From contig NZ_CP116871.1 in NCBI RefSeq assembly GCF_031885415.1, positions 3,162,001 to 3,226,000 of the forward strand: a stretch of 64,000 nucleotides of DNA. The letters run 5' to 3'. The notes beneath the pieces were generated by a model. The model had not been told where the DNA came from. It saw only the letters and a list, made by a program, of their open reading frames with translations, and made no database searches. The stretch is from Microbacterium forte. GTDB taxonomy: Bacteria; Actinomycetota; Actinomycetes; Actinomycetales; Microbacteriaceae. A program made the position numbers and the translations under genes. Shown in pieces: positions 1-64,000 of the stretch; within the stretch, counting starts at the first letter, position 1; the number at the start of each line of letters is the position of its first letter.

Positions 1-83
1 GCAGTGGCCGAACCGCTGAGGGTGGCGATCGTCGCGACGGCGTATGACAGCGTCATCGGCCGCCCCCGCTCTGGCCTCGACAC
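1..83 (-). CDS. N-terminal fragment of an unidentified protein
   Basis: Only the first 27 or so codons are inside the window; the gene continues off the left edge. I chose the GTG at 83 because a GAGGG-type ribosome site precedes it by a few bases and the upstream gene stops at 91. An ATG at 56 is the alternative start. The visible residues after that ATG (MTLSYAVATIATLSGSA) are mildly hydrophobic and could begin a membrane or exported protein. Position and strand make it the likely fourth gene of the operon that starts at 1846. Function cannot be assigned from the fragment. Confidence 0.4.
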   Translation of the reverse strand, partial: MSRPERGRPMTLSYAVATIATLSGSAT

Positions 84-90
84 CCGTCCC

Positions 91-576
91 TCAGGGGTCG
101 ATGCGGAAGCGAGCGAGGTCGTCGTCGCTCCCCTCGATGTCGAGCAGGAAGGGACCTTCGGCGTCCTCGGGCAGCAGGAACGTCAGCAGGATGCGGTACG
201 ACGCCGATTCGGGAAGGCATGAGTTCTCGCCTTCGTCGGAGGGTACGACGAGGCTCTTCCGAGAGCTGAGCCAGGTCCGATCCCTGTCGATCTCGGTGAG
301 TGCGGCCTGCCCGCAGAGTGCGGCATCCGACCCGCCGCTCGACGCCAGTCGGATGCTGAGCACGCGTGTGTCCTCGGGCGTCTCGAACTCACCCCACTCG
401 GTCGGGCCGAGCGTGAGCGTCTGCCCCGCGATGTCGACCGTCGACTCGGCTTCGATCACGCGATCGGTCGGCCGGATGCTGGGCACGATGTCGAGCCACA
501 CGGTGGCACCGAGCATGGCCACGGCAGCGATCGCCAGCGCGATCAGTGACCGGCGCTGCCTCCTCCACCACGTCAC
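91..576 (-). CDS. Membrane-anchored hypothetical protein
   Basis: A 161-residue protein with a basic N-terminus (WWRRQRR), one hydrophobic segment at about residues 10-27, and an acidic, probably extracytoplasmic remainder with a few Cys. The GTG start overlaps the stop of the preceding gene as GTGA, so translation is probably coupled. It is the third of three consecutive genes with the same layout: short basic N-terminus, one membrane helix, beta-rich extracellular part. No family was recognised. The shared layout suggests subunits of one envelope complex, but that is inference. Confidence 0.7.
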   Translation of the reverse strand: MTWWRRQRRSLIALAIAAVAMLGATVWLDIVPSIRPTDRVIEAESTVDIAGQTLTLGPTEWGEFETPEDTRVLSIRLASSGGSDAALCGQAALTEIDRDRTWLSSRKSLVVPSDEGENSCLPESASYRILLTFLLPEDAEGPFLLDIEGSDDDLARFRIDP

Positions 577-1130
577 GGCGCGCTCAACTCGGGGTCGTCG
601 AGCTCGACGCTCGGAGTGCGGGGCAGATCATCGAGGTCGAGCGGGATCGTGATCAGGTCGTCGAGCTCGGCGGTGAGATACGACGAGGTGAGACGCAGCT
701 CGGCGCGTCCGGACGTGACATCGGGCGGCAGCTCGAAGGCCAGGGTGCCGACGGTGTCGATGCCCAGCCGCAGCGGGGTCGACATCAACGACGCATCCGG
801 TCGCTCGCTCGCCTGGAACACGCGGTCGCCGACGGCCAGCGTCGCCAGATTCATCGCAGCGTCGACTTCTGTGTGCGCGGCCGAGGCGATGACCGTCACG
901 ACGAGCCAGTTGCCCTCCGCGCTCCAGTCGGCACCCGGCACCGCGACCTCGTCGGTGAAGGTCGCATCGGTCGCCGCCGCGATCAGTGTGCGCGACTCGA
1001 CGGGTTCGCCGAAAGATCCGCGCACCTCGGTGGGGCCGATGACGTCGTCGTCGGTGGGGGTCACGGCGGTCACGGCACCGGCGGCGATCACCAGGGCGGC
1101 CCCGAGCAGCCAGGGCGTCGCGCGCCTCAC
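573..1130 (-). CDS. Membrane-anchored or secreted hypothetical protein
   Basis: About 185 residues starting VRRATPWLLGAALVIAAGAV, a signal peptide or signal anchor. The rest is acidic and beta-strand-like, with alternating hydrophobic residues. The GTG start at 1130 overlaps the upstream stop as GTGA. The frame stays open upstream to 1358, but that part is antisense-like, Arg-rich and inside the preceding gene, so I excluded it. The next gene downstream again starts at a GTGA overlap. No family was recognised. It probably acts outside the membrane with its two operon partners. Confidence 0.65.
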   Translation of the reverse strand: MRRATPWLLGAALVIAAGAVTAVTPTDDDVIGPTEVRGSFGEPVESRTLIAAATDATFTDEVAVPGADWSAEGNWLVVTVIASAAHTEVDAAMNLATLAVGDRVFQASERPDASLMSTPLRLGIDTVGTLAFELPPDVTSGRAELRLTSSYLTAELDDLITIPLDLDDLPRTPSVELDDPELSAP

Positions 1131-1846
1131 GGTGCCTCCTGCGCGGTCATGGAGATGCGCGAGCTGAGTGCGGCGGGGCGCCAGCTGACGGCTCGCGACG
1201 AGAGGACGACCTGTCCGCGGCGCGTCTCCACCTCGTACACGTCGAGCGACACGGCACCGTCGGGGAACGCATCCTCGGGAATCGTCCAGGCGAAGGTCAC
1301 CTGGCTGGGGACGCCCGGCTGCAGGACCACCTGCCCCGATGAGCCGTCCGCCCGCCATACGTCGACCGAGTCGGTCGCGGTGACGCCCTTCAGCGCGAGG
1401 AGCGGACTCTCGGTGTTGACGAACCCCGTGCTCACTCGGTCGGCGGTGGTGCCGACCCCGATCGGTGAATTCGAGAGGTTCTCCATGCGGGTGCTCATCA
1501 CCAGGAACTTCTCGCCCGGCTCCGCCTCGAGGTACTCCGATTCGATCTCGGTGGCGAACTCGGCGCCGAGCACGGTGATCGCATACATCGAGGTGCGCGC
1601 CTCGTCATCGGGGCCGAGCATGGCCGGCGACGCCTCTGCCCGGGTGAGCCCGCCCATCGCCGCGACGACGATGGCCAGGGCGACCAGGGCGGCAGCCGCC
1701 ACCCAGATCCAGCGGGGGAGCTCTGCGACGGCGTGCGCCCAGCGCGCGAGTGCCTCCCGAACGACGGTTCCGGCACGCGCGGCAGCAGGTGCGGCGAATG
1801 GCGCGGCTGATCGCGACGCGCCGTCGTGATCCCCCGTCTTGCTCAC
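1127..1846 (-). CDS. Membrane-anchored protein with extracellular beta domain
   Basis: 239 residues. An Ala-rich cytoplasmic N-terminus of about 45 residues is followed by one hydrophobic helix at about 46-66 and an extracellular part of about 170 residues. That part has a motif pattern resembling DUF4352-like immunoglobulin folds: conserved small and hydrophobic strands, and 'FLVMSTRMENLSNSPIGVG' at about 114-132. It is the first gene of a chain of GTGA-overlapping genes running to the left edge. The likely role is in the cell envelope. The family match is tentative and no catalytic residues were seen. Confidence 0.65.
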   Translation of the reverse strand: MSKTGDHDGASRSAAPFAAPAAARAGTVVREALARWAHAVAELPRWIWVAAAALVALAIVVAAMGGLTRAEASPAMLGPDDEARTSMYAITVLGAEFATEIESEYLEAEPGEKFLVMSTRMENLSNSPIGVGTTADRVSTGFVNTESPLLALKGVTATDSVDVWRADGSSGQVVLQPGVPSQVTFAWTIPEDAFPDGAVSLDVYEVETRRGQVVLSSRAVSWRPAALSSRISMTAQEAP

Positions 1847-1882
1847 GAGGTCAGCCTACCCAGGGGGTTCGCCCGCCGGCGA

Positions 1883-2770
1883 TCAGGAGCACGTCTCGAA
1901 CACGTACTCCTCGTGCCCCGGCGTGACGAGGTCGCGATCCCGCAGCACCATCGACCCCGGCGCCTCGTCGTCGGCGCACATCTCGGCGAACGACCGCGGC
2001 AGCTCGTCGGAGTACTCGATATCGATCACGGCGTCGCCGTAGACACCGGTGAAGGCTCCGCACTCCTGATAGACCGAGCACTCCTCGACCACGGCGAAGT
2101 CGAACCCGGCGCGCTCGCGCAGCAGGGGCGCATCCTCGGCGGCGTTCTTCTGCCCGGCCGCGAGCCCGGAGTCATGTGCCACGTCGACGAGCAGCGCCGC
2201 GAGGGCGAGGTTGTCATCGAGGGTGAGCGCACCGTCAGAGCGGGTGTACGAGTCGAGGTTGTCGAACTCCACCGCCTCGAATCCCGATTCGGCGCACCCC
2301 TCGATCCACGGACCGACGATCTCGGCGATGCGCTCGCGGCGGTCGTCGGTCGAGGTGTCGAGCAGAGCCTCGTCGGGCCAGTCGGGGTCGAACAGGGGCT
2401 CGCCGCCGCTCTGCAGCACGAGGTCGTCGGGCCAGGTGTCGAGCTCGCCCGGCTGGGTCTGGAAACCGTTCACGTAGCAGATCGAGTACAGCCCCTCGGC
2501 GGGGTCATCCGAGCGGTCCCGACCCACGATGCCGACACCGTCGGCGGGTGCATAGGCGCCGCCGAGCTGGTAGTCGGGTGTTGCTCCCGCTGGTGGAGGC
2601 AGGAAAGGCGCAGGCGGGTCGGAGATGGTCGTGACGCAGCCCGAGAGGGCGAGGACCAGCGCGGCGACGGCGGTGACCGCGACCGTCGCGCGCCTCAGCT
2701 GCCGACCCCGTACAGAGCGGCGATCTCTTTCGAACCCATCCCTTGATCGTACGTGCCGTGCTGGGGCCAT
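1883..2770 (-). CDS. GH114-like (TM1410-type) lipoprotein
   Basis: A lipoprotein with lipobox LSGC ahead of a mature part resembling the GH114 family (endo-alpha-1,4-polygalactosaminidase-like, formerly TM1410). Visible features are the 'CYVNGFQTQPGE' strand, 'GCAESGFEAVEFDNLDSY' (a TIM-barrel strand carrying acidic residues) and the downstream 'AAGQKNA' strand. The expected role is hydrolysis of an extracellular galactosaminoglycan or a related envelope polysaccharide. The ATG at 2770 leaves about 44 residues before the lipid Cys and overlaps the upstream gene by 76 bp. An in-frame CTG at 2698 would give a normal lipoprotein signal and a 4-bp CTGA overlap, and may be the true start. It lies directly downstream of the DUF899 gene. 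Confidence 0.7.
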   Translation of the reverse strand: MAPARHVRSRDGFERDRRSVRGRQLRRATVAVTAVAALVLALSGCVTTISDPPAPFLPPPAGATPDYQLGGAYAPADGVGIVGRDRSDDPAEGLYSICYVNGFQTQPGELDTWPDDLVLQSGGEPLFDPDWPDEALLDTSTDDRRERIAEIVGPWIEGCAESGFEAVEFDNLDSYTRSDGALTLDDNLALAALLVDVAHDSGLAAGQKNAAEDAPLLRERAGFDFAVVEECSVYQECGAFTGVYGDAVIDIEYSDELPRSFAEMCADDEAPGSMVLRDRDLVTPGHEEYVFETCS

Positions 2771-3390
2771 CCGGCCGGGGAGTCCTCCCACTCCTCCTGG
2801 CGGCCGTAGGGGAGCAGGTCCACGAGCCCCTGCAGCTGACTCATGCGCTCGGTGCCTCGTCCGTTCGTGTGCCAGGTGCGATACACGGTGTCGCCGTCGC
2901 GCAGGAAGACGTTCACGCCGAAGCCCTCGTTCGGACCGGCATCCATGTCGGCGCCGAACGTGCTGTCGGCGCTCGAGAACCACGTCATGCGATTGCCCAC
3001 CCGGTCGCGGTAGGCCAGTGCCTCATCGATCGGCCCGTTCGTCACGATCACGAAGCGGGCGTCGTAGTACCGCTCGAGGAAGTCGAGCCGCGTGAACTGC
3101 GAGGTGAAGCCGGTGCACCCTGGGCACTGCCACTCGTTGCCGTCGGTCCACATGTGGTTGTAGACGATGAGCTGTCGATGCTCGCCGAAGATCTCCGACA
3201 GCGCGACCGGACCGTCGGCCCCGACGAGCGTGTAGTCGGGCAGCTCGACCATCGGCAGCCGCCGTCGCTGGGCCGCGATCGCATCGAGCTCTCGCGTCGC
3301 CGCCTTCTCCCGCACGCGCAGTGCGTCGAGCTCGCGTCGCCACGTGTCGGCGTCGACGACGGGCGGAAGGGGCGTCTGGGTCGTGCTCAC
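2695..3390 (-). CDS. DUF899 family thioredoxin-like protein
   Basis: A 231-residue protein of the DUF899 type, a thioredoxin-fold family often annotated as putative dithiol-disulfide oxidoreductase. The N-terminal helix (WRRELDALRVREKAATRELD) is followed by 'LPMVELPDY', a thioredoxin-like core with a CPGC motif in 'WQCPGCTGFTSQF', and a C-terminal 'RTWHTNGRGTE' stretch typical of the family. The GTG start at 3390 has a GGAGG site a few bases upstream; the longer open frame is not supported. It probably acts in the cytoplasm on an unknown substrate. The GH114-like gene follows closely and may be co-transcribed. Confidence 0.85.
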   Translation of the reverse strand: MSTTQTPLPPVVDADTWRRELDALRVREKAATRELDAIAAQRRRLPMVELPDYTLVGADGPVALSEIFGEHRQLIVYNHMWTDGNEWQCPGCTGFTSQFTRLDFLERYYDARFVIVTNGPIDEALAYRDRVGNRMTWFSSADSTFGADMDAGPNEGFGVNVFLRDGDTVYRTWHTNGRGTERMSQLQGLVDLLPYGRQEEWEDSPAGWPQHGTYDQGMGSKEIAALYGVGS

Positions 3391-3451
3391 GGTGGACCTC
3401 CGGATGCTCGGGAAGACGGTGCCCCCAGTGTGCGCTCGCCCACCGACATCG

Positions 3452-4858
3452 TCAACCGATCGGCGAAGGGGCGCCGTCGACCGCGGGTGCATTGACCTCT
3501 TCGGCCGGATTGCGTCGGATGCCGATCCATGACACGACGCCGCCGAGCACGAGCAGCGCGGCCGTGACCCAGGCCGCGTTGTGGAAGCCTGCGAGGTCGA
3601 GCGTGCCGCCGATGATGGTCGACAGCATGGCGACGACGAGCAGTCCGGCGACGCGCGAGACCGCGTTGTTCACCGCGGAGGCGATGCCCGAGCGCGATTC
3701 GTCGATCGCGCCGAGGATCGCCGAGGTGAGCGGAGCCACGGTGAGCGAGAGCCCGAGACCCAGCACGATCATGGCAGGCAGCACCTGCCACCAGTAGTCG
3801 AAGTCCTCGCTGACGACGAGCAGCATGAGGGCGCCGACGGCCATGACGAGCGGACCGACCGTCATGAAGATCCGTGGACCGAAGCGCCCGGCCCATGAGC
3901 CTGCGCGCGAGCTGATCAGGATCATCAGGATGGTCATCGGCAGGCTCGCGAGGCCGGCGGCGGTGGCGCTGAGACCGGCGCCCTGCTGCAGGTAGACGCC
4001 CACGACGAAGCCGTTCAGCGACAGAGCGGCGTAGACGAAGAGAGTGGCGAGGTTGCCCCAGGCGAAATCGCGCACCCGGAACAGCGAGAGCGGCATGAGG
4101 GGAGAGGCCGACCTCTGCTGCCGCACCAGGAACCAGGCGAAGAGCGCAGCTCCGATCAGGCCGGGCAGCCAGATGGCGGGGGACTGCCAGCCGAGGTTCG
4201 GCTGCTCGATCAGCGCGAACACGACCGCGCCGAGGCCGATCGCGCACAGGGCTCCGCTGAGCCAGTCGACGCTCACCCCGCTCGGGTGCTCCTTCAGCTT
4301 CAGCCGGGAGAGCAGCACGAGGGTGACGGCGATCGGCACGACGTTGATGAGGAACACGAATCGCCACGACAGGAAGTCGACGAAGAGTCCACCGAGCAAC
4401 GGGCCGACGAGCTGCGCGGCGGTGGTGAATGCTGTCCACACGCCGATCGCCCGTGACTGCACGTCGGCGCGCATGGTCGCCGTGATCAGCGCGAGCGAGC
4501 TCGGCACGAGCAGAGCGCCGGCTGCTCCCTGCGCGGCTCGCGCGATGATCAGGATGAGGGGATCGGGGGCGGCGGCGACCGCGACGGATGCCACGCCGAA
4601 GGCGATGAGGCCGATGCGCATCACGAGCACCCGGCCATAGGCGTCCGACAGCGATCCCGCGAGCAGGATCAGCGCGCTGAGGGTGATGAGGTACGCGTCG
4701 ACCACCCACTGCTGCGTGGTGATGCCGCCGCCGAGTTCATCGCTGATCGCAGGCAGCGCGACCGTCACGACAGTGCCGTCGAGGAAGGTCACGAAGGATG
4801 CGAGGACGGCGATGGAGATCACGAGCCGCTGCAGCGGCGCGAAGCGAGAGGATGCCAC
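3452..4858 (-). CDS. MFS transporter, DHA2 family (14 TM drug exporter type)
   Basis: 468 residues with about 14 hydrophobic segments, the pattern of the DHA2 drug:H+ antiporter branch. Family motifs are visible: 'LDGTVVTVALPAI' in TM1 (motif D), 'GSLSDAYGRVLVMRIGL' between TM2 and TM3 (motif A), and a motif C-like 'VGPLLGGLFVDFLSWRFVFLINV'. Such proteins export drugs, dyes or endogenous metabolites using the proton gradient. Substrate cannot be read from the sequence. It is a single gene transcribed away from the YbdK-type ligase region, with no regulator gene beside it. Confidence 0.92.
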   Translation of the reverse strand: MASSRFAPLQRLVISIAVLASFVTFLDGTVVTVALPAISDELGGGITTQQWVVDAYLITLSALILLAGSLSDAYGRVLVMRIGLIAFGVASVAVAAAPDPLILIIARAAQGAAGALLVPSSLALITATMRADVQSRAIGVWTAFTTAAQLVGPLLGGLFVDFLSWRFVFLINVVPIAVTLVLLSRLKLKEHPSGVSVDWLSGALCAIGLGAVVFALIEQPNLGWQSPAIWLPGLIGAALFAWFLVRQQRSASPLMPLSLFRVRDFAWGNLATLFVYAALSLNGFVVGVYLQQGAGLSATAAGLASLPMTILMILISSRAGSWAGRFGPRIFMTVGPLVMAVGALMLLVVSEDFDYWWQVLPAMIVLGLGLSLTVAPLTSAILGAIDESRSGIASAVNNAVSRVAGLLVVAMLSTIIGGTLDLAGFHNAAWVTAALLVLGGVVSWIGIRRNPAEEVNAPAVDGAPSPIG

Positions 4859-4895
4859 ACGCTGACACTACTGCCGCCGAGGATATGAGGGGCGG

Positions 4896-5966
4896 TCAGA
4901 TGGCAGTCGTGCTCGCGCGATACAGGTCGCGCAGACCCGCCGTGCCGTGCTCGGCATAGGCCCTGCGCTGTCGCTCGGCACCCGTGCCGTCGGTGCGGAT
5001 GCGAGCGAAGCCCTCGGTGACGAAGTCCTCGTCGCCCAGTCGAGCGAGTGCGGGGCGCAGTCTGTCGAGCAGATCTCGCGCGACGTCCCAGAACGACGCG
5101 ATCCCGCCGCTCGCCGGGTCGACGAGGCGCGCCTCGGTGCCGAATCTCGCTGCCGTCCACAGTGAGGCATCGATCGCGTCGACGCCGATCTCGGGTGCAT
5201 CATCGATCGCGTCGCTCACCATCAGAGCGCGCGTGAGGGCCACGGCGAGCAGCGTGTCGTCGACCGTCAGTTGCGCGTCGAACACCCTCACCTCGACGGT
5301 GGGGAAGCGCTCGGACAGGCGGATGGCCCATGACAGCGAGCCGGCATCCGCGATCGCTGTCATCGCGACGAGTTGCTCGACGTGTGCACGGTAGTCGGCG
5401 AGATCGCGGAAGTGCGGCGGGCTCCACGACGACGGCAATCGTCGGATCAGGATGCTGCGCCAGCTGGCGAACCCCGAATCCCTGCCGTGTGCGAAGGGCG
5501 CGTTGCCGGTGAGAGCCAGCAGAACGGGAAGCCACGGTCGCACGCGATTGAGCACGCGGACGCGCTCTTCGTCGTCCACCACCTCGACATGCACGTGCAG
5601 CCCGTTGACCTCGTGCTCGCGGGTGATCTCGACGAGCTGCGCGTCCACCGCGTCGTAGTGGGGCGAAGAGACCACCGTCAGGCGCTTCGGTGAGATGAAC
5701 GGGGTGCCGATGGAGGCGAAGACCGCACCCTGATCGGCGGCGTACGTGCCGATCAGGCTGCGCGTCCGTCGCAGCTGCGCCTCGGCATCCGCCCTGGTGG
5801 TCGCGGGCGATGTCGCCGACTCGAGCTGACAGGTGAGGTATTCGGGGGTGAGGCCCGCAGCAGCGTCCTCGGGGATGCGCTCGCGGGTGGCTGGGCTCAT
5901 GGCCGCGGGTACGAGTGTCTGCTCATCGAGCAGGACGAACTCCTCCTCGACGCCGAACCGGGCCAT
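4896..5966 (-). CDS. YbdK-type carboxylate-amine ligase (GCS2 family)
   Basis: 356 residues, the usual length for YbdK/glutamate-cysteine ligase 2 proteins. The opening MARFGVEEEFVLLD is the family's hallmark start and fixes the ATG at 5966. Further conserved parts are 'EYLTCQLESATSP', 'SIGTPF', 'EVNGLHVHVEV', 'LLALTGNAPF', 'GRDSGFASWRS' and 'TVEVRVFDAQLTVDD'. Family members form an ATP-dependent amide bond between a carboxylate such as glutamate and an amine such as cysteine. The true substrate in Microbacteriaceae is not settled. It ends 37 bp beyond the MFS start and could be co-transcribed with it. Confidence 0.9.
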   Translation of the reverse strand: MARFGVEEEFVLLDEQTLVPAAMSPATRERIPEDAAAGLTPEYLTCQLESATSPATTRADAEAQLRRTRSLIGTYAADQGAVFASIGTPFISPKRLTVVSSPHYDAVDAQLVEITREHEVNGLHVHVEVVDDEERVRVLNRVRPWLPVLLALTGNAPFAHGRDSGFASWRSILIRRLPSSWSPPHFRDLADYRAHVEQLVAMTAIADAGSLSWAIRLSERFPTVEVRVFDAQLTVDDTLLAVALTRALMVSDAIDDAPEIGVDAIDASLWTAARFGTEARLVDPASGGIASFWDVARDLLDRLRPALARLGDEDFVTEGFARIRTDGTGAERQRRAYAEHGTAGLRDLYRASTTAI

Positions 5967-5977
5967 ATACGCGAGCC

Positions 5978-6244
5978 CTAGTGGTCGCGCAGCGCCGAGA
6001 TGAGCTCGGCCTTGCGCTGACGGCTGTAACCGGTGAGGCCGATCTCCTTGGCGCGGGCGCGCAGTTCGTCGACGGTCCAGTCCTCGTAGTCGCCGTGTTC
6101 GCCGCCTCGGCGCCCGACAGCGCTTCGGCCGTCGCGGGCGGCGGCATTGGAGATGCGGGCGGCCTTCTCCTTCGAGGCGCCGTCGTCGCGGAGCTCTTCG
6201 TACAGCTCCGGATCCTTCAGCGAGTTGTTCCTGCGTCCTGGCAT
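5978..6244 (-). CDS. DUF7218 / Rho N-terminal-like small protein
   Basis: 88 residues, highly charged. The N-terminal half 'NSLKDPELYEELRDDGASKEKAARISNA' is typical of small actinobacterial DUF7218 proteins. The C-terminal half 'WTVDELRARAKEIGLTGYSRQRKAELISALR' matches the Rho-termination-factor N-terminal/SAP-like helix-extended-helix, which usually binds nucleic acid. It ends 11 bp before the YbdK-type start on the same strand. Proteins of this type are often found beside stress genes. A nucleic-acid-binding role is inferred from the fold only. Confidence 0.82.
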   Translation of the reverse strand: MPGRRNNSLKDPELYEELRDDGASKEKAARISNAAARDGRSAVGRRGGEHGDYEDWTVDELRARAKEIGLTGYSRQRKAELISALRDH

Positions 6245-6367
6245 GTCGTGTGCTCCTCTCGCACGGCGGGAAGGCCCGAGTCAAGGCCCTCGGGGCATGG
6301 GATGAGGCGGTCTAGGTTGGGAGACCGTAGATGGGCGCCTCCCCCGCGCCCCGAGAAGGGAAGACCG

Positions 6368-6532
6368 ATGAACATCCTGCTGATCATCATCATCGTCGTC
6401 GCCATCATCCTGGCGATCACCGGCGGGCTCGTGCAGTCCCTGCAGTTCCTCCTGTGGGTCGGCCTGGTGCTGCTGGCCATCGCGGTCATCGCCTGGTTGA
6501 TCCGAGCGATCTCCGGCAACCGCACCCGCTGA
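6368..6532 (+). CDS. Small hydrophobic membrane protein (54 aa)
   Basis: A 54-codon gene, MNILLIIIIVVAIILAITGG..., that is almost entirely hydrophobic, with two membrane helices (about 3-19 and 26-46) and a basic C-terminus (RAISGNRTR). The start has a GAAGGGAAG purine run about 8 bases upstream. It is followed at once by a strong hairpin at 6540-6567. Small proteins like this are common in actinobacteria near CsbD and other stress genes. No specific function is known to me. Confidence 0.75.
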   Translation: MNILLIIIIVVAIILAITGGLVQSLQFLLWVGLVLLAIAVIAWLIRAISGNRTR

Positions 6533-6539
6533 TCCGCGC

Positions 6540-6567
6540 AGTGAGGCCCGCTCCGGCGGGCCTCACT
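6540..6567. terminator. Bidirectional terminator hairpin
   Basis: A 12-bp perfect stem (AGTGAGGCCCGC paired with GCGGGCCTCACT) around a 4-base loop. It lies between the convergent small membrane protein gene (ends 6532) and the CsbD gene (ends 6578 on the other strand), the right place for a shared intrinsic-type terminator, although no long T-run follows. Confidence 0.75.
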
Positions 6568-6577
6568 CCGTTCGGGA

Positions 6578-6784
6578 TCAGTCCCGGGAGCTGTCGCGCA
6601 GGTTGTCGCCGACGTTCTTGGCGGCGTCCTTCACGTTCTCGCCGGCCTGCTTGGCGGAGGCCTTCGCCTGATCGCCGCGGCCCTCGGCTTCGAGCTTCTC
6701 GTTGTCGGTCGCCTTTCCGACGCCCTCCTTGATCTTTCCGCCGGCCTTCTCCGCTGCGTTCTTGATGTCGTCTGCTCCACTCAT
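6578..6784 (-). CDS. CsbD family stress protein
   Basis: 68 residues of the CsbD-like family: 'DDIKNAAEKAGGKIKEGVGKATDNEKLEAEGRGDQAKA' is the characteristic amphipathic, Lys/Glu/Ala/Gly-rich repeat-like helix, followed by a similar segment 'AGENVKDAAKNVGDNLRD'. CsbD proteins are small, abundant cytoplasmic proteins induced by general stress in Bacillus. Their biochemical role is unknown. A purine-rich AAGGAAGAG site precedes the ATG. It stands alone on its strand, with the terminator at 6540-6567 downstream. Confidence 0.92.
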   Translation of the reverse strand: MSGADDIKNAAEKAGGKIKEGVGKATDNEKLEAEGRGDQAKASAKQAGENVKDAAKNVGDNLRDSSRD

Positions 6785-6988
6785 GGGGCTCTTCCTTTCA
6801 TCAGTCGATCAATGTCCGTCCACCGTCCCACGGGACGAGAATCCTGCACACGGGATTGACAACGACGAGCACTCGTGACAGCGTCCGCCGGGCATCGACG
6901 TGGATGCCGCACACGACTAACCTGGCCCCAGGCGGGTGGTCCTGCCCGCTCTCACCTCGGCTGCGGCCGACGAAGGAAGCGGTAGAAA

Positions 6989-7390
6989 ATGGACTCGATG
7001 ATGATGGGCGCCATGCGCTCGAACATGATGTCGATGCCCGACATGGCGACGATGGACATGTCCGTCTTGCAGGCCTGCATGGACGCGTGTTCGGCGTGCG
7101 AGCAGGCGTGCACGGTGTGCTCGACGCAGATGATGGACTGCTCGCCCGCCTGCATGAACTGCGCCGACATGTGCAACACCATGATGCGGTCGATGATGCG
7201 GATGCAGGGCATGACCCCCGCGTCGATGATGTCCATGCTCGACGCCTGCATCGCGATGTGCCAGACGTGCATGGACGAGTGCATGCAGCACGCCGACCAC
7301 AGCGAGGTCTGCAAGATGTGCGCTCAGGCCTGCAAGGACTGCATGGACGCATGCATGGCCGTCAAGGACATGATGATGGCGACCGCCTGA
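6989..7390 (+). CDS. Csp-type four-helix-bundle copper-storage protein, Met/Cys-rich
   Basis: 133 residues with about 18 Cys, mostly in CxxxC/CxxC helical spacing ('CMDACSACEQACTVC', 'CSPACMNCADMC', 'CIAMCQTCMDEC', 'CKMCAQACKDCMDAC'). This is the pattern of four-helix-bundle copper storage proteins (Csp, DUF326), which bind many Cu(I) ions along the bundle core. No signal peptide is present, as in the cytosolic Csp3 type. About a quarter of the residues are Met, including an N-terminal Met-rich tail of some 25 residues, more than I expect for the family. AAGGAAG precedes the ATG. No copper ATPase or CsoR gene lies in this window. Confidence 0.9.
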   Translation: MDSMMMGAMRSNMMSMPDMATMDMSVLQACMDACSACEQACTVCSTQMMDCSPACMNCADMCNTMMRSMMRMQGMTPASMMSMLDACIAMCQTCMDECMQHADHSEVCKMCAQACKDCMDACMAVKDMMMATA

Positions 7391-7445
7391 GCCGCATCCC
7401 CTGTCATCGAGCGAGGACGGCCAGGCCGCCCGAGACGACGCGCGC

Positions 7446-7793
7446 TCAGCCGAGCGCGACGTTGAACTGCGCGCGGCCGACGGCCAGCACGCCGTAGCGC
7501 ACGTGCAGCGCGATCGGCGTGCCCGCGGGTGCCTCGAGCGCCGCACCCGACGCGTTCCACAGCGTGTGCGTGGCGTCGTCGAGCGTGCGCACGAGGAGCT
7601 CGCCCGTGGTCGCGTCGGCGTGCTCGACGATCGCGTCCGCCCACTCGCTCGGCGTCGCCGACGCGATGCGCGCCTGAATCAGGTGCAGCGCGTGGCCCGC
7701 CTCGAAGGAGGAGCAGGCGAAGCCGTGACGGCACATGCACGCAGAACGCTCACGCACCGAGAGGGGCGAAAGGTGGTTCAGCGGCGTGGACAC
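7446..7793 (-). CDS. Conserved hypothetical protein with Cys motif
   Basis: 115 residues. The GTG start at 7793 is chosen because AAGGAGACCACC precedes it; the longer open frame upstream is not protein-like. An N-terminal 'CMCRHGFACSSF' cluster at about residues 19-30 could bind metal. The rest, 'ADAIVEHADATTGELLVRTLDDATHTLWNASG', reads like a small beta barrel. It is convergent with the Csp-type copper gene (55 bp apart) and divergent from the FBP gene. I do not recognise the family. The Cys/His cluster near a copper gene is suggestive only. Confidence 0.7.
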   Translation of the reverse strand: MSTPLNHLSPLSVRERSACMCRHGFACSSFEAGHALHLIQARIASATPSEWADAIVEHADATTGELLVRTLDDATHTLWNASGAALEAPAGTPIALHVRYGVLAVGRAQFNVALG

Positions 7794-8106
7794 GGTGGTC
7801 TCCTTCGTGAGCGGACGTTCCGGCAAGAGTAGGTCGGTCGCGCGAGAGACGGAACCCGGGCCGACACGCTGTGAAACAAACGGGCGTAGACTCGCCGGGT
7901 GCTGTTGTCGAAGAGTGCTCTCCGGATCCCGGATCGAGCGCAGATGGGAGCCGTGGGCGCGTTCAGCGCCACGGACAGAGGCTGACGATCGGCCGGAGGC
8001 GGAACACCCCGTCTTCGGAGCCGCGTCGTACCCGGCATCCACTCGGATGACCGCTCCTGTTCCTTCTTCCGCCGCTGTCTGCGGCCCACACGAAAGCACT
8101 CTTCTC
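7794..8106. other. 313-bp divergent intergenic region with structured leader
   Basis: This gap separates divergent genes. A possible -10 (TAGACT, 7887-7892) points toward the FBP gene. About 200 bases of untranslated leader would follow. The leader contains a hairpin at 7951-7974 (CCGTGGGCGC and GCGCCACGG arms with one bulged G) and a repeated CCGGATC near 7922-7935. I could not match it to a known riboswitch class. No convincing small gene was found. Confidence 0.4.
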
Positions 8107-8592
8107 ATGCGTCCCATCGACGAGCGCACCCTGCGCGCCTCCTTCATCAACGCCTCCCGCAAAGAGGTCTCCGACCTCACGCTGCCCGCCGGGTTCCCCG
8201 ACCTCGACTTCGACAGGCTCGACTACCTGGGATGGGTCGACCCCAAGCTGCCCCGCCGCTCGTATGTCGTCGCGTGGGTCGACGACGTCGCCACCGGGGT
8301 GATCCTCCAGCGAGCCGAGCAGCGCGTGATCGCGCGTGCGCAGTGCTCATGGTGCGAAGACGTGACCCTCCGCAATGACGTGCAGCTCTATGCAGCCCGC
8401 AAGGCCGGACCCGCGGGGCGCAAGGGAGACACCATCGGCACCCTCGTGTGCACCGAGTTCGGATGCTCGAAGAACGTGCGGGTGCTGCCGCCGCTGGCCT
8501 ACGACGGCTATGACCGCGAGCTCGCGCGCGAGCTGCGCATCCTCAAGCTGCAGGAGCACGTGAGCGCTTTCATCGCGGCCGTGCGGAGCTGA
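8107..8592 (+). CDS. FBP domain (FusB-like C-terminal zinc finger) protein
   Basis: 161 residues. The C-terminal part holds a four-Cys treble-clef finger, C80-x2-C83 in 'CSWCEDV' and C115-x4-C120 in 'CTEFGCSKNV', the signature of the FBP domain found in FusB/FBP proteins that bind elongation factor G. The N-terminal part 'LDYLGWVDPKLPRRSYVVAWVDD' is also typical of the actinobacterial stand-alone form. These proteins can rescue EF-G from stalled or fusidic-acid-blocked ribosomes; here that role is inferred from the family. The ATG at 8107 is chosen over the longer open frame. The 3' end is 3 bp from the convergent GH3 gene. Confidence 0.85.
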   Translation: MRPIDERTLRASFINASRKEVSDLTLPAGFPDLDFDRLDYLGWVDPKLPRRSYVVAWVDDVATGVILQRAEQRVIARAQCSWCEDVTLRNDVQLYAARKAGPAGRKGDTIGTLVCTEFGCSKNVRVLPPLAYDGYDRELARELRILKLQEHVSAFIAAVRS

Positions 8593-8595
8593 TCC

Positions 8596-10899
8596 TCACA
8601 CGATCTCGAGTCGCGCCACCGTCTCCTCGTCATCGCAGGCGCTTCCGACCCACAGGCGGATCGCGCCCGGCTCGACGCGCTTCACGCCGTCGAGTCCCGT
8701 GAAGGCGAGTCGGTCGATCGGCACGTCGAAATCGACGAGCGCATCGGCGCCGGGCGCGAGCGTGACCCGCCGGAAGTCCAGCAGCTGGGCGACCGGGCGG
8801 GTCACGCTCCCGACCTCGTCGTGCGCATACAGCTGCACGACATCCGTCGCTGCGACCTCGCCGGTGTTGCGCACCCGCACCGTCGCCCGGAAGATCTCGC
8901 CCGCGGCGATCGACGCGGGAGCGGTGAGCTCGTCGTGTGCGAACGTCGTGTAGCTCAGACCGAAGCCGAAGGGTCGCACCGGGGTGGAGTCGGCGCTGGT
9001 GACATCCGTGCGTCCGCCGAGCACGGGGTGCAGGTACGAGTACGGCTGCGCCCCGGCCGATCGCGGCAGCGACACCGGCAGACGCCCCGACGGTGCGACG
9101 CGACCGCTCAGCAGCCGCGCGAGAGCGGGGCCGCCCTCCTCGCCGGGGAAGAACGTCTGGAGCACCGCGGCGGGGATTCCCGCAGACGCCGTGCTCGTCG
9201 TCGCCGAGGCGTCGACCGCTCCGAGACCGGTCATGGTCCCGGCGGCACCCGCCCGAGCAGGCAGCGCCCAGTCGAGCACGTACGGACGCCCGGTCATCGC
9301 GATCAGGATCACCGGAGTGCCGGTCGCGACCACGGCCTCGACCAGCTCGCGCTGGACGCCGGGGAGCTCGAGGTCGTCGACGTCGTTTCCCTCGCCGACG
9401 GTGCCTCGTCCGAAGAGGCCCGCGCGGTCGCCGACGACGACGATCGCGACGTCGGCGGCCGCGGCGGCCTCGACGGCGGCCGGGATGCCGGAGCGGTCGG
9501 AGCCCTCGACCCCGCATCCGATCGTCGAGGTGATGTCAGCTGCGGGGAACTCGGCGCGCAGCGATCCGGTGACCGTCGGCAGCTCGATTCCCGCGGGGGT
9601 GTCGGGGTGATGAGCGAGCACGTGGTTGACGAACGAGTAGCAGCCCATCAGCGCTTCGGTGCTGTCGGCATTGGGGCCTATCACCGCGATCCGCGAGGTC
9701 GTCGTCGGGGCGAGGGGGAGTGCGCCGTCGTTGCTCAGCAGCACGACCGACTCTTCGGCGAGGCGTCGCGCGAGCGCGCGGTGCTCGGCCGGATCGAGAT
9801 CGATGGCGGTCGGAGGAGTGTCGAAGTCGGCATCCAGCAGCCCGAGCTCCTCCTTCTGCGCGAGCAACCGGCCCACCGCCCTGTCGAGGATCTCCGGTGA
9901 GAGCCGGCCGTCACGCACCTGCTCGGCGAGGGTGACGAAGGCGTCGGGCGAGGGCAGCTCGACGTCGATTCCCGCGGTGAGTGCGAGCCGGGCGGCATCA
10001 GCCGAGTCGGCGGCCGCGCGGTGCATGCTGTGCAGGAAATCGACGGCGAAATAGTCCGACACGACCACTCCGTCGAATCCCCAGCGGTCGCGCAGGATGC
10101 CGGTGAGATAGCGCGCGTCGGCCGTGACGGGCACCCCGTCGATGTCGACGTAGGAGTTCATGACGCTGCGGGCACCGCCCTCGTGGATCGCCATCTCGAA
10201 CGGCGGGAGCAGCACGTCCTCGATCTCGCGCAGGCCTGCGCTGACGGGGGCATGGTTGCGTCCGGCCTTCGAGGCGGAGTATCCGATGAAGTGCTTGAGG
10301 GTCGCGTGCACGCCCTCGGACTGCAGGCCGCGGACATAGGCGGTGCCCACCCGGCCGACGACCAGGGGGTCTTCGGCGATGCACTCGTCGACCCGACCCC
10401 AGCGGGGGTCGCGGATCACATCGAGCACCGGAGCCAGACCCTGATGGATGCCGAGGGACCGCATCGACGAGCCGATGGCCCGACCGACCTCCTCGACCAG
10501 CTCGGGGTCGAACGCCGCGCCCCACGCCAGCGGCGTCGGGAAGGTCGCCGCCTTCCACGCGGCGAGGCCCGTCAGGCATTCCTCGTGCACGAGCGCCGGA
10601 ATGCCCAGTCGCGTCTGCTGCTGCAGTCGCCGCTGCTCGGTCCACAGCCAGGCGGCCCGCTCGACGGGGTCGACGGGGCGGGTGCCGTACACACGCGTGA
10701 GGTGTCCGATGCCGTGCGTGGAGGCATCCTCGTAGCGCGTCGAGCTCTTCTTCTCGCCCGACATCGGGGCGACCACCTCGACGCCCTGGTCGACCCAGAA
10801 GCCGACGAGCTGCGCCTGCTTCTCTTCCAGAGTCATGCGGGCGAGGAGCGCCTCGACGCGGGGGGAGTGCGGCGCGGAGCCTGCGGGCTGCAACATCAT
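8596..10899 (-). CDS. GH3 family beta-glycosidase (beta-glucosidase/xylosidase)
   Basis: 767 residues with the GH3 three-domain layout: N-terminal TIM barrel (about 14-350), alpha/beta sandwich (about 385-600) and a C-terminal fibronectin III-like domain (about 670-760). The substrate-site signature 'RDPRWGRVDECIAEDP' (163-178), 'KHF' (202-204) and nucleophile Asp282 in 'VVVSDYFAV' are present. No signal peptide is present, so it probably hydrolyses imported oligoglycosides in the cytoplasm. The ATG at 10899 follows a GAGAAAGAGA site. It is the last gene of the ABC-transporter operon, 49 bp after the second permease. Glucoside versus xyloside preference cannot be decided here. Confidence 0.92.
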   Translation of the reverse strand: MMLQPAGSAPHSPRVEALLARMTLEEKQAQLVGFWVDQGVEVVAPMSGEKKSSTRYEDASTHGIGHLTRVYGTRPVDPVERAAWLWTEQRRLQQQTRLGIPALVHEECLTGLAAWKAATFPTPLAWGAAFDPELVEEVGRAIGSSMRSLGIHQGLAPVLDVIRDPRWGRVDECIAEDPLVVGRVGTAYVRGLQSEGVHATLKHFIGYSASKAGRNHAPVSAGLREIEDVLLPPFEMAIHEGGARSVMNSYVDIDGVPVTADARYLTGILRDRWGFDGVVVSDYFAVDFLHSMHRAAADSADAARLALTAGIDVELPSPDAFVTLAEQVRDGRLSPEILDRAVGRLLAQKEELGLLDADFDTPPTAIDLDPAEHRALARRLAEESVVLLSNDGALPLAPTTTSRIAVIGPNADSTEALMGCYSFVNHVLAHHPDTPAGIELPTVTGSLRAEFPAADITSTIGCGVEGSDRSGIPAAVEAAAAADVAIVVVGDRAGLFGRGTVGEGNDVDDLELPGVQRELVEAVVATGTPVILIAMTGRPYVLDWALPARAGAAGTMTGLGAVDASATTSTASAGIPAAVLQTFFPGEEGGPALARLLSGRVAPSGRLPVSLPRSAGAQPYSYLHPVLGGRTDVTSADSTPVRPFGFGLSYTTFAHDELTAPASIAAGEIFRATVRVRNTGEVAATDVVQLYAHDEVGSVTRPVAQLLDFRRVTLAPGADALVDFDVPIDRLAFTGLDGVKRVEPGAIRLWVGSACDDEETVARLEIV

Positions 10900-10948
10900 G
10901 TTCTCTTTCTCGTTCTCGTCGACGTGGGGTGTCGCGACGGCGACCGCA

Positions 10949-11830
10949 TCAGCCCTTGACTGCACCGGTCAGCCCTCCCACGATGCGCCGCTCGAACAGG
11001 CTGAAGAAGATCAGCGCCGGGATCATCGACAGCGATGTGAACGCGAGCACCTTCGCGGTGTCCACGGAGTATTGGGATGCGAACGACTGCACGCCGAGCG
11101 GCAGCGTGAACGCCGCATCGTCGTTGAGGATGAACAGCGGCAGCAGGTAGCCGTTCCAGCTGCCGATGAACGCCAGGATGCCCGTGGTGATGACCCCGGG
11201 GAGCGAGAGCGGCAGCACCATCCGCCAGAAGAACCCGATGCGACTGCATCCGTCGATGAACGCGGCCTCCTGGATCTCGTCGGGGATAGCGCGCAGGAAC
11301 GGCACGAGGATGATGATCGTCGTCGGCAGCGCGAACGCGATCTGGGGCAGGATCACTCCGCCGAGCGAGTTCATGAGCCCGAGACTGCGCACCACGATGT
11401 ACAGCGGGGTGATCGCCACGGTCAGGGGGAACATCAGCCCGGCGGCGAAGAACGCGTAGAGCACCCCGCGGCCGGCGAACCGGTATCTTGCGAGGACGTA
11501 GGCCGCCATGAGTCCCAGGGCCACCGTGCCGACGGTGGTCGCGAGAGCGACGATGGTCGAGTTGCCCACGAGCCGCCAGAACACGCTGCCGGTGAGCACG
11601 TCGAGGTAGTTCGACACCACCCACGGCTGCGGGAACCCCGACGGATCGGTCGTGATCTGCGCGTTCGTGCGGAACCCGCCGGTGATGATGTAGGCGATGG
11701 GCGCCAGCATCAGACCGACCGCGATCAGCGCGACGAAATACACGGCGGGGTTGGCCCATGGCAGCCGCGGCTTCGCGACGCGACCCGTGCGGGCCTTGCG
11801 CTGGGTGACGAGCACCGAGGTGGCGGTCAT
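10949..11830 (-). CDS. Carbohydrate ABC transporter permease (MalG/CebG type)
   Basis: 293 residues, six predicted membrane helices. The EAA loop 'EIQEAAFIDGCSRIGFFWRMVLPLSLPG' contacts the ATPase. The C-terminus 'FFSLFERRIVGGLTGAVKG' is the usual ending of the MalG branch. The ATG overlaps the stop of the first permease gene as ATGA. It pairs with that permease to import the sugar delivered by the lipoprotein encoded at 12833-14128. No ATPase gene is in the cluster, so a shared MsiK-type ATPase encoded elsewhere is likely, as known for actinobacterial sugar importers. Confidence 0.93.
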   Translation of the reverse strand: MTATSVLVTQRKARTGRVAKPRLPWANPAVYFVALIAVGLMLAPIAYIITGGFRTNAQITTDPSGFPQPWVVSNYLDVLTGSVFWRLVGNSTIVALATTVGTVALGLMAAYVLARYRFAGRGVLYAFFAAGLMFPLTVAITPLYIVVRSLGLMNSLGGVILPQIAFALPTTIIILVPFLRAIPDEIQEAAFIDGCSRIGFFWRMVLPLSLPGVITTGILAFIGSWNGYLLPLFILNDDAAFTLPLGVQSFASQYSVDTAKVLAFTSLSMIPALIFFSLFERRIVGGLTGAVKG

Positions 11831-12852
11831 CGGACGGACTCCTTCTGTGTGGTGGCGTCGGCAGTCGCGCGGGCGTCTGCGTCGGCCTCCTGCGGCGCGG
11901 CGTCCTGCCGCGCACGGGATCGGGTGCTCTTCTTCCGGCCGGAGGCACCGGTGAGGGCGCCGTCGGTGTCCTTGCGCAGCACGGCACGCTGATAGATGAG
12001 AGCGACCACGAGCGAGATGAGGAAGAGCACGACCGCGACCGCGTTGCCGTAGCCGTAGTTGCCGGCGTTGCGTCCTTCGGAGACCATGTAGGTCGCCATC
12101 GTCGAGGTGCCGGCGGTGGAGGCGATGTACTGCCCCCAGATGATGTAGACGAGGTCGAACAGCTGCAGCGAGCCGATGATCGACAGGAACGCCCAGATGC
12201 GCAGAGTGGGTGCGAGCAGCGGCAGCGTGATCCGCCACTGGATCTGCCAGTAGGACGCGCCGTCGATGGCCGCGGCCTCGTTCAGCTCCTCGGGAATGCC
12301 CTGCAGACCGGCGAGGAACAGGATGACCGCGAAGCCGACGTACTTCCAGGTGATGATCGCCATCAGCGTCCAGATCGCGATCCCGGGGTCCGACAGCCAG
12401 TCGGTCGCCAGGAATCCCAGACCCATGTTGGTCAGCATCGCGTTGAGCGCGCCGTTGGTCTGCAGCATCAGGCTCCACCCCGTGCCCACGACGACCTCGG
12501 AGATCACGTAGGGCACGAAGATCAGCACGCGGATCAGCGACTGGCCTCGCATCTTGCGGTTCAGCAGCAGCGCCAGCACGATGGCGACCGGACCCTGGAG
12601 CACGAGGGAGAACACCAGGATGAAGCCGTTGTGCGCGAGCGCGTCGTGGAAGAGGGGATCCTGAAGGATCGTGAGGTAGTTCTTCAACCCGACGAAATCG
12701 GTGGGCGGGCCGTAGCCCTGCCAGCTGAAGAACCCGTAGTACGCCGCCATCAGCACCGGGAAGATGACGAAGGCGAGGAAGACGAGCAGGGCGGGCCCGG
12801 CCAGAAGCATCACTTCCAGCCGGGCACGCGTGTCACGCTTTCGCTGCGGCAT
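11827..12852 (-). CDS. Carbohydrate ABC transporter permease (MalF/CebF type)
   Basis: 341 residues, about six membrane helices. The EAA motif is 'EELNEAAAIDGASYWQIQWRITLPLLAPT'. An Ala/Lys/Arg-rich cytoplasmic tail of about 45 residues (from 'SGRKKSTRSRARQ') follows the last helix and is longer than usual. The start overlaps the end of the binding-protein gene by 20 bp, and the stop overlaps the next permease as ATGA, so all three are one translationally linked unit. The role is the membrane channel half of a sugar importer. Confidence 0.93.
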   Translation of the reverse strand: MPQRKRDTRARLEVMLLAGPALLVFLAFVIFPVLMAAYYGFFSWQGYGPPTDFVGLKNYLTILQDPLFHDALAHNGFILVFSLVLQGPVAIVLALLLNRKMRGQSLIRVLIFVPYVISEVVVGTGWSLMLQTNGALNAMLTNMGLGFLATDWLSDPGIAIWTLMAIITWKYVGFAVILFLAGLQGIPEELNEAAAIDGASYWQIQWRITLPLLAPTLRIWAFLSIIGSLQLFDLVYIIWGQYIASTAGTSTMATYMVSEGRNAGNYGYGNAVAVVLFLISLVVALIYQRAVLRKDTDGALTGASGRKKSTRSRARQDAAPQEADADARATADATTQKESVR

Positions 12853-14128
12853 CCTGCACAGCCTTGACCAGGTCCTCCGCGCTGCTGTTGCCCGCGAGCA
12901 GGTCGACCACCGCGACGTTCAGCGCGTTGCCCACGTTCTGGCCGTAGACCGTGTCGAGCCACTGCGTCGCATACGGAGCGGCGTTGTAGGCCTCGAGGAT
13001 CGTCTTCAGGTAGGGCTCGGTGACGGCCTCCTGAGCGACGGTGTTGACCGGCGGTGCGTTGAAGGCCTTGTAGTACGCCGTCTGCACGTCTGACGTGCCG
13101 ATGTAGTTCAAGAAGTCCACGCAGGCGTCCGGCGCATCGACCGAGCACGAGTAGCCGTCGACGCCGCCCATCATCGAACCGGGCTCGCCGTCTCCGCCCT
13201 CGACCTCGGGGAACGGGAACCAGCTGAGGTCGGCCAGCGGCTTCTGGTCAGGGGTGAGCGAGCCGATGACTCCGGGGTTCCAGGCGCCCATGAGCTCCAT
13301 GGCGGCCTGGTGGTTCGCGATGAGGCCGGCGGAGCTGCCGGCGCCCTGCTGTGCCGGAGTCGTCAGGAAGCCCGAGTTGAAGGGCTCGGTCTCGGCGAAC
13401 GACTGCAGGTCCTCACCCGCACGCACCCAGCACTCGTCGCTGAAGTCCATCTCGTCTGCGGCCTTGGCGAGCGTGTCCGAGCTGCACTCGCGCAGTGCGA
13501 GCCAGTAGTACCAGTGCGCGGCGGGCCAGGCGTCCTTGGCGCCCAGCGCGATCGGGTCGATGCCGGCGCCCTTGAGCGCGACCGTGGCCTCTTCGAGCTC
13601 GTCGAGGGTGGTCGGGTTCTCGGTGATGCCGGCCTGATCGAAGAGGTCCTGGCTGTAGAACAGGCCGCCGGGCAGCACGGCGACGGGCATGGCGTAGATC
13701 TTGCCGTCGAGGCTGTTCGCCGAGTACGACGCGTCGGGGATCTCGTCGGCGGCAGGACCCGAGATGGCGTCGGTGAGGTCCTTCAGCTGGCCGGCCTTGA
13801 CCATCGCGGCCATCTTGCCGCCGCCGCGCTGCAGGAAGATGTCGGGAGCGTCTCCCGAATTGAGGGCGGTCTGCAGCTTTCCGTCGAGATCCTCGTTCTG
13901 GATCGACTGGATGTCGATCGTGACGCCCGGGTTGTCCTTCTCGAAATCGGCGACCGTCTGCTCCCAGAACTCCACTCCGGGGCCTGTCGTGGAGTTGTGC
14001 CAGAGGGTCATGCTGGTGTCGCCGCCGTCGCCGGTGCCGGACGAGTCTGCGGTGCAGCCCGAGAGCGCGAGCGCTCCGACGGCCATTGCTGCGACCGCGG
14101 AGGCGAGGGGGAGCCTTCTGCTGTTCAT
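12833..14128 (-). CDS. Extracellular sugar-binding lipoprotein of an ABC importer
   Basis: 431 residues. The signal peptide MNSRRLPLASAVAAMAVGALALSGC ends in the lipobox LSGC. The mature part is a family-1 solute-binding protein: 'TMTLWHNSTTGPGVEFWEQ', 'FEKDNPGVTIDIQSI', 'DAPDIFLQRGGGKMAAMVKAG' and 'YAMPVAVLPGGLFYSQDLF'. GAGGAGAACGATCAC precedes the ATG. It captures an oligosaccharide or glycoside outside the membrane and hands it to the two downstream permeases. The GH3 enzyme in the same operon suggests a beta-linked gluco- or xylo-oligosaccharide. The divergent LacI-type regulator and the palindrome at 14240-14251 probably control it. Confidence 0.93.
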   Translation of the reverse strand: MNSRRLPLASAVAAMAVGALALSGCTADSSGTGDGGDTSMTLWHNSTTGPGVEFWEQTVADFEKDNPGVTIDIQSIQNEDLDGKLQTALNSGDAPDIFLQRGGGKMAAMVKAGQLKDLTDAISGPAADEIPDASYSANSLDGKIYAMPVAVLPGGLFYSQDLFDQAGITENPTTLDELEEATVALKGAGIDPIALGAKDAWPAAHWYYWLALRECSSDTLAKAADEMDFSDECWVRAGEDLQSFAETEPFNSGFLTTPAQQGAGSSAGLIANHQAAMELMGAWNPGVIGSLTPDQKPLADLSWFPFPEVEGGDGEPGSMMGGVDGYSCSVDAPDACVDFLNYIGTSDVQTAYYKAFNAPPVNTVAQEAVTEPYLKTILEAYNAAPYATQWLDTVYGQNVGNALNVAVVDLLAGNSSAEDLVKAVQDAAAKA

Positions 14129-14239
14129 GTGATCGTTCTCCTCATCGAGTTGCGCGCCGCTTCGCTGCGGGGCGCCTGCGGACGCTCAGTCGAGACCGCA
14201 GTGGCATGAGTCTCCAGTCGGAGCACTCGTCCGTCAAAC

Positions 14240-14251
14240 GTTTTCGAAAAC
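14240..14251. promoter_or_regulatory. Palindromic LacI-family operator
   Basis: GTTTTCGAAAAC is a perfect 12-bp palindrome with the central CG typical of LacI-family operators, within AAACGTTTTCGAAAACAGTTT. It sits in the 163-bp gap between the binding-lipoprotein gene and the divergent LacI gene, so it can control both. Confidence 0.75.
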
Positions 14252-14291
14252 AGTTTCCATATACCGCTGTGCCGGACTACGCTGGCGTCTC

Positions 14292-15290
14292 ATGGGGGGC
14301 CGAACGACGATCCACGATGTCGCGAAAGCGGCGGGGGTGTCGGTGTCGACCGTCTCGAAGGCGGTGAACGGTCGATACGGGATCGCGGATGCCACGGTGC
14401 AGCGCGTCCTCGACGCGGTGAAGCAGCTCGGGTACGAGTCGAGCCTCGTCGCGAGCAGCATGAGGGCACGGCGCACGGGGGTGATCGGCGTTCTCCTGGC
14501 GGACTTCGAGCCCTTCAGTGCCGAGATCCTCAAGGGCGTCGGCTCGGCGGTGCACGACACGGCGTTCGACCTCCTCGCCTACAGCGGGTCGCACCTCGGC
14601 GCAGGCGACGGCTGGGAGCGGCGATCGCTGAGCAGGCTCTCGGGCACGCTGATCGATGCGGCGATCATGGTCACCCCCACGGTCGTGAGCGCCGGCACCG
14701 AGATCCCGGTGGTCGCGATCGATCCCCACACGGGCCGGGCCGACCTGCCCACGGTCGAATCCGACAGCTTCGGCGGCGCTCTCACGGCGACCAGACACCT
14801 GATCGAGCTCGGCCATCGCCGGATCGGATTCGTCGCGGGCCGCCCGGATCTCCGATCCGCCGGGCTCCGTGACGCCGGCTACCGCAGGGCCCTCTCCGAC
14901 GCGGGGATCCCGCTCGATCCGTCACTGGTGGGCATCGGCCGCTACGAGCTCGACGCGACCAGGGAGTCCGCCCGCATCATGCTGAGCGGCGAATCCCGAC
15001 CGACGGCGATCTTCGCGGCGAACGACCTGTCGGCGATCGCGGTCATCGATGTCGCTCACGAGCTGGGGCTGCGGGTGCCGGATGATCTGTCGGTGATCGG
15101 GTTCGACGACGTGCCTGAGGCGACCAGAAGGGCGCTGCCGCTCACGACGATCCAGCAGCCGATGCGCAGACTCGGGGCCGTCGCAGCCGACATGGTGTTC
15201 ACGCTGCTCTCGGGGCAGGAGATCGACGAGATGCACGTGATCCTGCCGACGCGGCTGGTGGTGCGGGCTACGACCGCCCCGCCCCGGTGA
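14292..15290 (+). CDS. LacI family transcriptional repressor
   Basis: 332 residues. The N-terminal HTH 'TTIHDVAKAAGVSVSTVSKAVNGRYGI' (about 5-31) is followed by a hinge helix 'LVASSMRARRTGVIGV' and a periplasmic-binding-protein-like effector domain with 'DPHTGRADLPTVESDSFGGALTATRHLIELGHRRIGFVAG', where the last part is the family signature. It is divergent from the GH3/ABC operon and most likely its repressor, released by an imported sugar. The gene's 3' end overlaps the convergent PaaX-type gene by 23 bp. Confidence 0.93.
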   Translation: MGGRTTIHDVAKAAGVSVSTVSKAVNGRYGIADATVQRVLDAVKQLGYESSLVASSMRARRTGVIGVLLADFEPFSAEILKGVGSAVHDTAFDLLAYSGSHLGAGDGWERRSLSRLSGTLIDAAIMVTPTVVSAGTEIPVVAIDPHTGRADLPTVESDSFGGALTATRHLIELGHRRIGFVAGRPDLRSAGLRDAGYRRALSDAGIPLDPSLVGIGRYELDATRESARIMLSGESRPTAIFAANDLSAIAVIDVAHELGLRVPDDLSVIGFDDVPEATRRALPLTTIQQPMRRLGAVAADMVFTLLSGQEIDEMHVILPTRLVVRATTAPPR

Positions 15291-16173
15291 CCTGCGCTCT
15301 CGTGGCTTCCGCTCCGGTGGCTTCCGCTCCGGCGGCTTCCGCTCCCGTGACTTCGCGCACGCGCTGCCACGCGGCATCCGACAGCTCCGTCGACAGCCTC
15401 AGGAACTCGGCGATGCTGTGCCTTCCCGGCCAGTCGGCCGGCAGCATCGAGGGCGGCAGGCCCGGATCGATGTAGGGCAGCACGCGCCAGCGGTCGATCA
15501 GCTGCACGTAGGCGGCGAACGGCGCCTCCGGAAGCGTCTCGAGCGACGACTGGAACTCGAGGTGCTCGGCGCGCAGGGCGTCGAGGTCCCACCAGTCCGC
15601 GGCCGCCTCGGGCAGGGTGCGCGCGGTCGTCGGAGTGCCGGCCTGGAACAGCGTCACCCACTCACTGGCGTCGAGATCGTCGACGATCTCGAGAACCTCG
15701 CCCTGCAGATGCCCCGGGCAGATCCACAGGGCGGGAGACACGACACCCGCCCCGATCCACTGCAGGCGACGGCGCAGCTGGTGCCTCGTGGCGCGGGCGC
15801 TCTCGGGCATCGAGAAGGAGATGAGGCACCAGCTGTCGGCATCCGTCATCTCACGCATCTCGAAGATGCGTCGATCGCCCCGCTCGAGCATCGTGGCGGC
15901 ATCAGGGTTGAGCCGATAGCCGACGGCGTGTCTGCGCTCGGCGAGCAGCAGTCCCTTCTGCTTGAGGCGGGTGACGCCGGTGCGTGCCTGCGCCGTGGGG
16001 ATCCCGAGATCGCCGGCGAGCGCGACCAGATCGGCCGTCGAGATCCAGTCGCCGAGCGGTCGCAGATACAGCCCCACCAGGGTGCGCAGCAGCGATGCCG
16101 TGCTGCCTGGGCGTGCATCGATGTCGTCGAGCACGGGGCCCGCGGCGATCTGCTCTGTGGGCTCAGCGGTCAT
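15268..16173 (-). CDS. PaaX-type transcriptional regulator
   Basis: 301 residues. The winged-helix N-terminus 'SLLRTLVGLYLRPLGDWISTADLVALAGDLGIPTAQARTGVTRLKQKGLL' and the body 'DSWCLISFSMPESARATRHQLRRRLQWIGAGVVSPALWICPG' match the PaaX family. PaaX represses phenylacetate genes in E. coli, while relatives control other aromatic catabolism. As the last gene of the TDO-kynureninase operon (it overlaps kynU by 11 bp) it is a good candidate for the operon's regulator, with kynurenine or anthranilate as effector (inference). The C-terminus ends in a five-residue GAEAT-like repeat encoded by tandem 15-bp units. The ATG at 16173 is chosen over an upstream in-frame ATG inside kynU. Confidence 0.82.
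   Translation of the reverse strand: MTAEPTEQIAAGPVLDDIDARPGSTASLLRTLVGLYLRPLGDWISTADLVALAGDLGIPTAQARTGVTRLKQKGLLLAERRHAVGYRLNPDAATMLERGDRRIFEMREMTDADSWCLISFSMPESARATRHQLRRRLQWIGAGVVSPALWICPGHLQGEVLEIVDDLDASEWVTLFQAGTPTTARTLPEAAADWWDLDALRAEHLEFQSSLETLPEAPFAAYVQLIDRWRVLPYIDPGLPPSMLPADWPGRHSIAEFLRLSTELSDAAWQRVREVTGAEAAGAEATGAEATRAQVTGAGRS
15287..15361. repeat. Tandem 15-bp repeat at convergent gene ends
   Basis: About five 15-bp units (consensus GTGGCTTCCGCTCCG). The two at 15302-15331 are identical; the flanking ones are diverged. It encodes the Ala/Glu/Thr/Gly-rich C-terminus of the PaaX-type protein and begins at the stop codon of the convergent LacI gene. Confidence 0.85.
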
Positions 16174-17416
16174 ACGACTCCAGGGCGTCGCGCACGGCGA
16201 GAATGCCGGTGAGCGTCTCGACATATGAGGTGCTGAGCGGCGAGAGTCCCAGGCGGATGCCGTCGGGGAAGCGGAAGTCGGGGATGATGCCGTCGGCCCA
16301 CAGGCGCTGCGTCACGGCGCGGAAATCAGGGTGGCCGATCGTCACGTGGCTTCCTCGGAGTGCGGCGTCGCGTGTGCTGAGCAGCCGCACGCCGAGCGGG
16401 GCGAGCGCTTCGTCATAGGCACGGACGGCGAAGTCGGTGAGGGAGAGGGACTTCTCGCGGATCGCCTCGATCGACGCCTGCTCGATGAGGTCGAGCATGC
16501 CCTGCATCGCGAGCATGGAGGTTATCGGGGGAGTGCCGCTGAGCAGCTGCCGGATGTCGCCGGCCGGGACGTACTCCGGCCCCATCGCGAAGATGTCGGC
16601 GGCGCTCCACCAGCCCTGGATCGGCTGGCGCAGGACGCCCTGGTGCTCGCGTCGCAGGTAGGCGAACGCGGGGGAGCCGGGGCCGCCGTTGAGGTACTTG
16701 TACGTGCATCCGACCGCCATGTCGACGCCCCAGGTGTCGAGCTGCATCGGGATCACGCCGGCCGAGTGGCAGAGGTCCCACATCATGAGGGCTCCGACCT
16801 CGTGCACCGCGGTCGTGATGCCTGGCATGTCGGCGAGGGCGCCGGAGCGGTAGTCGACGTGGCTGAGAGAGACGAGCGCCGTGCGCTCGGAGATGGCGGC
16901 GACGACATCGGCGATCTGCACGCCGAGCACCGGGTCGGGCTCGATCCAGCGCACCGTCATGCCGGTCTCAGCCGCGACGCCCTCTGCCATGAACCGGTCG
17001 GTGGGGAAGTTGCCCGCCTCGATCACGAGCTCGGTGCGCGACGGGTCGGCGGTCGCGCCGGCGCGCATCAGCTTGTAGATCAGCACGCTCGTGGAGTCGG
17101 CCACGACGGTCTGGCCCGCGGCGGCTCCGAGCGTGAGGCTGCCGATGCGATCGCCGAGCTCCATCGGCAGCGCCATCCACTGCTCGTCCCACGAGCGGAT
17201 CAGCCGGGTGCCCCAGTCGTCGCGCACGAACGCCGAGAGCTTCTCGGGTGTGTCTTTCAGCGGCCGCCCGAGCGAGTTGCCGTCGAGGTAGGCGCCGACG
17301 CCCGGGGCCTCGGCGAACGCCTCGAGGTGGGCGTGCAGCGGGTCGGCGGCGTCGAGGGCGCCGGCGAGGTCGAGGAGCGAGCGTTCGATGGTCGCGGCGT
17401 CGCGGGTGTCGGTCAT
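16163..17416 (-). CDS. kynU: Kynureninase
   Basis: 417 residues, the normal length. This PLP enzyme cleaves L-kynurenine to anthranilate and alanine. Family landmarks are 'YLDGNSLGRP' (43-52), 'DSTSVLIYKL', 'VIEAGNFPTDRF', 'SHVDYRSGALADM', Asp214 in 'MWDLCHSAG' (binds the PLP nitrogen) and Lys240 in 'GCTYKYLNGGPGSP' (Schiff base). The start lies 1 base after the stop of the amidohydrolase gene, and the stop overlaps the PaaX-type gene. Together with TDO upstream it forms a tryptophan-to-anthranilate route in the cytoplasm. No anthranilate-degrading gene follows in this window. Confidence 0.96.
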   Translation of the reverse strand: MTDTRDAATIERSLLDLAGALDAADPLHAHLEAFAEAPGVGAYLDGNSLGRPLKDTPEKLSAFVRDDWGTRLIRSWDEQWMALPMELGDRIGSLTLGAAAGQTVVADSTSVLIYKLMRAGATADPSRTELVIEAGNFPTDRFMAEGVAAETGMTVRWIEPDPVLGVQIADVVAAISERTALVSLSHVDYRSGALADMPGITTAVHEVGALMMWDLCHSAGVIPMQLDTWGVDMAVGCTYKYLNGGPGSPAFAYLRREHQGVLRQPIQGWWSAADIFAMGPEYVPAGDIRQLLSGTPPITSMLAMQGMLDLIEQASIEAIREKSLSLTDFAVRAYDEALAPLGVRLLSTRDAALRGSHVTIGHPDFRAVTQRLWADGIIPDFRFPDGIRLGLSPLSTSYVETLTGILAVRDALESYDR

Positions 17417-17417
17417 G

Positions 17418-18386
17418 TCAAGCCTTCAGATCGGCGCTGGTCAGCGGGCGGGCGAGTGTCGGGTCGGCGTCGGTGCCGGGGAGCCTCAGGAGGAGTGCAG
17501 CAGGGTCGAGAGGGTTCTGCGGTGCGAGGGCGCGCAACAGGTCGATGCCGTCGAGACCCGCGTCGCGGAGGGCAGTCAGTTCGCTCGGGTTCAGACCGAC
17601 GGGCATCGGGCCGTTGCCCATGTCGGTGCCGTAGAGCACGGTGCCGCCGGCGGCATGGAAGCGGCGGACGTTGTCGACCGCTGTGGCGTGCGTGTCGCCC
17701 TCGTGGATGGCGAGCGTCGAGATCCACGAGACGGATGCTGCCTGGGCGGTGACCTCGGCATCGTCGAGTCGCTCGGTGAACGGGGCGTGTGCGAGGCGCG
17801 CGGCGCCGAGGCGGACTGCTCGCTGCGCTTCTCCCACGCCTTCGGCATGGGCGACGACGGGGAGGCCGCGTGCGGCGGCGGCCTCGACCATCGCGCGGAA
17901 CAGGAGGTCGCTGAAGACGGGCCCGGCAGTGCTGTTGTTCGCGACCTTGATGCAGGATGCTCCGGCATCCGCCATCTCCGCGACGGCCGCGGTGGCTGCT
18001 GCGGTGTCTGCGATCTCGCGGAAGGACCCCGCTGGGGCCCAGTCGCGGTCGCTCGGGTAACCGCCGACGGGCGTGAGGAACGCACCCGCGAACTCGACGG
18101 CGACGAAACGCGCCGCGCCTTCGGACAGCGCGGCGACCGCCGCAGGGTTCCCCCCGAGGTCGATCACGCGTCCGAGAGTCGAGTCATGCAGCAGTGCGTG
18201 ATCGACGAGCTGGAGGTGCACGTGGTGGTCGGTGAAGCCGCCGACGATCACGCCGTCGAGCCTCGGCAGGTCGGACAGACGCAGATCGGATGCCGGTGAC
18301 CCGGGGCGCAGCAGCATCCGTCCGTCGATCATCTCGATGGTGCCGTCGCGCCATTCCTCGCCATCGAAGAAGGTCGCAGCGTTCAT
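17418..18386 (-). CDS. Metal-dependent amidohydrolase in the kynurenine operon (candidate formamidase)
   Basis: 322 residues of the amidohydrolase superfamily with a complete subtype-I-like binuclear metal set: HxH in 'GGFTDHHVHLQL', Lys in 'GASCIKVANNS' (possible carbamylated ligand), His in 'LPVVAHAEG', His in 'RLAHAPF' and Asp in 'LYGTDMGNGP'. The ATG shares one base with the TDO stop (TGATG), and kynU starts 1 base after its stop, so it is locked between the first and third steps of the kynurenine pathway. The operon has no alpha/beta-hydrolase or KynB-type formamidase. I infer that this protein may deformylate N-formylkynurenine, but an unrelated hydrolase role is possible. Confidence 0.85.
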   Translation of the reverse strand: MNAATFFDGEEWRDGTIEMIDGRMLLRPGSPASDLRLSDLPRLDGVIVGGFTDHHVHLQLVDHALLHDSTLGRVIDLGGNPAAVAALSEGAARFVAVEFAGAFLTPVGGYPSDRDWAPAGSFREIADTAAATAAVAEMADAGASCIKVANNSTAGPVFSDLLFRAMVEAAAARGLPVVAHAEGVGEAQRAVRLGAARLAHAPFTERLDDAEVTAQAASVSWISTLAIHEGDTHATAVDNVRRFHAAGGTVLYGTDMGNGPMPVGLNPSELTALRDAGLDGIDLLRALAPQNPLDPAALLLRLPGTDADPTLARPLTSADLKA

Positions 18387-19240
18387 CAGCCGCCGATCTC
18401 GGTGCGCACGGTGTAGAGCTCGGGGAAGAACGTCAGGTCGAGAGCGCGCTGCAGGAAGCCGACTCCGCTCGAGCCGCCGGTGCCGACCTTCATTCCGATC
18501 GTGCGGGCGACGGTCTTCAGGTGGCGGAAGCGCCAGAACTGGAAGTTGTCTTCGAGGTCTACGAGGTCTTCGCAGGCCTCGTAGAGGTCCCAGTGCTGTT
18601 GATGGTTCTGGTAGATCTCGCGGATCGCGGGCACCAGTTCGGGTGTCTCGCGGTAAGGCAGGCGCACGTCGCGCTCGAGGATCTCGGCCGGGATCGGCAG
18701 GCCGCGCCGCGAGGCGTAGCGCAGGAACTCGTCGTAGAGCGTGGGCTTGTGCCACTCGGCCGTGAGCAGCGCGAGGTTGGCGGGGTGGTCGGCGAAGACG
18801 CTGAGCATCTTCTCGTTCTTGTTGCCGAGGGCGAACTCGACCGCGCGGTACTGCACCGACTGGAAGCCCGAGGAGTTGCCGAGCGCTCCGCGGAACTGCG
18901 CGTACTCGGTGGGGGTGAGGGTCGCGAGGATCGCCCACTGCTGCGTCATCACGTCTTGGATGCGCTTGACCCGGGCCACCCGCTTCAGTGCCTCGCGCAG
19001 GTCATCGCTCGCGAGCAGTTCGCGGGCGGATGACAGCTCATGCAGCAGCTGCTTCAGCCAGAGCTCGGTGGTCTGGTGCTGGATGATGAACAGCAGCTCA
19101 TCGTGGTGCTCGGGGACGCTGACCGGATTCTGCGCGGTGAGCAGCTGGTCGAGCGACAGGTACGACCCGTAGGTCATGCGGCCGGACAGATCGGTGACGA
19201 TGCCGGCCTCGAGCTCGCGCTCGTTGTTCTCGGTGCTCAT
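18386..19240 (-). CDS. kynA: Tryptophan 2,3-dioxygenase
   Basis: 284 residues. This heme dioxygenase opens the indole ring of L-tryptophan to give N-formylkynurenine. The family stretches 'MTYGSYLSLDQLLTAQNPVS', 'HDELLFIIQHQTTELWLKQLLHEL', 'SGFQSVQYRAVEFALGNKN', 'WDLYEACEDLVDLEDNFQFWRFRHLKTVARTIGMKVGTGGSSGVGFLQ' and the heme-ligand His region 'WRFRHLKTV' are all visible. The ATG at 19240 has an AGGAAG site; the longer frame upstream runs into the promoter. It is the first gene of the four-gene operon, with a promoter-like sequence at 19273-19300. Confidence 0.96.
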   Translation of the reverse strand: MSTENNERELEAGIVTDLSGRMTYGSYLSLDQLLTAQNPVSVPEHHDELLFIIQHQTTELWLKQLLHELSSARELLASDDLREALKRVARVKRIQDVMTQQWAILATLTPTEYAQFRGALGNSSGFQSVQYRAVEFALGNKNEKMLSVFADHPANLALLTAEWHKPTLYDEFLRYASRRGLPIPAEILERDVRLPYRETPELVPAIREIYQNHQQHWDLYEACEDLVDLEDNFQFWRFRHLKTVARTIGMKVGTGGSSGVGFLQRALDLTFFPELYTVRTEIGG

Positions 19241-19272
19241 GGGTCGCTTCCTGTCGTGACGGACAGGCCAAA

Positions 19273-19300
19273 CATATAACAATCGTGGCGAGCGTCACAA
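19273..19300 (-). promoter_or_regulatory. Putative promoter of the kynurenine operon
   Basis: Reading leftward, TTGTGA (-35-like, 19295-19300) and TATATG (-10-like, 19273-19278) are 16 bases apart, just upstream of the TDO gene. The short direct repeat ACAATCGTG/ACAATAGTG (18 bp apart on the + strand) overlaps it and could be a regulator site. Confidence 0.5.
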
Positions 19301-19333
19301 TAGTGAAATGTCGCGCTGGTGCTGATCAGCGAG

Positions 19334-21049
19334 TCAGAGCGCGGGCGTCCTCGGCGGCGGGGTGCGGCGCTCGCCCGGTGCGCCGATCGCCTCGAACCCG
19401 GCGGCGAGACGCAGCAGCGTCGCGTCGTCGTAGGCGCGGCCTGCGAACGTCAGCCCGATCGGCATGCCGATGTCGGCCATGAGCCCCATCGGAACGGTCA
19501 CGGTCGGGATGCCGAGGTGGCGCACGGTCAGGTTGCCGTTGGCGATCCAGGTGCCGTTGCGCCATCCGAGGTCGGCGGAGGCCTCATTCACGTCCATGTC
19601 GGCGGGGCCTACATCGGCGACGGCCGGGAACACGACCGCGTCGAGCTCGTGCTCGTCCATCCATTCCTCGAGGTCGAGGCGACGCGTCTCCTCCAGGCCG
19701 CGCAGGCCGTCGGCGAGCTCGGGCATGTCCTGGAATCCGACGCCCCGGTTGGCGCGCACCCACTCGGGATATTCGGCGATGTCGTCGTCGAAGCCCGTGT
19801 AGCGGTCGGGAAGTGCGCCCTCCGGATGCGGGAAGATCGTCGCTCCGTCGACGGCGGCGAGGGTGTGCAGTCGGGGGTCGCCGTTCGCCTGCAGGAAGTC
19901 CTCCCACCCCCACGCCGACAGGTCGACGATCTCCTGTCGCAGATACTCCGGCGACACGAGACCGCGCGTCGCGATGGTGGGTGCACCCGGTCGGTCGCCC
20001 TCGTAGTTCGACACCACGGGGAAGTCGACCTCGATCACGGTCGCGCCGGCGGACTCGAGGTCGCGTCGTGCGGACTCCCAGCGCTCGATCACCGAGGCGC
20101 GCGTCTCGATCCGCTGCCCTGTGGGGCCGCCGATGCCCGGTTCAGCGGCGGTGCCGGCATCCGGGTCCGCGTTGATGTACATGCGGGGGATGCCGATGCG
20201 GATGCCGCGCAGGGCTGTCGCCGCCTCGGCGGCCAGGGCGTCGTACGACTCCGGGCGCACCTCTGACGAGAGCGGCAGCGTCACCCACGGCTGCGCGCGC
20301 CAGAAGTCACCGCGCGTCTCGGCATCGTCGGCGACGATCACGTCGAGCACCTCGAGCAGGTCGGCCATGGTGCGCGCATGCGGCACGACGACGTCCATGG
20401 TCGGCACGAGCGGCCAGTTGCCGCGGGTCGAGATCACGCCGCGCGAGGGCGTGTAGGCGCACAGGGCGTTGTTGGTCGCGGGACCGCGGCCGCTCGACCA
20501 GGTCTCCTCGCCCAGGCCGAACGCGCCGAAGCTCGCGGCCGTCGCGGTGCCCGATCCGTTGGACGACCCCGAGGCGAAGGGCGCGGTGAGGAAATCGGCG
20601 TTGTACGGACTCTCGGCTCGGCCGTAGACCCCTCGCTGCATGCCGCCGTTCGCCATCGGGGGCATGTTCGTCAGCCCGAGGCAGACCGCACCGCCCGCCC
20701 GCAGGCGTTCGATCGTGAACGCATCGCGCTGCGCGACGAGCTCGGCGAAGGCGGGGCTGCCGGCGGCGGCGGTCAGCCCGCGCACCAGGTAGCTGTCCTT
20801 CGCGGTGTACGGGATGCCGTCGAGCGGCCCGAGCGTCTCGCCGTGTGCCCGTCGTGCATCCGATGCCGCCGCCTCTGAGCGGGCGTCGGGGTTGCGGACG
20901 ACGACGGCGTTCAGAGCCGTCTCGGTCTCGGGGCCGTCGTAGGCGTCGATGCGCGCGAGATACGCGTCGACGAGCTCGACGGCGGTGACCGCGCCGGTCT
21001 CGAGCGCTCGCCGCAGCTCTGCGATGGAGGCCTCGACCACGTCGATCAT
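19334..21049 (-). CDS. Amidase (amidase-signature family)
   Basis: 571 residues. The amidase-signature fold is clear: catalytic Lys in 'GIPYTAKDSYLV', the Ser-rich loop 'FASGSSNGSGTATAASFGAFGLG', and the nucleophile Ser in the stretch aligned with GSDTGGSIRIPA, here 'GEETWSSGRGPATNN'. The Lys-Ser-Ser triad seems intact, but the flanking glycines differ from the family norm. The ATG at 21049 overlaps the stop of agmatine deiminase as ATGA, so the substrate is probably linked. N-carbamoylputrescine, normally handled by the unrelated nitrilase-like AguB, is a possible substrate (inference). The longer upstream frame is a shadow of the deiminase gene. Confidence 0.88.
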   Translation of the reverse strand: MIDVVEASIAELRRALETGAVTAVELVDAYLARIDAYDGPETETALNAVVVRNPDARSEAAASDARRAHGETLGPLDGIPYTAKDSYLVRGLTAAAGSPAFAELVAQRDAFTIERLRAGGAVCLGLTNMPPMANGGMQRGVYGRAESPYNADFLTAPFASGSSNGSGTATAASFGAFGLGEETWSSGRGPATNNALCAYTPSRGVISTRGNWPLVPTMDVVVPHARTMADLLEVLDVIVADDAETRGDFWRAQPWVTLPLSSEVRPESYDALAAEAATALRGIRIGIPRMYINADPDAGTAAEPGIGGPTGQRIETRASVIERWESARRDLESAGATVIEVDFPVVSNYEGDRPGAPTIATRGLVSPEYLRQEIVDLSAWGWEDFLQANGDPRLHTLAAVDGATIFPHPEGALPDRYTGFDDDIAEYPEWVRANRGVGFQDMPELADGLRGLEETRRLDLEEWMDEHELDAVVFPAVADVGPADMDVNEASADLGWRNGTWIANGNLTVRHLGIPTVTVPMGLMADIGMPIGLTFAGRAYDDATLLRLAAGFEAIGAPGERRTPPPRTPAL

Positions 21050-22086
21050 GCCGGAACCCCCACGCTCGGCTGCTGCTGGGTGATGCAGTGGATGCCGCCG
21101 CCGCGGTCGAACAGCGGGCGCGCATCGACCGTGACGACCCGGCGCCCGGGATAGACGTCGGCGAGGATCGCCCGTGCCGCGGCATCGGCCTGCTCGTCGC
21201 CGAACCCGCAGGCGACCACGCCATCGTTCGTGACCAGGTGATTGACGTAGCTCCAGTCGACGAAGCCCTCGTCGTCGCGCAGGGTCGCCGGCGCTGGCAG
21301 GTCGACGATCTCGAAACGGCGACCCGCGGCATCGGTCTGTTGCTCGAGATGCGCGCGCAGCCGGCGCGTCACCGCGTGGTCCGGGTGCTCGGGGTTCTGC
21401 TGCTCGTGCAGCAGCAGTCGGCCGGGGGAGACGAACGTCGCGACGATGTCGACGTGCCCGTTCGTGCCGAAGTCGTCGTAGTCGCGGGTGAGGCCCCGAG
21501 GCAGCCACACGGCCTTCGTCGCCCCGAGCGTGCGCGCCATCTCGGCCTCGACGCGCGCCTTGTCGGCGTAGGGGTTGCGGCGCGGGTCGAGCTGCACGGT
21601 GTCGGTGAGCAGCACCGTGCCCTCGCCGTCGACGTGGATTCCGCCGCCTTCGTTCACCAGCGTCGAGCTCACGAGCTCGGCGCCGACGGCTCCGGCGATG
21701 ATGCGGGCGTGCTGCGCCGCCTTCTGCCACTGCGCCCACGCGGGGGCGCCCCAGCCGTTGAAGATCCAGTCGACCGCGCCGAGCACTCCGGGACGCTCGT
21801 CATCGATCACGAAGGTGGGGCCGGAGTCGCGCATCCAGAACTCGTCGACCGGCGCCTCGACGATGTCGATGCTGCTGCTGAGCATCCGCCGAGCGCGGGC
21901 GACCTCGGCGGGGTCGACGATCATCGCGACCGGCTCGAACTCGGCGACCGCGTGGGCGACGGCCGTCCAGGTGTCATAGCCCTCGTCGCGCTCGGACGCC
22001 GTCTCGCCCAGCGTCGGCCCCTCGGCGGGGAACGCCATCCAGGTGCGCTCGTGCGGTGCGGTCTCGGCGGGCATGTGCCAGGCCAT
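21046..22086 (-). CDS. Agmatine deiminase family protein
   Basis: 346 residues of the peptidyl-arginine-deiminase/agmatine-deiminase fold. The start 'MPAETAPHERTWMAFP', 'FWMRDSGPTFV', 'NEGGGIHVDGEGTVLLTD', 'NGHVDIVATFVSPG' and the catalytic Cys in 'GGGIHCITQQQPSV' near the C-terminus are all present. The reaction known for the family is agmatine to N-carbamoylputrescine plus ammonia. The ATG at 22086 follows a GGAGACAATC site. The gene is divergent from a TetR regulator, with a palindrome at 22142-22157 between them, and overlaps the amidase gene downstream. Confidence 0.93.
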   Translation of the reverse strand: MAWHMPAETAPHERTWMAFPAEGPTLGETASERDEGYDTWTAVAHAVAEFEPVAMIVDPAEVARARRMLSSSIDIVEAPVDEFWMRDSGPTFVIDDERPGVLGAVDWIFNGWGAPAWAQWQKAAQHARIIAGAVGAELVSSTLVNEGGGIHVDGEGTVLLTDTVQLDPRRNPYADKARVEAEMARTLGATKAVWLPRGLTRDYDDFGTNGHVDIVATFVSPGRLLLHEQQNPEHPDHAVTRRLRAHLEQQTDAAGRRFEIVDLPAPATLRDDEGFVDWSYVNHLVTNDGVVACGFGDEQADAAARAILADVYPGRRVVTVDARPLFDRGGGIHCITQQQPSVGVPA

Positions 22087-22141
22087 GATTGTCTCCCTCG
22101 CTGCTGATCGCGACCTCGGGAATGAGGGGCCGTGATCCCTA

Positions 22142-22157
22142 TTGAACACGTGATCAA
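22142..22157. promoter_or_regulatory. Palindromic operator between agmatine deiminase and TetR genes
   Basis: TTGAACACGTGATCAA is a near-perfect 16-bp inverted repeat (TTGAWCACGTGWTCAA) in the 92-bp gap between the divergent genes. It lies 19 bases before the TetR start and is the probable TetR binding site controlling both directions. Confidence 0.65.
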
Positions 22158-22175
22158 CGAGTGATACGGTAGCCC

Positions 22176-22835
22176 GTGATGAAGACCACGTCAAGAGCCG
22201 CCGCGCCCCGTCGGCTGCCGCCGCAAGAGCGCGAACGCTCCATCGTCGACGCCGCCGTCTCGCTGGCAGGGGAGAGCGGGCTCGAGGCGCTCACCGTGCG
22301 TGCGGTCGCGGCCAGGGTCGGCGTCACGCCGGCTCTCGTCGCGCACTACCGGCCCGTGATGGAGTCGTTCGTCGCCGAGGTCTTCACCACGATCGTCGCG
22401 GCCGAGCGAGACGAGGTCATAGCCTCGTACGACCCGAGCGTCGACCTGCGCACGAACCTGCTGCGGCTCATCGAGACGCTGCTCGACGACTCGCGAGACG
22501 ACGTCGCGATGGTGTGGGTGCAGTCATGGGCGCTCGGCGCCCGCAACGAGGCGCTCGGCGCCAGGGTGCGCACCGAGATGGACCTCTGGCACAGCGCCCT
22601 CGAAGACCTCATCGCCCGCGCGATCGCCGAAGACCCGGCGCTGAGAGAGAACCCGCTGCAGGTCGACCCGGACTCGTCGGCATGGATGCTGCTCGCCATG
22701 GTCGACGGCATGAGCGCCCACTCGCTCGTGCACTGGGCGCCCCGCGATCGAGCCGATCTCGCTCGCCGCACTCTCTCCGCGGTGCTCGACGTTCCGGTGG
22801 TCGAGCCCGTACAGCCCGCAGAAACCCTCAGGTAA
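22176..22835 (+). CDS. TetR family transcriptional regulator
   Basis: 219 residues. The N-terminal HTH is at about residues 20-62: 'RSIVDAAVSLAGESGLEALTVRAVAARVGVTPALVAHYRP'. The C-terminal ligand domain 'DDVAMVWVQSWALGARNEALGARVRTEMDLWHSALEDLIARAI' resembles the BetI-type subgroup. GTG at 22176 and ATG at 22179 are both possible starts. Only 9 bp separate it from the PLP decarboxylase gene, so the two are likely one operon. It probably represses the divergent deiminase-amidase genes and its own operon through the palindrome upstream. Confidence 0.9.
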   Translation: MMKTTSRAAAPRRLPPQERERSIVDAAVSLAGESGLEALTVRAVAARVGVTPALVAHYRPVMESFVAEVFTTIVAAERDEVIASYDPSVDLRTNLLRLIETLLDDSRDDVAMVWVQSWALGARNEALGARVRTEMDLWHSALEDLIARAIAEDPALRENPLQVDPDSSAWMLLAMVDGMSAHSLVHWAPRDRADLARRTLSAVLDVPVVEPVQPAETLR

Positions 22836-22844
22836 GGACAGCTC

Positions 22845-24218
22845 ATGGGAGCAGAACGCATGCACGCGGCCTCGGCCGAATCGACGGCGATCGTCGACGC
22901 GGTGCTCGACTACTCGAGACGGCGGATGCTCGCGGCCGACGTGCCGCTCGACAAGCCCCAGTCGCCGGCCGAGCTCGATCGTCTGGTCGGGACGACGATC
23001 ACCGACGCCGGTCTCGGTTCGCAGCGCGCGCTCAGCGTGTTCGAGCACATCCTCGCCCCGGCCTGCCTGACGACGAGCCACCCGTCGTATCTCTCGTTCA
23101 TCCCGACCGCCCCGACGATCGCCTCGATCGCCTTCGACCTCGTGGTCTCGGCATCCGGCCTCTACGGAGGCAGCTGGCTCGAGGGCGCCGGAGCCGTGCA
23201 CGCCGAGAACGAGGTCCTCTCGTTCCTGGCGGCCGAGTTCGGCCTCCCCGACACCGCCGGCGGGGTGTTCGTGCAGGGTGGCACGATCGGAAACCTGTCG
23301 GCGCTCGTCGCCGCACGCGAGGCGGCGAAGGCGAAGCTGCTCGAGGCGGGCAAGGAGCTTCCTCGCCGCTGGAAGATCGTGTGCAGCGTCGAGGCGCACT
23401 CCTCGAACAAGTCGGCGGCGAAGGTCATGGATGCCGACGTGCTGCTCGTGCCCGCGGGCGACGACGGCATGCTGAGGGCGAATGCCGTGCGTGAGGCGCT
23501 CGCCGAGCACGGCGATGAGATCTGCGCGGTGGTCGCCACCGCCGGCTCGACCAACTTCGGCATCGTCGACGACATCGCCGGCATCGCCGCGCTGAAAGAC
23601 GAGTTCGACTTCTGGCTGCACATCGACGGCGCCTACGGGCTCACCGCGATGCTGGCGCCCGAGGCCCGTGGCATCTTCGCGGGAGTGGAGCGCGCCGACT
23701 CGGTGATCGTCGATCCGCACAAGTGGCTGTTCGCCCCGTTCGACTGCTGCGCGCTGCTCTACCGCGACCCCGACACAGGGCGCCGAGCGCACACGCAGCA
23801 CGCCGAGTACCTCGACACCCTCACGGACGCCGGTGACTTCAGCCCGTCGGACTACTCGATCCAGCTGACTCGGCGCCCTCGGGGGCTGCCGCTGTGGTTC
23901 TCGCTCGCGACCTACGGCGTGGCCGCCTATCGCGAGGCGGTGAGCGCGACACTCGCCCTGACCCAGCGCATCGCCGCAGAGATCGCTGCCCGCCCCGAGC
24001 TGAGGCTCGTGCGCGACCCGCAGCTCTCTGTCGTCGTGTTCGAACGCGAGGGCTGGGATCGCGCCGACTACGACCGCTGGTCGGACGAGCTGCTCGACAC
24101 GCAGCGAGCGTTCGTGGTGCCGAGCTCGCACGGCGGGCGACCGAACACCCGCTTCGCGATCCTCAACCCGCTCACGACGTTCGACGACCTCGTGGGCATC
24201 CTCGACACGATGAAGTAG
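22845..24218 (+). CDS. PLP-dependent group II amino acid decarboxylase
   Basis: 457 residues, fold-type I group II decarboxylase (aromatic-amino-acid/glutamate/diaminobutyrate decarboxylase group). Landmarks are 'TTSHPSYLSFIPTAP' (76-90), 'GVFVQGGTIGNLSALVAAR', His185 in 'EAHSSNKSA' (stacks on PLP), Asp261 in 'LHIDGAYG' and Lys293 in 'VDPHKWLFAPFDC' (Schiff base). The substrate cannot be fixed. It shares an operon with the TetR gene and a divergent promoter with agmatine deiminase, so a role in making or removing an amine is likely. Confidence 0.92.
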   Translation: MGAERMHAASAESTAIVDAVLDYSRRRMLAADVPLDKPQSPAELDRLVGTTITDAGLGSQRALSVFEHILAPACLTTSHPSYLSFIPTAPTIASIAFDLVVSASGLYGGSWLEGAGAVHAENEVLSFLAAEFGLPDTAGGVFVQGGTIGNLSALVAAREAAKAKLLEAGKELPRRWKIVCSVEAHSSNKSAAKVMDADVLLVPAGDDGMLRANAVREALAEHGDEICAVVATAGSTNFGIVDDIAGIAALKDEFDFWLHIDGAYGLTAMLAPEARGIFAGVERADSVIVDPHKWLFAPFDCCALLYRDPDTGRRAHTQHAEYLDTLTDAGDFSPSDYSIQLTRRPRGLPLWFSLATYGVAAYREAVSATLALTQRIAAEIAARPELRLVRDPQLSVVVFEREGWDRADYDRWSDELLDTQRAFVVPSSHGGRPNTRFAILNPLTTFDDLVGILDTMK

Positions 24219-24235
24219 ACCGCCCGCAGACCCCC

Positions 24236-25291
24236 TCAGCGACTGGTGTGGGCGTCGAGGAAGTCGATCGTCTGCTGCAGCGCCGTCTGCGCGTCTGGCA
24301 TGTCGAGGTGGAACTGGTACTCGTGCGGCAGGGCCGGCTCGTGCGCCGCCGGCCAGAACAGGGTCGTGACGTCGACCCCCAGCTCGTCGAGACGCTTGGC
24401 CATCGGGATCGACTGCAGCCAGGTGAGCCCGTCGCCGTTCCCGCCCGAGATGTATGTCGTCGGGAAGTCCTCGGTGACCCAGTCGATCGTCGACATCGTC
24501 GAGCCCGTCGAGCTCTCCGCCCATGTCTTGGTTCCCGCATACGCCCACATCGACGTCTTGAGGCCCCAGCCGACGACGCCGTCGAGCGATGCGAGTGCCG
24601 CGAGGTCGTACACCCCGCAGTTGAGCACGGTCGCCACGACCTGCTCGGCCTTCAGCGCCGGCGTGATGCCCATGATCTCGGCATAGTCGGGGCTCGTCAT
24701 GAGCGTCGCCATCTGACTGGCCAGTTGGCCGCCGGCGGAGTCGCCGGCGAGCACGATCTGGTTCGGATCGACATTCAGCTCATCGGCGTGCGCGTCGATG
24801 TAGGCGAGCGCGTCGTTGAGCTGGTGCACCGCGAGCGGATACTCGCCTTCGGGCCCGATCGTGTAGTTCACCGCGATGGTGGTGTAGCCCTCGGCCGCGA
24901 GGATGCGCATGTAGGGGTCGACGTTCTCCTTCGACCCCGAGATCCAGGCGCCGCCGTGGATCCAGACGACCGTCGGCAGCGGCCCGGTGGCGGATGCCGG
25001 TGTGAAGACGTCCATCGTGGTGTCGGCGCCGCCGTCGGCATAGGCGACGTCGAGCTGCTCGGTGAGCGCCGTGTCGGGGACGTGCTTCTCCATCTCGGCG
25101 GCGGTCTCGTCACCGCCCTTCGTGAACACCGAGCGGATGAGCATGGCCGAAGGCCAGGGGGTGAGCGCGCCGATGATCGCCACCACCGCGGTGACGAGGA
25201 GGACCAGCCCCACCGCCACCTTCGTGCGGTGCCACGGGCGTCGAGCCCTCTGCGGGCGGTCGGACTCGTCTTCGTGCGCGGTCGTGGTCAT
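24236..25291 (-). CDS. Membrane-anchored alpha/beta hydrolase (HSL/esterase type)
   Basis: 351 residues. A basic cytoplasmic N-terminus is followed by one membrane helix at about 25-45. The catalytic domain has the HSL-type oxyanion motif 'WIHGGAWISGSK', nucleophile Ser in 'VLAGDSAGGQLAS', a candidate acid in 'SGGNGDGLT' and a C-terminal His in 'PALPHEYQFHL'. The active site is expected outside the membrane. The likely activity is esterase, lipase or deacetylase with unknown substrate. It is convergent with the PLP decarboxylase gene, 17 bp apart, and transcribed alone. Confidence 0.88.
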   Translation of the reverse strand: MTTTAHEDESDRPQRARRPWHRTKVAVGLVLLVTAVVAIIGALTPWPSAMLIRSVFTKGGDETAAEMEKHVPDTALTEQLDVAYADGGADTTMDVFTPASATGPLPTVVWIHGGAWISGSKENVDPYMRILAAEGYTTIAVNYTIGPEGEYPLAVHQLNDALAYIDAHADELNVDPNQIVLAGDSAGGQLASQMATLMTSPDYAEIMGITPALKAEQVVATVLNCGVYDLAALASLDGVVGWGLKTSMWAYAGTKTWAESSTGSTMSTIDWVTEDFPTTYISGGNGDGLTWLQSIPMAKRLDELGVDVTTLFWPAAHEPALPHEYQFHLDMPDAQTALQQTIDFLDAHTSR

Positions 25292-25361
25292 GGAAACCCC
25301 TCTCCGCGCATCATCTTGGCAGTATTCCGGTAGTCAGGCATCCGCTCGGGCGCGCGTGCGG

Positions 25362-25889
25362 TCAGGCGGCCGTGAGCCCGGCGATGATGCGATCCATCGC
25401 ATAGTCGAAGGCCTCGTCGACGTCGCCGCCGAGACGGAACATGCCGGCGAGCTCCATCTGCAGGAACCCTGTCGCCCAGGCGGTGAACAGGCGGGCGGCG
25501 TCGAGAGCATGCTCCGGTCCGACGAGGTCGGCGCAGGAGCGCAGCACCGGAGCGGAGGTCCGGTGGAGGGCGTCTTCGGGGGCGGACGCCGTGAACAGCA
25601 GACGGAACGCCTCGGGGTGCTCGTGCGCGAAGGAGCGGTAGGCGGCGGCGAGGAGGGGGAGCTCGTCGCCCGCGGTCTCGAGTCGGCTCGTCAGCGCATC
25701 GGCGGAGGCCTCGGCGACCGCCGTCAGGAGGGCGTCGCGATCTCTGATCCGTTTGTAGAGAGAAGGTGCCCGCACTCCGACGCGCTCGGCGACGGCCTGC
25801 ATGGTGAGTCCGGCGGGGCCGGCGGTCTCGAGGATGTCGCGGCCGGCGTCGACGATCGCCGCCAGCGAGGTTCGTTCGGGGGTCGGCAT
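25362..25889 (-). CDS. TetR family regulator (TetR C-terminal WHG type)
   Basis: 175 residues. HTH 'LAAIVDAGRDILETAGPAGLTMQAVAERVGVRAPSLYKRIRDRDALL' at about 9-55. The C-terminal 'AAYRSFAHEHPEAFRLLFTASAPEDALHR' resembles the WHG subfamily of TetR regulators. It is divergent from the MBL-fold hydrolase gene, with an 81-bp gap filled by nested palindromes at 25906-25949, and so is very likely an autoregulated repressor of that gene. Confidence 0.9.
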   Translation of the reverse strand: MPTPERTSLAAIVDAGRDILETAGPAGLTMQAVAERVGVRAPSLYKRIRDRDALLTAVAEASADALTSRLETAGDELPLLAAAYRSFAHEHPEAFRLLFTASAPEDALHRTSAPVLRSCADLVGPEHALDAARLFTAWATGFLQMELAGMFRLGGDVDEAFDYAMDRIIAGLTAA

Positions 25890-25905
25890 CGGGGCTCCTC
25901 CATGG

Positions 25906-25949
25906 CTATTGACAATAGCTATGATAGCTACGTAATGTAGCCATCATAG
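25906..25949. promoter_or_regulatory. Nested palindromic operator between TetR and MBL hydrolase genes
   Basis: Two inverted repeats abut. CTATTGACAATAG (25906-25918) is a perfect 13-bp palindrome and contains TTGACA, a possible -35 for the rightward gene. CTATGATAGCTAC (25919-25931), a 5-base spacer, then GTAGCCATCATAG (25937-25949) match at 12 of 13 positions. The whole stretch is AT-rich against the GC-rich background. Confidence 0.8.
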
Positions 25950-25970
25950 ACCACCTCGAAAGGGACGACC

Positions 25971-26681
25971 ATGAAGCTCGCACCGCACCTGCATCGACTC
26001 GGAAACGACGTCGTCGCCTCCTATCTGGTCGACCTGCCCGAGGGGATCACTCTCGTCGACGCGGGGCTGCCCGGTCACTGGAACGACCTGCAGCGAAAGC
26101 TGGCCGAGCTCGGTCGCCCGCTCTCCGACATCCGCGGTCTGGTGCTCACCCACGGCGACGGAGACCACATCGGCTTCGCCGAGCGATTGCGCAGTGAGGC
26201 GGGCGTGCCCGTCTTCATCCACAGCGCCGATGCGCATCGGGTGCGCACGGGTGAGAAGCCGAAGACCCCGATGGGGCCCGCGCGCATCGGTCCGACGCTC
26301 GGGTTCTTCGCCTACGGCGTGCGCAAGAACGCGCTTCGCACACGGCACGTGTCCGAGGTCGTGACCGTCGCCGACGGCCAGGTGCTCGACCTCCCCGGAT
26401 CCCCGGTCGTCATCGGCATGCCTGGTCACTCGCCCGGCAGCATCGCGGTGCACATCCCCGGGGCGGACGCGGTCTTCGTCGGCGACGCGCTGACCACGCG
26501 CCACGTTCTGACGGGGCGCGTGGGTCCGCAGCCCGCGCCGTTCACGGACGAGCCGGATGAGGCCGATGCATCTCTCGACCGGCTGGCCGCCGTATCGGCA
26601 TCCTGGGTGCTTCCCGGACACGGAGCACCGTGGCGGGGGTCACCCGCCGACATCGCGGCGGCCGTGCGCGCTGCAGGCTAG
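25971..26681 (+). CDS. MBL-fold metallo-hydrolase
   Basis: 236 residues. Beta-lactamase-fold landmarks are 'TLVDAGLPGHW', 'VLTHGDGDHIGFAERL' (HxDxDH where most members have HxHxDH), 'GMPGHSPGSIAVHIP' (third metal His), 'AVFVGDALT' (bridging Asp) and 'VLPGHGAPW'. The second metal His is therefore replaced by Asp, as in some actinobacterial relatives. The family includes thioesterases, lactonases and glyoxalase II; the substrate is unknown. It is probably controlled by the divergent TetR regulator. The gene overlaps the convergent cysteine hydrolase gene by 4 bp. Confidence 0.9.
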   Translation: MKLAPHLHRLGNDVVASYLVDLPEGITLVDAGLPGHWNDLQRKLAELGRPLSDIRGLVLTHGDGDHIGFAERLRSEAGVPVFIHSADAHRVRTGEKPKTPMGPARIGPTLGFFAYGVRKNALRTRHVSEVVTVADGQVLDLPGSPVVIGMPGHSPGSIAVHIPGADAVFVGDALTTRHVLTGRVGPQPAPFTDEPDEADASLDRLAAVSASWVLPGHGAPWRGSPADIAAAVRAAG

Positions 26682-27229
26682 CGCTCCGTCAGCACCCTCG
26701 CCGTGTCGCTGACCGTGATCTGCGGCGGATACAGCCCCATGATCCGGATCGCAGCGGCGTGGTTCTCGGCCGTCGAGCCGGCACAGGCGTCTGCGGCGAT
26801 CGTGACGTGCGCCCCGGCATCCGCTGCGGCGAGGGCGGTCGAGATCACGCAGCAGTCTGTCGAGACTCCCGCCAGCACGACGTGCGCGCCACGGCCGACG
26901 ATCTCTTCGATCGCGGAGCCCCACTTGCCGAACGTCGGCAGATCGAGGGTCGGGTGCGGCGACAGGCCGATCGCGTCGGGAACCAGGTCGAACATCGGAT
27001 CGTCGGAGGGCTGGTCTGCGAACGGCCAGGCGGCGAAGTACGCGCCCCACGAGGTCGAGCGGTCGGCGGTCGGCATCCAGCGCGTCACGATCACGCGGTC
27101 GCCGAAGGCTTCGGCGAGCTCGCGGATGCGGGGCATCACGTCACCGAAGAACGGTGACCCCCAGGCCGAGTCGGGTGAGGCGAAGATCACCTGCGGATCG
27201 ATCACGACGAGCCAGGACTCCCTGCTCAC
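26678..27229 (-). CDS. Isochorismatase-like cysteine hydrolase
   Basis: 183 residues. The cysteine hydrolase triad is visible: Asp in 'WLVVIDPQVIF' (about 12), Lys in 'TFGKWGSAIEEI' and Cys in 'AGVSTDCCVISTALAA'. Relatives cleave nicotinamide, N-carbamoylsarcosine, ureidoacrylate or isochorismate. The GTG start overlaps the stop of the NCS1 permease gene as GTGA, so the substrate is probably what the permease imports or a product of it. An N-carbamoyl or ring-opened nucleobase/hydantoin compound would fit both families; that is inference. The longer upstream frame lies inside the permease gene. Confidence 0.88.
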   Translation of the reverse strand: MSRESWLVVIDPQVIFASPDSAWGSPFFGDVMPRIRELAEAFGDRVIVTRWMPTADRSTSWGAYFAAWPFADQPSDDPMFDLVPDAIGLSPHPTLDLPTFGKWGSAIEEIVGRGAHVVLAGVSTDCCVISTALAAADAGAHVTIAADACAGSTAENHAAAIRIMGLYPPQITVSDTARVLTER

Positions 27230-28671
27230 GCAGCTGCCTCCTGCGCGCGGATCCGTCCGGCGCGGGCGAACCAGGTGAAGACGAACGACAGCACCAGTGC
27301 GAAGAACACCCCGAGGTTCGCGTAGGCCCAGTCGCCGTCGACTCCGCCGACCAGCCCGAGCAGATAGCCCTGCCAGTTGTTCCATGGGGCCGCATCCGCG
27401 AAGCCGTTGAGCACGAAGCCCCAGCCGATGACGCTGGCGACGACCATGGTGCCGATCGAGATCCAGTCCCAGGCGCCGTAGCGTCCGCGGCTGTCGAACA
27501 GGGCCTCGTCGTCGTAGTCCTTCTTGCGTCGGAGGATGTCGGCGATCAGGATGCCTGCCCAGGATGCCAGCGGCACGCCGAGCGTGATGAGGAAGCTCTG
27601 GAACGGGCCGAGGAAGTCGGTGGCGAAGAACACCACGTAGATCGTGCCGAGGGTGAGGATCACGCCGTCGATCGCCGCGGCGGACGGGCGCGGGATGCGG
27701 ATGCCGAGGCTCAGCAGCGTGAGGCCCGAGGAGTAGATGCCCAGCACGGCGCCCGAGACGAGTGCGAGCACGGCGGTGAGCAGGAACGGCACGAGCACCC
27801 AGAGGGGCAGAAGCGTGGCGAGAGCGCCGATCGGGTCGGAGGCGATCGCGGCGCTGAGGTCGTCGTCGGATCCCGCCAGCAGCAGACCGAAGACGACGAG
27901 GATCACGGGCGCGACCGAGCCGCCGATCGTGTTCCAGACGACGATCGCCCCATCGGACGCCGTGCGCTTCTGATAGCGCGACCAGTCGGCGGCGATGTTG
28001 ATCCAGCCGAGCCCGAAGCCCGTCATCACCATCACGAGTGCGCCGATGACCTGGCCGAGGCCACCATCAGGGCGGGCCATGACGGCGGCGAGATCGATGC
28101 TGGGCGCGGCGAGGACGATGTAGAGGATCGTCACCGCGCCGGTGACCCAGGTGAGCACCGACTGCAGCTTCATGATCGTGTGATAGCCGAGCACGGAGGC
28201 CACGACGATCAGGGCGGCGACGATCACGGTGGCGATGATCTTCAGCGCGATGCTGTCGCCGTCGCCGCCGAGCTGCGTGATGACGGTGGCAGTGGCGAGC
28301 ACGGCCATGATCGCGAGGAACGTCTCCCAGCCGATCGAGGTCAGCCACGAGACGATGCCGGGCACCTTCTGGCCCTGCACGCCGAACGCCGCCCGCGAGA
28401 GCACCATGGTCGGCGCCGATCCGCGTTTGCCCGCGATGGCGATCAGCCCGCACAGCAGGAACGACACCACGATGCCGATGACCGACACGATCGTCGCCTG
28501 CCAGAACGAGATCCCGAAGCCCAGCACGAACGATCCGTACGACATGCCGAACACCGACACGTTGGCCGCGAACCACGGCCAGAACAGGTCGCGAGGCTTC
28601 GCCGTGCGCTCGGATTCGGGGATGATCTCGATGCCCGCGCGCTCGATGAGAGCAGGCTTGATGTCCGTCAT
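27226..28671 (-). CDS. NCS1 family nucleobase/hydantoin permease (CodB-like)
   Basis: 481 residues with about 12 membrane segments. NCS1 features: the start 'PRDLFWPWFAANVSVFGMSYGSFVLGFG', 'GKRGSAPTMVLSRAAFGVQGQKVPGIVSWLTSIGWE', and 'MTGFGLGWINIAADWSRYQKR', the substrate-binding region of cytosine permease relatives. It imports a nucleobase, hydantoin or similar ring compound by Na+ or H+ symport; the exact substrate is not readable. It is the first gene of a two-gene operon with the cysteine hydrolase. Confidence 0.92.
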   Translation of the reverse strand: MTDIKPALIERAGIEIIPESERTAKPRDLFWPWFAANVSVFGMSYGSFVLGFGISFWQATIVSVIGIVVSFLLCGLIAIAGKRGSAPTMVLSRAAFGVQGQKVPGIVSWLTSIGWETFLAIMAVLATATVITQLGGDGDSIALKIIATVIVAALIVVASVLGYHTIMKLQSVLTWVTGAVTILYIVLAAPSIDLAAVMARPDGGLGQVIGALVMVMTGFGLGWINIAADWSRYQKRTASDGAIVVWNTIGGSVAPVILVVFGLLLAGSDDDLSAAIASDPIGALATLLPLWVLVPFLLTAVLALVSGAVLGIYSSGLTLLSLGIRIPRPSAAAIDGVILTLGTIYVVFFATDFLGPFQSFLITLGVPLASWAGILIADILRRKKDYDDEALFDSRGRYGAWDWISIGTMVVASVIGWGFVLNGFADAAPWNNWQGYLLGLVGGVDGDWAYANLGVFFALVLSFVFTWFARAGRIRAQEAAA

Positions 28672-28718
28672 GCCATCATCCTGGCACTGTGCAGGGCCCG
28701 CGGGGGCGCCGGCGGCGA

Positions 28719-30002
28719 TCAGCTGGCGAAGAAAGCCCCCGCGACGCGGGTGAGGTCGTGCAGATCCGAGACGCCGGCGAGCTCACGGGCCGAGTGCATC
28801 GACAGGATCGGGATGCCGACGTCGACGGTCCGGATGCCGAGACGCGTCGCCGTGATCGGGCCGATGGTCGATCCGCAGCGCACGTTGTTGTTCGACACGA
28901 ACTCCTGCGTGACCACGTCGGCGCTGTCGCACCAGTCGCGCCACGCGGCCGAGCCGATGGCATCCGTCGCGTACCGCTGGTTCGCGTTGATCTTGAGGAT
29001 CGGACCGGAGCCGAGCACCGGCTGCACCACGGGGTCGTGCTTGTGCACGTAGTTGGGGTGCACCGAGTGGCCCACGTCGCTCGACAGGCACCACGACGCC
29101 GAGAGGGCGCGGCGGCGCTCGGAGGCGTCGGCACCGAGGGCGTCGTACACGCGTCCGAGGATGTCTTCGAGGAACGGGCCGGCCGCGCCGGAGCGGGAGT
29201 TGGAGCCGAGCTCCTCGTGGTCGAATGCTGCCAGGATCGCGATCGGTCCGGATGCCGCAGTGTCGATCGTCTCGAGGGCGACCACGCCGGCGTGCACCGA
29301 GGCGAGGTCGTCGAGACGACCTGAGGCGAAGAACGCGCGGTCCTTGCCGAACACCGCTCCGCGTGCCGTGTCGGCGATCACGACGTCATAGCCGCGGATG
29401 TCGGATGCCGAGACTCCGGCCGTCTCGGCCAGCTCGGCGAGGATGTCCTCCTGCGTCGGGTCTCCGAGGCCCCACACGGGCTGCGTCTGGAACTGCTTGT
29501 CGAGTGCGAGGCTCGTGTTCGCGTCGCGGTCGAGGTGGATCGCGAGCTGGGGGAGGCGCAGCAGCGCTCCCGTGTCGGCGAGCACCACACGTCCGTCGGC
29601 GAGTGCGAGTCGGCCTGCGAGGCTCAGCTCGCGGTCGAGCCAGGAGGTCAGCAGCGGGCCGCCGTAGACCTCCACGGCTGCCTGCAGCCACCCCTTCGAT
29701 CCGGTGGTCGGCTGCGGCTTGAGCTTGAAGCCGGGCGAGTCGGTGTGAGCGCCGAGGATGTGTGCGGGCGTGGTGGCGGTGGCATCCGTCGGCACCGTCC
29801 ACGCGATCGCCGCGCCGTCCCTGACGACGACGTAGCGCCCGCCGGGGGTCACCTCCCACGCCTGTTCCTCGTCGAGGTGCACGAACCCGGCATCCTCGAG
29901 TCGCCTGGCCACCTCGGCGGCGGCGTGATAGCTCGAGGGCGAGGCGGCGACGAAGTCGGCGAGATCCTCGGCGTGGGCGAGAGCGTCCGGGGTGACGGGC
30001 AT
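28719..30002 (-). CDS. M18 family aminopeptidase
   Basis: 427 residues, normal length for M18 zinc aminopeptidases. Metal and catalytic motifs are 'LGAHTDSPGFKL', 'ASGRLDDLAS', 'AAFDHEELGSNS', 'CLSSDVGHSVHPNY', 'VSNNNVRCGSTIGPI' and 'SMHSARELAGVSD'. It removes N-terminal, often acidic, residues from peptides in the cytoplasm. GAAGGTCTCCC precedes the ATG. It is 47 bp upstream of the NCS1 permease gene on the same strand, with nothing to suggest a functional link. Confidence 0.95.
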   Translation of the reverse strand: MPVTPDALAHAEDLADFVAASPSSYHAAAEVARRLEDAGFVHLDEEQAWEVTPGGRYVVVRDGAAIAWTVPTDATATTPAHILGAHTDSPGFKLKPQPTTGSKGWLQAAVEVYGGPLLTSWLDRELSLAGRLALADGRVVLADTGALLRLPQLAIHLDRDANTSLALDKQFQTQPVWGLGDPTQEDILAELAETAGVSASDIRGYDVVIADTARGAVFGKDRAFFASGRLDDLASVHAGVVALETIDTAASGPIAILAAFDHEELGSNSRSGAAGPFLEDILGRVYDALGADASERRRALSASWCLSSDVGHSVHPNYVHKHDPVVQPVLGSGPILKINANQRYATDAIGSAAWRDWCDSADVVTQEFVSNNNVRCGSTIGPITATRLGIRTVDVGIPILSMHSARELAGVSDLHDLTRVAGAFFAS

Positions 30003-30124
30003 GGGAGACCTTCCTGCAGGGGCGGTTCTTCGATCGTAATCGCCGTATCGACGACGGCGATCCGGTCGGGTGGAAGGGCGCGCCGTTCACCTCCCGGTCA
30101 CCCGCGGCGGTTACTGTCGCTCTC

Positions 30125-30262
30125 GATAGCGCCTAGGGTTCCGGGGTTCGTCCCGTCTGGTCCGAGCGGCGCCACGGTGCCCCTCCGCAGGGGCGCCGTC
30201 ATCTGACAGGACAAAAGCCCGGAGGACCCTGTTCGTCGCGCCCGCGGTGAACGGAAGGGTCT
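30125..30262 (+). promoter_or_regulatory. ykkC-class riboswitch with SD-sequestering stem
   Basis: The conserved ykkC blocks occur in order: CTAGGGTTCCG (30133-30143), CTGGTCCGAG (30157-30166), a GGTGCCCCT/AGGGGCGCC stem (about 30177-30196), and GGACAAAAGCCCGGAGG (30209-30225). This class senses guanidine (ykkC-I) or ppGpp, PRPP or nucleoside diphosphates (ykkC-II). GAGCGG after GGTCC and the missing ACACGG element differ from the guanidine-I form I know, so the ligand is open. GACCCT (30225-30230) can pair with AGGGTC (30256-30261), masking the GGAAGGG ribosome site of the EamA gene that follows. Confidence 0.85.
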
Positions 30263-30265
30263 CTC

Positions 30266-31132
30266 GTGTCCGCACTCGCTTTCGTTCTCGTCGTCGCCGC
30301 AGCGATCACCCATGCCGCGTGGAACATCGTCGCCCATGGTGTGAGCCGGGCAGGGATGCCGTTCCTGTGGTGGGGAGCCGTCGGTGGAACGGCCGTGTGG
30401 ATCGGCGTCATCCCGTTCACCGGCGGGCTCGGCACCGATGACCTGCTGGCCTTTCTGCTGGGTGTCGGCGTGTCCGGTGTGCTACACGTCGCCTACATGG
30501 CGGTGCTGCAGCGCGGATACCGTGAGGGCAATCTCTCCACCGTCTACGCGACGGCGAGGGGCACCGGGCCGTTCCTGTCGGTGATCGTGGCCATCCTGCT
30601 GTTCGGCGAGCGGCCGTCCGTCATCGCTCTCGTCGGCGTCGCGGCGATCATCGTCGGAGTCGTCGCGATCGGTCTCGTCGATCGGGGGCGCGCCGAGCGT
30701 CAGGACCGCTCGCTCGATCTAGGGCTCGTGTTCGGACTCCTCACCGGCGTCGCGATCGCGATCTACACGATCTGGGACGCGCATGCCGTGCGCACCTGGA
30801 ACCTGTCGCCCGTCGCGTTCATGGTCGGGACGATGCTGCTCGAGATCCCGTTCTACTCCTTCGGCGTTCGCGGCCGATGGGCGGCCGTCCGCACCCTCGG
30901 ACGCACGCAGTGGCGACGCATCGTGGCATTCAGCATCCTGTCGCCACTGTCGTACATCCTGGTGCTCACCGCCATCCAGATCGCTCCGGTCGCCCTCGTC
31001 GCTCCGCTGCGCGAGGTCAGTGTCGTGCTCGTCAGCCTCTTCGGGGTGTTCGCGCTCAAGGAGAGCAGGCCGGGGTGGCGTCTGGCTGCGTCCGCGGTCG
31101 TCGCCGGCGGGATCGTGCTGCTCGCCCTGTAG
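30266..31132 (+). CDS. EamA/DMT family transporter under riboswitch control
   Basis: 288 residues with ten predicted membrane helices in two EamA halves. Typical stretches are 'ITHAAWNIVAHGVSRAG', 'GYREGNLSTVYATARGTGPFLSVIVAILLFGERPS' in the first half and 'SYILVLTAIQIAPVALVAPLREVSVVLVSLFGVFALKES' in the second. The GTG start lies 7 bases after GGAAGGG. DMT members export small metabolites or cationic compounds. The ykkC-class leader indicates that the substrate or its stress context relates to guanidine or a nucleotide signal. No other gene follows in the operon. Confidence 0.92.
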   Translation: MSALAFVLVVAAAITHAAWNIVAHGVSRAGMPFLWWGAVGGTAVWIGVIPFTGGLGTDDLLAFLLGVGVSGVLHVAYMAVLQRGYREGNLSTVYATARGTGPFLSVIVAILLFGERPSVIALVGVAAIIVGVVAIGLVDRGRAERQDRSLDLGLVFGLLTGVAIAIYTIWDAHAVRTWNLSPVAFMVGTMLLEIPFYSFGVRGRWAAVRTLGRTQWRRIVAFSILSPLSYILVLTAIQIAPVALVAPLREVSVVLVSLFGVFALKESRPGWRLAASAVVAGGIVLLAL

Positions 31133-31134
31133 CC

Positions 31135-31182
31135 GTGGCTGTGGTTGTGGTTGTGGTTGTGGCTGTAGCTGTGGCTGTGGCT
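31135..31182 (+). repeat. Hexanucleotide tandem repeat (GTGGYT)8
   Basis: Eight consecutive 6-bp units with consensus GTGGCT/GTGGTT (one GTAGCT) immediately after the EamA stop codon. It is not translated in the annotated genes. A related GGTGCT hexamer repeat lies 1.7 kb away inside the HNH gene. Confidence 0.9.
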
Positions 31183-31217
31183 CCTGCGCGGCTGGGCGTG
31201 CTGCTGCTGATGGTTGT

Positions 31218-31673
31218 ATGGATGCTGTGTCAGTGGGATGGAGTCTTCGAGCGAGCGGCCTTTCGGATGCCTCCTGGATGGCCGAGCTCAGGGCCGTCGT
31301 GATGAGACCTGACCTCGAGCGTCTCGGCCGATATGACCCCGTGCGCGTGCGGCAGCGCTTCCTCGATGCGTTCGTTCCCGAGAACACCCGCGTGATCGTC
31401 GTCGACGGCGATGACGTCGGTCTGGTCGCGGTCAGGCACGAACCGGACGCGCTCTGGATCGAGCACTTCTATCTCGCGCCGGAATCGCAGGGCCGCGGGA
31501 TCGGGGCAGCCGTGCTCGCCCACCTGCTCGCGGACACCGACGGCACTATGCCTTTCCGGCTCAACGTGCTGCAGGCCAGCGCAGCACGTCGGCTGTACGA
31601 GCGCCACGGCTTCGTTCTGGAGAGCGAGGACGCCGTCGACGTCTTCATGAAAGCGGATGCCTCCCGCGCGTGA
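31218..31673 (+). CDS. GNAT family N-acetyltransferase
   Basis: 151 residues. The acetyl-CoA loop 'ESQGRGIGAAVLAHLL' (about 89-104), preceded by 'LWIEHFYLAP' and followed by 'FRLNVLQASAARRLYERHGFVLES', is the classical GNAT core. The acceptor substrate is unknown. The ATG at 31218 is the first in-frame start after the hexamer repeat; an ATG-rich stretch further on (MAELRAVVMR) gives alternatives. The longer open frame upstream is out of phase with the EamA gene and not coding. Confidence 0.88.
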   Translation: MDAVSVGWSLRASGLSDASWMAELRAVVMRPDLERLGRYDPVRVRQRFLDAFVPENTRVIVVDGDDVGLVAVRHEPDALWIEHFYLAPESQGRGIGAAVLAHLLADTDGTMPFRLNVLQASAARRLYERHGFVLESEDAVDVFMKADASRA

Positions 31674-32046
31674 CGGCGTCTGAGCCACTTCTTTCGTCTC
31701 GTCTCTTCTCTCTTCTCCTCTCTCTTCTCTCGGCTCGTTGGTGTGACTCGCTTCTCTTCTATCGGTTCGTTGGTCTGACTCGCTTCTCCCTCCTCTCGTT
31801 GGCCTCTCTCTTCTCTTCTCTCGCCTCGTCGGTCTCCCGCTCTTCTCCCACCTCTCGTTGGCCTCTCTCTTCTTCTCTCTCGCCTCGTCGGTCTCCCTCT
31901 CCGTCCTTCCCATCTCCTGAACTTCCGGCGCCCGGGGGTGCGAATCTCGCGTGTTGTACTGAGAGATTGGAATATGGCGTTGAACTGGGGTAAATCCAGA
32001 CGATTCGGGGTGCTGAATGTCGGTGGTCGCGGGTTGACTGGGGAGT
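31674..32046. repeat. 373-bp gene-free stretch with homopyrimidine repeats
   Basis: From about 31685 to 31917 the + strand is almost all C and T, with repeated TCTCTTCTCT and CCTCGTCGGTCTCCC. A segment of about 46 bp starting at 31792 recurs with small changes at 31851, a 59-bp period. Related shorter copies (GGTTCGTTGGTCTGACTCGCTTCT-like) occur at 31732-31789. The rest holds AT-richer sequence that probably includes the HNH promoter. No gene is supported here on either strand. Confidence 0.8.
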
Positions 32047-33708
32047 ATGAACAGCACCGCGGAGCTTCTGAATCGGGTCATCACCGACCTCGATGCGGTG
32101 CTGTCCGATGACGCGTTGGCGGGGTTGTCCGATGCGGAGCGGATCGGCGTTCTGGTGGCGGCGGGGGCGGCGTTTCGTCGGGTGGAGGCGGTGGTCGTCG
32201 AGACCGTCGCGACGGGCGAGATGGGTGACTTCCCGCACTCCGCAGGCTGCCGGGGCGAGAACGAGCTGCTGCAGCGGACGGTGCTCGTCGATGCGCGGGG
32301 TGCGACCCGGGTGGGGAAGGTCATCGACCGGGTGCGGCGGGATGTGAGCCTGGTGTCGGGGGAGCGGCTCCCTGCCCGGTGGCCGGAGTTGCGGACGGCG
32401 CTGTTGGACGGGGTGATCGGGATCGACGGGTTCCTCGCCGCGACGGGCCCGATCGAGAAGGTCTGGGACCGGCTCAGCGTCGACCAGCGGTTGGCCGCGG
32501 ATGTCGCGTTGGCAGGGTGCGCACGCGGGCACGGCCTGAAGGTCGCCCCGGATACGGATCCAGATGTGCCTGGTCCGTCGCCGACGACGGAGGATCTGAA
32601 AGCTCTCGCCGAGGATCTCGCATCGATGTTCGACCCCGACGGGGAAGAACCCAAAGACCAGGACGCGAGGCGTCGGCGGGGCGTCACGATCGGGCGATTG
32701 AAGGATGGTGTGCACGCGATCCGCGGGTATCTGACCCCGGATGTCGCTGCCCAGTTCCAACTCATCATGGACGCGATCCTCAACCCCAAAGGCGACGGCC
32801 CGCCCCGGCCAGGGGTGTTCTTCACCCCCGGCGGCGGCGCGGGCTCAGATGCGGATGCGGATGCGGATTCAGGTGCTGGTGCTGGTGCTGGTGCTGGTGC
32901 TGGTGCTGGTGCTGGTGCTGGTGCTGGTGCTGGTGCTGGTGCGGATGCGGATGCGGACCCGAACTCTGACACGGATGCGGGGGAGGATCCGTTCAACTCG
33001 GATGAGCGGAGCGTGCTCGATGACCGCACCGCGGCGCAGAAACGTCACGACGCTCTCGCCGCAGCGCTGGCGATCGCGGCGCGGCACAAGGACATGCCCA
33101 CCCTCGGCGGTGCATCACCGGTCGTCGTCGTGACGGTCGACGCGACAGACCTCGCCCACCATGCCGCTCAGGCCACCGGCGCTGCCTTCGGGGGTGCCGC
33201 CTTCGGAGGTGCCGCAGCCGGGGGCTCTGGGGCCGGAGCGGGTGGCAATGGTGGGTGGGCGACGATCCCCGGTTCCGGTGCTCATGTTCCCGTCTCTGTC
33301 GCCGCGCAGATCGCGTGCTCGGGGGCGATTCAGCGCGTGCTCATGGACGAGGGGCGGATCATCGGGATCACGACCCCGGATCGGATCTTCACCGTGCATC
33401 AGCGTCGGGCGATCATCGCCCGCGACAAGGAGTGCCTGATCCCTGGATGCCACGTTCCCGCGTCGTGGTGTGAGATCCACCATGTCACCGAGCACGCCCG
33501 GGGCGGCCCGACGCATACGGATAATGGTGTGCCGTTGTGTTGGTGGCATCACCGGTCCCTCGGCACCTCGGGGTGGGAGATCCGGATGAACGACGGCCTC
33601 CCACAGGTCCGCGGCCCGGCATGGTGGGATCTCGCACAGCACTGGCGCACCCCGAAACTCAGCCTCCCCGCCGACCTGCCCCAGAAGCACCTCGCCCGAA
33701 CGGGGTGA
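32047..33708 (+). CDS. HNH endonuclease of the DUF222/13E12 family with Ala-Gly microsatellite
   Basis: 553 residues. The N-terminal DUF222 domain covers about 1-250 ('LSDAERIGVLVAAGAAFRRVEAVVVETVATGEMGDF'). The C-terminal HNH nuclease motif has zinc Cys and catalytic His: 'ECLIPGCHVPASWCEIHHVTEHARGGPTHTDNGVPLCWWHHRSLG' in two adjacent blocks. Between them lies a low-complexity linker of Asp-Ala and then 11 to 12 Gly-Ala pairs (32872-32940), plus a second Gly/Ala-rich stretch near 380-400. GGGGAG precedes the ATG. This family is multicopy in actinobacterial genomes; its biological role is not established. Confidence 0.93.
   Translation: MNSTAELLNRVITDLDAVLSDDALAGLSDAERIGVLVAAGAAFRRVEAVVVETVATGEMGDFPHSAGCRGENELLQRTVLVDARGATRVGKVIDRVRRDVSLVSGERLPARWPELRTALLDGVIGIDGFLAATGPIEKVWDRLSVDQRLAADVALAGCARGHGLKVAPDTDPDVPGPSPTTEDLKALAEDLASMFDPDGEEPKDQDARRRRGVTIGRLKDGVHAIRGYLTPDVAAQFQLIMDAILNPKGDGPPRPGVFFTPGGGAGSDADADADSGAGAGAGAGAGAGAGAGAGAGAGADADADPNSDTDAGEDPFNSDERSVLDDRTAAQKRHDALAAALAIAARHKDMPTLGGASPVVVVTVDATDLAHHAAQATGAAFGGAAFGGAAAGGSGAGAGGNGGWATIPGSGAHVPVSVAAQIACSGAIQRVLMDEGRIIGITTPDRIFTVHQRRAIIARDKECLIPGCHVPASWCEIHHVTEHARGGPTHTDNGVPLCWWHHRSLGTSGWEIRMNDGLPQVRGPAWWDLAQHWRTPKLSLPADLPQKHLARTG
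32872..32940 (+). repeat. In-frame microsatellite (GGTGCT)n inside the HNH gene
   Basis: GGT followed by 11 perfect GCTGGT units, 69 bp, encoding alternating Gly-Ala. It is flanked by GATGCG repeats encoding Asp-Ala. Because the unit is 6 bp, copy-number changes keep the reading frame and only alter linker length. Confidence 0.97.
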
Positions 33709-33799
33709 CCTGCGACTCGGTCGCGGTCGCCTTGCACGCTTTGGGATCTGGTTCGACTTCGGTGGGATCCAGCCGTCGTGATCCGGCTTCAGCGCGCCC

Positions 33800-33847
33800 C
33801 GTGAGCAGACGCCAGCGTGGGCAGCCCCCGCGTGAGCAGACGCCAGC
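33800..33847. repeat. 17-bp direct repeat in the HNH to response-regulator gap
   Basis: CGTGAGCAGACGCCAGC occurs at 33800-33816 and again at 33831-33847, 31 bp apart, in the 155-bp gap between convergent genes. No hairpin terminator is obvious in the rest of this gap. Confidence 0.8.
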
Positions 33848-33863
33848 CTCGACAGTCTCCGCG

Positions 33864-34517
<654 letters not shown>

Positions 34518-34557
34518 GGAGGAAGCCTAACCGGGGTGTACCTGCGGCGCGATGTCT

Positions 34558-34581
34558 TAGACCTTTGGCTATCGAGGTCTA
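34558..34581. promoter_or_regulatory. Inverted repeat, probable response-regulator site
   Basis: TAGACCT, a 10-base spacer, then AGGTCTA: a perfect 7-bp inverted repeat. It is 41 bases upstream of the response regulator gene and 86 bases upstream of the 15-codon ORF, in a locally AT-richer gap, so it could control both directions. Confidence 0.6.
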
Positions 34582-34666
34582 GACGTGCGACAGATGTGGT
34601 GCGAGAAGATCACCGAGAAGATGAGTACATCGCTAGTCAAAAGTGCAATAAAGGAGGTGAATCTCT

Positions 34667-34714
34667 ATGTCTTTCTGGAACCAGGTTGGACTCTTTTTCG
34701 GCTTCTACCGTTAA
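34667..34714 (+). CDS. 15-aa hydrophobic peptide ORF ahead of histidine kinase gene
   Basis: The ORF encodes MSFWNQVGLFFGFYR and stops with TAA. The ribosome site AAAGGAGGTGA, a full anti-16S match, ends 6 bases before the ATG, one of the best sites in the window. The kinase gene begins 29 bases after the stop with its own AAAGGAG. The peptide is aromatic and hydrophobic (W, five F/Y) with one C-terminal Arg and no signal sequence. It could be a secreted leaderless signal sensed by the adjacent kinase, a small membrane effector, or a translated leader controlling kinase expression. Existence as a real gene rests on the ribosome site and context only. Confidence 0.6.
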   Translation: MSFWNQVGLFFGFYR

Positions 34715-34743
34715 TCTATATGGCGGAAAGGAGATACTGAAGT

Positions 34744-35886
34744 ATGGCTTCAAGTCTTCCGGCGGGTGAACGCGCAGACGTCACTCGACTCGGAAAGGGC
34801 GAGAAGCTCAGCACGATCGAACGGATCGCCGTATTGGCGGTCGTCGGAACGATCGTCACCTTCGACATCGTCGGACTGTTCCTTCCTCCGGGATTGGATC
34901 CTCTGACGGCGGCACTCGGGATCGCATCCACCGCGGTCTTGGCCCTGTATCTCTGGTCGCCACTGATCGCGACATACGCCCTCGGCGTGGTGTTCGCACT
35001 CTCCTTCATCCCCGGCATCGAAGCCCAGGTGCTCACGACCGCCGCTTTCGCGGCAGGCCTGATCGTGCGTCTGGGATGGACCTCCTTGGTCCTGTCCTAT
35101 GCCGGAGTTTTCCTCCTCGCATCCGCACTGGTCGTCACTGGCGACTCGAGGGATGCCTTCAATATCGCGATCTTCCTGGTCGGCGCCGCAGTATCCGGAG
35201 CCGTCGGCTTCGCACTTCGCATCGCGTTCGCCCGAGGGCGGACGCTCGAGGTGCAGCTGGCTGAGAAGGCCGAGCAGGAACGGCAGGCAGTACTCGCTGA
35301 GCGACGTTGGATCGCCGGCGAGTTGCACGACAGCATCGCGCACCACCTCACGGTGGTGGCGCTGCACGTGCAGATGCTCGACGACGATCGCACCAGCAGC
35401 GAATCGCAGGAGGCGATCCGCATCGCCGCACGCAAGGCGATGACCGATCTCCGCTTCGTGATCGACCTCGCAGACGACGGACCCCGGTCCGAGGGCATGC
35501 CCTCGGGTGATCTGGCGGCGTCCGTCGACGAAGCCCAGCAGGAGTTCGAATCCGCGGGTCATGCCGTGCTCGTCGACGGCGACCCCTCTGACGAGCGCAT
35601 CCCACGCGCGGCCGAGATCATCCTCGCGCGCATCTTGCGCGAGTCGGCCACCAACGTCCTCAAGTACGCAGGCGAGGGCGAAGTCCTGATCCGATTCGAC
35701 ATCGATGACGACTCCGCAAAGCTGACGGTGAGTAGCCCTCTCTCTGTCACGCCGCGTCGCGAGCTCTCGTCGAGCCGCACCGGCATCGGGCGGATGGCCG
35801 AACGTGTTCTCGGTGCCAGTGGTGAGTTCAGTGCCGGAGAAGCGGACGGACGCTGGGTCGTGACAGCTCTCCTGCCGATCGTCTGA
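34744..35886 (+). CDS. HisKA_3 sensor histidine kinase
   Basis: 380 residues. About six membrane helices lie in the N-terminal half (about 28-160) with very short loops, so sensing is probably within the membrane or through short external loops. They are followed by a HisKA_3 dimerisation domain with phospho-acceptor His195 in 'GELHDSIAHHLTVVALHVQML' and a HATPase_c domain with 'ILRESATNVLKYAGEGEVLIRFD' and 'RTGIGRMAERVLGASG'. This NarL-type kinase should phosphorylate the divergent response regulator. AAAGGAG precedes the ATG. The membrane-embedded sensor design is compatible with sensing a hydrophobic peptide or membrane stress. Confidence 0.93.
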   Translation: MASSLPAGERADVTRLGKGEKLSTIERIAVLAVVGTIVTFDIVGLFLPPGLDPLTAALGIASTAVLALYLWSPLIATYALGVVFALSFIPGIEAQVLTTAAFAAGLIVRLGWTSLVLSYAGVFLLASALVVTGDSRDAFNIAIFLVGAAVSGAVGFALRIAFARGRTLEVQLAEKAEQERQAVLAERRWIAGELHDSIAHHLTVVALHVQMLDDDRTSSESQEAIRIAARKAMTDLRFVIDLADDGPRSEGMPSGDLAASVDEAQQEFESAGHAVLVDGDPSDERIPRAAEIILARILRESATNVLKYAGEGEVLIRFDIDDDSAKLTVSSPLSVTPRRELSSSRTGIGRMAERVLGASGEFSAGEADGRWVVTALLPIV

Positions 35887-36188
35887 CCAAACCGGTATTC
35901 CGGCATCTTGGCGACGGAACGCGGTCAGAATCCTCGTCCAGCATTCCGATACTCTGGGGGAAAACCCGCGGAATTCCGGGGATGCACGCTCAAGGACTAG
36001 ACGAAAGTCCAGGGTAGGTCTCGACTATAGACCGTGTTCCATGGTGTAGCCGGGAGCTTACATTGGGTATACCCCAGAAATAGCGCATCCCCAGCGCTGT
36101 GATCGCGAGCGCGATCTCTGGAATCTGATCCCCAGCGCGCTCGCGATCGGCTTCTTCCCTCGAGGAATCGAAACCGACCTGCTGGCTC
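35887..36188. other. 302-bp gap between convergent kinase and GntR genes
   Basis: No gene is supported. It contains several inverted repeats: GGACT-N7-AGTCC near 35994-36010, GGTCT-N7-AGACC at 36017-36033 overlapping a TATAGA hexamer, the palindrome GGGTATACCC (36065-36074), and a large terminator-like hairpin at 36101-36148. Confidence 0.6.
36101..36148. terminator. Terminator-like 13-bp inverted repeat
   Basis: GATCGCGAGCGCG (36101-36113) and CGCGCTCGCGATC (36136-36148) are perfect complements around a 22-base loop. The loop and flank share TCCCCAGCGC. CTTCTTCC follows on the + strand. It lies between the convergent kinase and GntR genes, so it probably ends transcripts from both sides. 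Confidence 0.6.
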
Positions 36189-36932
36189 CTAGCCGCCGAC
36201 TGCACGCATGTAGTGCCCGTCTGTCGATATTCCCGACGCTGCGACGGTGAACCGCACCACCTCGCTGAGATAGCGGTCCTCCGATGCTTCGAAGATGCGT
36301 CCGCTCGCATCGCGGGAGATGCGGCTGAGCCGGAGGATCGGCGTTCCCTGCGGCACCCGCAGGAGCGCGGCATCCTGGTCATCGGCCGCCACCGCGTCGA
36401 TCTGGTGCTCGAGGCCGACGATCGGGTGTCCGACTGACCCCAGGTATTCGGTGATCGAGATCTCGTCGGTGTCGACGTCGAACAGCCGGCGCCCGACGGC
36501 CTCGGTGTAGAAGAGGCGCTCGAGCATCGTCGGTCGCCCGTCGAGCAGTCGGAGTCGCACGACGCCGACGATCGTGTCATCGGGGGAGACCCCGAGAAGC
36601 TCGGCGCGGTCACCTGCCCGGCGAAGACTCAGCTCCTGCGTCTGGGCGCCGGGGGTCACGCCGAGATCGCGAGCCCAGCGGGTGAACGGCACCGACACGT
36701 CGACGGCCTGACTCGCCTTGCGCGAGACGACCCGAGCGGGGCGGCCTCTTCCGGTCTCGATCAGGCCCTCGCTGCGCAGCGCAGCCAGGGCGTTCCGGAT
36801 GGGACCACGAGACGTGCGCCAGCGTTCGGCGAGCTCCGACTCGGTGGGCACGTCATCCCCGGGGCGCAGAGAGCCGGCCGCGATCTGGGCGCGCAGGTCG
36901 TCTGCGATCTGGGTGTATACAGCTTCGGCCAC
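36189..36932 (-). CDS. GntR family regulator, HutC/PhnF type (UTRA domain)
   Basis: 247 residues. The N-terminal winged helix 'YTQIADDLRAQIAAGSLRPGDDVPTESELAERWRTSRGPIRNALAALRSEGLIETGRGRPARVV' is followed by a UTRA ligand domain ('DDTIVGVVRLRLLDGRPTMLERLFYTEAVGRRLF', 'HQIDAVAADDQDAALLRVPQGTPILRLSRISRDASGRIFEASEDRYLSEVVRFTV'). This is the PhnF/HutC branch. It is divergent from the phosphonate transport operon and most likely its repressor. The start codon is GTG. The effector is probably a phosphonate or an intermediate of its breakdown. Confidence 0.9.
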   Translation of the reverse strand: MAEAVYTQIADDLRAQIAAGSLRPGDDVPTESELAERWRTSRGPIRNALAALRSEGLIETGRGRPARVVSRKASQAVDVSVPFTRWARDLGVTPGAQTQELSLRRAGDRAELLGVSPDDTIVGVVRLRLLDGRPTMLERLFYTEAVGRRLFDVDTDEISITEYLGSVGHPIVGLEHQIDAVAADDQDAALLRVPQGTPILRLSRISRDASGRIFEASEDRYLSEVVRFTVAASGISTDGHYMRAVGG

Positions 36933-37014
36933 ATAGGCATACTACTTGGTGACATCACAGGGAGGTCGAGCGTTCTGTCTGTGTTCATCCCAGGAAAGCC
37001 CGGGTGAACGAACC

Positions 37015-37042
37015 TTGAACTCTTGCAAGTTAGGTATATATC
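37015..37042 (+). promoter_or_regulatory. Putative promoter of the phosphonate operon
   Basis: TTGAAC (37015-37020) and TATATC (37037-37042) are 16 bases apart, about 60 bp before the PhnD-like start. AACTCTTGCAAGTT (37018-37031), an imperfect inverted repeat, overlaps the spacer and is a candidate GntR operator. Confidence 0.6.
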
Positions 37043-37102
37043 TCGGTCCGCGCCCTGTCAGAGTTGCTCGTGGATCACCCCCTCCCACTCTGAAAGGTCC
37101 TC

Positions 37103-38032
37103 ATGAAGCTCCGCGCTTTCCCCGTACTCGCCGGCGCCGCGATCCTCGCGCTCGGCCTCGCCGCCTGTTCCGGCACCGCCGAGGCCACCGGCGCGTCCGA
37201 TGCCGAGGCATCATCGACCGCGAGCGGCTTCGCAGTCGACGAGAACACGCTCGTCTTCGGCGTCGTGCCCGACTCGGTCGACACCGAGACGAACTACCAG
37301 CCGCTGATGGACTACATCGCCGAGATCACCGGCAAGTCGGTCGAGTACCACGAGTCGACCGACTACGCCGCGCTCATCGAGGCCGCTGTCGCCGGCAAGG
37401 TCGACGTCGCCTCCTTCTCGGGATTCACCTACGTCACCGCCACCAACAACGGTGCGAAGCTCACCCCGATCTCGTCGATCGTCACGGAGGAGGGCCAGGA
37501 GCCCGGCTACTTCTCACAGGCGATCGTCCCCGCTGACAGCGACATCTCGAGCATCGACGACTTCGCGGGCAAGAAGGTCTGCTTCGTCGACCCGTCGTCC
37601 ACGTCCGGATACCTCTTCCCCTCGTACAACCTCATCGAGGCGGGCATCGACCCGAAGACCGACATCACTCCGGTCTTCGCGGGCAAGCACGACGTGAGCG
37701 TGCAGAAGGTCGGCGAGGGGGTCGAGTGCGAGGTCGGCTTCGCCGAGGACTCCGAGGTCGAGAAGTCGGATGCCGTCAAGGTCATCGACGAGACCATGGT
37801 GCCCGGTGCCCCGCTCGTCTACTCGTCGACGCTTCCCGACGACGTCGCCCAGAAGCTCATCGACGGCCTCTCGGAGATCACGATCGACGACATCATCGCC
37901 GCCGGCATCGACAGCGCCGACACCGACTCGTTCCGCAGCGTCTTCTTCGCCACGAAGCCGGTCGACGACGCGTACTACGACCTCATCCGCGACATCTGCA
38001 AGGAGACCGAAGCGGAGCAGTGCCAGGGCTGA
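37103..38032 (+). CDS. phnD: Phosphonate-binding lipoprotein (PhnD type)
   Basis: 309 residues. The signal peptide ends in lipobox LAAC (Cys22). The mature part follows the PhnD/SsuA fold: 'LVFGVVPDSVDTETNYQPLMDYIAEITGKSVEYHESTDYAALIEAAVAGKVDVASFSGFTYVTA', 'KKVCFVDPSSTSGYLFPSYNLIEAGIDP' and 'AGKHDVSVQKVGEGVECEVGFAED'. It captures a phosphonate outside the membrane for the PhnC/PhnE importer. AAAGG precedes the ATG. A 137-bp gap with two strong hairpins separates it from phnC, which would let the binding protein be made in excess. Confidence 0.9.
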   Translation: MKLRAFPVLAGAAILALGLAACSGTAEATGASDAEASSTASGFAVDENTLVFGVVPDSVDTETNYQPLMDYIAEITGKSVEYHESTDYAALIEAAVAGKVDVASFSGFTYVTATNNGAKLTPISSIVTEEGQEPGYFSQAIVPADSDISSIDDFAGKKVCFVDPSSTSGYLFPSYNLIEAGIDPKTDITPVFAGKHDVSVQKVGEGVECEVGFAEDSEVEKSDAVKVIDETMVPGAPLVYSSTLPDDVAQKLIDGLSEITIDDIIAAGIDSADTDSFRSVFFATKPVDDAYYDLIRDICKETEAEQCQG

Positions 38033-38051
38033 CACCCTGACATCCGCTTGG

Positions 38052-38127
38052 CTCCCGCTCGTCGAGCGGGAGGTCACGGCGAGCGAGACGAGACGCGCTG
38101 AGGTCGATGCGCTTCGTCTCGCTCGCC
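38052..38127 (+). terminator. Double hairpin between phnD and phnC (attenuator or mRNA stabiliser)
   Basis: Stem 1: CTCCCGCTCG/CGAGCGGGAG (38052-38072), perfect. Stem 2: GGCGAGCGAGACG (38078-38090) with CGTCTCGCTCGCC (38115-38127), perfect 13 bp, with an inner GCGC/GCGC pair in the loop. No T-run follows, so partial termination or 3'-end protection of phnD mRNA is more likely than full termination. Confidence 0.65.
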
Positions 38128-38169
38128 ACCTCTACCGACGAGCTTCAGAGATTCACGAGGAGAACTGAC

Positions 38170-39015
38170 ATGAACACGGCATCCGATGCCCTCATCCGCC
38201 TGAACGGCGTGACGAAGACCTTCGGCACGACCACGGCGCTCAAGAACGCGTCGCTGCAGGTGTCTCGCGGCGAGATCGTCGTGCTGCTGGGCCTCTCGGG
38301 CTCGGGCAAGTCCACGCTCCTGCGCCACGTCGACGGGCTCGAGGTCCCGACCTCGGGCGACATCGAGGTGCTCGGTTCCCCGGTGCCGACTCTGAAGGGC
38401 AAGGCGCTCCGCCGCCTGCGCAGTCGGGTGGGATTCATCTTCCAGCAGTTCGAGCTCGTGCCCTCGCTCACCGTGCTCGAGAACGTGCTCACCGGATCGC
38501 TGTCGGAGGTCCGCGGACCGCGCCTCGGGCTCTGGGGCTATTCGAAGGCGGCGAAGCTGCGCGCCCTCGAACACCTCGACCGCGTCGGACTCCTCGATCG
38601 CGCCTATCAGCGCAGCGACACCCTCTCGGGCGGCCAGCAGCAGCGCGTCGCCATCGCCCGCGCCCTGATGCAGAAGCCCGACATCCTTCTCGCCGACGAG
38701 CCCGTCGCCTCGCTCGACCCCGAGTCGAGCGATCAGGTCATGGCGCTGATCCGCGAGATCGCCGCCGACGAGGGCCTCACCGTCGTCTGCAGCCTGCACC
38801 AGGTCGACCTCGCGATCTCGTGGGCCGACCGCATCGTCGGCCTGCGCCACGGTGAGATCGTGCTCGACACACCGACCGGCGACCTCACCAAGGCCGAGGT
38901 CATGGAGATCTACGGCCGCGTCGCCACGACCACGGCTGAGATCCGCGCCGTCCAGAACGAGCTCACCGAGATCGCGGTCGACATCGCCGACATCGACACG
39001 GCCCGGGTCTCATGA
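38170..39015 (+). CDS. phnC: Phosphonate ABC transporter ATP-binding protein
   Basis: 281 residues. Walker A 'GLSGSGKST', Q-loop '[23 protein letters not shown]', signature '[15 protein letters not shown]', Walker B '[16 protein letters not shown]' and switch His in '[11 protein letters not shown]' are all present. The Q-loop sequence is characteristic of PhnC. A C-terminal extension of about 30 residues ('[20 protein letters not shown]') is unusual. GAGGAGAACTGAC precedes the ATG. The stop overlaps the permease start as ATGA. It drives import with the PhnD-like lipoprotein and the fused PhnE. Confidence 0.94.
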
Positions 39016-40754
39016 CCGTGCTCTCGGACGCCCCCTCGTCCTCCGCGGCCCCAGGGCACTCCACCGTCTCCGACCGCGCACCCCGACGCCCGCTTTCGGC
39101 CGAGCGCATCGCCGCCGGACTCACCCTGGTGGCTCTCCTGGTGCTCGGCATCCTCGCGGTCGAAGAGGTCGGCATCTCGATCCCGGCGATGGTGCAGAGC
39201 TGGGGCAATGCCGAGAACTTCGTGGCCCGCGTCGGCGGACTCTCGTTCCCCGAGCCGGCCGACCTCGCCTGGCTGATCGCCCTCACTGTGGGGCTCGTGC
39301 TCGTCGGCACGCTGCTCGCCGCCGTGCTCTCGGTGCCGATCGCCTACCTCGCAGCCTCGAACACGACCCCGGGCAACGGCTGGCGGGCCGCGGCCCGATT
39401 CGTGGGAGTGCTCACCCGCGCGCTGCCGGACGTCGTGCTCGCCATGGCGTTCGTGCTCATGTTCTCGCTCGGCACCCTCCCCGGCATCCTCGCCATCGGC
39501 ATCCACTCGATCGGCATGATCTCGAAGATGTTCGCCGACGCGATCGAGCAGATCGACGAGGGTCCCCGGCTTGCGATCCGCGCCGCCGGCGGATCGAAGA
39601 TGCAGGAGTTCGCCTCGGGGATCCTTCCCCAGGTATTGCCGAGTTGGGTCGCGACGGTGCTGCATCGCAACGACATCAACCTGCGCGGCAGCGTCGTGCT
39701 CGGCTACGTGGGTGTGGCGGGCCTCGGGCTCGAGATGTCGTACGCGTTCAAGTCGCTGAACTACGGCAAAGGCCTGGGCATCGCGCTGGTCATCTTCATC
39801 CTGTGCGTCGCGATGGAGATCGTCTCGAGCCTGGTGCGCGGGGCGATGCTCGGACAGCAGAGGCAGACCCGGTCGTGGATCGACCGCATCATCCACCCTC
39901 GACTGCGCGGCTCGTCGAGCGCGAGTTCCACGGGGACCGCACGACCTGCATGGGCGGCAAGCCCTCAGACCGCGGTGCGGCGACCGTGGACGGCAGAGCG
40001 CGTGCGCAACACGAGCGGCATCATCGTCGCCGTGCTCGTCGTGATCGGCAGCGTCGTCGTCAGCCAGATCAACTGGCTCGACTTCTTCACCTTCTGGGCC
40101 AAGCTCCCCGAGGTCGCCGCGAAGTTCTGGCCGCCGTCCTTCGGCAGCTACGAGGCGTCGGCGATGATCGCCGCCATGCGCGACACGATCGCGATCGCAC
40201 TCGCAGCGACCGTGCTCACCCTGCTGCCTTCTCTGATCCTGGGCTCGCTCGCGGCCAGCAACGTCGCACCCGGCCCTGGCGTGCGCGGCGTCGCACGATT
40301 CCTGCTCGTCGGCATCCGCGGCATCCCCGAGCTGATCCTCGCGATCGTGCTCGTCGTGATCACCGGACTCGGTGCGCAGGCGGGAGTCATCGCGCTCGCC
40401 ATCGGCGGCATCGGACTGCTCGGCAAACTGATCGCCGACTCCCTCGAGGAGGTCGACCGAGGCCCCGAGCGGGCGCTTCGCGCGGTCGGCGCCACTCGTC
40501 TGCAGACCTACACCTCGGCGACAGTGCCGCAGGGGATGCAGGCGCTCATCGGACACAGCTTCTACATGCTCGACACGAACATCCGTGCGGCGACGATCCT
40601 CGGCATCGTCGGCGGCGGCGGAGTCGGCTACTACCTGCTCAACGCCAGCCAGGGCTCTCGCTACGAGACGGTCACCGCGATCGTGCTGATGATCCTCGTC
40701 ACGGTGCTCGTCGTCGAAGGACTCGCGATGTGGATGCGGAAGGTGTTCCGATGA
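39012..40754 (+). CDS. phnE: Double-length phosphonate permease (two PhnE domains fused)
   Basis: 580 residues, twice the size of a single PhnE. The first half (about 25-290) and second half (about 320-580) each carry a permease domain with its own EAA-type loop: 'QIDEGPRLAIRAAGGSKMQEFASGILPQVLPSWVATVLHRNDINLRGSVVLGYVG' and 'EVDRGPERALRAVGATRLQTYTSATVPQGMQALIGHSFYMLDTNIRAATILGIVG', split by a Ser/Arg/Ala-rich linker near 290-330. It replaces the usual PhnE homodimer or PhnE1/PhnE2 pair. It overlaps phnC upstream and the FAD oxidoreductase gene downstream by 4 bp each. Confidence 0.93.
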   Translation: MTVLSDAPSSSAAPGHSTVSDRAPRRPLSAERIAAGLTLVALLVLGILAVEEVGISIPAMVQSWGNAENFVARVGGLSFPEPADLAWLIALTVGLVLVGTLLAAVLSVPIAYLAASNTTPGNGWRAAARFVGVLTRALPDVVLAMAFVLMFSLGTLPGILAIGIHSIGMISKMFADAIEQIDEGPRLAIRAAGGSKMQEFASGILPQVLPSWVATVLHRNDINLRGSVVLGYVGVAGLGLEMSYAFKSLNYGKGLGIALVIFILCVAMEIVSSLVRGAMLGQQRQTRSWIDRIIHPRLRGSSSASSTGTARPAWAASPQTAVRRPWTAERVRNTSGIIVAVLVVIGSVVVSQINWLDFFTFWAKLPEVAAKFWPPSFGSYEASAMIAAMRDTIAIALAATVLTLLPSLILGSLAASNVAPGPGVRGVARFLLVGIRGIPELILAIVLVVITGLGAQAGVIALAIGGIGLLGKLIADSLEEVDRGPERALRAVGATRLQTYTSATVPQGMQALIGHSFYMLDTNIRAATILGIVGGGGVGYYLLNASQGSRYETVTAIVLMILVTVLVVEGLAMWMRKVFR

Positions 40755-41920
40755 ACGGCGCTCAGCACAGCGGCACTGAGCACAAAGGCACTCAGCACAG
40801 CGCGGATCTCGTCGTCGTGGGTTCGGGGATCATCGGCCTCGGCGCGGCCTACGCCGCTGTTCGGCGGGGCCTCACGGTGATCGTCGTCGACAGGGCGGAT
40901 GCCCCTGTCGGGGCGACGATCCGCAACTTCGGCCATCTCTGCATCGGCGCGCAGACCGGCGAGGCTCGCCGCTATGCCGACCTGTCTCGCGACCTGTGGC
41001 TGCGACTCGCTCATGACGCGGACTTCTGGCTGCGCGAATCCGGCACGCTGGTCGCCGCTCGTCACGCAGACGAGATCGCGGTGCTCGAGCAGGCGGCGGC
41101 CGACGGCGGCATCCGGATGCTGGAGACGGACGAGCTGCTGCGTCTCGCCCCGCTCCGTGCCGAGGGGCTCGTCGGCGGGGCGCACATCGAGACCGACCTG
41201 CAGACCGATCCGCGCACCGCCGCGGCCGCGATCGTGCGACACCTCGCCGTGCAGGGAGTCGACTTCCGCTTCCGCACAGCGGTGACCTCGGTCGCCGGGC
41301 GACGCGTCGAGACGACGAGAGGCGCCATCACCGCCGGCGCGGTGGTCGTCGCGGTCAATCACGACGTCGACCAGCTGCTGCCCGAGGTGGCCGCACGCGC
41401 CGGTGTCGAGCGGTGCGCGCTCGACATGATGCGAGCGGCGGTGACGCTGCGGCATCCGCTCGCTGCCCCGCTGCTGACCGGCTGGTCGCTCGTGCGGTAC
41501 GGACGCTTCGCCGACGGTGCGGCGGCCGGTGCCCTCCGTGAGCGACTGCACTCCGAGCGCCCCGACCTCGCGGCACTCGACCTCAACCAGATGTACACCC
41601 AGCTGCCGGACGGCACGCTCATCATCGGCGACTCGCACACCACGTCGAGTGCGCCCGAGCCGTTCCAGCCGGAGGCGGCGTTCGCCGCGTTCCTCGCCGA
41701 GGCGGAGGCGCTGTTCGACATGCCCGCACCGCGGGTGCTCGAGCGCTGGCAGGGCGTCTACGCCAAGGCGCAGCACGAATTCCTCATCGACAGGGTCGAG
41801 GAGGGGGTGCTGGTGCTCGCCGCGACCACCGGCATCGGAATGACCACGGGTCTGGGGCTCGCCGAAGAGAATCTCACCGCCGCCTTCGGGTGGGCACCCG
41901 CAATGGAAGGAACCTCATGA
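40751..41920 (+). CDS. FAD-dependent oxidoreductase of phosphonate clusters (TIGR03364-like)
   Basis: 389 residues, DAO-type flavoprotein. The FAD-binding 'DLVVVGSGIIGLGAAYAAVRRGLTVIVVDRADAP' starts at about residue 19, followed by 'VGATIRNFGHLCIGAQTGEARRYADLSRDLWLRLA', a stretch typical of the phosphonate-associated group. The C-terminal 'LAATTGIGMTTGLGLAEEN' closes the FAD site. Family knowledge suggests oxidative deamination of 2-aminoethylphosphonate or an N-methyl or hydroxy variant to phosphonoacetaldehyde. The next gene, a PhnX-like hydrolase, fits that product. An N-terminal His/Gln/Thr-rich tail of about 17 residues precedes the domain. ATGA overlaps join it to both neighbours. Confidence 0.88.
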   Translation: MNGAQHSGTEHKGTQHSADLVVVGSGIIGLGAAYAAVRRGLTVIVVDRADAPVGATIRNFGHLCIGAQTGEARRYADLSRDLWLRLAHDADFWLRESGTLVAARHADEIAVLEQAAADGGIRMLETDELLRLAPLRAEGLVGGAHIETDLQTDPRTAAAAIVRHLAVQGVDFRFRTAVTSVAGRRVETTRGAITAGAVVVAVNHDVDQLLPEVAARAGVERCALDMMRAAVTLRHPLAAPLLTGWSLVRYGRFADGAAAGALRERLHSERPDLAALDLNQMYTQLPDGTLIIGDSHTTSSAPEPFQPEAAFAAFLAEAEALFDMPAPRVLERWQGVYAKAQHEFLIDRVEEGVLVLAATTGIGMTTGLGLAEENLTAAFGWAPAMEGTS

Positions 41921-42642
41921 CCACGCATCTCTCCGCACCTCCGGCACTCGAACTCGTCGTGCTCGACATGGCAGGCACGACCGTGCTCGACGACGGCGTC
42001 GTCGAGACCGCGTTCCAGCGCGCCGCCGAGCGCACCGGAGTCGCAGATCGGATGCCGTGGGACGACGCCCTGGCCCATGTGCGCGCGACCATGGGGCAGT
42101 CGAAGATCGACGTCTTCACGCATCTCGCGGGCGGCGTCAGGGCCGCAGCCGAACGGGCGACGGCGGAGTTCGAGGGTGCCTATGCCGAGATCGTGGCGGA
42201 ACAGGGGGTCGCCGAGATCCCCGGGGCGGCGGATGCGATCCGGAGCCTGAAGGATGCGGGTCTGACCGTCGTGCTCACGACCGGTTTCGCTCCGGTCACC
42301 CGCGACGCGCTGATCGACGGTCTCGGATGGAACGGCCTCGTCGACCTGGCGCTCTCGCCGGTCGATGCCGGACGAGGTCGCCCTGCGCCCGACCTCGTGC
42401 TCACGGCGCTGATCCGCACGCAGACCTCGTCGGTCGCGTCGGTCGCCGTCGCGGGAGACACCGTCAGCGATGTCGAATCAGGGCGCCGCGCCGGTGCCGG
42501 CTTCGTCGCCGGCGTGCTCACGGGCGCCCACGACTCGAGTGCCCTCGAACTCGCCGGTGCCGACGCCGTGCTCGCAGACGTCACGCATCTCCACAGCGCG
42601 CTGGCCGAGCGCGGGCTGCTTCCGCTCGTGCCCACCGCCTGA
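41917..42642 (+). CDS. HAD hydrolase, PhnX-like (phosphonoacetaldehyde hydrolase candidate)
   Basis: 241 residues. The HAD nucleophile Asp17 is in 'VVLDMAGTTVLDDG', where the DMAGTT form is typical of PhnX and PhnX-like enzymes. The cap has 'VRATMGQSKIDVFTHLAGG', in which Lys63 aligns with the Schiff-base Lys of phosphonatase (MGxxKID). 'VVLTTGFAPVTRDALI' and 'VAVAGDTVSDVESGRRAGAG' complete the HAD motifs. It should cleave the C-P bond of phosphonoacetaldehyde to acetaldehyde and phosphate. Family models separate PhnX from PhnX-like proteins, so the activity is likely but unproven. The ATG overlaps the FAD gene as ATGA. Confidence 0.88.
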   Translation: MTTHLSAPPALELVVLDMAGTTVLDDGVVETAFQRAAERTGVADRMPWDDALAHVRATMGQSKIDVFTHLAGGVRAAAERATAEFEGAYAEIVAEQGVAEIPGAADAIRSLKDAGLTVVLTTGFAPVTRDALIDGLGWNGLVDLALSPVDAGRGRPAPDLVLTALIRTQTSSVASVAVAGDTVSDVESGRRAGAGFVAGVLTGAHDSSALELAGADAVLADVTHLHSALAERGLLPLVPTA

Positions 42643-43740
42643 GTGGCCCTCATGGGAACTCTGCTTGTCCGACCTCCCGGCCATCGCCGCGACGTCGCTC
42701 TGCGCCCGGCAGCCACAGCGATGGTGTGGATCGGCGAAGGCCACCCGCACGAGACCATCGCGGTGCCCGGTGTCGCTCTCGGCGAGAACGACGTGCTGGT
42801 CGCGGTCGAGATGTCGACGATCTGCGGGTCCGACGTGCACACCGTGCAGGGGCGGCGATCGGCTCCGGTGCCCCTGGTGCTCGGCCATGAGAGCGTCGGA
42901 CGCGTGATCGCCATGGGCGATGCCGGGGCTGTCGCGGTCGACGGCACCCCGGTGCGCATCGGCGATCGGGTGGTCTGGTCGGTCACGATCTCGTGCGGCA
43001 CCTGCGACCGGTGCACGCGGGGCGTGCCGCAGAAGTGCCGCACGCTGGGCAAGTACGGCCATGATCGCATCGGCGTGCACGGCGATCTCAGCGGAGCCTT
43101 CGGCACGCACGTCCAGGTGCGAGCGGGCACCGCGATCGTGCGGGTGCCCGAGTCGCTGCCGGCATCGGTGCTCGCGCCGGCATCGTGCGCGACCGCGACC
43201 GCCTGGGCCGCCGTGGCCAGGGCAGCGCGCGACCATGACCTCGAGGGCGCGGCCGTGCGCATCCACGGAGCCGGACTCGTCGGGCTCTCGGCTGCCGCGA
43301 TCGCCGTGGAGCACGGCGCGACGGTCGAGGTGCTCGACCCCGCACCCGCACGGCTGGCGCTCGCCGCACGGTTCGGTGCCGGCCGGATCGATCGTGACCC
43401 GGACATCGTGATAGAGGCCTCGGGGCATGCCGTGTCAGACGCGGTCGCCGGCGTGGGCACCGGGGGCACGGTCGTGCTCGTCGGAAGCGTCTTCCCTGCC
43501 GAGCCCGTGCCGCTCGACGCCGAGAGCATCGTGCGTCGACTGGTGACCGTCACCGGGGTGCACAACTACACCGGAGCCGAGCTGGCCGAGGCCGTCGGAT
43601 TCCTCGCCGGACGAGGACGCGCCTACCCTTTCGCGGATGCGGTCGGCGAGGTGCGGCAGCTCGCAGCCATCGACGAGGCGATAGCCGCGGCATCCGCTCC
43701 CGGTGCGCCGCTGCGCATCGGACTCGTGCCTGGCCGGTGA
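42643..43740 (+). CDS. Zinc-dependent alcohol dehydrogenase of phosphonate clusters (HpnZ/TIGR03366-like)
   Basis: 365 residues. MDR dehydrogenase with catalytic zinc ligands in 'ICGSDVHTVQG' and 'LGHESVGRV', structural zinc Cys in 'SCGTCDRCTRGVPQKCRTLGKYG', and nucleotide-binding 'VRIHGAGLVGLSAAAIAVEHGATVEVLDP'. 'KCRTLGKYGHD' and 'VTGVHNYTGAELAEAVGFL' fit the phosphonate-catabolism-associated group. It may reduce or oxidise the aldehyde or alcohol made by the pathway. The GTG start follows the HAD stop directly; an ATG at 42652 is the alternative. It is the last gene of the operon. Confidence 0.88.
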   Translation: MALMGTLLVRPPGHRRDVALRPAATAMVWIGEGHPHETIAVPGVALGENDVLVAVEMSTICGSDVHTVQGRRSAPVPLVLGHESVGRVIAMGDAGAVAVDGTPVRIGDRVVWSVTISCGTCDRCTRGVPQKCRTLGKYGHDRIGVHGDLSGAFGTHVQVRAGTAIVRVPESLPASVLAPASCATATAWAAVARAARDHDLEGAAVRIHGAGLVGLSAAAIAVEHGATVEVLDPAPARLALAARFGAGRIDRDPDIVIEASGHAVSDAVAGVGTGGTVVLVGSVFPAEPVPLDAESIVRRLVTVTGVHNYTGAELAEAVGFLAGRGRAYPFADAVGEVRQLAAIDEAIAAASAPGAPLRIGLVPGR

Positions 43741-43761
43741 CCCTCGGCGGATCCGGCGGAC

Positions 43762-43789
43762 AGTGCACGGCGGAGAGTGCACGGTGGAG
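43762..43789. repeat. Tandem 14-bp duplication
   Basis: AGTGCACGGCGGAG followed directly by AGTGCACGGTGGAG in the 61-bp gap between the convergent dehydrogenase and PncC genes. A short GAGAGC/GCTCTC stem (43787-43803) follows and may help end transcription. Confidence 0.7.
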
Positions 43790-43801
43790 AGCGCAGGGCT
43801 C

Positions 43802-44332
43802 TCAGTCGGCCGGCCCGCTCAGCTCAGTCGACGCCGCGCCTGAGCGCCGAGGACCGGCAGGCCTGATGCCCTCGGCATGGAAGGCGAGCAGTCGGATCGC
43901 GGTGTCGACCGTCTCGTCGAGCACCTCGTGCGGATCGCCGGTGAGCGCCAGCATCCGATGGCCGACTCCGTCGTCGGTCGCCCATCCGATGAAGACGGTT
44001 CCGGGGTCGTGCCCGCCCTCGGGCTCCGGGCCCCCGACGCCCGTGGTGGAGATGCAGACGTCGGCGTCGAAGAGCCGTCGCGCGCTCTCGGCGAGTTGCT
44101 CGGCGCACTCGGCCGAGCACGGGTCGGTTCCCGGCGTGAGGCCGAGCAGGCTCTCCTTGACATCGGGGAGGTAGGCGACGATGCCGCCGGCGAACCAGTC
44201 GCCCGCGTCGTCGCCCGCGCCGATCGTGCTCGCCAGGCGCCCCGAGGTCAGCGACTCGACGACGCAGATGCGCAGCCCGCGCTCAGCGGCGACCTCGCTC
44301 AGGCGATCCAGCGACGGCTGCTCCGCCGTCAC
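43802..44332 (-). CDS. pncC: CinA-type nicotinamide-nucleotide amidohydrolase
   Basis: 176 residues, the stand-alone CinA C-terminal domain. The motifs 'ICVVESLTSGRLASTIGAGDDAGDWFAGGIVAYLPDVKESLLGL' and 'ISTTGVGGPEPEGGHDPGTVFIGWA' match PncC, which deamidates nicotinamide mononucleotide in pyridine-nucleotide salvage. The catalytic Ser in the ES-T-G block is present. The start overlaps the FHA gene stop by 4 bp, a common pairing of unknown meaning. Confidence 0.92.
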   Translation of the reverse strand: MTAEQPSLDRLSEVAAERGLRICVVESLTSGRLASTIGAGDDAGDWFAGGIVAYLPDVKESLLGLTPGTDPCSAECAEQLAESARRLFDADVCISTTGVGGPEPEGGHDPGTVFIGWATDDGVGHRMLALTGDPHEVLDETVDTAIRLLAFHAEGIRPAGPRRSGAASTELSGPAD

Positions 44333-44850
44333 TTCTCCTCAGCGGAGTCGGCGTGCGTCGGCGCGTCCGACTCGATGTTCGCCTCGTCGGAGTAGTCGGG
44401 CCGCGGGGGCTGCAGCGGCTGGTCGGAGTACTCGCCGCCGAGGCGTCCGCCGAAGGGGCGACCGTGATCGGCGAACTCGTCGCGTGCGTAGACGAGCTCC
44501 CACTCTCCGACAGTGAAGCGCGCGCCCGTGCGCAGTGTCTGCGACCGGTCGCCGGGGTGCGTGGCGGTGGCGTCGGGGTTGCTGTTCATCTCGCCCTCGC
44601 CGTGCAGCTCGAGCACGTACTCGTCGCGGTCGTCGTGCGTGATCGTCGCGTGCACGGGGTCGGCGCCTTCGAGCCGCAGCTCGTTGTCGGCGGCCGAGCC
44701 GATGCGCACCACGTCGACCTCGAGGGCGAACTCCGTGCGCTCGCCGTCGCGGGTCACCCGCAGACGGGGGTTGCCTTCGCCGAACTCGGCGTGAGTGGTC
44801 GTGGGGGTGTAGCCCTCGTCGGAACGGTCGTCGATGTGTCGTGCGTTCAT
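44329..44850 (-). CDS. FHA-domain-like protein
   Basis: 173 residues. The central part has an FHA-like strand pattern: 'LEVDVVRIGSAADNELRLEGADPVHATITHDDRDEYVLELHG', with the GS-x4-NELRL and H-A-T-I positions that bind phosphothreonine peptides in canonical FHA domains. The N- and C-terminal tails are hydrophilic and Asp/Glu-rich, probably disordered. GGAGACCCACC precedes the ATG. It may read Ser/Thr kinase signalling; no kinase gene is in this window. It is translationally coupled to pncC. Confidence 0.8.
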   Translation of the reverse strand: MNARHIDDRSDEGYTPTTTHAEFGEGNPRLRVTRDGERTEFALEVDVVRIGSAADNELRLEGADPVHATITHDDRDEYVLELHGEGEMNSNPDATATHPGDRSQTLRTGARFTVGEWELVYARDEFADHGRPFGGRLGGEYSDQPLQPPRPDYSDEANIESDAPTHADSAEEK

Positions 44851-44999
44851 GGTGGGTCTCCTCGCGGTCCCTCACAGGATATGCGGGGGAGGAATCCGAG
44901 CGCAGGGGGTTGACTTCGGCGGCGGTTTCATCGACGCAGCCGGGCTGGAGATTCCCATAAACTGCAAGGCGAAGACCCGGACACCTGAGGAGACGCGGC

Positions 45000-45344
45000 A
45001 TGGGCAAGTTCATCTACGAGGGCAACGTGAAGACCGAGATCGAGGATCGCGCCCTCACCCATCTGCAGCTCGTGATGACCGCCAAGCTGCGCCGCGCGGA
45101 GCCCTTCCCCTTCAGCTGGCGTGAAGACGCCAGCGTCGGAGGCGGCCGCACGACCGTATGGGTTCAGCCGGGCAGCTCGCTCGTCTTCAAGTACTTCGGC
45201 AGCCGGCAGCCGTCGGTCAACCGGGCCTGGATCGAAGCGCTCGCCTTCACGGCCAACGCTCCGAGCGGTCTCTATCTGGTTCCCGAGCCGCAGGAGGCCT
45301 CCGTCTCCACGGGCGACGACGAGCCGTCCGCTCCCGCGGCCTGA
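45000..45344 (+). CDS. DUF7882 family small protein
   Basis: 114 residues. 'MGKFIYEGNVKTEIEDRALTHLQLVMTAKLRRAEPFPFSWRED', 'GRTTVWVQPGSSLVFKYFGSRQPSVNRAWIEALAFTANAPSGL' is a very common short protein of Microbacteriaceae, sometimes mislabelled as ATP-dependent DNA ligase in databases. It has no ligase motif. The function is unknown; the fold is probably a small alpha/beta domain. The Ser/Asp/Ala-rich tail is likely disordered. GGAGACGCGGC precedes the ATG. It stands alone in its transcription unit. Confidence 0.88.
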   Translation: MGKFIYEGNVKTEIEDRALTHLQLVMTAKLRRAEPFPFSWREDASVGGGRTTVWVQPGSSLVFKYFGSRQPSVNRAWIEALAFTANAPSGLYLVPEPQEASVSTGDDEPSAPAA

Positions 45345-45501
45345 GCGCGTCGAGGAACCCGCTCCGCCTCCGCGCCCCGGCCCTGGATCGTGGTGCCGAT
45401 TGTCAACCCCCTGCCGAGGGCGTCGAGAGGCCACGAGGCTCGGTTGACGCCTGACTCGCGCCACGAACGGTGGTCGCGGGTCGCGAGGAAGAGGAGACAC
45501 C

Positions 45502-46386
45502 ATGGCCGACAGCACGCCAGACCCCCGCAGCCAGCATCGCCAGGAGGAGTTCCCGGGGCAGCAGCAGGACCAGCCGGGGCTGACCGATCAGATGCGGCCG
45601 GTTCCCGACCACGGTGAGCAGTCATACGTCGGTCACGCGCGGCTCGAGGGCCGTCGAGCCCTGATCACGGGTGGCGACTCCGGAATCGGTCGGGGCGTCG
45701 CCATCGCCTTCGCCCGGGAGGGCGCGGACGTGGCGATCGTGCACATGCCGGAGGAGCAGTCGGATGCCGACGACACGATCGAGCTCATCCGCGCCGAAGG
45801 CAGGCAGGGGCTCAGCCTCGCCGGGGATCTGCGGGACGAGGCCTTCGCGACGGAGGTGGTCTCCGAGACGAGGAGCGGCCTCGGCGGGCTGGACATCCTG
45901 GTGCTCAACGCCGCCTACCAGCACGACATCGACGGCTTCGAGAATCTCGAGACCGACAAGCTGCGTCGCGTGTTCGAGACGAACCTGTTCGGACTGCTGT
46001 ACTCGGCCAGGGCCGCGTATCCGCATCTGGAGCCGGGGTCGAGCATCATCGTGACGGCGTCCGTGCAGGCGTTCGAGCCCTCGCCCAACCTCATCGACTA
46101 CGCGATGACGAAGGCGGCACAGGTCGCATTCGTCAAGGCGCTCGCCGAAGAGGCGGGAGAACGAGGCATCCGCGTGAACGCGGTCGCCCCCGGACCCATC
46201 TGGACGCCGCTGATCCCGGCCACCGGATGGAGCGATGAGCGGGTGAAGACCTTCGGCTCCGACACGCCTCTCGGCCGGGCGGGACAGCCGGCCGAGCTCG
46301 CCGGCGCATACGTCTACCTCGCCTCGGCGGAGTCGTCGTACACGTCCGGCGCGGTGCTCGCCGTCACCGGCGGCAAGCACCTCTGA
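45502..46386 (+). CDS. SDR family oxidoreductase (YhxC/YghA-like)
   Basis: 294 residues. An N-terminal Gln/Pro/Asp-rich extension of about 50 residues ('DPRSQHRQEEFPGQQQD') precedes the Rossmann core, as in the general-stress SDRs YhdF/YhxC and YghA. Cofactor motif 'ALITGGDSGIGRGVA', 'LNAAYQ' in place of NNAG, catalytic Ser in 'IVTASVQAF' and Tyr-x3-Lys in 'IDYAMTKAA' are present. The C-terminal 'YTSGAVLAVTGGKHL' is typical. It probably reduces aldehydes or ketones with NAD(P)H. GAAGAGGAGACACC precedes the ATG. Confidence 0.92.
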   Translation: MADSTPDPRSQHRQEEFPGQQQDQPGLTDQMRPVPDHGEQSYVGHARLEGRRALITGGDSGIGRGVAIAFAREGADVAIVHMPEEQSDADDTIELIRAEGRQGLSLAGDLRDEAFATEVVSETRSGLGGLDILVLNAAYQHDIDGFENLETDKLRRVFETNLFGLLYSARAAYPHLEPGSSIIVTASVQAFEPSPNLIDYAMTKAAQVAFVKALAEEAGERGIRVNAVAPGPIWTPLIPATGWSDERVKTFGSDTPLGRAGQPAELAGAYVYLASAESSYTSGAVLAVTGGKHL

Positions 46387-46430
46387 TCGCCCGCGTTCGC
46401 CGCAGCCTCCCTGCGCCGTAGGCTGGCGGG

Positions 46431-47396
46431 GTGAAGCAGTCCGCGTCGTCCCGCCCGCTCGTGGGCGTCGCACTGGTCGTCTGCTCCTGCCTGTCGTTGC
46501 CGTTCGGGGCCGCTGTCGCGGCACAGCTGTTCCCGGTGCTCGGCCCGTGGGGCGTGACCTCTCTGCGCGTCGCGATCGCGGCGCTGCTGATGGTGGTCAT
46601 CGTGCGCCCGCGGCCGGTGCGCTGGACGAGAGTGCAGTGGCTGGCTGCCGTACTGTTCGGAGTCTCGCTGGCGGCGATGAACGGCTTCTTCTACGCGGCC
46701 ATCGACCGGATCCCGCTCGGCCCCGCCGTCGCGATCGAGTTCCTCGGGCCGCTGGTGCTGGCGGCTGCGCTGACCCGACGCCTCGCCGACGCCGCCTGGG
46801 TGGGCGTCGCGCTGCTCGGCATGGTGCTGCTCGGCGTCGACGGACTGATCGGCGCCGACCCGCTCGACCCTCTCGGTGTCGTCTTCATCCTGATCGCCGC
46901 GGCCTTCTGGGCCATGTACATCCGCATGAGCGCCCGAGTCGGCGCCATCATCCCCGGCACGAGCGGGCTCGCGGTCGGGCTCGTCGTGGCGGCGGTGCTG
47001 CTGATCCCGGTCGGAGTGCCGGCGGCCGTCACCGTCTCGGGCGACATGCAGCTGCTGCTGCTCGCCGCGGTCACGGCCGTGCTGTCGTCGGTGATCCCCT
47101 ACAGCTTCGAGCTCGCGGCGCTCCGTCGCCTGCCGCAGCGCGTGTTCGGAGTGCTGCTGAGCCTCGAACCCGCGTTCGCGACACTCGCCGGGTGGCTGAT
47201 CCTCGGCCAGTCCGCCACCCCGCTGAGGATGCTCGCGATCGCCCTCGTCGTCGCAGCGAGCGTCGGCACGACGCTCGGCGTGCGGAGACAGCGCCGCCGC
47301 GCCGATGCCGCCGCACGAGACGACACCGGCGCGGACGATGAGGGCCGCGGCGACGAGACCGGGCCGTTCACGGCGCCGATCCCGCTGCCGGAGTGA
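46431..47396 (+). CDS. EamA/RhtA-type exporter
   Basis: 321 residues, ten membrane helices. The RhtA branch of the DMT family shows 'SLPFGAAVAAQLFPVLGPWGVTSLRVAIAALLMVVIVRP', 'NGFFYAAIDRIPLGPAVAIEFLGPLVLAAALTRR' and 'SSVIPYSFELAALRRLPQRVFGVLLSLEPAFATLAGWLILGQ'. RhtA exports threonine and homoserine in E. coli; the substrate here is unproven. A charged cytoplasmic tail of about 35 residues ends the protein. The start is GTG. It runs convergent to the YidC paralog gene, 10 bp apart. Confidence 0.92.
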   Translation: MKQSASSRPLVGVALVVCSCLSLPFGAAVAAQLFPVLGPWGVTSLRVAIAALLMVVIVRPRPVRWTRVQWLAAVLFGVSLAAMNGFFYAAIDRIPLGPAVAIEFLGPLVLAAALTRRLADAAWVGVALLGMVLLGVDGLIGADPLDPLGVVFILIAAAFWAMYIRMSARVGAIIPGTSGLAVGLVVAAVLLIPVGVPAAVTVSGDMQLLLLAAVTAVLSSVIPYSFELAALRRLPQRVFGVLLSLEPAFATLAGWLILGQSATPLRMLAIALVVAASVGTTLGVRRQRRRADAAARDDTGADDEGRGDETGPFTAPIPLPE

Positions 47397-47406
47397 GTGC
47401 CGAACG

Positions 47407-48168
47407 TCAGACGCTGACCCCGGCCGGCACGGGCAGAGGATAGCGACGCCGCAGCAGCATGCGCTGCACCAGAGTCCAGACGACGGTGACCGTGAGGTAG
47501 AGCGCGGCCGCCAACGGCACGAACACGGCGAACACTGCTGTCAGATAGTGCAGAGCACTCGTCACTCTCTGCATCGTCGGCGAGTTCAGCGGCGAATCAT
47601 CGTCGACCGGCGCCGGCCGGAAGACCCGCCGCGTGATCTCGGCCACCGCGATCATCACGGCGATCAGGGCGCCGAACACCAGCAGCGTCTCGGGTGTCGC
47701 CGTGCCGCCGAAGACGGCCGAGACGAGGCTCGTTCCCAGCGGCGCACCGAACAGGTCGTGCGTGAGCAGGTCGTTGGCGTGCCCCGCGATGTCGGGGCGG
47801 ATGAACAGCGTGTACAGGATGCCGACGACCGGTGCCTGCGCGAGAACAGGCAGCATGCCGGCGAACGGAGACGTGTTCTCGGAGCGATAGAGCTCGAGCA
47901 TCTCCTTCTGCAGGCGTTCGGGATTCTTCTTGTGCCGGCGCTGCAGCTCGCGCAGCCGGGGCGCGAGGCGCGCCCTGGTCTGCTCGGCCTTGGCCTGCGA
48001 GACACCCACGGGAATCAGCAGGGCACGGACGAGAAGCGTCACGAGCACCACGGCGAGGGCTGCGGCGGATGCTCCGGCGAGTGGTTCGAGCAGTGAGGAG
48101 AGCCCGGCGAGGGCGCCGTACGCCGCATCGAGCAGAAAGGTCAGGGGTGGGAAGGCGAAGATGTCCAT
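47407..48168 (-). CDS. YidC/Oxa1/Alb3 membrane insertase paralog
   Basis: 253 residues with about five hydrophobic segments. The YidC core 'ALAVVLVTLLVRALLIPVGVSQAKAEQTRARLAPRLRELQRRHKKNPERLQKEMLELYRSENTSPFAGMLPVLAQAPVVGILYTLF' has the conserved TM2 Arg (in 'VTLLVRALL') that lines the hydrophilic groove and the basic C1 coiled coil. It inserts membrane proteins. It is shorter than the usual actinobacterial main YidC and is not next to rnpA, rpmH or jag, so it is probably a second, accessory copy. It follows the DUF6412-like gene on the same strand. Confidence 0.92.
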   Translation of the reverse strand: MDIFAFPPLTFLLDAAYGALAGLSSLLEPLAGASAAALAVVLVTLLVRALLIPVGVSQAKAEQTRARLAPRLRELQRRHKKNPERLQKEMLELYRSENTSPFAGMLPVLAQAPVVGILYTLFIRPDIAGHANDLLTHDLFGAPLGTSLVSAVFGGTATPETLLVFGALIAVMIAVAEITRRVFRPAPVDDDSPLNSPTMQRVTSALHYLTAVFAVFVPLAAALYLTVTVVWTLVQRMLLRRRYPLPVPAGVSV

Positions 48169-48230
48169 GGAAGTCCGTTCGTAGGTCGGGAAGGGTCGGC
48201 GAAAGCCGCGCAGTCCCGTGCGAGGACGGA

Positions 48231-48503
48231 CTACGCGGGAACGGCGACTCCCGGCGCACGAGGGCGCGGGTGACCGGCGGCATCAGGATCGCTCTGCGCG
48301 AGCAGCGTCGAGACGTCGATCGCCCGCAGCGGATGCGGAGCGGTGCTCGGCGAGGGCGGTGCCAGGCTCAGAGCGACGGCGATCGTGAGCGTCGTCAGGG
48401 CGATCAGGGCGATCGCGACACCGAGGGCTGCGGCATCGGGCACCGCGACGATCCCGAGCGCGGCCGCGACGAAGCCGAGCATCTGCCCGAACCACTCGCT
48501 CAT
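48231..48503 (-). CDS. Small membrane protein (DUF6412-like)
   Basis: 90 residues. 'MSEWFGQMLGFVAAALGIVAVPDAAALGVAIALIALTTLTIAVALSLAP' gives two membrane helices, followed by a hydrophilic tail with Pro, Asp and Ala. It resembles actinobacterial DUF6412 proteins. It lies 62 bp upstream of the YidC paralog gene on the same strand and may be part of the same unit, perhaps a client or partner. The much longer open frame upstream belongs to the opposite strand's nitronate monooxygenase gene. Confidence 0.75.
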   Translation of the reverse strand: MSEWFGQMLGFVAAALGIVAVPDAAALGVAIALIALTTLTIAVALSLAPPSPSTAPHPLRAIDVSTLLAQSDPDAAGHPRPRAPGVAVPA

Positions 48504-48608
48504 GTGCGCCTCTCTGATCCCTCCCGCCGAGATTATCACCGGCATCCGAGCAGGGGATCGGTGATCCGCGCTCACCTCCGGGCAGGAGAGCGGAGATAGC
48601 CTCGATGT

Positions 48609-49655
48609 ATGACTGATCTGCGTGCGCTGCTCGGCATCGAACACCCCGTCCTGCTCGGTCCGTTCGGCGGGCTCTCGTCCGTCGCGCTCGCCGCGGCCGT
48701 CAGCGAGGCGGGTGGGCTCGGCGGCTACGGGCTGTACGGCTACGACGGCGACCGCATCCGCTCGACCGTCGCGTCGCTGCGGGAGGCGACCTCGCGCCCG
48801 TTCGCCGTGAACATCTGGCTGCCGACGGGCGACGAGGTCGCGCCGAACCCGCAGCACACCGTGTTCGCGCAGGCGCTGCAGCCGTTCTACGACGCGGTCG
48901 GCCTCGAAGCGCCGGCACGACCCGAGCGGTACGTGCCCCCGCTCGACGAGCAGCTCGACGCGATCTGGGAGTCCGCGCCGCCCGTGCTCAGCACGGTGTT
49001 CGGCATCCCCTCCGGCGACCTCATCGAACAGGCGCATCGCCGAGGCATCCGCGTGGTGGCGACAGCGACGACGGTCGCCGAAGCCGCAGCCCTCGCCGAG
49101 GCCGGGGTCGACGCCGTCATCGCGACCGGCTTCGAGGCCGGAGGCCATCGCGTGTCGTTCCTGCGACCGCCCGAGGAGTCGCTCGTCGGCACCTTCTCGC
49201 TCGTGCCGCAGGTCGTGGATGCCGTCGATGTGCCGGTGATCGCGGCCGGCGGCATCGCCGATCGGCGCGGTGTCGCGGCCGCTTTCGCGCTCGGTGCATC
49301 GGCCGTGCAGGTCGGCACGGCGTTCCTCGCGACAGTCGAGTCCGCCGCGAACCAGGCGCATCGTGACGCCATCCGCGCGACACCCGCCGACGGCACCGTT
49401 CTCACACGGGCGATGAGCGGACGCCTCGCCCGCGGTGCGCGCAACCGCGTGGTGCGGGCGATCGAAGCGAGCGGCACCATCGCCCCGTTCCCGATGCAGA
49501 ACTGGCTCACAGGGCGATTCCGGGCTGCGGCAGGCGAGCAGAACCTCGGCGAGCTGCAGTCCCTCTGGATGGGGCAGGGCGCGCCGCTCGCCCGCTGTTC
49601 CACTGCGGCGGAGGCCTTCGCCGAGCTGGCCGCCGGGGTGCCGCAGAAGCCCTGA
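48609..49655 (+). CDS. Nitronate monooxygenase family protein
   Basis: 348 residues. FMN-dependent TIM barrel: 'LLGIEHPVLLGPFGGLSSVALAAAVSEAGGLGGYG' at the start, 'VNIWLP', 'TVFGIPSGDLIEQAHRRGIRVVATATTVAEAAALAEAGVDAVIATGFEAGGH' and 'VPVIAAGGIADRRGVAAAFALGASAVQVGTAFLA' (FMN phosphate site). Members oxidise alkyl nitronates such as propionate-3-nitronate, a toxic plant or fungal product. No redox partner gene is adjacent. The 3' end is 1 bp from the convergent purU gene. Confidence 0.92.
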   Translation: MTDLRALLGIEHPVLLGPFGGLSSVALAAAVSEAGGLGGYGLYGYDGDRIRSTVASLREATSRPFAVNIWLPTGDEVAPNPQHTVFAQALQPFYDAVGLEAPARPERYVPPLDEQLDAIWESAPPVLSTVFGIPSGDLIEQAHRRGIRVVATATTVAEAAALAEAGVDAVIATGFEAGGHRVSFLRPPEESLVGTFSLVPQVVDAVDVPVIAAGGIADRRGVAAAFALGASAVQVGTAFLATVESAANQAHRDAIRATPADGTVLTRAMSGRLARGARNRVVRAIEASGTIAPFPMQNWLTGRFRAAAGEQNLGELQSLWMGQGAPLARCSTAAEAFAELAAGVPQKP

Positions 49656-49656
49656 C

Positions 49657-50508
49657 TCAGAGGATGACGGTCGAGCGGCCGTGCACGATCACACGGTCCT
49701 CGGCATGCCACTGCACGGCGCGCGCGAGCACGAGGCGCTCGACATCGGCGCCGCGGCGCTGCAGCTCGGCCGCGGACTCCGAGTGCGTGACCCGCGTGAC
49801 GTCCTGCTCAATGATCGGCCCCTCGTCGAGGTCGGCCGTCGCGTAGTGCGCGGTGGCCCCGATCAGCTTGACGCCGCGATCCTTCGCCCTGGCATACGGG
49901 TTGGCCCCGATGAAGGCGGGCAGGAACGAGTGGTGGATGTTGATGACGGGGGCACCGAGACCCGTGATGAAGTCATCGCTCAGGATCTGCATGTAGCGGG
50001 CGAGGACGACGAGATCGACGTTGCCTCGGAGCATCTCGAGCTGGCGCTGCTCCATCGCCTGCTTGTCGCCCGAGGGGATGTGCACGAACGGCACTCCGAA
50101 CGAGCGCACCGACTCGGCGAGGTCGGGGTGGTTCGAGACGACCATCGTCACGTCGATGTCGAGCTGTCCGCGTTGCGTGCGCCACAGCAGCTCCATCAGG
50201 CAGTGATCGTACTTCGACACGAAGATCGCGACGCGCTTGCGGCGGGCGGTGTCGTGCAGTGACCACTCCATGCCGAAGCGCTCGGCGATCGGGGCGAGGT
50301 CGGCCTCGAGCGCGGTGCGCGCGGCCGAGAGACCGGGGAGGTGGATCACGGTGCGCTGGAAGAACCGACCACCCTCGGAGTCGGTGGAGTGCTGATCGAG
50401 GGAGATGATGTTCGCTCCGTGGGCGGAGAGCACGCCGGCGACGGCGGCGACGATGCCGGGCTGATCGTCGCAGGCGATCAGCAGGCGGGCGGTGTCGGGC
50501 TGAGACAT
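49657..50508 (-). CDS. purU: Formyltetrahydrofolate deformylase
   Basis: 283 residues. An N-terminal ACT domain ('ARLLIACDDQPGIVAAVAGVLSAHGANIISLDQHSTDSEGGRFFQRT') is followed by a formyltransferase-like catalytic domain with 'VAIFVSKYDHCLMELLWR', 'DLVVLARYMQILSDDF', the Asn-His pair in 'VINIHHSFLPAFIGANPY' and Asp in 'ATADLDEGPIIEQDV'. It hydrolyses 10-formyl-THF to formate and THF, feeding purine synthesis and balancing one-carbon units. GGAGCCCCC precedes the ATG. It is transcribed alone and divergent from the antiporter gene. Confidence 0.96.
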   Translation of the reverse strand: MSQPDTARLLIACDDQPGIVAAVAGVLSAHGANIISLDQHSTDSEGGRFFQRTVIHLPGLSAARTALEADLAPIAERFGMEWSLHDTARRKRVAIFVSKYDHCLMELLWRTQRGQLDIDVTMVVSNHPDLAESVRSFGVPFVHIPSGDKQAMEQRQLEMLRGNVDLVVLARYMQILSDDFITGLGAPVINIHHSFLPAFIGANPYARAKDRGVKLIGATAHYATADLDEGPIIEQDVTRVTHSESAAELQRRGADVERLVLARAVQWHAEDRVIVHGRSTVIL

Positions 50509-50592
50509 GGGGGCTCCTCGGGGGTGTGCATCGATTCTGCCGTGGATGCGACCACCGGGCGAATCGTCGCCCCGGGTCGCTACTCTGGGAGC

Positions 50593-51807
50593 GTGGACGC
50601 GGGCGATCTCGGACTGGTGCTGATCCCGCTGCTCGCGGTGGCAGCGCCGCTGCTCGCGCGCGGCATCCGACCCGTCATCCGGGTGCCGATCATCGTGTTC
50701 GAGCTCGTGCTCGGGATTCTGGCGGGGCCCGCCGTGCTCGGCTGGGTCGAGCCGACGCCCATCCTCGAGAAGCTCAGCGATTTCGGGCTCGCGATGCTCT
50801 TCTTCATGGCCGGATCCGAGATCGATTTCCGTGCCGTCTCCGGGCGCCCGCTCGTGCGGGCCTCGATCGGCTGGAGCATCAGCGTCGTGCTCGGGATCGC
50901 GATCGGCTTCTTCCTCGCACCCGGCGAGGGGATGGTCGTGATCGCCATCGCGCTCAGCTCCACCGCACTCGGCACCCTGATGCCGATCCTGCGGGATGCA
51001 GGGGAGACGGACACTCCGTTCGGTCGTGCGGTCACCGTGATCGGCGCCGTGGGAGAGTTCCTGCCGTTGATCGCGATCTCGCTCTTCCTCAGCACCCGCA
51101 CCACGCCGCTCGCCACCGCCGTGCTGCTCGCCTTCGTGGCGCTGGCGGGGCTCGCCGTGTGGATGGCCCAGCGGATGCAGCATGGGCGCCTGCATGCCTT
51201 CGTGCGCGCCACGCTGCACACCTCCGATCAGTTCGGCGTGCGCTTCGTGCTGCTGCTCATCGCGGCGCTGGTTGGCCTCAGCGTCATGCTCGACCTCGAC
51301 ATGCTGCTCGGCGCCTTCGTCGCGGGAGCCGTGTGGCGCATCATCATGGCGCGCGCGCCCGAGAAGGACGCAGCGGCAATGGAGACGAAACTCGAGGCCA
51401 TCGCGTTCGGGCTCTTCGTGCCGATCTTCTTCCTCTACACCGGCGTGAACTTCGACCTCCAGGCGCTCACCGGCTCGTCCTCGGCGATGCTGATGCTGCC
51501 CCTCTTCCTCGTGGCGCTGCTCGTGCTCCGGGGCATCACTGCACAGCTCTCCGCCCCACTCGGCGCGAGCGTCAGAGACCGCACGGCGCTCGGGCTGCTG
51601 GCCGCCACAGGGCTGCCCATCATCGTCGCCGTGACGGCCATCGGGGTGGACCACAAGATGATCGACACCGGCACAGCCGCAGCACTCGTCGGCGCGGGGA
51701 TGCTGTCGGTGCTGCTCTTCCCGCTGTTCGGCATGCTGATCCGCGGCGACGCGGCGCGACTGGTCGACCCCGAGCTGGTTCGCGCGCGACCCCAGGGGGA
51801 GCTGTGA
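50593..51807 (+). CDS. Cation:proton antiporter (CPA2 family)
   Basis: 404 residues, about 12 to 13 membrane helices. CPA2 features: 'VPIIVFELVLGILAGPAVLGWVEPTPILEKLSDFGLAMLFFMAGSEIDFRAV', 'ALSSTALGTLMPILRDAGETDTPFGRAVTVIGAVGEFLPL' and 'DLDMLLGAFVAGAVWR'. These exchange K+ or Na+ for H+. No TrkA-type regulatory domain is attached. The GTG at 50593 is the first good start after the purU promoter region; the longer open frame is purU antisense. The stop overlaps the next gene as GTGA. Confidence 0.92.
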   Translation: MDAGDLGLVLIPLLAVAAPLLARGIRPVIRVPIIVFELVLGILAGPAVLGWVEPTPILEKLSDFGLAMLFFMAGSEIDFRAVSGRPLVRASIGWSISVVLGIAIGFFLAPGEGMVVIAIALSSTALGTLMPILRDAGETDTPFGRAVTVIGAVGEFLPLIAISLFLSTRTTPLATAVLLAFVALAGLAVWMAQRMQHGRLHAFVRATLHTSDQFGVRFVLLLIAALVGLSVMLDLDMLLGAFVAGAVWRIIMARAPEKDAAAMETKLEAIAFGLFVPIFFLYTGVNFDLQALTGSSSAMLMLPLFLVALLVLRGITAQLSAPLGASVRDRTALGLLAATGLPIIVAVTAIGVDHKMIDTGTAAALVGAGMLSVLLFPLFGMLIRGDAARLVDPELVRARPQGEL

Positions 51808-52262
51808 CCACGGCATCCGCGCTGATAGCCGACGCCGTGCGTGCGCTCTCGGGCCTGCCGCAGGAGGGACTCGGCGAGGAGCGGGAATCCCGGTGGCGCG
51901 GACGCCGCATCGTTCGCGTGGGCGCGGCCTGGCACATCGGAGTGCTGCTGTTGACCGAGACGCAGGCCCTGGCGACCGCAGAGGTGCTGCGCGCTGCCGA
52001 CCCCGGCCGCCGCGGCTATACGGCCGAGTCCGCGCGAGAGCGCGCCGAGCGTCGCGCGCTGGCTCTGCGGGGCGGATTCGACGAGGGTGATGTCGTGCAC
52101 GTCGGGTGGTCGGTGATCGACCTCGACGCCGTGGATGCGGGTGGGGCATCGGGGCCGCTCGCGATGATCGACGCCGCGCCCTCGGTGCGGTGGAGCACTG
52201 CCGGCGGGTGGATGCCGCTCGAGGCATACCTCCGCGAACGGGTGGAGCTGCTGCGCGGCTGA
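51804..52262 (+). CDS. Hypothetical protein coupled to the antiporter gene
   Basis: 152 residues, soluble, acidic-basic mix. 'RWRGRRIVRVGAAWHIGVLLLTETQALATAEVLRAADPGRRGYTAESARERAERRALALRGGF' and 'VVHVGWSVIDLDAV' give an alpha/beta impression. Closely similar proteins are sometimes labelled glutaminase in Microbacterium, without visible support. The GTG start overlaps the antiporter stop, so it may be a cytoplasmic accessory subunit (inference). No catalytic motif was recognised. Confidence 0.72.
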   Translation: MTTASALIADAVRALSGLPQEGLGEERESRWRGRRIVRVGAAWHIGVLLLTETQALATAEVLRAADPGRRGYTAESARERAERRALALRGGFDEGDVVHVGWSVIDLDAVDAGGASGPLAMIDAAPSVRWSTAGGWMPLEAYLRERVELLRG

Positions 52263-52291
52263 GCCCTGCTCGCCTGCTCGCCTGCTCGGAG

Positions 52292-53017
52292 TCAGGCTGC
52301 GGCGAACGTCTGCGCGAAACGGCGCAGCAGAGCGGCGCCCTCGGTGACCGACGCTGCGAGCACCTGCCCCTGCACCTCGTCGAACTCGTCGGGGTCGAAG
52401 TACCCGGTGGTGCGGTAGAACGTCATCCGGTCGGCGAAGTCCCTCGGGGTCGGCTCCGGGTGGAACTGCGCCGTGTAGAGGTGAGTCCCGACGCGATACG
52501 CCTGCACCGGGCAGGTGTCGTTCGTGGCGAGAAGGACCGCACCGTGCGGCAGAGCCGCGGCGCTCTCCTTATGGGCGGTGAAGACGGTGAGGGCGGGCGA
52601 GCTCGGGCCGAACACCGGATCCGCTGCGCCGGCCTCGGTCGTCTCGATCACGGTGGCGCTGGCCGATTCGGGAGTGTCCACCGTGATCTCGCCGCCGAGC
52701 ATCCGCGTCACCACACCGATGCTGAAGCAGGTGAAGAACGCCGCGATCCGGCCGTCGATGGCCCGCCGAGCGATGCGCTCGAGATCTGCTTCGACACGCA
52801 GCTGCACTGCAGACTTCTCGGCGTCGCTCACGTTGAAGGGAGAGCCGCCGACCACGACGCCGTCGTATCGCGCGAGGCGCGCAGGGTCGAGGGGCTCGGC
52901 GAGCAGGTCGAGGCGGTCGACGACGTCGACGCCGAGCGCCCGTCGGAACGAGGCGTGCTCGGCATCCGCCGCCCCGAGCTCGGGGCGCACACAGAGGTAG
53001 AGAAGCGAGACCACCAC
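52292..53017 (-). CDS. Class I glutamine amidotransferase-like protein
   Basis: 241 residues. GATase1 fold resembling GMP synthase glutaminase: candidate nucleophile Cys in 'IAAFFTCFSIGVVTRMLGGEI' (the flanking Gly residues of the canonical GxCxG nucleophile elbow are changed), 'FTAHKESAAALPHGAVLLATND' and the His-x-Glu pair in 'LYTAQFHPEPTP'. It probably hydrolyses gamma-glutamyl or other amide substrates. It stands alone, convergent with the antiporter-linked gene, 29 bp apart. Confidence 0.88.
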   Translation of the reverse strand: MVVSLLYLCVRPELGAADAEHASFRRALGVDVVDRLDLLAEPLDPARLARYDGVVVGGSPFNVSDAEKSAVQLRVEADLERIARRAIDGRIAAFFTCFSIGVVTRMLGGEITVDTPESASATVIETTEAGAADPVFGPSSPALTVFTAHKESAAALPHGAVLLATNDTCPVQAYRVGTHLYTAQFHPEPTPRDFADRMTFYRTTGYFDPDEFDEVQGQVLAASVTEGAALLRRFAQTFAAA

Positions 53018-53080
53018 GAGAGTCTAACGACGACCGGAGGGGGTCGCCGTCATCGCTGTCATCGGGACGTCACGCTCGCA

Positions 53081-53821
53081 TCACCGTGACGAGTTGGAGG
53101 TGCGACCCCGCACGATCCCGATGAACGTCTCGACGTCAGGGGTGGTGTGGTCGCGGCGCCAGACGAGGGCGACCGTCGACGTCGGGCCGTCGACGAGGAG
53201 TCGATGGCGGACATCCTTGCGGTGGTGCACGCGTGCGAGAGACATGGGCAGGATCACGATCCCGGTTCCGGCGGCAGCGGTCGGGATGGCTTCTGCGACG
53301 GTCAGCGGCGCGAACGTCGGGGCGAGGGCACCCGGGATGTCGATCGGACCCAGTGGATCGTCAGTGGGGACCATCACGATCTCACCTGCGAGGTCGGCGA
53401 TGGTCAGTTCGTCGGCCGCGAGCAGGTGCGAATCGATCGAGGCGACCACGACCGGCACCTCGTCGTACAGCGTGATGACGTGCAGGGTCTCGTCGGTCAG
53501 CGGCAGGCGCACCAGCGCGGCGTCGAGGTCGTCGAGCGCCGCGCGCTGATCGGCGACCTCCACCGGCACGAGTTCGAGGGGCACGTGCGGCATCCGCTGC
53601 TTCCAGGCGTCGATCCACTTGCCTGGTGTGGCGCCTGGCACGACTCCGAGTCGGAACGTGCGCGGCTCCTCGGACTCGCGTTCCGGCGCATCGAACACCA
53701 CCTTGGCGGTCTTCTTCGGCGGCTTGGGCGGCGGGAACCGCTGCGCCGGTGCCGCCCTGTTGCGTCGCACGGGCGAGCCTTTGCCGGCACGTCCTGCCGG
53801 TCGTCGTCCCTGAGTCGCCAT
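53081..53821 (-). CDS. LysR-type effector domain protein without HTH
   Basis: 246 residues. The C-terminal part is a LysR substrate-binding domain: 'FRLGVVPGATPGKWIDAWKQRMPHVPLELVPVEVADQRAALDDLDAALVRLPLTDETLHVITLYDEVPVVVASIDSHLLAADELTIADLAGEIVMVPTD' in several consecutive strands. In place of the N-terminal DNA-binding HTH there is a basic, Pro/Lys/Arg-rich, probably disordered stretch ('RRPAGRAGKGSPVRRNR', 'PPPKPPKKTAKVV'). The tail could contact DNA non-specifically. The ligand is unknown. It is a lone gene. Confidence 0.85.
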   Translation of the reverse strand: MATQGRRPAGRAGKGSPVRRNRAAPAQRFPPPKPPKKTAKVVFDAPERESEEPRTFRLGVVPGATPGKWIDAWKQRMPHVPLELVPVEVADQRAALDDLDAALVRLPLTDETLHVITLYDEVPVVVASIDSHLLAADELTIADLAGEIVMVPTDDPLGPIDIPGALAPTFAPLTVAEAIPTAAAGTGIVILPMSLARVHHRKDVRHRLLVDGPTSTVALVWRRDHTTPDVETFIGIVRGRTSNSSR

Positions 53822-53875
53822 GTGCTCCAGGGTACCCGGCGCACGCGGCGAGACGGTCTGGGATCGCGGCTGTGA

Positions 53876-54283
53876 TCAGGCCGCGAGCCACAGCCCCTTC
53901 GGGTCGGTGGCGACCGTCAGGCCGGCGGCGACCGTCTCGTCGTCGCCGATGCGCGCGCCGCGGACGATGCGAGCACCTGCTCCGACTTCGGTGCGGACCC
54001 CGATGTGCGCGCCGTCTCCGACGGCAGCGCCCTGGCCGATGTGTGCGTGAGCGTCGACGTGCGCACCCTCGCCGATCACGGCATCCGGTTCGATCCACGC
54101 GCCGCGGGCGATGGTCGCCCCCGCGCCGATACGCGCGCCGGGTTCGATGTAGGCGCCCGCTTCAACATGCGCCTTCGGATGGACCTTCGCGCCATGCGCG
54201 ACGAGACCGCGACCGTTGGCGTGCTTGCGATACCGCAGCGTCGCGCCCTGGTCGTTCTCGATGTCGACGTAGTTCTTGCCCAC
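53876..54283 (-). CDS. Hexapeptide-repeat (left-handed beta-helix) protein
   Basis: 135 residues. A run of hexapeptide units, 'HPKAHVEAGAYIEPGARIGAGATIARGAWIEPDAVIGEGAHVDAHAHIGQGAAVGDGAHIG' in consecutive imperfect repeats of [LIV]-G-x4, folds as a left-handed beta-helix. Most such proteins are acyl- or acetyltransferases or gamma-carbonic anhydrases. No clear catalytic His or ligand-binding loop was recognised, so it may be a pseudoenzyme. GGAGGAATC precedes the GTG start. The upstream open frame is not supported. Confidence 0.8.
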   Translation of the reverse strand: MGKNYVDIENDQGATLRYRKHANGRGLVAHGAKVHPKAHVEAGAYIEPGARIGAGATIARGAWIEPDAVIGEGAHVDAHAHIGQGAAVGDGAHIGVRTEVGAGARIVRGARIGDDETVAAGLTVATDPKGLWLAA

Positions 54284-54365
54284 GATTCCTCCCCGTGTTC
54301 CGGAGTGCTCCGGATATATCAATAACCACGGGTGTGCCGGATTCATTCCCGAGCATGGATGCGGG

Positions 54366-55139
54366 TCATCGCTGACACACGGGACACCAGAAGGTGATGC
54401 GTTCACGGGTCGGATCCGCGCCCAGTTCGCCGCGCTGGATGAGCGTTCCGCAGCGACGGCATGGCTTGCCGGCACGGCCGTAGACCCACGTTCCCTGACC
54501 GGGCCGATCGACTCCGGTGAAGGTCCGGTGACGACGATCGCGATTCACTCGGATCGTGCGCACGCCGAGGTCGAGCAGTGCGGGCACGTCGACCTCCGGG
54601 GCGGGCGTGGTCGGCAGGATCCCGCGCAGGAACAGGAGTTCGGCGGCGTACTCGTTGCCGAACCCCGCGACGTTGCGCTGGTCGAGAAGGGCGACGTGGA
54701 TGCTGCGGGAGTCGGCGCTCACGCGTCTGGCGGCCTCGACGGCGTCCCAGTCGGGGCCGAGGGGATCGGGCCCGAGGTATCCCACGAGCTCGTCCTCTTC
54801 GCGCGTCGGCACCACCTCGATCTCGGCCAGGTCGATGCCCACCGCCTCGCGCTGCGCAGTGCCGACGATCGCGCGCACCTTGAACGCCGGATGCCGCCAC
54901 TTCTCGCCTGCGCGATAGACCAGCCAGGCCCCGTCCATGCGCAGATGGGAATGCAGTGTGCTGTCGCCGATGCGCAGCAGCAGGTGCTTGCCGCGAGCGA
55001 TCGAGGAGAGGATCGGCTGACCCGTCAGATCGAGAGTCGCGAAGCGCGGGACGCGCAGGTCGAAGCGCGCCACCTCGGCGCCGACCAGGGCCTCGTCGAG
55101 ACGTTTCGCCGTGCGGAAGACGGTATCGCCCTCGGGCAT
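54366..55139 (-). CDS. Fpg/Nei family DNA glycosylase (Nei2 type)
   Basis: 257 residues. The start 'MPEGDTVFRTAKRLDEALVGAEV' contains the catalytic Pro2 and Glu3 of Fpg/Nei glycosylase-lyases. 'GKHLLLRIGDSTLHSHLRMDGAW', the H2TH part 'LLDQRNVAGFGNEYAAELLFLRGI' and the C-terminal zinc finger 'CRRCGTLIQRGELGADPTRERITFWCPVC' follow. It removes oxidised pyrimidines or related lesions. It shares one base with the EI24 gene stop, and Lhr lies just upstream, so the three genes may be one unit. Confidence 0.95.
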   Translation of the reverse strand: MPEGDTVFRTAKRLDEALVGAEVARFDLRVPRFATLDLTGQPILSSIARGKHLLLRIGDSTLHSHLRMDGAWLVYRAGEKWRHPAFKVRAIVGTAQREAVGIDLAEIEVVPTREEDELVGYLGPDPLGPDWDAVEAARRVSADSRSIHVALLDQRNVAGFGNEYAAELLFLRGILPTTPAPEVDVPALLDLGVRTIRVNRDRRHRTFTGVDRPGQGTWVYGRAGKPCRRCGTLIQRGELGADPTRERITFWCPVCQR

Positions 55140-56050
55140 CAGACGCGCCCTGAACCGGCGGGCGGCGGAAGCGGCGCGGAGACGCTGCCCGGCGCGGGCG
55201 GTGCGGGCGGCGCGGGCGGCGCGGGCGGTGCGGGCTGCGCGGGCGGCGCGGGCTGCGCGGGCTGCGCGCGCTGTGCCGGCTGCAGGGCCGCGAGCGGAGG
55301 CGAGGTCTGCTGCGCCAGGGGCGTGCGCTCGAGCATGGTGCGGGCGAGAGTCGTGGCGCCTGCCACGGCGGCGGGCATGACGGCCACCGCACCCCCGGGG
55401 ATCAGGAAGCAGAGTTGCGTCGCGACGCCGAAGCCGAGCACCCGCGCGCGATTGCCGCGGAACAGCACTGCACGGTCGGCGGGAGTGAGTTCGCGGGCGT
55501 CGAAGGCTCGCTGCGTGAGCTCGCGTGCGAGCATGCGGCCCGACAGCACGACGCCTCCGACCGCTGCGAGGACGCCGCCCACGAGAGGGACGAAGCCGAG
55601 CACCAGCACGAAGATCGCGATGAGGATGCCGAGGAGCACCAACCGCAGTCCCTCACCGACCGCCATCCAGAATCCGCCGCCGTCGGAAGGCGGCGCGTCG
55701 CCGAGGTCAGCCTCGACGGCCCGCCAGATGCGCTGGTAGAACGGGTCGCCGATGGCCAGGGCGAGGGCGCTGAACACGGCGCTGGCCAGGGCGAGCGCCG
55801 CGGCGAAGATCACGATGCCGACAGCGGCCCGGAAGATCGATCGCCACTCGGCGATCCAGCCGTCGGCGAAGGGTGTCACCGCGTCGGAGATCGGCCCGAG
55901 CGACAGCGCGAGCGGCACGAGACCGGCGAGAAGCACCAGCGCCGCGATGAGTCCTGGTACGAGTCCGAGGGCCATCAGGCCGGGGCGGCGTCGCCAGGTC
56001 CCGAAGCCGCGCAGCAGCGTGCGGATGCCGTAGACGAACTCCCCGATCAT
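55139..56050 (-). CDS. EI24 domain membrane protein with Pro-Ala tail
   Basis: 303 residues. Four to five membrane segments in the EI24/CysZ-like fold: 'FVYGIRTLLRGFGTWRRRPGLMALGLVPGLIAALVLLAGL', 'SAVFSALALAIGDPFYQRIWRAVEADLGDAPP' and 'LGFVPLVGGVLAAVGGVVLSGRMLARELTQRAFDARELTPADRAVLFRGNR'. CysZ proteins transport sulfate; most actinobacterial EI24 proteins are uncharacterised. The last 50 residues are a Pro-Ala-Gln repeat, encoded by near-identical GCGGGCGGT-like 9-bp units, likely a disordered cytoplasmic tail. It is followed by the Nei2-type gene (1-base overlap). Confidence 0.88.
   Translation of the reverse strand: MIGEFVYGIRTLLRGFGTWRRRPGLMALGLVPGLIAALVLLAGLVPLALSLGPISDAVTPFADGWIAEWRSIFRAAVGIVIFAAALALASAVFSALALAIGDPFYQRIWRAVEADLGDAPPSDGGGFWMAVGEGLRLVLLGILIAIFVLVLGFVPLVGGVLAAVGGVVLSGRMLARELTQRAFDARELTPADRAVLFRGNRARVLGFGVATQLCFLIPGGAVAVMPAAVAGATTLARTMLERTPLAQQTSPPLAALQPAQRAQPAQPAPPAQPAPPAPPAPPAPPAPGSVSAPLPPPAGSGRV
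55192..55284. repeat. GC-only short repeat encoding the Pro-Ala tail of EI24
   Basis: About ten units of GCGGGCGGT/GCGGGCTGC type in the 3' end of the EI24 gene. Read on the minus strand they encode Pro-Ala-Pro and Pro-Ala-Gln units. Copy number is likely to vary between strains. Confidence 0.85.
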
Positions 56051-56084
56051 GCGTCCAGCCTAGAAGCAGCGGTCATGGCGGCGC

Positions 56085-59000
56085 TCAGATCACCTTGCGC
56101 AGCGTGTAGCCGCGGGGCGTGGCGACGAACCCCGCCTCTTGCAACGCGAGGGCGAGCTCGGTGCCGTAGACGCCTTCGCCGTTGACCTTCTCGACCGTGA
56201 GGGTGTCGAGGCGCCGGGCGCGCGCCGTCGCGGCGAGGTCGGATCCCGCGGCTCGCAGCACCTCGGAGTCGTCGGTGAAGCACAGCACCGTGCGTCCGCC
56301 GCGTTCGAGGTAGAGCACGAGTGAACCGTCGACGAGCACCACCAGGCCGCCGGCCTTGCGCCCAGGACGATGCGACACCTCGTCGCGCTTGGGCCACCCG
56401 AGCGCTGCGCCGTAGGGATTGGCGGGGTCGGTCGCGGCGAGCGTCACGGCCTTGCGCGGGGGCGGGTCGGCGAGCCCCGCGAACGTGCGCAGGCGGTCGA
56501 CGGTGGCGGATGCCGCGAACTGCGCGGCACCCAGCCTCTCGATCACGTAACCGCGTCGGCAGTGCCCCGCCTCTTCGAATCCCGCGAGCACCCGGTATGT
56601 CTGGGCGAAGCCGCCCGGCACGCCCTCGGCCTGCACGGCGCCACGGGTGACCACGCCGTAGCGGTCGAGCAGCAGGCCCGCTGTGACGGTCGCCCGCCGA
56701 GCGGCATCCGTGTCGACCGAGGGGAGCAGCGACCAGCGTCCGCCGATCGATGAGGGGCGCGCCGCCGTGCGCGCGAGCGACATGCCCCGGTAGGTGCGGG
56801 TGCGCGGGGCGCGTCGCGTCACGCGGTGAGCCTGCGACCCCCCGGCCAGCAGCGACCGGATCGGGGCGAAGGTGTCGTTGGTCACGCGCCCCGCCCAGGT
56901 CAGCGACCACAGTGCCTCGAGCACGGACTGCTCGTTCTCGGCGCCGGCCATCTCTTTCAGCTGGGCGGCGAAGTACGCCCCGCCTGCCTCGAGTGCGGCG
57001 AGCACCCGGGCCTCGAGTGAATCGGCGGCGATCTCGTCGTCGGGTTCGGGGAGTGTGAAGGGCGCGAGATCGACAGGGTGCAGCGAGACCCACCCGTCTC
57101 GCCCGGGCAGCGTGCCGTGACCCGACCAGATGACCTCTCCCGCGGCCGTGAGCTCGTCGAGCAGGGCGGGGGAGTAGTCCCGCACTCGAGAGGGCAGCAC
57201 GAGCGACTCCCAGGCGCTCGCGGGAATGGGCACCCCGGCGAACTGCTCGATCACGGCGAGCACGCCGTCGAGTCCCTCGACCGGACGACCGAGGTGCTGC
57301 CAGTCGGGCAGGAAGCGCGCATACGCCTCGGGCGACACCGGTTCGACGCTGCCTCGGATCGCGGCGAGCGACCGCATCCGCAGTCGGCGCAGCACCTCGG
57401 TGTCGCACCACTCGGTCTCGTTGCCCGTTCCGGAGGCCTCGGGCAGGAAGTAGCCGCTGGTCAGTCGACCCGAGTGCTCCAGCCTCTGCAGCGTGTGTCG
57501 CGCGACCGCGGCGCCGAGGCCGAAGCGCGTCGCGATGGCATCCGTCGTGAAGGGGCCGTGCGTGCGGGCGTACCGTGCGACGAGATCGCCGAGCGGATCG
57601 GCGAGGGGTTCGAGGAACGCGACGGGGATGCCGGTGGGCAGCGCCGCGCCGAGCGCATCGCGCAGGCGGCCGGCGTCTTCGATCGCGGCGACGCGCGTGG
57701 TTCCGGCGACGGTGACCGGGATCGCGCGGCGCGCGTCGATCAGCGCGGCGAGGTGGTCGGAGGCCGAACCGGTCTCGGGGTCGAGTCGCGCGTCGATCTC
57801 GACCGCATCCATCGGACCCAGCATCCGCAGCAGGTCGGCGACGCCCTCGAGACCTCGCGCACGGCGCTCGGGATCGAGGCGCTGCGCCTCGCGCTCGAAC
57901 TGCGCGATGACGTCGGGGTCGAGCAGCTCGCGGAGCTCGACCGTGCCGAGCAGCTCGCCGAGCAGCGCCGGGTCGACCGAGAGGGCGGCCGCCCGACGCT
58001 CGGCCAGCGGCGAATCGCCCTCGTACATGAATGCGCCGACGTAGCCGAAGAGCAGGTCGCGCGCGAACGGCGACGGCTGAGACGGCTGGGTCTCGACGAG
58101 TCTGATGCGTCGGTCGGCGATCGACACCGCGAGCGTGCGCAGCGACGGCAGGTCGTAGACGTCCTGCAGCACCTCGCGCAGGGTCTCCAGGATCACCGGG
58201 AATGTCGGATGCCGGCGGGCGACTTCGAGCAGCTGCGCCGAGCGCTGTCGCTGCTGCCACAGCGGAGTGCGCTTGTTCGGGTTCATCCGCGGCATCAGCA
58301 GGGCGCGGGCGGCGCACTCGCGGAAGCGGGAGGCGAACAGCGCGGATCCGCCGACCTCCTGCGTGACCAGCTGCTCGAGCTCGTCGGGGTCGAACACGAA
58401 GAGCTCGGCGCCGGGAGGCTCGGCCTCGGCATCCGGAATGCGCACGATGATGCCGTCGTCGCTCGCGACCGCCGAGCCCTCGACTCCGAGGCGCTCGCGG
58501 ATCCGGGCGTTGATCGCCAGAGCCCACGGCGCATGGACCTTCATGCCGTAGGGGGAGTGAAGGATGACCCGCCAGTCGCCGACCTCGTCGCGCCCGCGCT
58601 CGACCGTGAGGGTGCGGTCGGTCGGCAGGGTGCCCGTCGCCTCGCGCTGCTCGGTGAGGTGCGCCATCAGGTTCATCCTGGCCTGCTCGTCGAGACCGGC
58701 GTCGATCAGGCGCTGAGCGGCCTTCTCGGGAGTGGCCGCCGACACCTCGCGGGAGAACCTGCCGAGCGCCTCGCCGAGTTCGAACGGGCGGCCGATTCCG
58801 TCGCCGTGCCAGAACGGCACCTTGCCCGGCTGGCCGTATGCGGGAATCACGTTGACGCGGTCATGCGTGATCTCGGCGATGCGCCAGCTCGTCGTGCCGA
58901 GCGTGAACACATCGCCGACGCGTGACTCGTAGACCATCTCCTCATCGAGCTCGCCGACGCGGGCACCGGTCGACTCGCCGGCGACGAAGACGCCGAAGAG

Positions 59001-60659
59001 TCCGCGGTCGGGGATCGTGCCGCCGCTGGTGACGGCGATGCGCTGGGCGCCGGGACGCCCGGTCAGCGTGCCGGCGTCTCGGTCCCACACCAGGCGAGGG
59101 CGCAGCTCGGCGAACTCGTCGGAGGGGTAGCGTCCGGCGAGCAGGTCGAGCGTCGCCTCGTAGGCCGACCGCGGCAGGGACTGGAACGGCGCCGAGCGAC
59201 GCACAATCTCGAACCACTCCTCGACGCTGATCTCGCCGAGGGCGCTCGCCGCGACCGTCTGCTGCGCGAGGATGTCGAGCGGGTTGCGCGGCACCTGGAT
59301 CGCCTCGATCTTGCCGGCCAGCATCCGCTCGGTGACGATCGCGGTGTGCAGTACGTCGCCCCGGTGCTTGGGGAACAGCGCCGCACGGCTGATCTCGCCG
59401 ACCTGGTGGCCGGCGCGACCGACTCGCTGCAGCCCGGAGGCTGCCGAGGGCGGCGCCTCGACCTGGATCACCAGGTCGACCGCGCCCATGTCGATGCCGA
59501 GCTCGAGGCTGCTCGTCGCGACGACGCAGCGAAGGACGCCGGACTTCAGCTCCTCCTCGACCTGTGCCCGCTGCTCTTTCGAGACCGAGCCGTGGTGTGC
59601 CTTGGCGAGCACGGGGTCGGCGCCGGCTGTCGCACCCGCCTGCGCCATCATGGCCGCGGGCACCGACGCCTCGGGCAGGGCGACGCCGATGCGCTCGGAG
59701 TAGATCTCGTTCAGTCGCCCGGTGAGCCGCTCGGCCAGCCTTCGCGAGTTCGAGAACACGATGGTCGACTTGTTCTGCAGGATGCGGTCGACGATCGCCT
59801 CCTCCACGTGCGGCCAGACGGAGCCGGTGACCTCGGTGTATTCCGCATCGGCGGCATCGCCGGCATCCTTCGGCGCCCCGGGAGGCGGCGGCGGATTGGT
59901 CATGTCGTCCATCGGGACGACCACGCCCAGCTCGAACGTCTTCGATGCGGGCGGGGCGACGATCTCGACGGGGGCGGCGCCGCCGAGGAACCGTGCGACC
60001 TCGTCGATAGGGCGCACGGTCGCCGACAGTCCGATGCGCTGGGCCGGCTCGTCATGGCCATGAGTGCGGCGCAGCGCGTCGAGACGCTCGAGGCTCACCG
60101 CGAGGTGTGCTCCGCGTTTGGTCGCGGCGACCGCGTGCACCTCGTCGATGATCACCGTGTGCACGTCGCGCAGAGTCTCGCCGGCGCGGCTGGTGAGCAT
60201 GAGGTAGAGCGACTCGGGGGTGGTGATGAGGATGTCCGGAGGATCGGAGACCAGCTTGCGGCGGTCGCTCGACGTCGTGTCGCCCGAGCGCACGCCGACG
60301 GTCACGGAGGGGGCCTCGACGCCGAGGCGCCTGGCCGACTGCCCGATGCCGATGAGCGGGGAGCGCAGGTTGCGCTCGACATCGACGCCGAGAGCCTTCA
60401 GCGGCGAGATGTAGAGGATGCGCGTGCGCGAGCCGTCTCTGGCCCTGGCGGGCTGCTCGGTGCGCTCGCGGAACACGCTGTCGATCGCCCAGAGGAAGGC
60501 CGAGAGGGTCTTGCCCGACCCGGTTGGAGCCACCACGAGCGCGTGCTTGCCGGCTGAGATGGCATTCCACGCACCTGCCTGCGCAGGAGTGGGTTCGGGA
60601 AACGCACCCCTGAACCAGTCTTGCGTGGCAGGAGTGAAGCGGTCGAGCACGTCACCCAT
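56085..60659 (-). CDS. lhr: ATP-dependent helicase Lhr (large, full-length)
   Basis: About 1524 residues, the size of full-length actinobacterial Lhr. The superfamily-2 core has Walker A 'VVAPTGSGKT' (42-51), DEVH box 'TVIIDEVHAVAATKRGAHLAVSLERLDALR', 'LSATVRP', 'IVFSNSRRLAERLTGRLNE' and motif VI 'GLQRVGRAGHQVGE'. It is followed by winged-helix and Lhr core domains and a long C-terminal region ('AARPSSIGGRWSLLPSV', 'LVVLVDGSLVLYLERGGRTVLCF'). Lhr is a 3'-to-5' DNA/RNA translocase used in DNA repair. Either the ATG at 60659 or one at 60719 could be the start; no clear ribosome site was seen. EI24 and Nei2-type genes follow. Confidence 0.95.
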   Translation of the reverse strand: MGDVLDRFTPATQDWFRGAFPEPTPAQAGAWNAISAGKHALVVAPTGSGKTLSAFLWAIDSVFRERTEQPARARDGSRTRILYISPLKALGVDVERNLRSPLIGIGQSARRLGVEAPSVTVGVRSGDTTSSDRRKLVSDPPDILITTPESLYLMLTSRAGETLRDVHTVIIDEVHAVAATKRGAHLAVSLERLDALRRTHGHDEPAQRIGLSATVRPIDEVARFLGGAAPVEIVAPPASKTFELGVVVPMDDMTNPPPPPGAPKDAGDAADAEYTEVTGSVWPHVEEAIVDRILQNKSTIVFSNSRRLAERLTGRLNEIYSERIGVALPEASVPAAMMAQAGATAGADPVLAKAHHGSVSKEQRAQVEEELKSGVLRCVVATSSLELGIDMGAVDLVIQVEAPPSAASGLQRVGRAGHQVGEISRAALFPKHRGDVLHTAIVTERMLAGKIEAIQVPRNPLDILAQQTVAASALGEISVEEWFEIVRRSAPFQSLPRSAYEATLDLLAGRYPSDEFAELRPRLVWDRDAGTLTGRPGAQRIAVTSGGTIPDRGLFGVFVAGESTGARVGELDEEMVYESRVGDVFTLGTTSWRIAEITHDRVNVIPAYGQPGKVPFWHGDGIGRPFELGEALGRFSREVSAATPEKAAQRLIDAGLDEQARMNLMAHLTEQREATGTLPTDRTLTVERGRDEVGDWRVILHSPYGMKVHAPWALAINARIRERLGVEGSAVASDDGIIVRIPDAEAEPPGAELFVFDPDELEQLVTQEVGGSALFASRFRECAARALLMPRMNPNKRTPLWQQRQRSAQLLEVARRHPTFPVILETLREVLQDVYDLPSLRTLAVSIADRRIRLVETQPSQPSPFARDLLFGYVGAFMYEGDSPLAERRAAALSVDPALLGELLGTVELRELLDPDVIAQFEREAQRLDPERRARGLEGVADLLRMLGPMDAVEIDARLDPETGSASDHLAALIDARRAIPVTVAGTTRVAAIEDAGRLRDALGAALPTGIPVAFLEPLADPLGDLVARYARTHGPFTTDAIATRFGLGAAVARHTLQRLEHSGRLTSGYFLPEASGTGNETEWCDTEVLRRLRMRSLAAIRGSVEPVSPEAYARFLPDWQHLGRPVEGLDGVLAVIEQFAGVPIPASAWESLVLPSRVRDYSPALLDELTAAGEVIWSGHGTLPGRDGWVSLHPVDLAPFTLPEPDDEIAADSLEARVLAALEAGGAYFAAQLKEMAGAENEQSVLEALWSLTWAGRVTNDTFAPIRSLLAGGSQAHRVTRRAPRTRTYRGMSLARTAARPSSIGGRWSLLPSVDTDAARRATVTAGLLLDRYGVVTRGAVQAEGVPGGFAQTYRVLAGFEEAGHCRRGYVIERLGAAQFAASATVDRLRTFAGLADPPPRKAVTLAATDPANPYGAALGWPKRDEVSHRPGRKAGGLVVLVDGSLVLYLERGGRTVLCFTDDSEVLRAAGSDLAATARARRLDTLTVEKVNGEGVYGTELALALQEAGFVATPRGYTLRKVI

Positions 60660-60770
60660 CAGTCCATCATCACCCGTGCCACCGACATCGGGGCGGCCGT
60701 TGTCCCCAGAGACGACCATGCGGTAGGCGTGATCCGAGGTGGCGCCCGCCCGCCGGCGGGCGCCACCTCG

Positions 60771-62462
60771 TCAGAGCGCCTCGTGCAGCGCGCCCTCGGC
60801 GTCGATCTCGAGCGTGAGCCCCAGGTCGAGACGGGCGAGGAACGCGTCGTCGTGACTCACGACCAGCACCGCCCCGCGGTAGGCCCGCAGCGCCTCGACG
60901 AGCTGGTCGACGGTGTCGATGTCGAGGTTGTTCGTGGGCTCGTCGAGCACCACGAGGTGCGGTGCGGGATCCGAGAGCAGCAGCCTGGCCAGCGCCACCC
61001 TGAATCGTTCGCCGCCAGACAGGGCGGCGACAGGGCGCTCGGCCGTGGCTCCTCGGATGAGGAACCTGGCGAGACGGTTGCGCAGCTCCTTCTCGGGCAC
61101 CTGCGACGCGGCGTCCGCGATGTTCTCGAACACAGACCGGTTCTCGTCGAGCCCGTCGATCCGCTGCGGCAGGTAGCCGATGCGGTCGGTGAGCGCCGTC
61201 GCCGTCAGCGCCGGCCGTTCCGTATTCAGCAGGGATTCCTCCGGCTGGGCGGTAGAGCCGTCATCCGGACCGACCGTCGGCATCGGTGACTCGCCGACGC
61301 CGCCGCCGACCCCGGCTCCGGCCACCAACCGCTCGAGCAGCGTCGTCTTTCCGGCGCCGTTGCGCCCGATCAGGGCGACGCGGTCGGGGCCCTGGACGAT
61401 CCACGACCGCTCGCCGTCGCCGATCATGGCGATGCGCCGCGAGCGCGACACCTGGGGGTCGGGAAGCTCGATCTTCATCGACGCATCCGAGCGCAGACGG
61501 CGCCCCGCCTCATCGAGCGCGGTGCGAGCGGCATCCTCCTTCGCGCCGACCTCGGTGCGCAGCTTTCCCGCTGACACCTCCGCGGCCATCTTGCGACCGT
61601 GCGCGATGATCTTCGGCACGCGCTTCTCGATCTCCGCCTTCTTCGCCGTGCGCGACCGGTGCGCGAGCTTGACCTCGGCCTCGATGCGCTGACGCTTCTC
61701 CTTGCGGAACTCCTGCTTCGCCGTGACCTCTGCCTGCCTGGCGGCCTCCTGCTCGGCATCCAGCCAGGCTCGCCATTCGGAGTACGGGCCCCCGAACACG
61801 CTCAGCGTCTGGGCGTAGAGCTCGGCGGTGTCGTCCATCAGCTCGAGCAGCGAGAGATCGTGGCTGACCACGATGAGCGTGCCCGTCCACGATCTGACCA
61901 TGGCCGCCAGCTTCGCGCGGGCGTCCCGATCGAGATTGTTGGTCGGCTCATCGAACAGGGTGATCGGTGCACGCCGCAGACGGATGCCGGCGATCGCGAC
62001 CAGCACCGCCTCACCGCCCGACAACTCGCCGACACGTCGGTCGAGGAACTCGGGGGCGAGGCCCGCCTCGGCCAGGGACTGCTCGGCTCGTGCCTCGATG
62101 TCCCACTCGTCGCCGACCGCGTCGAAGTGCGCCTGGTCGACATCGCCCGCGCTGATCGCTCGGACGGCATCGAGGGCTTCGGCGACTCCGAGCAGCTCGG
62201 ACACCCGGCGGTCGACGTCGAGCGTGAGCTGCTGCGGCAGGTACGCGACCTCGCCAGTCGTGGTGAGGGATCCGGTCGTGGGACTCAGCTCGCCCGCCAT
62301 GAGGCGGAGCAGTGTCGACTTGCCGGCGCCGTTGCGGCCGACCAGCCCGGTGCGACCGGAGCCGAACGATCCCGAGACCGAGTCGAGCGCGGTGGTGCCG
62401 TCCGGCCAGGTGAAGGTGAGTCGGTCGAGGGTGACCGACGCGTGGAGGGTGGGTACTGACAT
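60771..62462 (-). CDS. ABC-F family ATP-binding protein
   Basis: 563 residues. Two ABC domains: Walker A '[21 protein letters not shown]' and '[20 protein letters not shown]', signatures '[16 protein letters not shown]' and '[16 protein letters not shown]', Walker B '[15 protein letters not shown]' and '[15 protein letters not shown]'. They are joined by a charged coiled-coil linker ('[31 protein letters not shown]') typical of ribosome-acting ABC-F proteins. There is no membrane domain. The family includes antibiotic-resistance proteins that push drugs off the ribosome and housekeeping translation factors; which applies is not decided. A long leader and a promoter with direct repeats precede it. 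Confidence 0.94.
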
Positions 62463-62655
62463 GGTGTCTCCTGACGAGTGCGAGGGTGCACTGACACCGG
62501 TCGCCCGAGGGCCCGTCTGAGCGGGGCGCTGTCGGAGGACAGCGGGCGTGGTCTGCCGTGGAGTCGGCGATCGTCGGGTCAGCGCGCGGAAAGGTGAGCG
62601 CGGAGGCGACGGATCAGATCAAAGGACTTCCAGACACGGCGGACAGGACTCCACG

Positions 62656-62704
62656 ACGATACCCGGGCGTGTCGGACTTTCGCAACCCCGGGCGTGTCGC
62701 ACTT
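62656..62704 (-). promoter_or_regulatory. Putative ABC-F promoter with 18-bp direct repeats
   Basis: Reading leftward, TTGCGA (62680-62685) and TATCGT (62656-62661) are 18 bases apart. The repeat AAGTSCGACACGCCCGGG occurs once in the spacer (62662-62679) and once just upstream of the -35 (62687-62704), period 25 bp, suggesting binding of a dimeric regulator. Transcription would leave a leader of about 190 bases containing the CGCTGTC/GACAGCG hairpin (62527-62544). Confidence 0.5.
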
Positions 62705-62718
62705 GCGGACAGGCTCGA

Positions 62719-63375
62719 TCAGGCCTTGGCGGCCCGCTCCAGCCATTTCGTGAGGAAGACGTGCACATCGCGGAGCTCTTCCTCCGAGATGCTGTGCGTG
62801 AGTCCGGTGTAGACCCGCCCTGACAGCTCGGAGTGCGAGGGCAGCCACTCTGCGGTGTGGGCGACCAGCGCCTCGGGGATCACCTGGTCGTTCGTGCCTC
62901 GGCCCCAGAAGACGTGCGGTCGCGACTCGGTCAGCGCTTCGTCACCCGGAAGCTCGCCGGCCGCGGCGTAGCCGCTGAGCGCCACCACGGTGTCGATGCT
63001 CTGCGGGGCGAGGCGCATGGCCTGGAGCGCGACGGCGGCGCCCTGCGAGAAGCCGAGGAGAGCCACCGCAGGAGCATCCTCCCGAGCATCGTCGAGCCAG
63101 CGCAGGAATGCCTCTGCCGCCAGCGTCACCGACGCGGCGCTGCGGCCGTCGAGGCCCTCGATGGCATACCAGGAGCGCCCCGGCATCGGCCACGGGGGTG
63201 CGAGCGGGGCGGCGACGGATGCCACGGCGATGCCCTCGGGCAGATACGGCACCAAGCCGAACAGGTCGTGCTCGTCGGCGCCGTATCCGTGCAGCAGCAC
63301 CAGCAGCGGCATCCCCGCGCGGTCTTCGGTCGACCAGCGCGTGAGGAGCCCGTCGATCATCAGTTCTTCGCTCAC
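62719..63375 (-). CDS. Phospholipase/carboxylesterase family hydrolase
   Basis: 218 residues. Alpha/beta hydrolase of the acyl-protein-thioesterase-like group: 'LLVLLHGYGADEHDLFGLVPYLPEGI', nucleophile Ser in 'VALLGFSQGAAVALQAM', Asp in 'FWGRGTNDQVIPEA' and His in 'YTGLTHSISEEEL'. It should hydrolyse short acyl esters or carboxylesters in the cytoplasm. It is 14 bp from the promoter region of the ABC-F gene, transcribed in the same direction, and divergent from the NUDIX gene. Confidence 0.92.
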   Translation of the reverse strand: MSEELMIDGLLTRWSTEDRAGMPLLVLLHGYGADEHDLFGLVPYLPEGIAVASVAAPLAPPWPMPGRSWYAIEGLDGRSAASVTLAAEAFLRWLDDAREDAPAVALLGFSQGAAVALQAMRLAPQSIDTVVALSGYAAAGELPGDEALTESRPHVFWGRGTNDQVIPEALVAHTAEWLPSHSELSGRVYTGLTHSISEEELRDVHVFLTKWLERAAKA

Positions 63376-63488
63376 CCGTCCATCCTGCCAGCGCCCTCTG
63401 ACACGCGCAGGCGCTGATCGTCGGATCGTATGCCGGTCGTGGCCGCAAGTCGATGTTCAGGCGAGGATGCGGCTGGTAGAAAGGAGAC

Positions 63489-64000
63489 ATGTCCGTCCGC
63501 ACACCTGATCCCGATCCCGAGCCCGACGACGGCCTCGAGGGTTTCGGCTCCGCACAGCCTTCGCGCGACTCCAATCCGGGGTGGTTGAGCGAATACGAGC
63601 TCGCAGAGGCGAGACGCCACCTGCCGATGCTCTACGTCGAGGCGATCCCGGTGCGCACCGACGGTTCAGGCCAGGTGACCGAGATCGGCATCCTGCTGCG
63701 GTCGACCCCCATGGGCGAGATGACGCGCACGATCGTCTCGGGTCGAGTCCGGTTCGGCGAGACGATCCGCGATGCGCTGTTCCGCCACGTCGAGAACGAC
63801 CTGGGCCCGATGGCGTTCCCGCTGCTTCCGCCCCAGCCACTGCCGTTCACGGTCGCCGAGTACTTCCCGATCCCGGGGGTCAGCGCCTACCACGATGACC
63901 GTCAGCACGCCGTCTCGCTCGCGTTCGTGGTGCCGGTCACCGGCACGTGCGAGCCGCGACAGGACGCGCTCGAGGTCACGTGGTTCTCGCCGGAGGCGGC
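63489..64000 (+). CDS. NUDIX hydrolase family protein (DUF4916 type), 3' end outside window
   Basis: The first 170 codons are present and the gene runs off the right edge. 'NPGWLSEYELAEARRHLPMLYVEAIPVRTDGSGQVTEIGILLRSTPMGEMTRTIVSGRVRFGETIRDALFRHVENDLGPMAFPLLP' over two segments matches the actinobacterial NUDIX-fold DUF4916 proteins, in which the Nudix box is degenerate: 'GRVRFGETIRDALFRHVENDLG' lacks the usual REUXEE Glu pair. The N-terminus is Asp/Pro-rich. AAGGAGAC precedes the ATG. The activity is uncertain because metal-binding Glu residues are missing. Confidence 0.85.
   Translation, partial: MSVRTPDPDPEPDDGLEGFGSAQPSRDSNPGWLSEYELAEARRHLPMLYVEAIPVRTDGSGQVTEIGILLRSTPMGEMTRTIVSGRVRFGETIRDALFRHVENDLGPMAFPLLPPQPLPFTVAEYFPIPGVSAYHDDRQHAVSLAFVVPVTGTCEPRQDALEVTWFSPEA

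Follow-up and report, generated by a model that had tools for sequence, protein, structure and literature searches.

A preliminary description of the 64 000-nucleotide stretch of Microbacterium forte DNA analysed here (the window) drew attention to a 15-residue hydrophobic peptide ORF in front of a histidine kinase gene, and proposed that the peptide might be the ligand of this kinase, a translated leader regulating kinase synthesis being the main alternative. The locus thus raises two questions, namely whether this very short ORF is a genuine gene, and what its product would do beside a membrane kinase.

Organisation of the locus

The ORF lies on the forward strand (34667-34714), where an ATG at 34667 is followed by the codons MSFWNQVGLFFGFYR and a TAA closing at 34714. 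It is preceded, at a distance of 6 bases, by the Shine-Dalgarno sequence AAAGGAGGTGA (34650-34660, + strand), which in the orthologous loci keeps the form (a)GGAGGTGAa or one close to it. A gap of 29 bases separates its end from the ATG of the kinase gene (34744-35886, + strand), for which a Shine-Dalgarno sequence of its own, AAAGGAGA, was read at 34727-34734 (+ strand), while a response regulator gene of the NarL/LuxR type (33864-34517, - strand; 217 aa) is divergent from the kinase. The ORF, its spacing, the 29-base gap, the kinase's own site and the divergent regulator had all been reported in the preliminary description and were confirmed in the sequence. Beside the regulator gene is a 553-aa ORF (32047-33708), in which a long stretch of repetitive Gly/Ala/Asp sequence is combined with a C-terminal part of HNH-like character, and at 36189-41920 a GntR/UTRA regulator faces a phosphonate-type ABC transporter operon.

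Pfam searches assigned the 380-aa kinase to a single family, HisKA_3, and the regulator to Response_reg and GerE, the pairing that marks a NarL-type two-component system. An AlphaFold2 model of the kinase, of modest confidence (mean pLDDT 71.5, pTM 0.37), placed helices at residues 24-46, 53-68, 73-86, 93-110 and 113-133 and a further one from 135 on, with short loops between them; the preliminary description likewise gave six helices, which in the model are N-terminal. In a fold search the kinase core was closest to DesK among solved structures; the matches covered the DesK core, and no solved membrane-sensor fold was matched. The likeness to DesK/DesR lies in this best structural match of the kinase core, and DesK is not known to have an accompanying peptide gene.

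Conservation of the peptide ORF

The strength of the ribosome site had been put forward as an argument against chance. This argument failed, as the pattern GGAGGT-N5-9-ATG has three occurrences in the window and shuffled sequence would already give 2.04, so that the site alone is not beyond chance and was rejected as proof of the ORF. The nearest named relatives of the kinase are from Microbacterium, and comparison across this genus was more informative. A kinase match at E <= 1e-25 was obtained in 145 of 366 Microbacterium genomes, and by row count 92 of the 366 carried a kinase of at least 52% identity, which is in broken pieces in G034 and partial in G275. The 106 ortholog loci at 50% identity or more were reduced to 93 distinct loci by dropping identical ones; the set includes one Leucobacter locus (L159) and omits L010, which is the same genome place as L121. 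Peptides were sought as ORFs that were 12-17 codons long, lay 30-130 nt upstream of the aligned start of the kinase and had F, V or I followed by W at residues 3-4.

By this definition the short ORF was open in 92 of the 93 loci, which together encode 50 distinct peptides and use all three stop codons. The sole failure was L121, from genome G034, where the kinase gene is also broken. In this genome the small RNA described below continues to be detected (67.9 bits) behind the two broken frames, which gives the impression of a peptide-kinase pair decaying jointly. The synonymous test covered the 84 loci whose ORF has 15 codons and excluded multiply changed codons; the single-change codons comprised 67 synonymous and 27 non-synonymous differences (42 disjoint pairs), where 24.7% synonymous changes would be expected under neutrality (p = 3e-21); over all pairs, pN/pS was 0.48. 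A lack of codon conservation and of synonymous bias had been named in the preliminary description as grounds for abandoning the peptide. With the ORF kept in all but one locus and synonymous changes above the neutral expectation, these grounds fell away, and on such sequence comparisons we regard the 15-residue peptide gene as confirmed to be real and conserved.

The window peptide has neither a signal peptide nor a cysteine. The listed peptides of its kind (FW-type) likewise have no leader and are 13-15 residues long, and some keep a single cysteine (e.g. MTFWQQLCILLGILR). Each of the 50 distinct peptides has a net charge of +1 to +2. An amphipathic helix was considered as a special feature of the peptides and rejected, their amphipathicity having a mean z of only 0.47 against shuffled peptides, with z > 1 in 14%.

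Covariation of the peptide with the membrane part of the kinase

Distances between peptides were compared with distances between kinases over 91 loci, after exclusion of L121, which lacks the peptide, and L120, whose kinase is partial. Peptide distance correlated with the distance of kinase residues 26-165, the membrane part, with r 0.75. When the catalytic part and the regulator were held constant, the membrane part retained a partial r of 0.52, a value reached by none of 2000 permutations; the corresponding values were 0.27 for the regulator (0 of 2000) and 0.02 for the catalytic part (reached by 685 of 2000). In a fuller model, to which silent sites and both regulator domains were added, the membrane part kept a partial r of 0.454, as compared with 0.205 for the receiver domain, 0.192 for the silent sites of the membrane part, 0.026 for the catalytic part and at most 0.06 for the rest. 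The 30-residue stretch of the kinase correlating most with peptide distance was 81-110. These correlations share ancestry, which limits what they can show, and linkage may contribute to them, since the membrane part adjoins the peptide gene. Peptide divergence nevertheless appears to follow the membrane part of the kinase, the pattern that would be expected of a ligand and its membrane receptor.

Paired boxes and a predicted small RNA

Two further elements of the locus, paired regulator-like boxes and a small RNA, had no place in the preliminary description. The first box, TAGACCTTTGGCTA (34558-34571, + strand), lies 109 nt before the peptide ORF. When one mismatch was allowed, 90 of the 92 ortholog loci had it at a distance of 108-111 nt from the peptide start codon, as compared with 0.4 loci in the shuffled control. 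A second box, TAGACGAAAGTCCA (35998-36011, + strand; TGGACTTTCGTCTA on the opposite strand), lies 3' of the kinase and recurred in 85 of the 92 loci at the same stringency (control, 0.5 loci), usually some 72 nt before the first CCCCAG. A stricter form of the pattern had three perfect sites in the genome of origin, two of them at the peptide-kinase locus; sites within one mismatch numbered 8, against 43 for the reversed pattern. The third perfect site (L033) was rejected as a further box, being inside an aminotransferase-like coding frame. Judged by the positions of the two boxes, the divergent regulator probably binds both.

Behind the second box a small RNA was predicted at 36067-36163 (+ strand; 87.8 bits with covariance model R1). 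Positions 36068-36160 folded at -40.4 kcal/mol (z -4.82), below all 200 shuffles. The predicted structure comprises a hairpin with a UCCCC loop, AUAGCGC-AUCCCCA-GCGCUGU (36080-36100, + strand), followed by a long terminator-like hairpin (36101-36148, + strand) with stem changes on both sides; in an alignment of 36 such elements, 6 of 19 predicted pairs had pair-keeping changes on both sides. The RNA sits between the kinase and the GntR/UTRA regulator, and the terminator-like hairpin may be in use on either strand.

The covariance model matched just behind the kinase, on the kinase strand, in 90 of the 93 loci (E <= 7e-11), the 36 aligned sequences from which it was built matching by construction; no match was obtained at L119, L120 or L159. 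L119 (G186) has three consecutive CCCC-loop hairpins whose stems are quite unlike one another, and so represents a natural variant of the RNA which escapes the model. Genus-wide, 90 of 366 genomes matched at E <= 6e-10, and every one of these belongs to the 92 kinase-bearing genomes. The best match after these was in G229, for which no kinase at that identity was listed; at E <= 0.01 the number of matching genomes rose to 141 of the 366, many of the matches being weak. The weaker matches away from the kinase locus at G229:C1:135025-135114 (E 3e-8) and G314:C1:80167-80256 (E 6.7e-6) are possibly second copies or relatives of the RNA.

CCCC-loop hairpins, one to three per locus, were present in 91 of 93 loci where the control gave an expectation of 15.8, and their stems varied around the same UCCCCAG loop (AGCG-UCCCCA-GCGCU, GUGGG-UCCCCAG-CCCAC, CGUGGA-ACCCCAG-UCCACG). 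The 6C RNA of actinobacteria also has C-rich loops, and in this it is alike; it differs in that cmscan did not match the Microbacterium RNA to it. Neither 6C nor any other Rfam family had a match in the window between 33800 and 36400 at E <= 1, nor did six related loci give any match at the gathering score. UCCCC motifs of staphylococcal sRNAs are described in parts of PMC9217828 and PMC8334554 as pairing with Shine-Dalgarno sites, and by analogy we infer that the UCCCCA loops of the Microbacterium RNA may pair with G-rich sites of this kind.

A wider family of peptides beside related kinases

More distant Microbacterium kinases (28-45% identity) were found beside peptides ending with two cysteines, for example GIWxxLCRLLGLCS, GIWDWLCKTFGVCN and LWTTICEMLGLCK, and beside some without cysteine (WDWLGRYLGIWK). 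A peptide was present at 24 of 26 distant loci, with none at L138 and L139; the filter gave none at L135. At least two kinases of the wider family are present in each of several genomes (G202, G234, G104, G105, G209 and G174), and a single cell may therefore contain two peptide-kinase pairs side by side.

Samples of 299 genomes of the family and 297 of the order yielded 20 related kinases of non-FW type (L198 being of the same genus), and 16 of them had a divergent regulator. Between this regulator and the kinase, a two-cysteine peptide gene was detected by the filter in 13 of the 20, all within those 16; inspection by eye raised the count to 15 by adding the near-identical L194 and L195, where the core is present without a clear ribosome site. 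No two-cysteine peptide was found at the other five loci (L207, L211, L212, L215 and L216). Among 43 generic control kinases, one passed the peptide filter and none had a divergent regulator, so that these controls are not matched for layout. The controls were drawn from phylum-wide kinase matches (30 of 296 genomes), which were rejected as relatives, those outside the genus being generic kinases.

Five of the related precursors (L208, L209, L210, L213 and L214) start with what was judged by eye to be a Sec-like signal peptide. Searches with five precursors gave no match above a curated cut-off in Pfam or NCBIfam. For the L213 precursor sixteen relatives were found, several named Glutamicibacter, which keep the signal-like start and a C-terminal WxCxxYGxxC around a variable middle. 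Searches with L209 and L214 returned two relatives and one, respectively, and core conservation is thus little tested for these two; the L214 precursor, whose core is atypical, matches a Devriesea agamarum hypothetical protein at 100% identity. The window peptide shares the layout of the family, a short ORF between a divergent NarL-type regulator and a HisKA_3 kinase, as well as its C-terminal aromatic-x-hydrophobic core. On the evidence of layout and core, it is a member of a wider, unnamed family that includes these exported-looking precursors.

The RNA is more restricted in its distribution, being seen with the FW-type. Five related Microbacterium loci, and two others, likewise have a box and a C-rich stretch 3' of the kinase, while of 12 Cys-type kinase loci tested, 3 had a box behind the kinase and 1 a CCCC hairpin, and the RNA output is therefore not general to the peptide family.

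Mechanism and alternative explanations

What the computations show is that the peptide gene and a structured RNA are conserved, that two boxes keep fixed positions, that the peptide coevolves with the kinase in its membrane part, and that there are relatives with exported-looking precursors. We consider it probable that the peptide is an autoinducing ligand of the kinase, and that the NarL-type regulator acts on both boxes and drives the C-rich RNA. The ORF would give a secreted or membrane-inserted signal peptide, which would be sensed as a ligand by the membrane part of the adjoining kinase, and the kinase would then phosphorylate the divergent regulator. Binding of the regulator to the box before the peptide gene would provide positive feedback, and binding to the box behind the kinase would drive the RNA of about 95 nt, whose UCCCCA loops may base-pair with G-rich stretches, Shine-Dalgarno sites among them.

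The ligand reading of the preliminary description gains support, while remaining conditional, from coevolution with the membrane part and from the exported-looking precursors beside related kinases. Its most serious competitor is that the leaderless peptide inserts into the membrane from inside and regulates the kinase of the same cell with no intercellular signal, as MgrB and SafA are small membrane regulators acting on PhoQ. A leaderless peptide of 13-15 residues, hydrophobic and net positive, would suit such a role, and coevolution with the membrane part fits a site on either membrane side. Against this, the precursors encoded at the equivalent place beside related kinases, with their Sec-like signal peptide and C-terminal core, point to a site of action outside the cell, and feedback driven through a box is typical of autoinducers. 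We therefore hold same-cell regulation to be unlikely, though still to be reckoned with.

A translated leader, which would tune kinase synthesis by coupling or stalling and whose peptide would have no role in trans, is consistent with the conserved spacer and with the place of the FW-type ORF, some 77-91 nt before the aligned kinase start. However, conservation extends beyond nucleotides to the amino acid level, and the peptide tracks the membrane part of the kinase. Moreover, in 26 distant loci (the above 24 with a peptide, together with L126 and L128) ATAAT occurred 6-10 nt before the kinase start, with no evident Shine-Dalgarno sequence, in 11, and the spacer held a run of at least 10 paired bases in 12, a count made without a shuffle control. 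The two features suggest that the kinase is separately transcribed at those loci, and such promoter-like sequence behind the peptide gene favours the ligand over the leader, which we regard as improbable.

Still less credible is a small antimicrobial or surfactant peptide (PSM-like) that would be controlled by the pair without being its ligand. It would be short, hydrophobic and positively charged, with a box preceding its gene, as found here, but the location between regulator and kinase has persisted in different genera and families, the peptide and the membrane part of the receptor coevolve tightly, and there was no immunity gene among the ORFs read around the locus. A chance ORF, for which the chance-level frequency of the ribosome site pattern would speak, is already refuted by the 92 open loci and the synonymous excess and has practically no probability left.

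Returning to the autoinducing peptide, its nearest functional parallel is agr of staphylococci (AgrD/AgrC/AgrA/RNAIII). Like agr, the Microbacterium locus would combine a short peptide, a membrane kinase and a regulator with feedback on the peptide gene and, as output, a regulator-driven RNA with C-rich loops. PMC8334554 describes RNAIII as the principal effector through which quorum sensing acts inside the cell, and many staphylococcal sRNAs as carrying C-rich sequence complementary to Shine-Dalgarno sites. In contrast to agr, with its AgrC-class kinase and LytTR-type regulator, the Microbacterium pair consists of a HisKA_3 kinase and a NarL-type Response_reg and GerE regulator, the FW-type peptide is mostly without cysteine and has no leader, and the RNA is only about 95 nt long. 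Reading of the ORFs of at least 80 aa at 30-40 kb of the window revealed none resembling an AgrB-type membrane protease. On our best reading, the peptide-sensor-RNA circuit would work like agr/RNAIII without being homologous to agr.

SIP/RopB of Streptococcus pyogenes, as described in part of PMC6565748, relies on SIP, a leaderless peptide of eight residues that is secreted and then reimported, and it is alike in using a bare, very short hydrophobic peptide as signal. SIP differs in that it binds a cytosolic regulator, whereas the Microbacterium peptide gene adjoins a membrane kinase; no cytosolic Rgg-type receptor is encoded beside it, the neighbours being the kinase and the NarL-type regulator. 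The RsaE/RoxS-type sRNAs, with UCCCC motifs, a length of about 93 nt and two-component control according to parts of PMC8334554 and PMC9217828, are comparable to the Microbacterium RNA, but differ in structure, phylum and cognate regulator, and the window stretch had no Rfam match at E <= 1.

In part of a 2016 review (PMC4748050) it was stated that there was no evidence of quorum sensing in Microbacterium, not even bioinformatic, and in the open-licence literature, a scope outside which most subscription papers fall, we found no description of this peptide-kinase-RNA system. Whether the locus represents an unnamed, order-wide actinobacterial pheromone system, ranging from Sec-exported two-cysteine precursors to bare 15-residue peptides, each sensed by a DesK-like membrane kinase of the adjoining gene, with a dedicated RNA of repeated UCCCCA hairpins as the main output in Microbacterium, an RNAIII-like solution reached independently, we judge to be evenly balanced. 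Should the autoinducer reading hold, a quarter of the sampled Microbacterium species would have a full candidate circuit. The range of peptides, from exported ones with two cysteines to leaderless ones without any, would then illustrate how a pheromone can shed the signal for its export and yet retain its receptor. The RNA, for its part, would give a second and independent example of peptide sensing by a two-component pair that operates via C-rich RNA loops.
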